Origin: Acidimicrobiales bacterium
Lineage (GTDB): Bacteria; Actinomycetota; Acidimicrobiia; Acidimicrobiales; AC-9
Assembly (NCBI GenBank): GCA_036270875.1
Contig: DATBBR010000106.1
Span: 1-33,777 of the forward strand
Length of the DNA stretch: 33,777 nucleotides
Direction: 5' to 3'
The notes beneath the pieces were generated by a model. It ran no database searches and was not told the DNA's origin. It was given only the letters and a program-made list of their open reading frames with translations. Shown piece after piece: positions 1 to 33,777 of this stretch (positions within the stretch are counted from its first letter, which is position 1; each line of letters starts with the position of its first letter). A program made the translations under genes and the position numbers.

Positions 1-121
1 GACGCCCAAACTGCAGATGTAATCTATCCCGCATGGCATTTCTTGACAAGTCAACACTAAGGATTTCTGTGGCCAGCCTGAGGAACCTCCCGGTGGCGCC
101 GTTCCCCGACCGGCTCGCGAT

Positions 122-487
122 CTAGGCGCCTCCACGCCCGCCATCCCCGCCGGGCGCACGCGACGAACCACCTGCCGGGCGCACCTGGTCCACCAGCTCC
201 GACACATCTTCAGCGCTCGCCGCCGGAACCACGAGGGTGAAACGCAGGCGGGTCTGCTCGGAGACGGTGATGGCACTCGCACCGCGACGGATGGCGAGAA
301 GCACCGACGACGAAGGCCATTCCAGATCGGCGATGTGACGACCGACGGGAGACGCCCCCTGTCCGAGCTCCAGATCGACCACCCGGTAGCCCTGGAGACG
401 AGCCAACTCGGGCTCGATACCGGAGACGTGCTGGAGCAGCCCTGGCTTCGGAACGACTTGGGTCGGCTCTTGCTCGGCCTGGTTCAC
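122..487 (-). CDS. TrkA-C (RCK_C) domain protein
   Basis: A 121-residue protein made almost entirely of one TrkA-C/RCK-C-like regulatory domain, about residues 33-105 (GYRVVDLELGQGASPVG, then the strand VLLAIRRGA). In the family such domains bind small ligands and gate ion channels or transporters, usually as the C-terminal part of Trk/Kef/ClC-type proteins. Here no membrane part precedes it, so it is either a free regulatory subunit or the remnant of a larger transporter. The C-terminal tail is Gly/Arg-rich. The start is a GTG with no clear ribosome-binding site, so the N-terminus is uncertain. It lies 69 bp downstream of the adk paralogue on the same strand and may be the last gene of that operon. 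Confidence 0.55.
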   Translation of the reverse strand: MNQAEQEPTQVVPKPGLLQHVSGIEPELARLQGYRVVDLELGQGASPVGRHIADLEWPSSSVLLAIRRGASAITVSEQTRLRFTLVVPAASAEDVSELVDQVRPAGGSSRAPGGDGGRGGA

Positions 488-556
488 GCTTGCACCACGG
501 CCGTGGGCACAGGTTGCATGGCATCCGAGACCGTCCTACATGAGGCCGGCCATCGA

Positions 557-1147
557 TCAGCTGGTGGGTGGCGTGAGGTGACGATCGGCCAAGGCGAGCT
601 CTGCTCGCTCCGTCACCTCGACAACGGGTCCTTCGCCATCGACCTCAACGAGGAGCCCGCGGCCCCGGTAGAAATCCAACAACGGGGCGGTCTCGTTCCG
701 GTACCTCTCCAGGCGGTGAAGAACTGTGTCCTCCCTATCGTCATCACGACTGGACTCGCGGCCCCGCGCTAGCAGTCGCCGCATGACCTCAGCGTCAGAG
801 ACGATCAGATGGATAACTGCGGAGAAGGTGATTCTGTTTTCGGTGGCGAGACTATAGGCGACAGTCGCCTCGTTCAGAGTCCGCGGAAAACCGTCGAGCA
901 CGAATGCCCGAAGGAGAGATGGCTCACAGATGCGCTGCCGCACCACTGCCAGCGCAAGCTCATCGGGAACGAGATCACCCTTCTCGATAAACGGTCGGGC
1001 CGCTGTCCCGATGGGAGTCGAGCGGTGCACGTGCTCTCGCAGGAGCTCGCCAGTCGAGATGTGGGGAACCTTGAAGTGATCTGACAGCCGACGCCCCTGA
1101 GTTGTCTTTCCGCCTCCAGGCGGAGCGAGCATGAGAAGCCGGATCAT
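557..1147 (-). CDS. adk: adenylate kinase (accessory paralogue, short LID)
   Basis: A 196-residue nucleoside monophosphate kinase that should interconvert ATP + AMP and 2 ADP in the cytoplasm. Residues 8-17 form the P-loop, APPGGGKTTQ, where the usual form is GPPGAGKGTQ, so the first Gly is Ala and the Gly after Lys is Thr. DGFPRT, the LID-side Arg pattern (GRESSRDDDREDTV) and RLERYRNETAPLL are all recognisable. The LID is the short form without zinc cysteines. I chose the ATG at 1147 rather than the frame's upstream starts, because it begins directly at the conserved first strand and lies 7 bp after the prsW stop. The gene sits with prsW instead of the usual secY-adk-map context, so a second, housekeeping adk probably exists elsewhere. 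Substrate specificity is not certain. Confidence 0.85.
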   Translation of the reverse strand: MIRLLMLAPPGGGKTTQGRRLSDHFKVPHISTGELLREHVHRSTPIGTAARPFIEKGDLVPDELALAVVRQRICEPSLLRAFVLDGFPRTLNEATVAYSLATENRITFSAVIHLIVSDAEVMRRLLARGRESSRDDDREDTVLHRLERYRNETAPLLDFYRGRGLLVEVDGEGPVVEVTERAELALADRHLTPPTS

Positions 1148-1154
1148 CGAACGG

Positions 1155-1979
1155 TCATCGCGGCTGCCTGGTGGAGAGGGCTGTGCGTCGCGGATCCCCG
1201 CGATCCAGGACGTTCTCGCCATGCGCAGCCCTGTGAGTGATCCAGGCCAGGAGACCAATGCTCACCCCGGCAATGACGGCATAGCCCGCCAGGTTCGTCA
1301 GCCCATCCCACAAGGCGTGCAGCAGGGCCACGGTCACGAAGATGGCGACGAAGCGGCGCACGCTGCGTGACGACCAGCCTGTGGCGGCTGCAGACCAGAG
1401 GGCTGCGGCTGTGATACCCGTCCAGGCCATGTGACTGGCGGGGCTGAGCAGACCGCGGAGAACCAGCAGATTCGCCACAGCCGACACGTCTCCGTGAGTA
1501 CGTATGAGTGCCACGAAGGCGTATCCCATCGTCTCGAGTGCCGCGAATCCGGCCCCCGACGCCACTCCGACGGCGATCCCGTCGGCGGGTCGTCGATAAC
1601 GAAACAGCAGGAGCACTCCCAATGGCACGATCAGCTTGGCGGCCTCCTCGATGACTCCGACGGCCAGCAAAGGGAGGACTCCAAGGTCGCGTAAGGTGCC
1701 GAACTCCAGGACGCCTGCGACGATCGTGCCAATCACGCCGCCCAGCACCGCCGTGCTGACGACGATGCCGACCGGCACGTCGTAAGGCAGGCGCCGGCCG
1801 TAAACGAACGCCACGAATGCCGCGGGTACCACGACAGCCCCAAGCAGAATGACGGACGGGACGAAGTTCGGGTCGCCTGTGGCGACGAGGGTCTGCTGGT
1901 CTGCGACGAAGAGGGCCACACCAATGGTGAGCACCAGGACCCAGGTGTGCCGACCAAGCCGCGTCTCAGCCATAGACAT
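1155..1979 (-). CDS. PrsW-family intramembrane glutamic protease
   Basis: A 274-residue polytopic membrane protein with about seven or eight hydrophobic segments. It carries the PrsW/RCE1-like signatures: EEAAK at residues 111-115 (catalytic glutamates), FAALE in the next helix, then a His helix (SHMAWTG) and a second His motif (LLHALWDG). PrsW enzymes cut transmembrane anti-sigma factors or other membrane proteins within the bilayer. No anti-sigma factor gene is visible nearby, so the substrate is unknown. It is the first gene of a probable operon with the adk paralogue (7-bp gap) and is divergent from the cyclic-nucleotide/reductase fusion. ATG codons at 1979 and 1973 are both possible starts. 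Confidence 0.85.
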   Translation of the reverse strand: MSMAETRLGRHTWVLVLTIGVALFVADQQTLVATGDPNFVPSVILLGAVVVPAAFVAFVYGRRLPYDVPVGIVVSTAVLGGVIGTIVAGVLEFGTLRDLGVLPLLAVGVIEEAAKLIVPLGVLLLFRYRRPADGIAVGVASGAGFAALETMGYAFVALIRTHGDVSAVANLLVLRGLLSPASHMAWTGITAAALWSAAATGWSSRSVRRFVAIFVTVALLHALWDGLTNLAGYAVIAGVSIGLLAWITHRAAHGENVLDRGDPRRTALSTRQPR

Positions 1980-2024
1980 TCGTTACCCCAGATCTCATGA
2001 CGGAATGCACCAACGCTACTGGGC

Positions 2025-3794
2025 GTGACCCAGGAAGCGAAACCCGATGACGACCGTCCGGTTGCAACTTCGGACATTCCGAGCTATGGCATCGTTATCG
2101 CAACCGTGAGCACGGCTGATCCTGAGGTCCTCGCCGAGACGCCCGATGTCTATGGAGCGTTCCCCAGGTTGAGCGGTCAACAGATCCGCCTGATCGAACG
2201 GCATAGTGAACGGCGACGAATTCGCGAAGGCGACGTCCTCTTCCGGGAGGGCGATGAGACCTGCGACTTCTTCGTGATCCTCGAGGGAAAGGTGGCCCTG
2301 ACGGAGGGCCCCTCTGGCGATGGGCGCATCCTCGGCGTCCACGGTCCGGGCCGCTTCCTGGGCGAGCTGAGCCTGCTCACCGGCCAAGTTGTCTTCCTGA
2401 CAGCGGTGGCGTGCGAGCCTGGCGAGGTTCTCGTGGTGCCGGTGCGCCGTCTTCGGGAGTTGGTGGCGCAGGACCCCACGATCGGGGACGTGATACTCCG
2501 CGCCTTCATTGCGCGTCGCTCGGAGCTGATTGGACTCGGGACCGGGTTCAAGATCGTCGGATCCCGCTATTCGCCCGAGACGAGACGGCTGCGTGAGTTC
2601 GCTGCTCGAAATCTCCTGCCCCACAGGTGGATCGACCTCGAGGAAGACGAGCAGGCGGAGGCTCTGCTCCGTGACCTCGGTGTCGCGCCCGAAGAGACTC
2701 CCGTCGTCATCTGGCGTGACCAGGTGCTGCACGACCCGAGCACGGCGACTCTCGCGGCCGCGATCGGTCTGCCAATGCACCTCCCCAGTGATGCCGTCTC
2801 CGACCTCGTCGTGATCGGAGCGGGCCCGGCGGGACTCACGGCGGCCGTCTACGCCGCATCGGAAGGTCTCACGACTCTGGTGCTCGACTCGATCGCCACG
2901 GGCGGACAGGCGGGCACCTCCCCCCGGATTGAGAACTACCTGGGCTTCCCTTCAGGCATACCGGGTGCGGAGCTTGCCGAGAGAGCGACGATCCAGGCCG
3001 AGAAGTTCGGGGCCAGAATCAGCGTACCGGCGGAGGCGGCCAGCCTCGAGCGAAGGGGCGCCGACTACCTCGTCCGCCTCAAGGAAGGCCAGGAGATCCT
3101 CGCTCGCGCCGTCGTCGTCGCCACCGGGGCGCGCTATCGCAAGCTGGACGTGCCTGGTCTGGCCGAGCTGGAAGGGACCAGCGTCTACTACTCGGCCACG
3201 GAGCTGGAAGCGCGGCGGTGCCGAGGCAATCCGGTGGCCGTAGTGGGAGGCGGCAACTCAGCGGGCCAGGCGACCCTCTTCCTGGCCAGGCATTCGCAGC
3301 CCGTCCACCTGTTGGTCCGCGGGGGCGACCTCGCCAAGGACATGTCCCGGTACCTCGCCGACCGCCTCGAACGGACCCCGGGCGTGGAGATCCTCCTTCA
3401 CTCCGAGGTGCGGGAGGTCATCGGACACGCGCTCCTCGAGGCGCTCACCGTCGTCGACAACAGAACAGGAGGGTCCCGCAAGCTCGAGGCATCTGCTCTC
3501 TTCGTGTTCATCGGCGCGGAGCCCAACTCCAATTGGCTCAGTGAAGCTCTGGCTCTCGACGATCACGGCTTCGTCCTCACGGGAGGCGCTGCCGCTCAGG
3601 CAGCTGGCTATACGGAGCCAGGCGCCCCTTATGGCTGGCCATCGCTACTCGAGACCAGCTTGCCTGGGGTCTTCGCCGTGGGTGACGTCCGAAGTGGCTC
3701 AGTGAAACGGGTAGCTGCGGGCGTCGGGGACGCTTCCATGGCTGTGCTCTTCGTCCATAGGTTCCTGGAAGGTCTCGGGAGTTTGGCTGTATAG
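2025..3794 (+). CDS. cyclic nucleotide-binding / glutaredoxin-like / thioredoxin reductase-like fusion
   Basis: A 589-residue protein with three parts. Residues about 50-165 are a cyclic nucleotide-binding fold (REGDVLFREGD, then GPGRFLGELSLLTG, the phosphate-binding cassette). Residues about 175-250 resemble a glutaredoxin-like fold (FKIVGSRYSPETRRLREF). Residues about 258-585 are a thioredoxin-reductase-type flavoprotein, with the FAD motif VVIGAGPAGLTAA at about 262, the NAD(P)H motif AVVGGGNSAGQA at about 405 and the second FAD motif GVFAVGDVRSG. The CxxC of classical thioredoxin reductase is absent: the region reads YYSATELEARRC. The CPxC of glutaredoxin is also absent (RYSPET). Dithiol exchange with thioredoxin is therefore unlikely, although NAD(P)H-flavin chemistry is possible. 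The GTG start was chosen because nearby ATGs are out of frame. It is divergent from prsW with a 45-bp gap. Confidence 0.85.
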   Translation: MTQEAKPDDDRPVATSDIPSYGIVIATVSTADPEVLAETPDVYGAFPRLSGQQIRLIERHSERRRIREGDVLFREGDETCDFFVILEGKVALTEGPSGDGRILGVHGPGRFLGELSLLTGQVVFLTAVACEPGEVLVVPVRRLRELVAQDPTIGDVILRAFIARRSELIGLGTGFKIVGSRYSPETRRLREFAARNLLPHRWIDLEEDEQAEALLRDLGVAPEETPVVIWRDQVLHDPSTATLAAAIGLPMHLPSDAVSDLVVIGAGPAGLTAAVYAASEGLTTLVLDSIATGGQAGTSPRIENYLGFPSGIPGAELAERATIQAEKFGARISVPAEAASLERRGADYLVRLKEGQEILARAVVVATGARYRKLDVPGLAELEGTSVYYSATELEARRCRGNPVAVVGGGNSAGQATLFLARHSQPVHLLVRGGDLAKDMSRYLADRLERTPGVEILLHSEVREVIGHALLEALTVVDNRTGGSRKLEASALFVFIGAEPNSNWLSEALALDDHGFVLTGGAAAQAAGYTEPGAPYGWPSLLETSLPGVFAVGDVRSGSVKRVAAGVGDASMAVLFVHRFLEGLGSLAV

Positions 3795-3819
3795 ACCTCC
3801 GGGCGTTGGCCGCACATCG

Positions 3820-4800
3820 CTAGTCCGTTGGAGCCGGGAATCTCCGTCTTCTCGAAAGAAGCCAGACCGCAGGAGCGCTAGCCAGCGTGGGCAACCACAC
3901 ATTGAAACAGCGATAGACAAAGCTGCCTGGAAGCCCGAAGGCCAGTGGGATCCCCACCCAGTGCAGGGCGAAGGGTAGGAACGCCTCAGTGAAACCCGCT
4001 CCGGCGAGCGGCAGCGTGCGGCGGGTAAGGGCGTAGCCGGTGGCGAAACCGAGGATGGCGGCGGGGATCGATGCGGTCCAGCCAAACACGCGAAGCCCCG
4101 CCCACAGCGAGGCGATCTCCCCGAACCAGTAGATCGCCATCCCGACGAATCCCGCCCAGTGCGCGGGCCGGCGGGCCATGTCCCACACCAAGGCCACCGA
4201 TGAGAGGGAGGCGGCAACTTGAGCCCAGCGGCGGCCACGGGCTGCGAGTTGGTTGCGCCGGCTCAGCAGCACCAGAACTATCACGGAGCCAACGGGAACT
4301 CCGATCATCCAGGAGTACGTGACCGACGCGTCAGCCCTCGCACTGCTGAGAACCAATACAAGGGCTGAGGCCCAGGCGGCTGGGGCCAACAGGGCGTACT
4401 CGAGGGCGCCAAGCCCGAGCACCCTCTGGTGGGCCTCGCGGCTGACAGTCGACCGACGAAGGATCCCGTAGTCGAAGGCGAACCCGCCTTTGGTCAGGTA
4501 GGCGCCGAACCCCATGGCCGTGCGCGCTGCCGCCCACACGGGGTGCACCTCCGGGCCGCCCCGGACTCGAAGCACCTCTCGGTAGGAGGCCGCGTAGCCG
4601 ACCACGGCGACGAGCTGGGCGACCAGGACCACAGCCAGCCAAGCGGGGCGAAGATGGGCCAGGACGGCCCAAACGGACTGGAACCCTGCGACGGCGGCGA
4701 CCCCCGCGCCAGCACCCACCGTCAGAAAGGTGGCTGCCGTCAGTGCCGCACCGGCTTGCCGCCGGTTCAATGGCACCGGAGACGAGGCTTCGGATGGCAC
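3820..4800 (-). CDS. lysylphosphatidylglycerol synthase TM-region/flippase-like membrane protein
   Basis: A 326-residue integral membrane protein with about eight hydrophobic segments and a basic C-terminus. The last third (AGAGFTEAFLPFALHWVGIP, followed by FVYRCFNVWLP) matches the pattern of the LPG-synthase transmembrane/UPF0104 (YbhN-like) family, where Gly-rich, Glu and Tyr-Arg...Trp-Leu-Pro positions are conserved. Such proteins are thought to flip or handle lipids. There is no catalytic aminoacyl-transferase domain, so lysyl-PG synthesis itself is not expected. The start is a GTG. It lies 45 bp downstream of the small basic protein on the same strand and is convergent with the reductase fusion, 25 bp apart. 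Exact substrate unknown. Confidence 0.65.
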   Translation of the reverse strand: MPSEASSPVPLNRRQAGAALTAATFLTVGAGAGVAAVAGFQSVWAVLAHLRPAWLAVVLVAQLVAVVGYAASYREVLRVRGGPEVHPVWAAARTAMGFGAYLTKGGFAFDYGILRRSTVSREAHQRVLGLGALEYALLAPAAWASALVLVLSSARADASVTYSWMIGVPVGSVIVLVLLSRRNQLAARGRRWAQVAASLSSVALVWDMARRPAHWAGFVGMAIYWFGEIASLWAGLRVFGWTASIPAAILGFATGYALTRRTLPLAGAGFTEAFLPFALHWVGIPLAFGLPGSFVYRCFNVWLPTLASAPAVWLLSRRRRFPAPTD

Positions 4801-4845
4801 AGCGGAATCCGATCAGTGCCGCAAAACGAAGCTTCAGGCTCCCTT

Positions 4846-5064
4846 TTATCCAGCTGCCCGCCGTCTCTTACGTCCAGCCTCGCGCTTCTGGGCCGTCGTG
4901 CCACCCTGCGACGGCTTGTCTCGTCGGGTGCCGGAGCCGGAGGCCTGTCCCCCCCGCTTCGACGAGCCCGGCGAGTTGGCGATCTTCGCCGCCCGCTCCT
5001 TGGACATCCCCTTCTTTCTGAGGCCTTCGTATTGCTTTTCGTTCTTGATATTTGGGCTTGGCAC
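4846..5064 (-). CDS. small basic DUF7218-like protein
   Basis: A 72-residue, strongly basic protein. Its N-terminal half (SPNIKNEKQYEGLRKKGMSK then ERAAKIANSPG) matches a widespread small-protein family that I recall as DUF7218, of unknown function. The C-terminal half is a disordered Gly/Ser/Lys/Arg tail ending KRRRAAG. I chose the GTG at 5064 because a strong ribosome-binding site (GGAGGA, about 6 nt spacing) precedes it. An in-frame upstream ATG would add 26 unconserved residues and bypass this site. Nucleic-acid binding is plausible from its charge but not shown. Confidence 0.75.
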   Translation of the reverse strand: MPSPNIKNEKQYEGLRKKGMSKERAAKIANSPGSSKRGGQASGSGTRRDKPSQGGTTAQKREAGRKRRRAAG

Positions 5065-5240
5065 CTGGCCTCCTCCAAAAGGTAGTCCAATTGTTTGATC
5101 GATATTTTCCCCGATATGGCGGCGTCTACTCGGGCTAGCCACCGCCGGATTGCGAGTCCTGGTCGAATTCTCTGCTCGGCGGCCCGTGGCTCGACCCTTA
5201 CGAGGGCCGCCCGAGCAGGACCGAGACCAGGGAGGGCGAA

Positions 5241-6764
5241 ATGGAATGTATGCGGCATCTCCGCCGAGCCCGCCTGTGGGCGGTCGCCGTGGTCAGTGGC
5301 GTTCTCTGTCTCGGCAGTCCCGCCGCCGTGGCGAGCAGCGCTCCAAGCATCCCGGTCGCTCCCGCGAGCGGACTGCCGGTCTCCCCGCCTGTCACGCCCC
5401 CCACGACCTCGCCGGCTCGCTCCATCGGCACGGTGGACCCGGCCACCCCCGTGCTTCACTTCGGGGCGTCCCTCCCGGCCTCGGCGCCCGTCGTCAACAA
5501 CCCGGACCCCGTCGTGTGCAGCACCGGGTGCTGGGAGTACACGTTCTCCGTCCCCCGCGGTTCGGCCTCGCCGGTCCTCACCGCCGTCAAGAGCACGACG
5601 ACGGGTCCAGGTGGGACCTTCAACGCCGACCAGGGCTTCGACCTCTACGTCTACGGCCCTGACGGCAGGCTGGCAGCGGCCGCCAACGGGATCGGCGCCA
5701 ACGGACAGAGCGCCGAGGTGGCCCGACCAGCTCCCGGCACCTACACGGTGGTGGTCACCTACACCTACGCCTACGACAGCGGGTCGGGGTTCGTGGGCGA
5801 GGTGCGGCTCATGAGCGGGCGCTCCTGGACACCGCCGGCGGCCACGTGCGGGCTCACCGTGTCCGGCGTCACCGGCTGCTTCGAGCTGCCGCAGCTGCGG
5901 GCTCAGCCCGCGTTCAGCTTCACCGCCTCGGGTATCCCACCGGCGCCGTCGTCACCACTCGGCTTCCCCTTCCCGGTGAACGTGCCCCTTCCGACCTCGT
6001 GCTACGCCGACGAGACGATTGGACTCGACAACCTCCAGGCCACTCGGCTCAACGACCCCAGCCTCCGATGCCTGAGGTTCACGACCGACATCCAGAACGT
6101 CGGTGCGGGGTCCCTGACGGCGCAGATACCGGCGGCCGGGACGGAACCCAACGGCCAGGTCGGGGTGGGGTACGTCCCGGGAGACTGCAACGCCACCCAG
6201 CTCGTGTCGCGACCTAACGGCTCGACCGTCGCCCGGCCGGCCGGACCCTGCGAGTTCCACGTCGAGCACGGTCATTTCCACTACAACGATCTCCTGCTCT
6301 ACGCCCTGTACCAAGCTGGCCCGGGCACGGCCGTCGGGCCACCGGTGGGCAAGTCGCAGAAGGAGTCCTTCTGCCTGACAGATGACGACTACTTCGGCTT
6401 CGGGAGCGCGACGACGAACGGCCCTCGGGCCAACGTCGGCCAGCCCGACTGCAACCTGCCGCGGGAGGCGAGCGCGCCCCAGGCCGGACAGCCCGGTTCT
6501 GGCACGTTCGTCACCGAAGGCATCACGCCGGGCTGGGGTGACGTGTACAGCTGGGACACGCCTGATCAGTACATCGACGTGACGCACGTACCCAGTGGCA
6601 CCTACGACGTGGTGGAGGAGACGAACCCCACGGGCGCCATGCTCGTGGCGGGTCCGGCACAGACCTGCTCCCTCACCCAGATCGAGCTCACCGCCGGTTC
6701 GCAGTCCGACACGGTCAAAGTTCTCGGAAGCGCGGCCTCCATTCCCTGCCCCGCCACCAGCTGA
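5241..6764 (+). CDS. secreted lysyl oxidase-like copper protein with N-terminal PPC-like domain
   Basis: A 507-residue exported protein. Residues 1-32 are a signal peptide (basic start, hydrophobic core, then AVASSAPS). After a Pro-rich stretch, residues about 80-195 look like a bacterial pre-peptidase (PPC) beta domain (GFDLYVYGPDGR, then APGTYTVVVTY). Residues about 250-500 resemble lysyl oxidase: a copper-type histidine cluster FHVEHGHFHYND, KESFCLTDDDYF (compare KASFCLED in lysyl oxidase) and GITPGWGDVYSWDTPDQYID followed by VTHVPSGTY. Lysyl oxidases oxidise peptidyl-lysine to allysine outside the cell using copper and a quinone cofactor. Whether the cofactor Lys and Tyr are preserved needs an alignment. 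The ATG at 5241 has a GGAGGG site 6 nt upstream. Convergent with the L,D-transpeptidase gene. Confidence 0.75.
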   Translation: MECMRHLRRARLWAVAVVSGVLCLGSPAAVASSAPSIPVAPASGLPVSPPVTPPTTSPARSIGTVDPATPVLHFGASLPASAPVVNNPDPVVCSTGCWEYTFSVPRGSASPVLTAVKSTTTGPGGTFNADQGFDLYVYGPDGRLAAAANGIGANGQSAEVARPAPGTYTVVVTYTYAYDSGSGFVGEVRLMSGRSWTPPAATCGLTVSGVTGCFELPQLRAQPAFSFTASGIPPAPSSPLGFPFPVNVPLPTSCYADETIGLDNLQATRLNDPSLRCLRFTTDIQNVGAGSLTAQIPAAGTEPNGQVGVGYVPGDCNATQLVSRPNGSTVARPAGPCEFHVEHGHFHYNDLLLYALYQAGPGTAVGPPVGKSQKESFCLTDDDYFGFGSATTNGPRANVGQPDCNLPREASAPQAGQPGSGTFVTEGITPGWGDVYSWDTPDQYIDVTHVPSGTYDVVEETNPTGAMLVAGPAQTCSLTQIELTAGSQSDTVKVLGSAASIPCPATS

Positions 6765-6837
6765 GCCAGTCTTCACACCCTTGGCGGCGTCAGTGCTGCC
6801 GACCCCCACAGGCGTTACGGTAGAAATCCTTGGCACA

Positions 6838-8058
6838 TCACACTGGCTGAGCGCCTCCTGCGACCCACTGGGACCAGGGCGTGTTCCAGTCCGCGGTGCC
6901 ATGGTCACCCGGCTCGGGAGCCCTCGGTGAGTTGACGATGGTCACGACGTCGCCCGGTTGGCTGAAGTCGTAGAACCACGCGGCATCACTCGGGGCGAGA
7001 TTCACACAGCCATGGGACCCGTTGCTGTTCCCCTGGGCGCCAACCGACCAGGGGGCTGAGTGCACGAACTCCCCTCCATCGCTGATGTTGACGTCCTGGA
7101 ACACGTGCTCGTAGTAACCGTCGGGTGAATTGCGCGGGATTCCGACCGACTGCGAGTCCATGACCACATCCGGCTCCTTTCCCAGTACGAGGTGCACGCC
7201 GCCCATCGTCGGGTACTTGTCCCTCCCGGCGCTGTCCTTGAACGTCTTCACGACCTTGCCACTGTCCATCACTGTCATGGTGTGGTTTGCGATGTCCACG
7301 GTGCTGATGTGGGAGCCACCGACGGTGAAGCTCACTGAGCGACTGCCCACGCCCCAGATACCGTTGCCGGCGTCCACGCCGCCCAGGTTGGAGAGGACGG
7401 TGGCCTGCTCACCCGTCGGCCAGTAGCTCTGCGGCCGGTAGTGGACCTCCTTGGCGCTCAACCAATGCCACGCTCCGACCACCGGAATCGATGCTTGAAC
7501 ACCGAGCGCCCGCTGCACGGCGGCCTTGTTCCCCACAGGGTGGTTGAACTTGACCACGATGGGACTGCCTACGCCCACCTTGCCCTGGGAGGGCTCGATG
7601 TCGTCAGTGAGGGTGCCCAGGGGGTGAAGTGTTGTGAACGATGTTTCGCGGTGTTGGGTACGTCCCGAGGGGTCGACCACGGTCGCGACCAGCGTGTAGG
7701 TCGTGTCAGGTGCGAGCGGACTGCCAATGGAGGACCACGAGCGGCCATCAGGGCTGGAGGTGCCGTGGAGGAGGCGGCCCGCTGCGTCAGTGACCTGAAC
7801 AGTGCTAAGTCGACCGTTCGCCGTAGTGAGAGAGACCGGTGTGTCGGGGGCGACGCCGGTCGCTGCGTCGGGGGGGCTCATCTCTACCTGCAGCGGCGTC
7901 GAAGATGGATTGACCAACCTGGCCAGGGGACGGCCGAACACATGGAGTCCAACGACGAGGAGCCCAGCGGCGAGCGCCGCGCCGCAAACAACGACCGCCG
8001 CCTTTACAAGGGGAGGCCGCTTCGCGGTCTCGGAAGAGATCGGACCAAGCCCGTCCAC
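6838..8058 (-). CDS. L,D-transpeptidase (YkuD), Ig-like domains
   Basis: A 406-residue cell-wall enzyme anchored by one N-terminal transmembrane segment (about residues 18-40). Two Ig-like beta domains follow: about 55-145 (PDAATGVAPDTPVSL) and about 150-250, beginning IEPSQGKVGVGSPIVVKFNH. The YkuD catalytic domain (about 252-385) contains HSAPWSVGAQGNSNGSHGCV, giving the catalytic His and Cys (Cys about 349). The C-terminal tail has ADWNTPWSQW, the Trp-rich motif of mycobacterial LdtMt2-type enzymes. It should form 3-3 cross-links in peptidoglycan outside the membrane. The start is GTG with AGAGGG upstream. About 360 bp without a convincing gene lies upstream. Confidence 0.9.
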   Translation of the reverse strand: MDGLGPISSETAKRPPLVKAAVVVCGAALAAGLLVVGLHVFGRPLARLVNPSSTPLQVEMSPPDAATGVAPDTPVSLTTANGRLSTVQVTDAAGRLLHGTSSPDGRSWSSIGSPLAPDTTYTLVATVVDPSGRTQHRETSFTTLHPLGTLTDDIEPSQGKVGVGSPIVVKFNHPVGNKAAVQRALGVQASIPVVGAWHWLSAKEVHYRPQSYWPTGEQATVLSNLGGVDAGNGIWGVGSRSVSFTVGGSHISTVDIANHTMTVMDSGKVVKTFKDSAGRDKYPTMGGVHLVLGKEPDVVMDSQSVGIPRNSPDGYYEHVFQDVNISDGGEFVHSAPWSVGAQGNSNGSHGCVNLAPSDAAWFYDFSQPGDVVTIVNSPRAPEPGDHGTADWNTPWSQWVAGGAQPV

Positions 8059-8420
8059 AACGACCCTCTCGACCAGCTTGTGATCCGATCGTTAATTCGC
8101 CGTGGTCGCCGGGATCACCTCCGCGTAGGGCGCTCCTAGGCCCGCCCGCGCACAGCTGCCTGAACGCCGAGCTGCGGCGCTCACTCTGGCCTCTGCCACA
8201 GGTGTCTGTCGACAAGGCCGCGGTCCCGACGTTCCGCGAGTACCGGTGCGGGGATACAGACGATCAGTACGGGGGTAAAAAGCAGATTGGGGTGGGGTCC
8301 TGTGGTTTCTCCCCCCTAGTCACGATGCCCTGGACCCGGCTCCTCCACGCGACCGCGACAGCTCGACGGGTGAGAGGCCGGCGAGCTTGCCGCAGGAGCG
8401 GCGATCCCCACGAAGACCGA
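8059..8420. other. gene-free stretch upstream of the L,D-transpeptidase
   Basis: No coding frame here has credible composition or family resemblance. It presumably holds the promoter and leader of the L,D-transpeptidase, which reads leftward. I compared it by eye with the c-di-AMP (ydaO-type) riboswitch known upstream of actinobacterial wall hydrolases and did not find its conserved core. Short G- and C-runs at about 8272-8330 could pair, but nothing decisive was seen. Confidence 0.4.
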
Positions 8421-8831
8421 TCAAGGCTTGCAAGCGTCAGCCAACTGTTTCCCAGCCCTCGGAATGGATGCTGCTGACCCGTTCGCCGTCGCCTGCAGGG
8501 CACCGACTAGACCCTTCAGGTTTTCGTTGACTGCGGGGGACACTCCCGGCTGGTGAGCTAGGGATTGGGTCTTAAGCAGAGCAGCCTGTGCCGCTTGGAT
8601 GGTGCCTGGTATGTCGCCATCCTGGAGTGGTTGGCGAACGCTCTCGAGCGCCTGACGGGCCTGGGTGCAGACTCGTGACTGCGACGCGCTGACGGGGTGC
8701 GTACCTCCGTGGGCGGCCAGCACGGCGACAGCAATGCCGAGACCGACGACCACACCCACCACCGCGACGACCACAATCATGGGGATTCGGCGACGGGCCC
8801 ACCAGCACCATGGGAAACCCTTTCCGGGCAT
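8421..8831 (-). CDS. small single-pass membrane protein, unknown function
   Basis: A 136-residue protein with a short basic cytoplasmic N-terminus, one strong transmembrane segment (about residues 16-42, IPMIVVVAVVGVVVGLGIAV) and an extracytoplasmic domain of about 90 residues that looks largely helical. The domain has two Cys residues (SRVCTQARQ near the membrane and DACKP at the C-terminus) that could form a disulfide. No family is recognised. It lies between the L,D-transpeptidase and the peptidoglycan hydrolase and is divergent from the latter, so a cell-envelope role is an inference from context only. Confidence 0.6.
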   Translation of the reverse strand: MPGKGFPWCWWARRRIPMIVVVAVVGVVVGLGIAVAVLAAHGGTHPVSASQSRVCTQARQALESVRQPLQDGDIPGTIQAAQAALLKTQSLAHQPGVSPAVNENLKGLVGALQATANGSAASIPRAGKQLADACKP

Positions 8832-9049
8832 GCCTGCTTCTTACCCCGACCCTGGAGCTGCTAGGGACCTAGGGCCCGCGCGATTCGGGCAAAACGGCCC
8901 ACAGGCAGGATGCCAACAACCGTTCGTCGAAACGAAGAACCAACAAGGCGTGCCTGCGAGGGGGAGCCCCGGTCGGGGCGAGGGGCAGCGTGTGCGCCGT
9001 GGCTGCGTGCCGGCCTCCAACGTTGGCGGATGGCGAGACACCGGGAACG

Positions 9050-11601
9050 ATGAGTCACTTGAGACAGAGGCGACGTCAATTCCAAGGGGCCTCAGGACGC
9101 TGGGCGATCGAGGCGTTACGACGCCGTAGCCGACCTGGCCCACTCCTTGCCGGGGTAGCAAGCCTGGCGATCGCAGCAGTCGGCGTGAGCTGGGGGACGG
9201 GGTTCTCAGCGCTCTCCGTCAGCGGCCAGTCGATTGCCCTCGTTCTTCCACCGGTCAACCCACCTTCTCTGCCGATCCCGCCGTTACCGCCAGCCCCTCC
9301 CGCCACATTGCCCGGCACGGCACCAACGACGCCACCGTCGGGCCCGCAACCGCCTCCGCCGCCCCCACCCTCGAGCCAGGCTGGGTCGGGACCGGGAGGG
9401 CCGCCGCCGCCACCGTCGGGACGACCGCACGGTGGTCTGGCGCCCACTGCAGCTGCCCCTCCTGGCTCTCTTCCTTCGGGGCCGGCTCCGGCGGGAGTGG
9501 GCGAGGCAGCGCCGCCCGAGCTTGGACCTGCCGTCCCGGCCGTGAAGGGAACAGTCCCCGTCGGCAAAGGCATGTGGATATGGCGGCCGCCGCAACAGCC
9601 GGCGCCCTCGGATGCCGCCATCCGCACGCCGACGGATTTCTCCAAGGCGCTCCTGGCCGCCCTCGGCGATCCGATCAGCGGCGGCAACATCCAGGCCATC
9701 GACGCCTGGCAGGAGGCCGAGGGCGGCTTCGTCCACCTGAATCCGCTCAACACCACCCTGGCAACGGCCGGAGCGACGACGTGGAACTCGGTGGGTGTGC
9801 GTTCGTACCCCGACTGGAAGACGGCCATCAGGGCCACGGCCCAGACGCTCAAGAACGGGCAGTATCAGGGGGTGCTGGCCGCCCTCAAGGCCGGCAACGA
9901 TCCAGTGGCGGTCGCTCGCGCCGAGGCGGCCTCACCGTGGGGCACCGGGGACTTCTCGAAGTTCATCGGCCAGAAGTACTTGCCCCCCGTCAATGGAAGC
10001 GACGTCTCTGCCATCGACGCCATGGTGGCCAAGGCCCAGGCTGCTGACCTGACCTACGTCGTGGTGCTCCTCGGATCGAGCGACGGGAACTTCAACCAGC
10101 AGAGCTTCCTCGATGCCTTCCTGCCGACGGCCCATGCAGCCAACATCCGCGTCTATGGCACCGACGTGCCCACTCTGACCAACACCCAGGCCGACGTCAC
10201 CCGGGCGGTGTCCGAGATCACCTACACGACGCCGGACCAGGACCGCATCGACGGATTGGTCGCCGACCTGCAGCCCGGACCTGGGAACAATCTGAATCCG
10301 GCGCCCGCTCAGGCTTACGGCAGCAGTCTGAGGACAGCGGTCGGCGCCGACTTCCCCCTGGTCGCCGCCGTTCCGGCTCCTTCCGGTCCGCTCGCTCCCA
10401 CCCCGGTTGCTCCTCCCCCGGCGCCGTCCGGGCCTGTGCCACCCATCCCGGCACCCCAGCCGGCGCCACCAACGGGCTATCCCTACGTGCAGGCGGTTTC
10501 GTCCTTTGACGGCGTGGCGGTGATGGATCCCGCCACCGGTCCCGGTCATCAAGATCTCGGCGCAGCGATGAACTCCCTGGCCCCGCTGGGCAAGCCACTG
10601 ATGGCGGTGGACGAGACGCCCCCCCAGGCACCAAGCACGGTGCAGGGCTCGCCACCACCGACGAATGCTCTCCGCACGATCTTTACGGCGCCTCTCACCC
10701 TCCAGGCACCCCGCGCCCAACCCCCGGCGACGGCCACGCCTCTGGCCCCCTTGGTCTCCCCATCGCCGTCGCCTCCTGGTTCGCCGGCTCCCGACCCGCT
10801 GCGGGACCAGGTGCTCGGATTCATGAACGCAGCGGATGCCACAAAGGCGACCGCTGTCTCCTTCTGGAGCTGGGAGTCGGCAAGTCAGTCGGTCTTCGAC
10901 GCGCTGCAGGCCTCTCCGCACTTCAGCCTTCCGTCCGCTCCTGCGCCCATGTCTGCCAACCAGATCATGGATTGGCAGAGCCTGCTGACCGGCCTTGGGT
11001 TTGCCGCTCCCCCTTCCGGGCAGTGGGACGGCCCTACGACGGCAGCCATCACGGCTTACCAGCAGGCCGCGGCCAAGCCAGTCACCGGGACGATCGACGA
11101 CACAACCCGTACGACCATGCTCACGCCCTTCCCGCCCCCCATTCCTGCCGACCTGTTGTCAAGCTCGCTCGCTGCCCCGGCGGGCGTGCCGGGTCCGGGC
11201 GGGGCCGGGCTGCCGTTGCCCGTGCAGTACCTGCGTGGCGGCAGCGTCGACCAAGGGGTGGACTTCTCCGCTCCCGGTGGCACACCCCTGTACGCAATGG
11301 GATCGGGCACGATCATCCAAGAGGGCATCGGCGGTTTCGGGCCCGACGCCCCGTGCTACGGATCGACTCCGGCCCACTTGCCGGCAAGACCGTCTACTAC
11401 GGACACTCAGGTCGCGATTTGGTGCCGGTGGGGGCTCATGTGGTGCAGGGCCAGCAGATCTCCATCGTTGGCTACGGCATCGTCGGCATCTCCACCGGTC
11501 CCCATCTCGAGGTGGGCTTCTGGCCGACCGGACCCAATGGCGCAGGCCGGCCCATGCTCGACTACATCAACTCTCTCGTCGGCCATCCCACCGGCAAATA
11601 G
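9050..11601 (+). CDS. anchored multidomain peptidoglycan hydrolase, frameshifted near 11352
   Basis: About 850 residues if one frameshift is repaired. Order: basic N-terminus, transmembrane anchor (about 30-52), long Pro-rich linker (about 70-170), lysozyme/transglycosylase-like domain (about 200-305; IDAWQEAEGG, NPLNTT), a glycosidase-like region (about 315-620) broken by a second Pro-rich linker, a peptidoglycan-binding repeat (about 634-690; GQWDGPTTAAITAYQQ) and an M23-like endopeptidase-type domain (about 720-850; GVDFSAPGGTPLYAMGSG, then VYYGHSG and STGPHLEVGFW). The reading frame breaks after GGFGPDAP: the domain continues one frame back as VLRIDSGPLAGKTVYYGHSG and ends at 11601. One extra base in the C-run at 11349-11352 would restore the gene. 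The ATG at 9050 has only a weak ribosome-binding site. The GH5 gene follows 31 bp later. Confidence 0.75.
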
Positions 11602-11619
11602 GGCGGGTCTCGTTGGGGG

Positions 11620-11625
11620 TACAAT
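11620..11625 (+). promoter_or_regulatory. -10 box (TACAAT) of leaderless GH5 gene
   Basis: TACAAT ends 7 nt before the GTG start of the GH5 gene, so transcription would begin at or next to the start codon. It lies in the short gap after the frameshifted hydrolase gene and gives GH5 its own promoter. No good -35 box is seen. Confidence 0.55.
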
Positions 11626-11632
11626 CGGCACC

Positions 11633-13090
11633 GTGAAGCGGGTGCTGGGAGCCTGCGTCGTGGTCGCCGCACTGTCTGTCGTGTCGTTCGCAGCGCCGGT
11701 TGCCGGCGGCGCGAACACGTCGCAGAGTGCGCAGCTGCACCACGACGGCCGATGGCTGATCGACCCCCAGGGTCGGGTTGTTTTTATGCACGGTGTGAAC
11801 GCCGTGTGGAAGCTGGCGCCATACGTGGCTCCCGCCACCCCGGCCGGCTTCACCGCGGCCGACGCCGACTTTTTGGCGGCCCGCGGGTTCAACGCCGTGC
11901 GGCTCGGCGTGCTGTTCGCCGGCGTGATGCCCCGACAGGACCAGGTGGACCATTCCTACCTGGACGCAGTCGACCGCATCGTCCAGCTCCTGGCCGCCCG
12001 CCACATCTGGGTACTGCTCGACTTTCATCAGGACCTCTACAACGAGATGTTCCAGGGCGAAGGCTTCCCGGCCTGGGCAGTCGACGACAACGGTCTGCCC
12101 AACGACGCCCGCTACGGCTTTCCCGGCAACTACTTCCTCAGCCAGGGCCTCAACCGCACCTACGACAACCTGTGGGCCGATACCGATGGCCTGTGGGCCC
12201 GCTACCGGGCGGCGTGGAAGGCCGTGGCCGACAAGTGGGCGGAGCAGCCCTACCTGCTGGGCTACGACCTGTTCAACGAGCCGTGGCCGGGCACCGGGTG
12301 GCAGGCCTGCTTCTCGCTGGCGACGGGCTGCCCCGGGTTCGACCACACACTCCGCAGCTTCGAGGACAACGCCGTGGCAGGAATCCGGGAAGTCGATCCC
12401 AGCCATCTCGTCTTCTTGGAAGGCAACGTCATCTCCAACTCAGGACCGCCGAGCCATCTGGGTGACACCCCAGTGACCGATCCCCGGGTCGGCTTCTCCT
12501 GGCACGACTACTGCGGCAGCGGCACTGTGCTGGGTACCAACAACGGGCCCGACTGCTCGACCGAAGAGCAGTATGCCTTCGACAACGCCGAGGCCACCGA
12601 CCGCCAGCTCGGGGCCGGCTTCCTCATGAGCGAATTCGGCTCGAGCGATGACATCGGCGACCTCACCCGCATGACGTCTCTGGCCGACCAGCACCTCGTG
12701 GGGTGGACCTACTGGGCCTACAAGGCCTGGCAGGATCCCACAGGCTCCCCCGCCCACGAGGGCCTCTTCACCAATGACGCCGACCTGTCGAGCCTCAAGC
12801 AGGCCAAAGCGGACGTACTCATTCGGCCCTATCCCCAGGCCGTCGCGGGTGTGCCGACATCATTGAGCTTCGACCCGACGACCCACGTGCTCACGTTCTC
12901 CTATCTTCCCCAGCACCTCTCCCGGCCCGCCCGCGGCCCGACCGAGATCTTCGTCCCGGCCCAGCACTATCCCACCGGATACCGGGTGAGCGTCAGCGGC
13001 GGGCACGTGGTATCGGCGCCCAATGCGCCGATACTCCAGCTGATGGCCGACCGGGCCGCCAGCCGGGTGGACGTCACCGTCACGCGGTAG
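11633..13090 (+). CDS. secreted GH5 glycoside hydrolase, endoglycoceramidase-like
   Basis: A 485-residue exported enzyme: signal peptide (about 1-26, VKRVLGACVVVAALSVVSFA), a GH5 TIM barrel (about 35-400) and a C-terminal beta domain (about 405-485). Barrel landmarks are MHGVNAVWKLAPY, NAVRLGVLF, LLDFHQDLYNEMFQGEGFP, the acid/base glutamate in DLFNEPWPG, SWHDYC and the nucleophile glutamate in FLMSEFGSS. The DFHQD pattern followed by a Gly-rich loop and the C-terminal sandwich are typical of endoglycoceramidase/glycosylceramidase-type GH5 proteins, which release glycans from glycolipids. The actual substrate is open. The frame is open upstream into the hydrolase gene, but composition, signal peptide and a -10 box support the GTG at 11633 as the true start. 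Confidence 0.85.
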   Translation: MKRVLGACVVVAALSVVSFAAPVAGGANTSQSAQLHHDGRWLIDPQGRVVFMHGVNAVWKLAPYVAPATPAGFTAADADFLAARGFNAVRLGVLFAGVMPRQDQVDHSYLDAVDRIVQLLAARHIWVLLDFHQDLYNEMFQGEGFPAWAVDDNGLPNDARYGFPGNYFLSQGLNRTYDNLWADTDGLWARYRAAWKAVADKWAEQPYLLGYDLFNEPWPGTGWQACFSLATGCPGFDHTLRSFEDNAVAGIREVDPSHLVFLEGNVISNSGPPSHLGDTPVTDPRVGFSWHDYCGSGTVLGTNNGPDCSTEEQYAFDNAEATDRQLGAGFLMSEFGSSDDIGDLTRMTSLADQHLVGWTYWAYKAWQDPTGSPAHEGLFTNDADLSSLKQAKADVLIRPYPQAVAGVPTSLSFDPTTHVLTFSYLPQHLSRPARGPTEIFVPAQHYPTGYRVSVSGGHVVSAPNAPILQLMADRAASRVDVTVTR

Positions 13091-13147
13091 ATCACCGCAC
13101 GACCGCCGACGAGGCCGCTCATCGCCACCTTGAAATCCCTTCTACCG

Positions 13148-13219
13148 AGGCGGCGCCGGGAATCGAACCCGGGTACAGGGCTTTGCAGGCCCTTGCCTAA
13201 ACCACTCGGCCACGCCGCC
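13148..13219 (-). tRNA. tRNA-Cys (GCA)
   Basis: A 72-nt cloverleaf on the minus strand. The acceptor stem is GGCGGCG paired with CGCCGCC, the anticodon arm AGGGC-CTGCAAA-GCCCT has anticodon GCA, and the T arm is CCGGG-TTCGATT-CCCGG. The 3' CCA is not encoded. It stands alone between the GH5 gene and the MerR gene. Confidence 0.95.
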
Positions 13220-13285
13220 GGTCGCCTCACGATAGCCGGGCCCCCTCCCCCGCTCCGCGCCCGCACCTCGGAATGTCCGACCCGG

Positions 13286-13723
13286 TCAGCCTGGAGTACG
13301 CGATCGGCGTGCGAGATCCCGGTAGCGGCGTGCCTTGGCATCGAGCTCCGCCATCACCTCGTCGAGCTTGGCCCGCTTCTCCCGGACCTGCTGGCGGAGT
13401 CGGTCGTTGATCTTGACCGCCTCGGCGAGGATCTCGTCCTGGCGCTCGGGCTGGGCACCATCGCGCCACTCCGTCCGCAGCTCGGCGAGCCGATCCTCGG
13501 CACCGAGGATGGCACCGATCTCCTCGAGGTCGAAGCCCATCACCTCCTGCAGCTCCCTGATGCGGAGCAGGCGGGCGAGGTCGTCCTCGGTGTACCGGCG
13601 CGCACCACCGGCGCTGTGCCCCGACGGCGCCAGCAGTCGCAGCTCCTCGTAGTACCGCAGCGTCCGGCACGAGACGCCCGCGCGCGTCGCCACCTCCCCG
13701 ATGCGAAGGGCGCCATCGGTCAT
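13286..13723 (-). CDS. MerR-family transcriptional regulator
   Basis: A 145-residue regulator. Residues about 6-70 are the MerR winged helix-turn-helix (LRIGEVATRAGVSCRTLRYY, then GARRYTEDDLARLLRIRELQ). They are followed by a long antiparallel coiled-coil dimerisation helix (EILAEAVKINDRLRQQVREK) and a basic tail without an obvious ligand-binding domain or metal-binding cysteines. The start at 13723 overlaps the stop of the upstream MFS gene as ATGA, implying translational coupling. An in-frame ATG at 13735 would add four residues. It probably controls the MFS exporter and itself by spacer-distortion activation as in the family. The inducer is unknown. Confidence 0.85.
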   Translation of the reverse strand: MTDGALRIGEVATRAGVSCRTLRYYEELRLLAPSGHSAGGARRYTEDDLARLLRIRELQEVMGFDLEEIGAILGAEDRLAELRTEWRDGAQPERQDEILAEAVKINDRLRQQVREKRAKLDEVMAELDAKARRYRDLARRSRTPG

Positions 13724-15558
13724 GCTCCCACCCATGCCTCCGTCTCGGCCGCCGCCAGCTGGTCGATCGCCGGCTCCCGACGGCGGCGTGTCGGGTCCCT
13801 GCCGCTACCGGCCCGCCATGACGCCAGCGCGGCCACCGAACACATCGCCGCTGAAGCGCTGAACGCGATCATCAGACCGTAGTGGAACGGACCAGAGATC
13901 AGCGATGGGAAGAAGGACTTGCCCGTCACGAACGCGGCGTTCGAGGCAGGCAGCGCACTCAGCACGTGCGGTCCGAGCAGGGTTTTCATCGGGTTGAAGC
14001 CGAGGAAGGCGGCGAAAAGGCTTCCCACCGGCGGCAGCCCGGCAACCCTGGAGGCGTCGGCCGCCGGCACACCCTGGGCGACGAGACCTGCGTGCATGGC
14101 CGCCGGCAGACGAGAGGCCAGCCCGACGATCATCAACGAGAAGAAGATCCCGATGGACAGCACGAATCCGGTGTTCATGAACGTCGCCCGCACACCCGAC
14201 GCCGCGCCTCGCTGCGCGGCTGGTACCGCATTCATGATGCTCGTCGTGTTCGGAGCCGCGAAGAGTCCATTGCCGACCCCGTTCACGAACAGCAGGATGG
14301 CGAACCCGACATAGCCGAAGTTCGTCGGCAGCAACATGAGCAAGGCGAACGACGCCGCCGCCAGGACCATGCCCCCGACCGAGAACGCTCGGTTGCCGAA
14401 CCGATCGGAGAGGAACCCCGCCGCAGGTCCGGTCAAGAGGAACCCGACGCTCAACGGGACCATATAGATCCCGGCCCACAACGGTGTCCGCTCGAAGCTG
14501 TAGCCGTGAAGGGGCAGCCAGATGCCCTGGAGCCAGATGATGAGCATGAACTGCAATCCACCGCGTCCCACCGCCGAGAGGAGGTTCGCGGCCCCGGCGT
14601 TGCTGAACGCACGTATGCGAAACAGGCCCAGGTCGAACATGGGCTCCGGCACCCTGGTCTCGATCCACGCGAACAGAAGGAGCAGCGCCACGCCGCCGAC
14701 GATCTCGGCCACCACCATCGGGTTGGTCCAGCCCATCGCGTGCCCTCCGTAGGGCTGGATGCCGTACGTGATGCCCACCAGGATGGCGACCAGGCCCGCC
14801 GCAAGGGTCGCGTTGCCCCACCAGTCGGTCCGGGCCTTCACCCGCTCGCTGACATCCTTCAGCTTCAGGTAGGCCCACACGGTGCCGAACACCCCGACAG
14901 GCACGCTCACCAGGAAGACGAGTCGCCAGTCGATCTCGGAGACCAGCCCGCCGACGATCAAGCCGATGAACCCGCCGGCGATGCCCGCCACCATGTTGAT
15001 GCCCAGGGCCATCCCCCGCTCCTCCTGCGGGAAGGCGTCAGTGAGGATGGCCGTCGAGTTGGCCATCAAGAGGGCGCCGCCGACACCCTGGACGATGCGC
15101 CCGAAGATGAGCTCGAGCGCGCCGGCCGATCCGGTGCTCGGTACCACGGACAACCCAATGGAGGCGATCGTGAAGACGAGGAACCCGGCGTTGTACATCC
15201 GCACGCGTCCGAAGATGTCGCCGATGCGCCCAAAGGTCACGACCAAGACCGCCGTGACGACCAGGAACCCCATGAGGAGCCACAGCAGGTAGCCGATGTT
15301 GGCCGGTTGCAACGGGTCGAGGTGGATGCCACGAAAGATCGACGGCAGCGAGATGATGACGATCGACTGATTGATGAGGACGATGAAGACGCCGAGGGTC
15401 GTGTTCGACAGCGCTGTCCACTTGTAGCGATCGCCGGGGACACCCTCAGGGTGTGCTCGACTGTGCTCGGTCGCCGTTGACCTCGCCCTTACGCGCAACC
15501 TGCGCCTCCTCGTCGCCAGCCCAACACCCATCCTTGCCCGCCAGAAGTTGACGTGCAC
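13720..15558 (-). CDS. MFS drug:H+ antiporter, DHA2 (EmrB/QacA) type
   Basis: A 612-residue membrane transporter with about 14 hydrophobic segments, the DHA2 layout. The first helix region reads NTTLGVFIVLINQSIVIISL. The loop 2-3 motif is FGRIGDIFGRVRMY and motif C is in IVGGLVSEIDWRLVFLVSVP. It should export hydrophobic or cationic compounds using the proton gradient. The first 40 residues are basic and poorly conserved, so the true start could lie a little downstream of the GTG at 15558, although a TAAAGT box sits 9 nt before that codon. It is translationally coupled to the MerR gene. A long open frame on the opposite strand is an antisense artefact. Confidence 0.9.
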   Translation of the reverse strand: MHVNFWRARMGVGLATRRRRLRVRARSTATEHSRAHPEGVPGDRYKWTALSNTTLGVFIVLINQSIVIISLPSIFRGIHLDPLQPANIGYLLWLLMGFLVVTAVLVVTFGRIGDIFGRVRMYNAGFLVFTIASIGLSVVPSTGSAGALELIFGRIVQGVGGALLMANSTAILTDAFPQEERGMALGINMVAGIAGGFIGLIVGGLVSEIDWRLVFLVSVPVGVFGTVWAYLKLKDVSERVKARTDWWGNATLAAGLVAILVGITYGIQPYGGHAMGWTNPMVVAEIVGGVALLLLFAWIETRVPEPMFDLGLFRIRAFSNAGAANLLSAVGRGGLQFMLIIWLQGIWLPLHGYSFERTPLWAGIYMVPLSVGFLLTGPAAGFLSDRFGNRAFSVGGMVLAAASFALLMLLPTNFGYVGFAILLFVNGVGNGLFAAPNTTSIMNAVPAAQRGAASGVRATFMNTGFVLSIGIFFSLMIVGLASRLPAAMHAGLVAQGVPAADASRVAGLPPVGSLFAAFLGFNPMKTLLGPHVLSALPASNAAFVTGKSFFPSLISGPFHYGLMIAFSASAAMCSVAALASWRAGSGRDPTRRRREPAIDQLAAAETEAWVGA

Positions 15559-15567
15559 GTAAAGGAC

Positions 15568-15573
15568 ACTTTA
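15568..15573 (-). promoter_or_regulatory. -10-like box of the MFS-merR operon
   Basis: On the minus strand TAAAGT ends 9 nt before the GTG start at 15558, leaving at most a few untranslated bases. No -35 match was seen. Confidence 0.4.
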
Positions 15574-15611
15574 GCGGCCGCCGCCCCGAGCTTGCGTCAG
15601 GGACGGAGCCT

Positions 15612-17201
15612 CTACGGCACGGTCACCCGGGGGATCGGAGAGGAGGTCGGTGGCGGCGAACCCCCGCCACTCGGCGGCGGAGGGCTTGACGGTGGCGGCG
15701 ATGTCGGCGATGGAGACGGCGCTGGTGGCGGCCCCCCTGACGGGGTCCCGGGAGCCGCTTCGGGAGGGGGTGCAGCCGGCGGCGGCCTCGAGGAGGAGAG
15801 CGTCGACGGGCCCGTCGGCAGCTTGAGCGGTCGGGCCCTGCCCAACAGCGCCGCGGTCATGGCCGGGTCGTTGCCATCCATGCCCAGGGCCCAGATCCCC
15901 ACTCCGTCCAGGCCGTCCGCGTCCGCCAGGTATGCCTTCATGGCGAGGGACTGGGGATTGTCGTAGTAGGCCTCGTGCCACTGGCCCCCGACCTGATAGG
16001 CGGTCCAGGGCACCGCTCCCCTCGGGTCCCAGTACGTGGGTAGCCCGGCGGCGCGGATCCGGCCGTAGCCCACGGCGGCGGGACCGCCGGTGGCCGAGGC
16101 GTTTGGCGCGTTGTTGGCTGTCGGCCAGTCGTAGCCGTAGAAGGGCAGCCCGAGGATGATCTTGGAGGAGGGCGCCGCCCAGCGGTATGCCGTCATGGCC
16201 TGGGCGACGTTGGCGGCGTAGTAGTTGAGCGGGGAGTTCGGGCTGGCGGCGCCCGAGCTTTCCATGTCGTAGGCCATGACGAACAGGCCGTCGGTCACTC
16301 GAGCCAGCGCAGGCACGTCGAAGAAGTCGTTCGGGTTCGACGCCGAGCTCGTGTAGGTGTCGACCGTGACCTGCCAGTGAGGGTTGGCGGCATGCAGCCG
16401 AGCCGAGACCGCGCCCACGAGCCGCGCCAAGCCGACACGATCAGCGCCACCCAGCCCTTCGAGATCGAGGTTGGCCCCGTCCATGGCCTTGGCCTGGATC
16501 GCCTGGACCAGCTGCGAGCCCAGACGGTCCGCAGCGGTCGGGTCCGACGAGAGCCGGTCCAGGGTCGCCTGGTCGAACGACTTCGCCGTGAGCACGACCC
16601 GGTCGCCCGCAAAGTGCGCCGCCGATATCAGCTGGGCGAGGTCCTGGCTCTGGTAGCCGGCCCAGCCGTCACCGCTCCCGATGATGCTGCCGTCAGGAGC
16701 GATGTCGACGCCGAAGTAGGCGACCGTCGTGAGGTCCCGCAGATCGAAGCCGCCCGCCATCGGCAACGTCCAGTACGGAGCGAAGCCGAACAGCTCGTGG
16801 GGCCGGAGCGCAGGCGTCGCCGCGATGGCGGGAGGTGCGGCTGCCGGCGTCATCGTGGCCGGGGCCAGCGCCACTGCGGGTGCCGTCGCCTCCATACCGG
16901 CGATCGGACGGTTTGAGGTGCCCGTCGCCAACGGTCGCTGCGGACCGGGGTCGTGCACGCGGTTCAACGACATCGCCACCATGATCACGCCCACGGGCAC
17001 CGCCGCGGCCCCAGCCCACATTGGTGCGGCGCGCAGGCGCCGACGGGTCGCCGGGTTCAGACCGATTGAACGGCGGAAGCGATTTACCGCCGCTCGCGGC
17101 CAGGTCGGGGGACCAGATGGGGCGAGGGCCGCGAGTCGCTTCGTCAGTGCCGTCGCCCCCAGCCGACCCAGCCATCGCGATAGACGCGCGCCATGACGCA
17201 T
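15612..17201 (-). CDS. membrane-anchored GH18-like glycosidase (chitinase/YaaH type)
   Basis: About 529 residues: a basic cytoplasmic N-terminus, an anchor (about 60-80, AGAAAVPVGVIMVAMSL), an Ala/Pro linker, a GH18-type barrel (about 135-450) and a Pro/Ser-rich tail of about 70 residues. The barrel shows FGFAPYWTLP, the active-site strand MDGANLDLEGL (family DxxDxDxE; here Asp-Gly-Ala-Asn-Leu-Asp-Leu-Glu, so the third acid is Asn but the catalytic Glu is kept), FVMAYDM, ILGLPFYGYDWPT and GVGIWALGMDG. Such enzymes cut N-acetylglucosamine-containing polymers, including spore-cortex or wall glycans. The start at 17201 (MRHGARL) is preferred. The frame extends to 17300, but the added stretch is low in information and has no ribosome-binding site. 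Confidence 0.8.
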   Translation of the reverse strand: MRHGARLSRWLGRLGATALTKRLAALAPSGPPTWPRAAVNRFRRSIGLNPATRRRLRAAPMWAGAAAVPVGVIMVAMSLNRVHDPGPQRPLATGTSNRPIAGMEATAPAVALAPATMTPAAAPPAIAATPALRPHELFGFAPYWTLPMAGGFDLRDLTTVAYFGVDIAPDGSIIGSGDGWAGYQSQDLAQLISAAHFAGDRVVLTAKSFDQATLDRLSSDPTAADRLGSQLVQAIQAKAMDGANLDLEGLGGADRVGLARLVGAVSARLHAANPHWQVTVDTYTSSASNPNDFFDVPALARVTDGLFVMAYDMESSGAASPNSPLNYYAANVAQAMTAYRWAAPSSKIILGLPFYGYDWPTANNAPNASATGGPAAVGYGRIRAAGLPTYWDPRGAVPWTAYQVGGQWHEAYYDNPQSLAMKAYLADADGLDGVGIWALGMDGNDPAMTAALLGRARPLKLPTGPSTLSSSRPPPAAPPPEAAPGTPSGGPPPAPSPSPTSPPPSSPPPPSGGGSPPPTSSPIPRVTVP

Positions 17202-17294
17202 CAAGGACAAGTTCGGCGTCTTCCCGGGGCTTCCTGCCCGCCCTACTCGGGTGGCTCCGGCCCGACTGCGGGTCTCACGGGCAGCGCCGGCCGT

Positions 17295-17300
17295 TAGCAT
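17295..17300 (+). promoter_or_regulatory. -10 box (TAGCAT) of leaderless gene at 17309
   Basis: TAGCAT ends 8 nt before the ATG at 17309, with no Shine-Dalgarno sequence between, consistent with a leaderless or nearly leaderless transcript. It also argues against a GH18 start at 17300. Confidence 0.5.
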
Positions 17301-17308
17301 CGACGCGG

Positions 17309-17938
17309 ATGCTCGAGGATGCCGGTCCCAGCCCAGGCGCCAGCGGGAGCTCTCCGCCGATCACCGCCGAGCCGCGAGGCGAGCCCACCACCCGGGACAG
17401 GAGCGGGAGCCCACTGCGTCGCCGTGGCGTCCTACTGGCCCTGGGCGTGGCTGTGCTCGTGATCGTCGTCGCCGGGGTGGGCGTGGGCCTGACGCGCGGC
17501 GGGGGCATCGGCGGGGGCTCGTCCCCCACCGGGTCCGTCCCGCCGCCAGCCCTCGCGCCCCGGGCGGCGGCGCCCGACTTCGCACCACTGCGGTCCAGCG
17601 GCCAGCCCCCGGCAGACGTCATGGACGCCCTTGTCGTCCCCGCTGGCGCCTCGGCGGTCACCCGGACGAACTACGACCGGCTCAACGGTCCCTACGACCG
17701 GGGCGTCGGCTTCAGCGCGACAGCCAGCTCCGACGAGCTGCTGAACTTCTTCCGGTTCGAGCTGGCGGCCAACCACTGGTCGAACAGGACGGAGGCGCCG
17801 GCGCGGGGTGGCCCCGGCACCCAGGTACTGGCCCGACACAAGAGCAGCGACGGCTTCTACTGGGAGGTGGGGGTGACCGTGCGGCGTACACCCACCAACG
17901 GGTTCGACGTCCGCCTCCTCCAGAATGTCGAGGGCTGA
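17309..17938 (+). CDS. single-pass membrane protein of unknown function
   Basis: A 209-residue protein: a Pro/Ser-rich cytoplasmic N-terminus (about 1-38), one transmembrane segment (about 40-62, VLLALGVAVLVIVVAGVGVG), a Gly/Pro linker, then an extracytoplasmic domain of about 110 residues. That domain alternates strands and helices (PADVMDALVVPAGASAVTRT, SSDELLNFFRFELAANHW, FYWEVGVTVRRTP) and resembles a small alpha/beta sensor or binding fold, but I recognise no family. It is divergent from the GH18 gene and lies upstream of the cysCH leader. The start is supported by a -10 box 8 nt upstream. Confidence 0.7.
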   Translation: MLEDAGPSPGASGSSPPITAEPRGEPTTRDRSGSPLRRRGVLLALGVAVLVIVVAGVGVGLTRGGGIGGGSSPTGSVPPPALAPRAAAPDFAPLRSSGQPPADVMDALVVPAGASAVTRTNYDRLNGPYDRGVGFSATASSDELLNFFRFELAANHWSNRTEAPARGGPGTQVLARHKSSDGFYWEVGVTVRRTPTNGFDVRLLQNVEG

Positions 17939-18012
17939 GCGGGCCCAGGGGCACCAACCCGACTAGGCGGTCTAGGTGGCCACATCCAACGTGAAATAGC
18001 CCCTATTGCCCA

Positions 18013-18042
18013 TCGACATCTGTACCGACCTTCCCGTACGCT
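18013..18042 (+). promoter_or_regulatory. candidate promoter of the cysCH leader
   Basis: TCGACA (18013-18018, five of six matches to TTGACA) and TACGCT (18037-18042, TAnnnT) are 18 bp apart. Transcription would start near 18049, about 195 nt before cysC, next to an ATG at 18051 that opens a 46-codon frame. This gives cysC a long structured leader, unlike most genes in the window. Confidence 0.5.
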
Positions 18043-18127
18043 GCGACAGCATGCAGGACCCCACCGGGGGGATACGGGGGGGAACACCAGTCACTCGCTC
18101 GGGTGGTGGGGCAACTTGCGGGGGGGA

Positions 18128-18159
18128 GACGACGGTGGCGGAGCTCCGCCACCGTCGTC
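18128..18159. terminator. 32-bp perfect palindrome in the cysCH leader
   Basis: Sixteen bases (GACGACGGTGGCGGAG) are followed immediately by their exact reverse complement. As RNA this makes a very stable hairpin of about 14 bp. No T-run follows; the next bases are CGCTTTCAAGG. It could end transcription from the gene at 17309 or act as an attenuator inside the cysCH leader. It is also a perfect DNA palindrome, so a dimeric protein site is possible. Confidence 0.6.
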
Positions 18160-18194
18160 CGCTTTCAAGGCGTACGTCGCGGCGCTCGTGACCT

Positions 18195-18236
18195 AAGCAT
18201 TCCCGGAAAACTTGATCAGATTACTCAGGAATGCTT
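18195..18236 (+). promoter_or_regulatory. 9-bp inverted repeat before cysC
   Basis: AAGCATTCC (18195-18203) and GGAATGCTT (18228-18236) are exact inverted repeats around a 24-nt AT-richer loop. The right arm contains the only purine-rich stretch before cysC and an ATG at 18231. Folding would bury these bases, so the element may regulate translation initiation, or be a protein operator. It starts 35 bp after the long palindrome. Confidence 0.5.
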
Positions 18237-18244
18237 GACTGCTG

Positions 18245-18823
18245 GTGGTGCCCCCCGCCGACCTCGCTCCGCATCCGCCGCCCGGTCCGTCCTCAGGGCT
18301 GGCGCGCCTGCGGTCCGGCGTCACGGTGTGGTTCACCGGCCTGCCCTCGTCGGGCAAGTCCACCATCGCCGGCGCCCTGGAACGACGCCTCTCGGCTGAC
18401 GGCTTCGCCGTAGAGGCCCTCGACGGCGACGTCATCCGGACCCATCTCACCCGCGAGCTGGGATTCTCCCGCGAGGACCGGGACGAGAACGTCCGCCGGG
18501 TGGGCTTCGTGGCCGAGTTGCTGTCTCGCCACGGCGTCGTCGTGCTGTGCTCGCTGATCTCGCCCTATCGCGCCGCCCGAGACGAGGTGCGGGCGCGACA
18601 CCAGGGGCGGTTCTTCGAGGTCTACGTCTCGACGCCGCCCGAGGTGTGCGCCCAGCGCGACGTCAAGGGCCTGTACGCCCGGGCTCGCGCCGGAGAGGTG
18701 AGGGGCATGACCGGGGTCGACGATCCCTACGAGCCCCCGCTGGCTCCCGACCTCGAGATTCCTGCCCACCTCCAAACCCTGGAGGAGTCCGTGGAGAGCG
18801 TATGGAACGCACTGCACAGCTGA
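18245..18823 (+). CDS. cysC: adenylylsulfate kinase
   Basis: A 192-residue cytoplasmic kinase converting APS + ATP to PAPS + ADP. After about 25 variable residues it has the strand VTVWFTGLP and P-loop [33 protein letters not shown], the substrate loop [11 protein letters not shown] and a C-terminal lid region with [20 protein letters not shown] followed by PYEPP. All are standard for CysC. GTG codons at 18245 and 18248 are both possible starts. cysH overlaps its 3' end by 22 bp, so the two are co-transcribed. No ATP sulfurylase gene is in the window. Confidence 0.95.
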
Positions 18824-19506
18824 CCATCTCAGGCGTCCGGCGCCGTCCCGCCGGCCTCGACGACGTCGACCTTGCCGACCTCAACGACCGGTTCGAGACG
18901 GCGGCGCCGGTCGAGGTGGTGAGGTGGGCGGTGGAGACGTTCGGCGAGGGCTTGTGCCTCAGCGCCTCGATGGCCGACGCCGTGCTCATCGACATCGCCA
19001 CCAAGGTCGACCCCGACGTCGAGGTCGTCTTCCTCGATACGCAGTACCACTTTCCGGAGACGCTGAGCACCCTCGAGCGCATCTGGGACCGCTACAACCT
19101 CAATCTCCGGATCATGCGTCCGGACGTGCCGCTCGACGACCGCTGGCGCACCGACGTCGACGCCTGCTGTGGTGTCCGCCGGGTGGACCAACTCGACAAG
19201 GCCCTCGACGGCAAGCTGGCGTGGATGAGCGGCTTGCGCCGGGTTGAGGCGGCGTCGCGGGCCGACGCCCGCATCGTGGCGTTGGACCGACGGGGCCTGG
19301 TCAAGGTCAACCCGCTGGCCACGTGGTCCGATCTCGACGTGTCCGGCTATATCGCCGACCACGACGTGATCGTCAACCCGCTGGTGGAGCAGGGCTATCC
19401 CTCCATCGGCTGCTGGCCGTGCACCCGGCCGGTCACAGAGGGAGAGGGATCGCGCGCCGGGCGCTGGTCCGATCTCGAGAAGCTCGAGTGCGGCATCCAC
19501 CTCTAG
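18802..19506 (+). CDS. cysH: assimilatory APS reductase (4Fe-4S CysH type)
   Basis: A 234-residue reductase of the PAPS/APS reductase family, converting APS to sulfite and AMP with thioredoxin as electron donor. It has the adenylyl-binding region [25 protein letters not shown] and the two cysteine pairs CCGVRR and CWPC that bind a 4Fe-4S cluster in APS-specific enzymes. The C-terminal ECGIHL carries the catalytic Cys. The iron-sulfur pairs point to APS rather than PAPS as substrate. The ATG at 18802 lies inside cysC, 22 bp before its stop. A palindromic terminator follows 10 bp after the stop. Confidence 0.93.
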
Positions 19507-19516
19507 GGGACGCCAA

Positions 19517-19544
19517 GAGGCACCAGCCCTAGGGCTGGTGCCTC
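19517..19544. terminator. bidirectional palindromic terminator
   Basis: GAGGCACCAGCCCT is followed at once by its exact reverse complement, a 28-bp perfect palindrome. It sits between the convergent cysH and hsp20 genes (10 bp and 24 bp from their stops) and could end transcription from both sides. There is no U-tract, as is common in high-GC actinobacteria. Confidence 0.8.
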
Positions 19545-19568
19545 GGCTCGTTGCCTGTTGCAGACAGG

Positions 19569-20003
19569 TCAGGCGGCCTGGGCCGCGTCCTCGATGGCCT
19601 CGGCGCCGGAAACGCCGATCTCGATCCGCCGAGACTTCGCCTTCTCGGCGACGGGGATCGAGAGGCTGAGCACGCCCCGGTCGTAGCTGGCCTCGACACG
19701 GTCGGTGTCGAGCGACCGGCCGAGGACCACCCGGCGGGTGAGCTGGCCCGCGGGCCGCTCGGCCACGAGAACCTCGTCGTCCTTCTCGTGGGATCCGGGT
19801 CGCTCGGCCTTGACCGTGAGGACGTTGCGCTCAACGGTCAGCTCGATCGATCCGCGATCAACGCCGGGAAGGTCGAAGTTGACGACTACCGAGTCGCCCC
19901 GCCGAAAGGCGTCCATCGGTACGGCGCCGCCACGGACGGCCCCGCCCCGGACGTGACCCGCCCAACGATCCAGCTCCCGGAAGGGGTCTGTACGCGTAAG
20001 CAT
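19569..20003 (-). CDS. small heat-shock protein Hsp20
   Basis: A 144-residue alpha-crystallin-type chaperone that holds unfolding proteins for refolding by ATP-dependent chaperones. It opens with MLTRTDPFRELDRW. The alpha-crystallin domain (about 34-130) contains VVVNFDLPGVDRGSIELTVE, LTRRVVLGRSLD and the diagnostic ASYDRGVLSLSIPV. The C-terminal IxI-type motif is RRIEIGV. I chose the ATG at 20003 because GGAGGA lies 9 nt upstream and the family start follows. An upstream ATG at 20030 would hide this site. A promoter with an inverted repeat lies at 20033-20075. Confidence 0.93.
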   Translation of the reverse strand: MLTRTDPFRELDRWAGHVRGGAVRGGAVPMDAFRRGDSVVVNFDLPGVDRGSIELTVERNVLTVKAERPGSHEKDDEVLVAERPAGQLTRRVVLGRSLDTDRVEASYDRGVLSLSIPVAEKAKSRRIEIGVSGAEAIEDAAQAA

Positions 20004-20032
20004 CTGTTGGCTTCCTCCTGTGAGAGCCATGT

Positions 20033-20075
20033 CTTGACAGTTCGAGTATGCCGTCCCCTTCAGTGTCCTGTCAAG
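20033..20075 (-). promoter_or_regulatory. hsp20 promoter overlapped by an inverted repeat
   Basis: On the minus strand a perfect -35 TTGACA (20074-20069) is followed 18 bp later by CATACT (four of six matches to TATAAT). CTTGACAG at the -35 and its exact inverse CTGTCAAG about 27 bp downstream form an inverted repeat whose second arm falls at the predicted transcription start. The arms resemble HAIR half-sites (CTTGAGT/ACTCAAG) bound by HspR, but the spacing is much longer than the canonical 7 bp. Confidence 0.6.
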
Positions 20076-20145
20076 CGATCTAAGCGTCATAGTGTCAGCT
20101 TTCCTCAACGTTGCGAGCGAGGGGCCCTTGTTCGCCGCCAGCCAC

Positions 20146-20151
20146 TACCCT
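20146..20151 (+). promoter_or_regulatory. -10 box (TACCCT) of leaderless SRPBCC gene
   Basis: TACCCT ends exactly 7 nt before the GTG at 20159, so the transcript should begin with the start codon. There is no ribosome-binding site. Confidence 0.6.
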
Positions 20152-20158
20152 GCACACG

Positions 20159-20626
20159 GTGCCTCGGTCCCCCTACGTGATCGACTTCCACCGGAGCTAC
20201 CGCTTTCCCGTCACCCCGGCCGTGGTGTGGAGCTCGATCGAGGACGTCGAGCACTTCCCGGCGTGGTGGGGGTGGCTGGGTCAGTTTCGGGTGGTGGGGG
20301 ACGGTCTGAAGGCCGGCTCGGTCCTCGACGGCACCGTGACTCCCCCGCTTCCCTACCGCATGCGGGTACAGGTCACGATCAATTGCAGCCAGCCCCCGGA
20401 GCGGATCGAGGCCACGGTCGGCGGCGACCTCACTGGTGAGGCCCTGCTCACGCTCTCGCCGGCCGACTCCGGCACGGAGGTGAGCGTGGCCTGGACCATC
20501 GAGATGCGACAACGGGCCATGCGGGCCGTCGCCAGGGTCGCCTACCCCCTCCTGCGTTGGGGGCACGATCGGGTGGTGGAGTCCACGGTGGCGGGATTCC
20601 GCCAGCATCTCGCTGGGGCCTCCTGA
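20159..20626 (+). CDS. SRPBCC (START-like) family protein
   Basis: A 155-residue protein with the helix-grip layout: an initial strand (IDFHRSYRFPVTPAVVWSSI), a Trp-rich helix (EHFPAWWGWLGQFRVV), successive strands (GSVLDGTVTPPLPYRMRVQV, then GTEVSVAWTIEM) and a long C-terminal helix (LRWGHDRVVESTVAGFRQHL). The family binds hydrophobic ligands such as polyketides or lipids, or acts as cyclase/hydroxylase partners. Here the ligand is unknown. The GTG at 20159 is supported by the -10 box. The gene is convergent with the UbiA-like gene (6-bp gap). Confidence 0.8.
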   Translation: MPRSPYVIDFHRSYRFPVTPAVVWSSIEDVEHFPAWWGWLGQFRVVGDGLKAGSVLDGTVTPPLPYRMRVQVTINCSQPPERIEATVGGDLTGEALLTLSPADSGTEVSVAWTIEMRQRAMRAVARVAYPLLRWGHDRVVESTVAGFRQHLAGAS

Positions 20627-20632
20627 TCAGTC

Positions 20633-21385
20633 TCAGGGGCCCAGTCGTGCGAAGGCCAGGCCGGCCGCCAGCGCGACCACCCCCCAGGAAAGGGCGCGCA
20701 GCGCGTCCTCCAGTGGTCGCAGCATCCGCTCGCGGCTCAGGGCCTCGACCCGGCCGTCGACGAGCGTGATACTCCCGTCCACCGCCCTGACTCGCCGGCG
20801 CAGCTCCCGGGCGGGCGTGCTCAACCGGCGCTGGGCCCAGGACAGTGCCAGCGCCCCGGCGGCACCGGCCACCGCCGAGACGTCCAGATCGCCGGCCTGG
20901 GCGAAGTAGGCGGTGAGCACGGGAAACGCGCCCCACGAGACGGCGAAGCCGAGATCGGTATGCACCCGCCCACCGACCAGCTCGAGGTTGTAGCCGACAA
21001 CCAGCAGCGCTCCGACGACGATGAACGGCACGAGCCCCACCCCGACCTTGATTACCCCGATGGCGCCCAGCGCCACCGCCCCCGCCAGTCCGACGACGCC
21101 GGCGCCGAGCAGTGCCGCCCCGGGCAGGTGGGTACGCAGAGGACGCCCGTTGAGCTCGTCCAGGGCGTGGGCGCCGACGCCTACGGCAAGAAAGAAGGCG
21201 ATGAGCGTGGCCACCAGTCGCCCCACCCCCACGGTCGGCGCCAGGCAGGCCCCGATCACGACGTAGCTCAGGTGCCAGGCCGTGTACGGAGGGTGGAGCA
21301 CCGTCCACCACTCCCGCCAGCCGCCGCCGGCGGCGGCGTAGAACGCCGCCGCCTGGGACTCGTCGCCCTCGACCTCGTCACTCAC
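20633..21385 (-). CDS. UbiA-like polytopic membrane protein
   Basis: A 250-residue membrane protein with about six or seven hydrophobic segments. It resembles UbiA prenyltransferases in layout (AHALDELNGRPLRTHLPG in place of the first Asp-rich motif, YNLELVGGRVHTDLGFA before the second), but the NDxxDxxxD signature is not intact, so catalysis as a prenyltransferase is doubtful. Residues about 185-235 form a soluble, charged stretch before a last hydrophobic segment. Its start overlaps the menG stop by 8 bp, indicating coupled expression with quinone methylation, and a MenJ-like reductase is divergent upstream. A role with isoprenoid or quinone substrates is an inference from context. Confidence 0.6.
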   Translation of the reverse strand: MSDEVEGDESQAAAFYAAAGGGWREWWTVLHPPYTAWHLSYVVIGACLAPTVGVGRLVATLIAFFLAVGVGAHALDELNGRPLRTHLPGAALLGAGVVGLAGAVALGAIGVIKVGVGLVPFIVVGALLVVGYNLELVGGRVHTDLGFAVSWGAFPVLTAYFAQAGDLDVSAVAGAAGALALSWAQRRLSTPARELRRRVRAVDGSITLVDGRVEALSRERMLRPLEDALRALSWGVVALAAGLAFARLGP

Positions 21386-22145
21386 CAGCCTGGTCGGCCT
21401 TCCTGCCCCACATCACCACACCGCCTCCCAGGCTCATGGTTCGCAGCCCGACGTCGACCAGCCCCGCCCGCCGCCAGGCGTCGAGCGTCCACTCGTCGGG
21501 GTAGCGCTCGTAGTGCCGGTTGATGCTGGGGCCGAGGAAGCGGCCGACCTCGAACCACTCCCGACCCCCGAGGACGGCGCCCCCGACGGGAAGGAGAAGC
21601 CGCGTGTACAGCCACCACAGCGACCGCCACGGCTCGCCTGAGGGCACGTGGAACTCGAGGGAGGCGACTACACCCCCTGGGCGCACGACCCGCGCCAGCT
21701 CAGCCACGGCGGCGGCCGGGTCGGCGACGTAGCGGAGCAGGTACGTGAAGGTGAGACCGGCGAAGCTGGCGTCGGCGAACGGAAGCCGCTCCCCCTGTCC
21801 CAGCAGCAGGGCGATGCGCGCCGACCGGCCCCGGCGGGAGACGTTCTCCCGACCCCGCCGCAGCATGGCCTCCGTCAGGTCGACACCCACGACTCTGGCC
21901 CTCGTACGCTCCTCGAGCATGAGGGCGACGCCGGCGGTACCCGTGGCCACGTCCAGCACGGCGTCACCGGAGTGGGCAGCCCCAGCGCCGTTGACGCCGT
22001 TGACGAGCTTGTCCACCATGGCCGCCCGCCACCGCCCGTTCTGACCGAACGACAGCATCTCGGCCAGCGCGTCGTAGCGGGCGGGCAGCCCGTCGAACAG
22101 CTCGCGAGCGAAGCGATTGGGCTCGGTCCGCGATCGCACCTGCAT
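21378..22145 (-). CDS. menG: UbiE/MenG-type quinone methyltransferase
   Basis: A 255-residue SAM-dependent methyltransferase of the UbiE family, which in actinobacteria methylates demethylmenaquinone. Landmarks are ARELFDGLPARYDALAEMLS with FGQNGRWR, the SAM-binding glycine loop VLDVATGTAGVA, the acidic end of strand 2 GVDLTEAML, GERLPFADASFAGLTFTYLL and VVRPGGVVASLEF. The ATG at 22145 follows a GGGGAGG site. Demethylmenaquinone is the most likely substrate. A related small-molecule methyltransferase cannot be excluded because the C-terminal half diverges from classical UbiE. Confidence 0.8.
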   Translation of the reverse strand: MQVRSRTEPNRFARELFDGLPARYDALAEMLSFGQNGRWRAAMVDKLVNGVNGAGAAHSGDAVLDVATGTAGVALMLEERTRARVVGVDLTEAMLRRGRENVSRRGRSARIALLLGQGERLPFADASFAGLTFTYLLRYVADPAAAVAELARVVRPGGVVASLEFHVPSGEPWRSLWWLYTRLLLPVGGAVLGGREWFEVGRFLGPSINRHYERYPDEWTLDAWRRAGLVDVGLRTMSLGGGVVMWGRKADQAGE

Positions 22146-22172
22146 CGAACACCTCCCCGACAGGGCGGGCTC

Positions 22173-22178
22173 ACCCTA
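22173..22178 (-). promoter_or_regulatory. -10-like box of menG
   Basis: TAGGGT on the minus strand lies 27 nt before the menG start. Here a ribosome-binding site is present in the short leader, unlike the leaderless genes of the window that use the same hexamer. Confidence 0.4.
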
Positions 22179-22219
22179 GTGCGGTCCCGCGGGGGCCGAG
22201 AAACAGCTAAGACAGGTGG

Positions 22220-23527
22220 GTGCGAGGTCCGCGGTTCGACACGGCGGTCGTGGGCTCCGGCCCGGCCGGAAGCGTCGCCGCCCTCACCTTGGCCCGCGCC
22301 GGAGCGAGCGTCGCTCTCATCGACAAGGCCGGCTTCCCTCGGGACAAGGCGTGCGGCGACCTCGTCGGGCCGCGGGGCGTGCAGCTCCTGGCGGAGCTCG
22401 GCCTCGAGCGCCCGGAAGCACTGCACCTTGGGGACATGGTCGTCGTCGGGCCCACCGGCGGACGCGCCCTGCTCCCCGCCGTTCCCGGCCTCGCCTATCC
22501 CGGCGAGGCGTGGGCAATTCCCAGGACCAGCCTGGACGCCTGGCTGCGCCAGGCTGCCCTCGACGCCGGGGCCGAGGAGGTGACGGGCCGCGTCGGCGCC
22601 GTCAGCTCCGGGCCAGCGGGGCCGGCGGTCATCGCCCTCGACCAGGGCGGCACCATCGAGGCCGACGTCGTCATCGGCGCCGATGGCGCGGCCAGCCGGG
22701 TGGCCGAGTCGGCTGGGCTCGTCGACCACCGGCGGGTGCTGTGGGGCTTCGCCATGCGGGCCTATCTCGACCAGGCGGTCGAGCTGCCCTACATCGCCTT
22801 CTGGGATGCCACGCCGGGGCGCGCCTTTCCCGGTTACGGCTGGATCTTCCCCGGACCCGACGGCCGAGCCAACGCCGGGCTCGGCCTCGGGACAGGGAGC
22901 GACCGGCGCGCCGGCGCCCGCGCCACCCGCCAGCTCGACGCCTTCCTCGACCACCTGCGTGCCCTCGGACTGGTCGGGACCGCCAGCGCGGCGCCGAAGA
23001 AGGGCCGGCTGGGTGGCTGGCTCAAGATGGGGATGGTCGGCACCGTCCCGGCCCGAGGACGCGTGCTGCTGATCGGCGACGCCGCCGGCCTCGTCAACCC
23101 GCTCCAGGGCGAGGGGATCGCCCAGGCCATGGACAGCGGCCGGGCCGCCGCCACGGCGGTGATCGAGCGGCCCGGCGAAGCCGCCTCCCGGTACGTGGCC
23201 CACCTCCGCCGGGCCCACTTCCCCTACCAGGCGGCCACCGCTGAGGTCCACGCCACCCTCGTGTCCAGCCCCAGGATGGTCTCGCTGGTGGGACGCCTCC
23301 TCACGTCGCCGCTCGTCGCCCGCGCCGTGGGAGGAGGGTGGGGCATCTACTGGAACGACCTGCTCGACGGGGCTGCGCCGGGTGGAGCCCGTCGGGTGGC
23401 GCGGGTCGCCGACGCTGTGGCCCGAACGCTCACGGTGGCCGGAGCCAACCGGAGATGGCTGAAGACCGCCCTCGGCACTCCACTCGATCAACCGCTCCCG
23501 GAGGCGCTCGGCTCTTCGGCCCCTTAG
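22220..23527 (+). CDS. geranylgeranyl reductase-family FAD oxidoreductase (MenJ-like)
   Basis: A 435-residue flavoprotein. It has the N-terminal FAD motif VVGSGPAGSVAALTLARAG, FPRDKACGDLVGPRG (the Cys-Gly-Asp loop typical of geranylgeranyl reductases), VVIGADGAASRVA and the second FAD motif LLIGDAAGLVNPLQGEGI. The family saturates isoprenoid double bonds. In mycobacteria MenJ reduces one isoprene of the menaquinone side chain, which suits its position divergent from menG. Reduction of other polyprenyl chains is equally possible from sequence. The GTG at 22220 is the start in this frame. Its stop codon overlaps that of metE by three bases (convergent genes). Confidence 0.85.
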   Translation: MRGPRFDTAVVGSGPAGSVAALTLARAGASVALIDKAGFPRDKACGDLVGPRGVQLLAELGLERPEALHLGDMVVVGPTGGRALLPAVPGLAYPGEAWAIPRTSLDAWLRQAALDAGAEEVTGRVGAVSSGPAGPAVIALDQGGTIEADVVIGADGAASRVAESAGLVDHRRVLWGFAMRAYLDQAVELPYIAFWDATPGRAFPGYGWIFPGPDGRANAGLGLGTGSDRRAGARATRQLDAFLDHLRALGLVGTASAAPKKGRLGGWLKMGMVGTVPARGRVLLIGDAAGLVNPLQGEGIAQAMDSGRAAATAVIERPGEAASRYVAHLRRAHFPYQAATAEVHATLVSSPRMVSLVGRLLTSPLVARAVGGGWGIYWNDLLDGAAPGGARRVARVADAVARTLTVAGANRRWLKTALGTPLDQPLPEALGSSAP

Positions 23528-25815
23528 GCCTCGCCCGACTCCTCGCGGAGCGTGTGCGCTGCTTCCACCATGTTGCGGAGGCTGGCCCGGGTCTCGTCCC
23601 ATCCCCTCGTCTTCAGACCGCAGTCCGGGTTGACCCACAGCCGCTCGGCCCCGAGACGCTTGACGGCGGCTCGGATCTCATCGGCCATCTCCCCCGCCGA
23701 GGGCACGCGAGGCGAGTGGATGTCCCACACGCCGGGGCCCACCTCGCGGGCGTAGCCGTGACCGCGCAGGTCGTCGAGCAACCGCATCCCCGCCCGAGCG
23801 CACCACAGAAGGGCCACGTCGGCATCCAGCTCGTCGATGGCCTCCACGATGTCGCCGAACTCCGAGTAGCAGACGTGGGTCTGGAGAAGGGTGTCGTCGC
23901 TCGCTCCCGAAGTGGCCAGGCGAAAGCATTCGACGGCCCATGCCAGATACTCCGGCCACGCCTCCCGGCGCGCCGGCAGGCCCTCGCGAAGCGCAGCCTC
24001 GTCGACCTGGATCACCCTCACGCCCGCGTCCTCGAGGTCGGCGATCTCGTCCCGCACAGCCAGGGCCAGCTGCCTACAGGTGTCGGCCAGCGGCTGGTCG
24101 TCGCGGACGAACGACCACAGGAGCATCGTCACCGGACCGGTGAGCATCCCCTTGACTGGCCGCTCCGTGAGCGACTGGGCGTAGGCGGTCCACCGCAGCG
24201 TCATGGGACCCGATCGCTTCACGTCGCCGTACAGAATCGGCGGGCGCACGTACCGGCTCCCGTACGACTGGACCCACCCGTTCTCGGTGGAGCTGTAACC
24301 GTCGATCTGCTCGGCGAAGTACTGCACCATGTCGTTGCGCTCCGGCTCGCCGTGCACCAGCACGTCCAGCCCCGCCTCCTCCTGGAACCGGATGACTCCC
24401 TCGATGGCGTCCTGCATCTGTCGTTCGTAGGCCTCGTCGCTCAACTCGCCCCGTCGGTGGGCAGCGCGGGCGCGGCGGACCTCGCGGGTCTGGGGGAACG
24501 ACCCGATCGTCGTCGTGGGGAACGTCGGAAGGCCGAGGATGCGCCGCTGACGCTCACGGCGGCTCGGGTAGTCACCGGCGCGCCGCTCGCTGCCCGTCAG
24601 CGAAGCCAACCGTTCGCGGACTCCCGCGTCGACCGTCCGAGGTGAGGTTCGGCGACTGCGCAGGGCCTCTTCGTTGGCGGCCAGCTCGGTTGCGATCGCC
24701 TCGACCCCGCGATCGAGGCCACGGGCCAGGAGGACCACCTCGCGTACCTTCTGCCGGGCGAAGGCGAGCCACGAGAGAATCTCGGCGTCGAGCCTCGTCT
24801 CGGCCTCGAGGTCGACCGGAACGTGCTGGAGCGAGCACGAGGTCGATACCACGACGTCGCCGGCCCGTTCCTGAAGCCGGCGCATGAGGTCGATGCTGGC
24901 GCCGAGGTCGTTGATCCACACGCCGCGGCCGTCGACGACACCGGCGAACAGCGTCTTGTCGCCGAGGCCACCACGCTCGCCGATGAGCTCGGCGTTGGCC
25001 GCGCCCCGGACGAAGTCGAGGCCGATGCCCTCGACCGGAAGCCCGCTCAGAACCGGGTACGCCCCACCGACGTCGCCGAAATAGGTCTTGACGACGATGC
25101 TCGGTCGCCCACTCACATCTGCCAGCCGGCGGTAGGCGCCCTGCAGCGCCCCGAGCTCGGCCGGCGACCGATCGCCCACGAGCACCGGCTCGTCCAGCTG
25201 GACCCACCGGGCGCCCTGGGCGCCGAGGCGAGCGAGAACCTGCCCGTACACCTCGACCAGCCGTTCGACCAGGGCCAGCCGATCGAGCTCACCGCCACCC
25301 GGAGATCTGGCCAGCACCGCCATGGTGAGCGGCCCGACGAGCACGGGCACCGTGTCGATGCCGAGGGCGACGGCCTCTCCGTGCTCGTCGAACGGCTTGC
25401 TGCTCGACAGTCCGATCTCGGTGTCGGTGGACAGCTCCGGGACGATGTAGTGGTAGTTCGAGTCGAACCACTTCGTCATCTCCGTGGCGATGGCGTCGAC
25501 GCCCGCCGACTGCCGGCCACGGGCCATGGCGAAGTAGGTGTCGAGCTCCACGGCGCCTGCGGTGCGGCCGTAGCGGGGCGGCACCGCACCGACGAGGGCG
25601 ATGGTGTCGAGGACCTGGTCGTAGAGCGAGAAGTCGTTCGAGGGAACCAGGTCGACGCCGGCGTCCCGCATGAAGAGCCAGTTGCGGCGCCGGATGTCCT
25701 GGGCCACCCGGCGCAGCTCATCCTCGCTCACCTCGCCGTTCCAGTAGCGCTCGGTGGCCACCTTCAGCTCGCGGTGGTCCCCGATGCGGGGGAACCCGGA
25801 GACGTTGGAGAGCAT
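23524..25815 (-). CDS. metE: cobalamin-independent methionine synthase, zinc site altered
   Basis: A 763-residue enzyme that transfers a methyl group from 5-methyl-tetrahydropteroyltri-glutamate to homocysteine. The N-terminal barrel begins [20 protein letters not shown]. The catalytic barrel includes [62 protein letters not shown] (zinc His and Cys) and [13 protein letters not shown] (zinc Cys). The expected glutamate ligand (Glu665 in E. coli, within ITIETSRSDM) is Trp671 here, in [10 protein letters not shown], with a Cys next to it. Neither other frame at this spot supplies the glutamate. All other landmarks are intact. ATG at 25815, 9 nt behind a TAGGGT box. No cobalamin riboswitch fits in the 45-bp upstream gap. 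Confidence 0.93.
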
Positions 25816-25824
25816 TACCGGCTC

Positions 25825-25851
25825 ACCCTACCGGCGCGGGTCCGATACGGT
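25825..25851. promoter_or_regulatory. divergent -10 boxes between metE and the liv fusion
   Basis: TAGGGT (minus strand, 25830-25825) ends 9 nt before the metE ATG and TACGGT (plus strand, 25846-25851) ends 9 nt before the transporter ATG. The symmetric boxes are 15 bp apart in a 45-bp gap, so the two promoters would compete for polymerase. Confidence 0.45.
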
Positions 25852-25860
25852 GACCGGCGC

Positions 25861-28800
25861 ATGTCACGCACCGGCGATCCGGGGCTGACCTGGCGGCCAC
25901 CGGCCGTTCTGGACCACCCCGCTGTCCGGGCGGGGGCGTCGACCGTCGGCGCCGCGCTCGTCCTGGTGGCGGTCTTTCACTTCCTGCTCCCTCGTCAGGT
26001 GCCCTACGGGATCCTGCTCTACGGACTCGTGACGGGGTCGACGTACAGCCTGATCGCCATCGGCCTGATCCTCGTCTACCGGGCCAACCGGATCATCAAC
26101 TTCGCCCTGGCCGAGATCGGTGTGTTCGGCGCCGTGCTGTTCGAGAACCTCATCAGGGCGTCGGGTTGGCCGTGGGCGGCGGCGCTGGTGGTGGGGGTCC
26201 TCACCGCCGCTGCGGCCGGGCTGGTCCTCGAGCTGGGTCTCGCACGGCGCTTCTTCACCTCGTCGCGACTCGTGCTGAGCGTGGCGACGATCGGCATGGC
26301 CCAGCTCCTCGCCTTCGGCGAGTACGCCGTAGGGCAGGCGTTCGCCGGAAGTCCCGCATCGGCGGGGCTGCGGACGCCGCTCTCCGACCTGCACTTCCGG
26401 GTCACCGGTGTGGTGTTCGACGGCAACACCGTGCTGCTGATTGCCGCCGTTCCCTTCGTGGCCGTTGCCCTCGGGGCGTTCCTTCGTCGAACCGACCTGG
26501 GCGTCGCCACGCGAGCCTCGGCCGAGAACACCGAGCGGGCAGCGCTGCTCGGTATCCCCGTGCGCCGGCTCGCCACGCTGGCGTGGGTCCTGGCCGCGCT
26601 CCTCGCCGGGCTGGCCACGGTGCTGCGCTCACCCGTGGTGGGCATCGTCTCCGGCAGCACCCTGCAAGGGCCGACCCTCTTGCTGCGGGCGCTGACCGTA
26701 GCCGTCCTGGCCCGCTTCGAGGACGTCCGCGTCGCCATCGTGGCCGGACTTGCGGTCGGCGCCATCGAGCAGGGCCTGTACTACGCCTACGGCGGGTCCA
26801 CCGTCTCCGACGTGGTGTTCGTGGGCCTCATCATCGCGGCGCTGCTCCTGCAGGGCCGCCGGCGCGAGCGGTCGGAACATTCCCAGGCGACCAGCTGGGA
26901 GGCGATCGACAACGTGCGCCCCCTGGCCACCTGGCAGCGCCGGCTGCCCGCGGTGCGATGGGGGCGGCTCGCCGTATGGGCGGCGGTGGCCGCGGTCGTG
27001 GTGACCGTGCCAACAGCCCTGACCCCGAGCCGCGTGTTTCTCGCTTCCGATGTGCTCGTGTTCGCCATGGTGGCGGTGTCGTTGGTCGTGGTCACGGGCT
27101 GGAGCGGCCACATCAGCCTCGGCCAGTTCGGTCTGGTCGCCATCGGGGCGGCCGTGGCAGCCCGGCTCAGCGCCGACCTCCACTGGGACTTCCTGCTGGC
27201 CCTGGTCCTCGGCGGCGGTGCCGGTGCGGTGGTGTCGATGCTGCTCGGCGCGGCGGCGTTCCGGATCAGGGGCTTCCTGTTCGCCGTCACGAGCCTGGGC
27301 TTCGCCGTGGCGGTGGGGTCCTTCTTTCTCAACGCCCGGTTCTTCCCCTACCTGCTGCCCACCCATCGGCCCGAGCGACCAGTGCTGTTCGGCCGCTTCG
27401 ACCTCAACGGCGAGCTGGCCTACTTCTACTTCAGCCTCGCCGTGCTGGTCCTGCTCGTCCTCGCTGCCGCGGTGCTCCGCCGCACCCGCACGGGGCGGGT
27501 ACTCATCGCCATGCGGGACAACGACCGGGCCGCCCGCTCGTTCGGGATCAGCCGCGTCAGCAGTCAGCTGATGGCGTTCGCCGTGTCCGGCTTCGTGGCG
27601 GGTGTCGCGGGCGGGGTCCTCGCCGCCCACGATCACGCCGTCTCTGTGTCGGCGTTCTCGCCCGCGGCCAGCATCGCCGTCTTCTCGATGGCGGTCATCG
27701 GAGGCGTCGGCTCGCTCCTCGGAGCCGTGCTCGGTGCCGTGGTCGTGCGAGGGGCCACCCTCTCGCTCACGGCACAGTGGGCGCAGTTGGCCACCGGCCT
27801 GGGGCTGCTGCTCGTGCTCCTCGTGCTCCCTGGTGGCCTCGGCCGCGCCGTGTTCTCGGCACGCGACGCCCTGATCCGCCGTCTCGGGGGAGGACCAGCT
27901 CTTCATCCGCTGCCCGCGTTCGAGCGCGACGAGCCGCCGGAACCTCCTGCCGCCGCGCCAACCGTGACGGCGCCGCCGGCACCGACCAGCGGACGGCCGG
28001 TGCTGGTGTGCCGCAGCCTCGATGCGTCGTTCGGCCCCGTGCAGATCCTCTTCGGCGTCGACCTCGAGGTGGCCGAGGGCGAGATGCTCGCCCTCCTCGG
28101 GACCAACGGCGCGGGCAAGTCCACGCTGCTGCGGACTGTGGCCGGAGCCGTCCCCGTCACCGGCGGTGCGGTCGTCTTCCACGGCGAGGACATCACCCGA
28201 ACCCCCCCTGAGCGCACCTCGGGCATGGGGATCGTCACCGTCCCGGGTGGCCGGGGCACGTTTCCCGGGCTGAGTGTGGCCGAGAACCTGCGCGTCGCCG
28301 GCTGGCTCCATCGGCGCGACCCGGACCACCTCACCCGCAGCCTGGCCCAGGCGCTGGAGCTCTTCCCCGTCTTGGCCGAGCGCCTGTCGCAGACCGCGGG
28401 CACGTTGTCAGGAGGCGAGCAGCAGATGCTCACCCTGGCCCAGGCCCTCATGGCCCGTCCGACGCTGTTGATGATCGACGAGCTGTCCCTGGGTCTGGCG
28501 CCGGCGGTAGTCGAACAGCTCGTCCAGACGCTGCGCCTCATCCACGCCCGAGGTACGACGGTGATCGTGGTGGAGCAGTCGATCAACGTCGCCCTCACGA
28601 TCTGCGACCGGGCCGTCTTCCTCGAGCGGGGTCGGGTCCGGTTCGACGGGCCCACTGCCGCGCTGGTGGAGCGCCCCGACCTGTTGCGGGCGGTGTTCCT
28701 CGACGTGCCGACCGCGAAGGCAGACATCGCCCCGGCCCGCGCGCAAGCGCTGGCCACCTCGTCCGTGGGCGACGTCGCGCTAGAGGGCCGGGCCCTCTCG

Positions 28801-29613
28801 AAGAACTACGGCGGTATACGGGCCGTCGGCGACCTGAGCCTGGCCGTGCACGACGCCGAGATCCTCGGCCTCATCGGTCCCAACGGCGCCGGAAAGACCA
28901 CCGTGTTCGATCTGTTGAGCGGGTTCACCCCACCCGACAGCGGAAGGGTGCTGATGGGCGGGGTGGACATCACCAGCTGGAGCCCCGAGCGACGAGCTCG
29001 GGAAGGCATGGGCCGCTCGTTCCAATCGGCCCGGTTGTTCCCAGCCCTCACCGTGCGCGAGACGGTGGCCGTGGCGTCCGACCGTCACCTCGACGTTCGT
29101 GATCCATTGTCGAGCGTCCTCGCGCTGCCCGTGGCCCGGGACGCCGAACGGGCTATGTGGTCGCGAGTCGACGAGCTGCTCGAGCTCACCGGGCTGGTCG
29201 CCTTCGCCGACTCGCTCCTCTCGGAGCTGTCGACCGGCACCCGACGCATCGTCGACATCGCCTGCGGCCTGGCCGCGGGACCTCGCGTGCTGCTTCTCGA
29301 CGAGCCGGCGACGGGCATCTCCCTCCACGAGACCGAGCGCTTGGGACCGCTCCTCCGCTGGCTGCGCGACACCACCGGGACGGCGCTGCTCCTGGTGGAG
29401 CACGAGCTCGGCCTGGTGTCGGAGGTCGCCGACCGCCTCGTCGCCATGGAGGCCGGCTCCGTCGTCGCCTCTGGTCCCCCGGCGGAGGTCGTCGCCCACC
29501 CGCGCGTCGTCGCGTCCTATCTCGGCACCGAGCGCTCCGTCGACACCACTCCGGAGTCGGCGGCTCGGTCACTACTCGGCTCGACCGACCCGCACATCAG
29601 GGGCGACGAGTGA
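25861..29613 (+). CDS. four-domain Liv-type ABC transporter (LivH-LivM-LivF-LivG in one chain)
   Basis: A 1250-residue protein joining all membrane and ATPase parts of a branched-chain-amino-acid-type importer. Residues about 25-330 are a LivH-like permease (GLVTGSTYSLIAIGLILVYR). About 365-680 are a LivM-like permease (GWSGHISLGQFGLVAIGA). About 715-945 are a LivF-like ATPase (Walker A GTNGAGKST at about 747, LSGGEQQM at about 849, LLMIDELSLGLAP). About 965-1235 are a LivG-like ATPase (GPNGAGKTT at about 1006, signature LSTGTRR at about 1123, LLLLDEPATG). Normally these are four genes. One chain per transporter gives fixed stoichiometry. The ATG at 25861 is chosen because everything upstream in this frame is antisense to metE. 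The substrate-binding protein gene overlaps its stop by 4 bp. Substrate unknown. Confidence 0.93.
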   Translation: MSRTGDPGLTWRPPAVLDHPAVRAGASTVGAALVLVAVFHFLLPRQVPYGILLYGLVTGSTYSLIAIGLILVYRANRIINFALAEIGVFGAVLFENLIRASGWPWAAALVVGVLTAAAAGLVLELGLARRFFTSSRLVLSVATIGMAQLLAFGEYAVGQAFAGSPASAGLRTPLSDLHFRVTGVVFDGNTVLLIAAVPFVAVALGAFLRRTDLGVATRASAENTERAALLGIPVRRLATLAWVLAALLAGLATVLRSPVVGIVSGSTLQGPTLLLRALTVAVLARFEDVRVAIVAGLAVGAIEQGLYYAYGGSTVSDVVFVGLIIAALLLQGRRRERSEHSQATSWEAIDNVRPLATWQRRLPAVRWGRLAVWAAVAAVVVTVPTALTPSRVFLASDVLVFAMVAVSLVVVTGWSGHISLGQFGLVAIGAAVAARLSADLHWDFLLALVLGGGAGAVVSMLLGAAAFRIRGFLFAVTSLGFAVAVGSFFLNARFFPYLLPTHRPERPVLFGRFDLNGELAYFYFSLAVLVLLVLAAAVLRRTRTGRVLIAMRDNDRAARSFGISRVSSQLMAFAVSGFVAGVAGGVLAAHDHAVSVSAFSPAASIAVFSMAVIGGVGSLLGAVLGAVVVRGATLSLTAQWAQLATGLGLLLVLLVLPGGLGRAVFSARDALIRRLGGGPALHPLPAFERDEPPEPPAAAPTVTAPPAPTSGRPVLVCRSLDASFGPVQILFGVDLEVAEGEMLALLGTNGAGKSTLLRTVAGAVPVTGGAVVFHGEDITRTPPERTSGMGIVTVPGGRGTFPGLSVAENLRVAGWLHRRDPDHLTRSLAQALELFPVLAERLSQTAGTLSGGEQQMLTLAQALMARPTLLMIDELSLGLAPAVVEQLVQTLRLIHARGTTVIVVEQSINVALTICDRAVFLERGRVRFDGPTAALVERPDLLRAVFLDVPTAKADIAPARAQALATSSVGDVALEGRALSKNYGGIRAVGDLSLAVHDAEILGLIGPNGAGKTTVFDLLSGFTPPDSGRVLMGGVDITSWSPERRAREGMGRSFQSARLFPALTVRETVAVASDRHLDVRDPLSSVLALPVARDAERAMWSRVDELLELTGLVAFADSLLSELSTGTRRIVDIACGLAAGPRVLLLDEPATGISLHETERLGPLLRWLRDTTGTALLLVEHELGLVSEVADRLVAMEAGSVVASGPPAEVVAHPRVVASYLGTERSVDTTPESAARSLLGSTDPHIRGDE

Positions 29614-31241
29614 GCACCCCGGCGCCGCGGTCAACAGGCTGGCTGCTCCGCCGGTATGGGCCTTTCGTGGCCATTGCGTTGGCCCTGGCGCTGGTGATCG
29701 GGCTGGCCCCCACGACCACCCCCTCGCGAACCAGCGTGTTCTCGGGCTACAACCCGGGCTCACCCGGGAGCCAACCTGGGGCGGGTCCGTCCCCCTCGGC
29801 CGTCGCCGGCGCGCCGGTCGACTGCTCCCGACAGTCACTCCTCGGGGCCAGCGCGGGTTGCAAACCGGGATGGAGCGGAGCCAACAACGGCGGGGCCACG
29901 TACAAAGGCGTCAGCCCCTCGAGTGTGAACCTCGTCTTCTACCAGGCCCCGTCGAGCCAGCAGCTCAACTCCATCACCCAAGCCGCCGGCCAGACCTCGT
30001 CGCAGTCCCTCGAGGACCACACCATCAACGTGTACGCCGAGTTCTTCAGCCGCTACTACCAGACCTATGGGCGTCACGTGAACGTCGAGATCTTCAACTC
30101 CCAGGCCCAGCTCGGCGACTCCGCCGGGGCTCGAGCCGACGCGGTGGCGACTGATCAGCAGTACCACGCCTTCGTTGGCGTGGGCAGCTCCGATGTCGGC
30201 GGCACGAGTGACACCTACCTGGACGAGACCTCCCGGCGGGGCATCGTCAACATCGCCGGCAACGCCCTGCCGCAGAGCTTCTACGCCGCCCACGCGCCAT
30301 TCGTGTTCGGCATGCTCCCCAGCACCGACACGTCCGACGCCATGGTGGCCGAGTACATCGCCAAACGCCTAGGGACCCACAGCCGGGCCCGGTTTGGCGG
30401 GGCCGACAGCAACCCTCCGGTCAACGGGCAGCCCCGCCGCTACGGGATCCTGTACCCGACCACCAATCTCGACGGCACCCCCAGCATCTACTCCCGTGTG
30501 GGCGACGACCTCAGCAGCCGCCTGGCCAAGGAGGGGATCCCGACAGCGACCAAGATCGGCTACGCCCTCGATGTCAACACCGCCGAGACCCAGGCGATCA
30601 ACGCGGTGCAGCAGATGAAGGCGGCCAAGGTCACCACGGTCGTCTGCCTGTGTGATCCGTTCTCGCCGATCTTCGGAACGAAGGCAGCGACCGAGCAGGG
30701 GTACTTCCCCGAGTGGCTCCAGACGGGCTACCTGCTGGGCGACAGCGACTTCTTCGCCCGCCAGTACGACCCCCGGCAGTGGGCGCACGACTTCGGCGTC
30801 AGCAGCCTGCCCGTCGCCCAGGCGCCCCAGGCGAGCCAGTGGTGGAAGGCGTACAAATCGATCGACCCCACCACCGACCCCCCGCTCGATGCGCCTCTGG
30901 ACTTCTACAGCCTGCTGCTCGCCTTCTCCGGCCTGGAGGGGGCGGGCCCCAGGCTCGATCCCCGCACCTTCGCCGACGGGATGTTCCGGATCCGTCTCCT
31001 CTCCAACTCGCCCTATGTGCCCAGCTTCTTCTACCGGACGACGGACTACGGGGGCATCAAGGACGCCCAGGAGGTGTGGTGGGATCCCAAGGCCGTGGCG
31101 CCCGATGGCCAGCCCGGGCACTACCAGTCCGTCGACGGAGGTCACCGCTACCTCCTCGGGCAGTGGCCGGCCACGCCCACCGCCGTGTTCGACCCCCGTT
31201 GCCTTCCCCTGGGCAGCTGCGCGGCGCCCAACGCACCCTGA
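29610..31241 (+). CDS. Liv-type ABC transporter substrate-binding protein
   Basis: A 543-residue extracytoplasmic binding protein for the fused transporter. An N-terminal hydrophobic segment (about 14-34, YGPFVAIALALALVIGLAP) is a signal or membrane anchor; there is no lipobox Cys, unlike most Gram-positive binding proteins. A Ser/Pro/Gly linker follows. The body has periplasmic-binding type I features: VNVYAEFFSRYYQTYGRHV, NAVQQMKAAKVTTVVCLCDP and YSLLLAFSGLEGAGPRLDP. The GTG overlaps the transporter stop as GTGA, so translation is coupled. The length exceeds the usual 380-420 residues, suggesting insertions. Ligand unknown. It is convergent with the winged-helix gene, 8 bp apart. Confidence 0.88.
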   Translation: MSTPAPRSTGWLLRRYGPFVAIALALALVIGLAPTTTPSRTSVFSGYNPGSPGSQPGAGPSPSAVAGAPVDCSRQSLLGASAGCKPGWSGANNGGATYKGVSPSSVNLVFYQAPSSQQLNSITQAAGQTSSQSLEDHTINVYAEFFSRYYQTYGRHVNVEIFNSQAQLGDSAGARADAVATDQQYHAFVGVGSSDVGGTSDTYLDETSRRGIVNIAGNALPQSFYAAHAPFVFGMLPSTDTSDAMVAEYIAKRLGTHSRARFGGADSNPPVNGQPRRYGILYPTTNLDGTPSIYSRVGDDLSSRLAKEGIPTATKIGYALDVNTAETQAINAVQQMKAAKVTTVVCLCDPFSPIFGTKAATEQGYFPEWLQTGYLLGDSDFFARQYDPRQWAHDFGVSSLPVAQAPQASQWWKAYKSIDPTTDPPLDAPLDFYSLLLAFSGLEGAGPRLDPRTFADGMFRIRLLSNSPYVPSFFYRTTDYGGIKDAQEVWWDPKAVAPDGQPGHYQSVDGGHRYLLGQWPATPTAVFDPRCLPLGSCAAPNAP

Positions 31242-31249
31242 GGGCCAAC

Positions 31250-31561
31250 TCAAGCCGCCCCCCGCCCGTAGCGCGTCATGACCCGCCACTCCGTCGTCCT
31301 CGCGAGTCGGCCGGCCCGATACGTCCCGCGACTGACGCGCGCGACCCGACCCCGCCCGTGCTCGTACGCGAGCGCGTCGGCGAGGGCCTTGCGGGGATCG
31401 GAACCGAGGACCCGCCAACCCCTGACCTCGATGCCCGTGAGAACCTCTGCCACCGTCAGCGGCCTGCCGGCGAGCACGAGCACGGCCATCGCCGCCTGCC
31501 GGAGGTTATGGCCGCGAAGGTCTCTCGACCCCGCCTGCCAGTAGGGCACCGAGCTCAGCAT
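31250..31561 (-). CDS. winged-helix (HARE-HTH-like) protein
   Basis: A 103-residue basic protein. The middle (LRQAAMAVLVLAGRPLTVAE, VLTGIEVRGWRVL, DPRKALADALAYE, GRVARVSRGTYRAG) follows the HARE-HTH/winged-helix pattern found in restriction enzymes, RNA polymerase delta subunit and chromatin factors, which bind DNA or proteins. The ATG at 31561 is preferred because TACGGT lies 6 nt upstream. The frame continues open to 31978, but that part only translates the palindromic repeats. It is divergent from the HAD gene across those repeats, making it a candidate to bind them (inference). Confidence 0.65.
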   Translation of the reverse strand: MLSSVPYWQAGSRDLRGHNLRQAAMAVLVLAGRPLTVAEVLTGIEVRGWRVLGSDPRKALADALAYEHGRGRVARVSRGTYRAGRLARTTEWRVMTRYGRGAA

Positions 31562-31567
31562 GTGCCG

Positions 31568-31573
31568 ACCGTA
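31568..31573 (-). promoter_or_regulatory. -10 box (TACGGT) of leaderless winged-helix gene
   Basis: On the minus strand TACGGT ends 6 nt before the ATG at 31561, with no ribosome-binding site between. Repeat unit 1 begins 43 bp upstream of this box. Confidence 0.5.
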
Positions 31574-31616
31574 TCGCCGGGGTGTATCGGTTGGTCTCCT
31601 CGCGCACACTCCTCCC

Positions 31617-31674
31617 GTTCCACCTTTGGTCGATAGCAGCTCCGTGCTGCCCGCTTGTCGACGCCATGTGGAAC
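31617..31674. repeat. palindromic repeat unit 1 (58 bp)
   Basis: Outer arms GTTCCAC and GTGGAAC are exact inverses. After 5 nt on each side come inner arms GTCGATAG and TTGTCGAC (imperfect). The spacer is 18 nt, 12 shorter than in units 2 and 3. A short motif, GTCCGCACCTGCGG, follows 7 bp after the unit. Confidence 0.85.
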
Positions 31675-31731
31675 AACTGCGTCCGCACCTGCGGTGCCGG
31701 CCCGGTTGGCCGGTCCTTCCGCCGTCCTCGT

Positions 31732-31801
31732 ATTCCACATCTGGTCGAAAGGGGCGTCGCGTACCACCAGCAACCCGCCCTCTTTCGACGTGTTGTGGAA
31801 C
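31732..31801. repeat. palindromic repeat unit 2 (70 bp)
   Basis: Outer arms ATTCCAC and GTGGAAC (one mismatch), 5-nt interruptions, perfect inner arms GTCGAAAG and CTTTCGAC and a 30-nt spacer. The stem extends into the spacer with GGGCG (31752-31756) paired to CGCCC (31776-31780). GTCCGCCGCCTGCGG, similar to the motif after unit 1, follows 17 bp downstream. Confidence 0.9.
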
Positions 31802-31870
31802 ACGAGCGTGGACCCGCGTCCGCCGCCTGCGGGGATGCACAAGAGTTAGCCCGACCTTCCACGTCGGCTC

Positions 31871-31940
31871 GTTCCATATGTGGTCGAAAGCAGCGCCTCG
31901 CAGGGCCAGCGACGCGCCCCCTTTCGACGAGAGGTGGAAC
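31871..31940. repeat. palindromic repeat unit 3 (70 bp)
   Basis: Outer arms GTTCCAT and GTGGAAC (one mismatch), 5-nt interruptions, perfect inner arms GTCGAAAG and CTTTCGAC, 30-nt spacer: the same dimensions as unit 2. The right outer arm covers the expected -35 position of the HAD-gene promoter. Confidence 0.9.
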
Positions 31941-31959
31941 GGATGCAACTCCCCGCCGC

Positions 31960-31965
31960 TAGGGT
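31960..31965 (+). promoter_or_regulatory. -10 box (TAGGGT) of leaderless HAD gene
   Basis: TAGGGT ends 6 nt before the GTG at 31972. The position of the -35 box is occupied by the end of repeat unit 3 and has no TTGACA-like sequence. Confidence 0.5.
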
Positions 31966-31971
31966 GCCGGC

Positions 31972-32670
31972 GTGCCAAGGCTGCGAGCGGTGCTCTTCGA
32001 CTTCGGCGATACCTTGTTCGGCCGGACGGGTGCCCACCGAGCCATCGTCCAGGCCGCTCAGAGCCTCGGGGTGCAGGTCGATGACAGCACGGCCCGGAAG
32101 CTGTGGGCCGAGATCCAGGAGCGAGCCAGCACCCCGGAGGAGCTGTCCAAGGGCCGAGACCTCTCCCCCGAGGCCCACCGGGCGTGCTGGACCGCCCTCT
32201 ACTCGCGTCTCGATGTCCTCGTCGGCGGGCTCAGCGAGGCGATGTACGAGCGCGAGAGCAGCCCGTTCGGCTGGGAGCCGTTCTCAGACGCCGAGACCAC
32301 TCTGCGAGGTCTGCGCTCGGCCGGCGTGCCTGTCGGCGTGGTGAGCGACACCGGCTGGGACATCCGCCCGGTGTTCGCCGCCCACGGCCTCGACCAACTG
32401 GTCGACGTGTTCGTCCTGTCGTGCGAGCACGGTGTGGCCAAGCCGGCACCGCGACTGTTCGAGGCCGCGTGTGACGCGCTTCGGGTGGCTCGGCCGGCGA
32501 CGCTGATGGTTGGCGACAACCCGCTGACCGACGGCGGCGGCGTCCGAGCCGGACTGCCCGTGTACCTCCTCCCTCCGGCCGATGACAACCGCGACCGCGG
32601 TCTCGACGCCGTCCTGAGCCTGATGGGCGTGGCGGCGGCCACCGCCGACTCCCGGCCCTCGGCCTCGTGA
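31972..32670 (+). CDS. HAD-superfamily hydrolase
   Basis: A 232-residue soluble phosphatase-type protein. Motif I is AVLFDFGDTL (nucleophile Asp; the usual second Asp is shifted, a variant frequent in this superfamily). A helical cap region follows (about 30-95). Motif II is GVVSDTGW, motif III Lys is in GVAKPAPRLFEAA and motif IV is MVGDNPLTDGGGVRAG. Members dephosphorylate small metabolites; the substrate cannot be told from sequence. The last 15 residues are Ala/Ser-rich. GTG start with a -10 box 6 nt upstream. It is convergent with mscR (1-bp gap). Confidence 0.85.
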   Translation: MPRLRAVLFDFGDTLFGRTGAHRAIVQAAQSLGVQVDDSTARKLWAEIQERASTPEELSKGRDLSPEAHRACWTALYSRLDVLVGGLSEAMYERESSPFGWEPFSDAETTLRGLRSAGVPVGVVSDTGWDIRPVFAAHGLDQLVDVFVLSCEHGVAKPAPRLFEAACDALRVARPATLMVGDNPLTDGGGVRAGLPVYLLPPADDNRDRGLDAVLSLMGVAAATADSRPSAS

Positions 32671-32671
32671 C

Positions 32672-33757
32672 CTAGAGGACGACGACCGAGCGGAGCACCT
32701 CGCCCCGGGTCATCCGGCCCAGGGCTTCCTCGACGTCCTGGAGACCGATCGTCTCCGATACGAACCCGTCGAGATCCAACCGTCCGCTCAGATAGAGGTC
32801 CACCAGCATCGGGAAGTCCCGCGTCGGCAGGCAGTCGCCGTACCACGACGACTTGAGCGCGCCCCCGCGCCCGAAGAGCTCGATCATCGGCAGCTCTACG
32901 TTCATCGTGGGGTCGGGGACGCCCACCTGCACGAGCGTGCCAGCCAGGTCCCGCGCGAAGAAGGCCTGGCGGTAGGTCTCGGGCGATCCCACCGCCTCGA
33001 TGACGACGTCGGCGCCCGCACCTCCGGTGAGCCGTCGCACCGCCTCGACGGGGTCCTCACGTGACGCATCGACGGTGTGGGTGGCTCCGAACCGCCGGGC
33101 CCATTCAAGCTTGCGGGTGTCCACGTCGACTCCGATCACCTCCCGGGCTCCGGCCAGCGCCGCCCCGGCGATGGCCGCGTCGCCGACGCCACCGCAGCCG
33201 ATGACGGCGACCGCGTCTCCCCAACGCACGCCACCGGTGTTCACCGCGGCCCCGAAGCCCGCCATCACCCCGCAGCCGATCAACCCGGCTGCCTCCGGAC
33301 GCGCCGCGGGATCGACCTTGACGGCCTGACCCGCCGCCACGAGGGTGAGCTCGGCGAGGGCCCCGATGCCGAGCGCCGGCGTGAGCACCGTTCCGTCCGT
33401 CAGGGCCATGGGCTGGCTGGCGTTCCGGCTGGCGAAGCAGTACCAGGGCCGACCACGACGGCACGAGCGACAATCGCCGCACGGCGCCCGCCAGGCGAGC
33501 ACGACATAGTCACCAGGCGCGACGTTGTGCACGCCCTCGCCCACCGACTCCACCTGACCGGCTGCCTCGTGGCCCAGCAGGAAGGGAAAATCGTCGTTGA
33601 TGGCGCCCTCGCGGTAGTGCAGGTCGGTGTGGCAGACGCCACACGCCTGCACCCGCACCACCACATCGCCGGGGCCAGGGTCAGGGACGACGACCCGCTC
33701 GATCGAGACCGCGGCACCCTTCTTCGGAGCCACCACGCCCCGCACCGTGCTCGCCAT
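32672..33757 (-). CDS. mscR: S-(hydroxymethyl)mycothiol dehydrogenase
   Basis: A 361-residue zinc-dependent medium-chain dehydrogenase. It oxidises the formaldehyde-mycothiol adduct (and can reduce nitrosomycothiol) with NAD. It has the catalytic zinc Cys in [20 protein letters not shown], the four-Cys structural zinc loop ([15 protein letters not shown]), and the Rossmann motif [15 protein letters not shown] followed by the acidic [11 protein letters not shown], indicating NAD preference. The whole chain closely follows the mycobacterial MscR pattern ([31 protein letters not shown]). ATG at 33757 with GGAGGGG upstream. It implies the host makes mycothiol, a thiol restricted to actinobacteria. 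Confidence 0.92.
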
Positions 33758-33777
33758 GGTGGCCCCTCCCTTCGTTT

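Follow-up and report, generated by a model that had tools for sequence, protein, structure and literature searches.

What are the three palindromes with nearly identical arms that lie between two divergent genes of an Acidimicrobiales bacterium, a soil actinobacterium, and does anything encoded beside them account for their form and number? The window analyzed here is a stretch of 33,777 nucleotides. A sequence-only reading had placed three palindromic units in it and offered a folded RNA with a symmetric internal loop, a protein-binding array, or a mobile REP- or MITE-like element as possible identities.

Architecture and helical spacing of the array

The features of the locus are listed below. 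The coordinates and lengths of the three units between divergent genes are as first described.

31617-31674 (58 bp): palindromic unit 1; half-sites 31617-31636 (+) and 31655-31674 (-); 18-nt spacer
31732-31801 (70 bp): palindromic unit 2; half-sites 31732-31751 (+) and 31782-31801 (-); 30-nt spacer
31871-31940 (70 bp): palindromic unit 3; half-sites 31871-31890 (+) and 31921-31940 (-); 30-nt spacer
31250-31561, minus strand: HARE-HTH winged-helix gene, 103 aa; proposed cognate DNA-binding protein, with the array directly upstream
31568-31588, minus strand: promoter-like stretch of the HARE-HTH gene, GATACACC-N7/8-TACGGT, a consensus reading only
~31972-32670 (start 31972 or 31990), plus strand: HAD-family hydrolase gene (Pfam PF00702, E 2.9e-15)
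31269-31950: block missing in the sister species G002, comprising the HARE-HTH gene and all three units (syntenic-locus comparison)

Gaps of 57 bp and 69 bp separate unit 1 from unit 2 and unit 2 from unit 3. The HAD-family hydrolase gene is the divergent neighbor; it is kept in G002 without the units and gave no sign of belonging to a palindrome/HARE-HTH system. Elsewhere in the window, one long open reading frame (24823-29613) apparently fuses two branched-chain amino-acid permease domains and two ATPase domains; its true start is probably further downstream, and a substrate-binding protein gene follows it.

Units were compared in the window's own genome (G000, 3.0 Mb) and in two sister species of the same genus (G001 and G002). 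Each unit consists of two inverted 20-bp half-sites, GTTCCAC[C/A/G]TYTG-GTCGAAAG, and the conserved blocks of the half-site, GTTCCAC and GTCGAAAG, lie about one helical turn apart. Across 93 units from the three genomes, conservation of the half-site is strong at positions 1-7 and 13-20, T occupies position 9 almost without exception, and the left and right sides match at position 8 in 80 units and at position 9 in 85. The sequence-only reading had treated the five bases between the arm blocks as an unpaired loop. Positions 8 and 9 are conserved and pair between the arms, leaving only positions 10-12 loose, so that each unit is an imperfect inverted repeat with 20-bp arms. The base at position 8 differs by species: C in G000 (62/70 half-sites), A in G001 (93/98), and mostly G in G002 (10/18). 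This one-base, genome-wide switch of the site between sister species suggests either co-evolution with a binding protein or homogenization.

The arms at orthologous sites are 92% identical compared to 64% for the spacers, and the 30-nt spacers tend to start with TGGGCG and end with CGCCCA. Left-right compensatory change is small, with permutation z values from -0.7 to 2.0 over all 20 arm positions. The outward flank consensus of the units is [AC]GGAG.A; a T-run was sought in it and was absent, and a simple terminator was rejected on this ground. An Rfam search of the units returned two sub-threshold matches only (mir-2968 and ftsZ-DE).

The spacers are not arbitrary, and their lengths prove to be quantized. 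The 93 units have spacers of 9 nt (2 units), 18-19 nt (14 units), or 28-31 nt (77 units) with none between; the 30-nt spacer occurs in 63 units, and the remainder depart from it in steps of about one helical turn. Gaps between tandem units measure 57, 67-69 (ten cases), or 78-80 bp. Both series step by about 10.5 bp, which corresponds to complete helical turns of the DNA. The 14 short-spacer loci match this grid without exception, an outcome with a chance of about 7e-9 under a uniform model. A hairpin has no need of helical quantization, and proteins lined up on one face of double-stranded DNA would; combined with the little compensatory change, the spacing points to double-stranded DNA carrying protein on one face rather than to a folded RNA. 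The protein-binding array, one of the three proposals, gains support from the spacing of spacers and gaps, the conserved primary sequence, and the link to a winged-helix gene. The RNA with a symmetric internal loop is not supported, since compensation is weak at best, part of the supposed loop is conserved and paired, and no Rfam family matches the units.

Distribution and turnover of the palindrome family

The half-site GTTCCACNNNNNGTCGAAAG occurs 80 times in G000 (≤2 mismatches) compared to 8 times for a reversed-pattern control, which puts the units far beyond chance. At ≤1 mismatch there are 122 half-sites in G001 and 24 in G002, and the order's other families give counts close to background. 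The palindrome family is dispersed and genus-restricted. A scan for exact arms over 84,980 species, a set that leaves out near relatives, matched a single genome, the soil Actinobacteria metagenome-assembled genome VAWP01. The exact unit was sought in viral contigs and not found; a phage origin is not supported and was rejected. The pattern GTTYCAC-N5-GTCGAAA gave 9, 7, and 7 matches in G018, G054, and G008, slightly above the control, and these may be real or due to chance.

The G000 copies occupy about 40 loci, nearly all intergenic. The sequence-only reading had set many intergenic copies against copies only beside winged-helix/HAD homologues; the outcome combines the two, with copies at many intergenic sites and also beside every close winged-helix homologue. 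Roughly 90 loci from the three genomes, none longer than 16 kb, were examined with genes called by a home-made codon model. The clusters are 44 codirectional, 31 convergent, and 7 divergent, with 6 overlapping a predicted gene and 4 at a contig edge. The bias against divergent promoters is strong (p=1e-4), and most copies in the window genus sit at 3' ends of genes or in convergent gaps. The window array and L070 are truly divergent and were counted as codirectional because the crude gene caller missed the HARE-HTH genes. Contigs C87, C102, and C109 of G000 and C34 of G001 end inside or within ~100 bp of a unit, so the assemblies break at the palindromes. At L063 (3836-4293 on G000:C50), two facing half-sites are 418 bp apart and a small lipoprotein-like open reading frame takes the place of the spacer.

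Comparison of orthologous sites reveals turnover. Absent from both other species are 13 of the 27 callable units of G001 and 9 of the 28 callable units of G000, and G002 has one private unit (L139); the contrast in private units alone, with G002 entered by hand as 1/9, is not significant (p=0.14). The empty sites at these loci are short, and together with the lineage-specific units they indicate that copies have been gained; the intergenic flanks are too diverged for a target-site duplication to be read at them. Five G001 units (L095, L099, L102, L117, and L126) have spacers that are 90-100% identical. The flanks of L095, L102, and L117 are wholly different despite the near-identical units, and L099 and L126 have one flank in common because both are in tandem arrays. 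Near-identical spacers within different flanks mean that copying or conversion acts on the unit itself. The mobile, REP-like proposal is supported on three counts: the ~40 intergenic loci, the lineage-specific gains with empty sites, and the near-identical copies at unrelated loci.

The HARE-HTH gene beside the repeats

The 103-aa protein belongs to the HARE-HTH family (Pfam PF05066, E 1.1e-6, 29.4 bits against a gathering cut-off of 25.9), and an NCBIfam search gave it no name. Its AlphaFold2 model is a winged helix with a mean pLDDT of 86.7. Foldseek returned weak matches only, with winged-helix DNA-binding proteins among them; one is a weak resemblance to the Rok DNA-binding domain (5zuz), and one HARE-HTH homologue scores against PF23159, the Rok winged helix, at E 5.7e-4. 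The genus has four close HARE-HTH genes, a pair each in G000 and G001, and units lie directly upstream of all four, although the cases are not independent because the two paralogues may have inherited the array by duplication.

G002 is the nearer of the two sister species to G000 by protein identity and has lost both HARE-HTH genes. Gene 1 and all units of the window locus are gone from G002 as one block, and at the second locus only one half-site remains, fused to the last codons of gene 2 (a 3' remnant). A profile search of G002 found no intact HARE-HTH copy. The units of G002 are few and eroding, and several have a broken partner. Fourteen ancestral units were ascertained in G001; 12 of them are kept in G000 and 5 are intact in G002 (p=0.018). 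This comparison concerns a single natural loss, and its significance is gone (p=0.38) when partial and weak traces in G002 are counted as retained. On this sequence evidence the adjacent HARE-HTH protein is the best candidate partner of the units and would be the protein that binds them.

The pairing of gene and palindrome recurs in other bacterial families with a different spelling. Remote homologues in G004, G012, G041, and G045 have an upstream palindrome, CGAWTCG-N4-CGAWTCG, which again consists of two blocks one helical turn apart. Among the 59 genomes searched, exact copies number 107 in G041, 15 in G004, 10 in G012, and 5 in G045, and the 49 genomes without a HARE-HTH gene have ≤3 copies each. 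A control pattern gave zero in all genomes but one. The association of the motif with the HARE-HTH gene outside the window genus is significant (Fisher p=1.8e-4). G041 encodes five HARE-HTH homologues; the 11-bp spacing dominates among its CGAWTCG copies, which lie in divergent and convergent gaps and in a few coding regions. A candidate site for a G041 homologue is as follows.

CGAATCGACGTCGATTCG: palindrome sequence; candidate site for a G041 homologue

Thirteen of the 15 listed places in G004 fall within 90 kb around its HARE-HTH gene (G004:C1:1260626-1349268, gene at 1324877), clustered rather than spread. G005, G015, G048, and G058 have a homologue and no 11-bp-spaced CGAWTCG family; in G005, G015, and G058 the gene has other repeats next to it. 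At the homologue loci L147, L150, and L153, the adjoining sequences are a 12-bp CCGAATCG tandem within an inverted repeat for the G015 homologue, three 47-bp tandem repeats for that of G058, and copies of TCGCTGTGCAAGCGAAAGCG for that of G005. In several families the HARE-HTH genes are preceded by a promoter-like motif, in which TAnnnT or GATnnT comes ~8 bp after GTCACACC or GATACACC; it lies just downstream of the palindromes at window 31568-31588, L145, L148, L151, L154, L155, L156, and L163. Its spacing resembles that of the PafBC DNA-damage promoter motif.

Candidate explanations and known systems

We favor the reading, at a probability of roughly 0.58, that the adjacent HARE-HTH protein binds the units, as double-stranded DNA sites dispersed through the genome, and that they form a REP-like population that depends on this protein. 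With inverted half-sites separated by complete helical turns, every contact would fall on the same face of the DNA, and HARE-HTH molecules could then meet both within a unit and from one tandem unit to the next. The array beside the gene itself would most likely serve in autoregulation, as an operator located upstream of the promoter. The remaining ~40 copies, which are mainly 3'-proximal and in convergent gaps, would be the REP-like population, gaining copies, partly homogenized, and presumably kept only while the HARE-HTH protein is present. The protein has no catalytic or nuclease domain, and thus the copying is not explained by the protein alone. A further-reaching version is tentative: this small protein without a nuclease would both sustain and drive the spread of its own palindromes, the helix-phased site sequence would have evolved separately in each family, and copying would proceed through host recombination or replication instead of a transposase.

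The same copying can be read in a way that makes the adjacent gene incidental, with the units being an ordinary REP/REPIN- or MITE-like selfish element whose transposase was not found or has been lost. This idea fits the dispersal outside genes, the paired inverted half-sites with their fixed spacer, the gains confined to single lineages where other species have empty sites, and the near-identical units at unrelated loci whose flanks have diverged. We consider it doubtful because no RAYT/Y1 transposase scores above the Pfam cut-off in the three genomes, the spacers are quantized, the arms show little compensation, and the HARE-HTH link recurs with unrelated palindromes in other families. An autonomous MITE version, in which the same ends or facing half-sites enclose a transposase, was not seen in the ~90 loci of ≤16 kb, which come from draft genomes with contig breaks inside units. 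If the copies were instead HARE-HTH operators selected gene by gene, as in a transcription-factor regulon of non-mobile DNA, the conserved arms at orthologous sites, the erosion after loss of the regulator, and several divergent-promoter placements in G041 would follow. Such a regulon is improbable given the 31 convergent clusters against only 7 divergent ones in the window genus, a distribution unusual for a transcription-factor regulon that also counts against the binding-site part of the favored reading. Point mutation also does not produce whole 70-bp units that are gained in one species and share identical spacers at unrelated loci. Folded-RNA elements or hairpin terminators at the 3' ends of genes would explain the long self-complementary units and their location close to stop codons and in gaps between convergent genes. 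We regard them as very improbable in view of the weak left-right covariation, a flank consensus without a T-run, a conserved primary sequence with its species-specific position 8 and helical quantization, the arrays in the HARE-HTH promoter region, and the lack of a meaningful Rfam match.

The RAYT transposase is the known explanation for dispersed palindromes in bacteria, and the candidate partner here is much simpler, a lone winged-helix domain that in several bacterial families recurs next to palindrome families of differing spelling. These data suggest a partnership of protein and repeat unlike the known transposase-driven ones. G002 serves as a natural knock-out in which the sites decay, and the persistence and spread of short repeats without a transposase become testable. 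A standalone bacterial HARE-HTH protein gains a concrete candidate target. The difference at position 8 between sister species, which extends across nearly the whole genome, would be a clean case of protein-DNA co-evolution.

Integron attC sites are among the closest known elements. Their end boxes are RYYYAAC/GTTRRRY and their copies stand in cassette arrays. The units have a comparable 7-5-8 box geometry and variable central part, but they end in GTTCCAC/GTGGAAC, which misfits the attC boxes, and are dispersed between ordinary genes; attC was rejected on the end boxes. The units are not attC sites, terminators, or a known RNA.

The units also resemble REPs and REPINs in distribution and doublet form: many dispersed extragenic palindromes (80 half-sites at ~40 loci), inverted doublets with a spacer of fixed length, and a linked chromosomal gene with vertical inheritance and copying (PMC3116915, PMC8266576). 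Compensatory changes are reported to be common in REPINs (PMC3116915), whereas the units show few of them in the stem. The units also differ in having spacers that step by helical turns and, as partner, a 103-aa HARE-HTH winged helix without a nuclease in place of a Y1 transposase, which was not found. The RAYT profile (Y1_Tnp, PF01797) gave nothing above cut-off in G000, G001, and G002 while the positive controls matched, and a GTAG/CGTC tag was sought in the unit flank consensus and was absent. Lacking RAYT, the GTAG tag, and compensatory changes, the units were not filed as REP/REPIN.

The window protein is a HARE-HTH member by sequence, above the Pfam cut-off, with a predicted winged helix. 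The domain has been proposed to read modified bases and is often fused to nucleases (PMC11037411, PMC10853773); a link between HARE-HTH and dispersed palindromes is absent from these two open-access papers, and a search of the open-access literature for this kind of repeat in Acidimicrobiia found nothing. As for organization on a chromosomal scale, MatP-matS, Noc, and Rok-like systems are site-specific nucleoid- or chromosome-organizing proteins, small winged-helix or other DNA-binding, with many dispersed sites. The HARE-HTH protein resembles them in being a small DNA-binding protein with many dispersed candidate sites, and given the Rok match of one homologue a nucleoid-organizing role is possible. 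It differs from them in that its candidate sites are paired palindromes that gain copies. There is a real chance that the units and the HARE-HTH protein constitute a new class.
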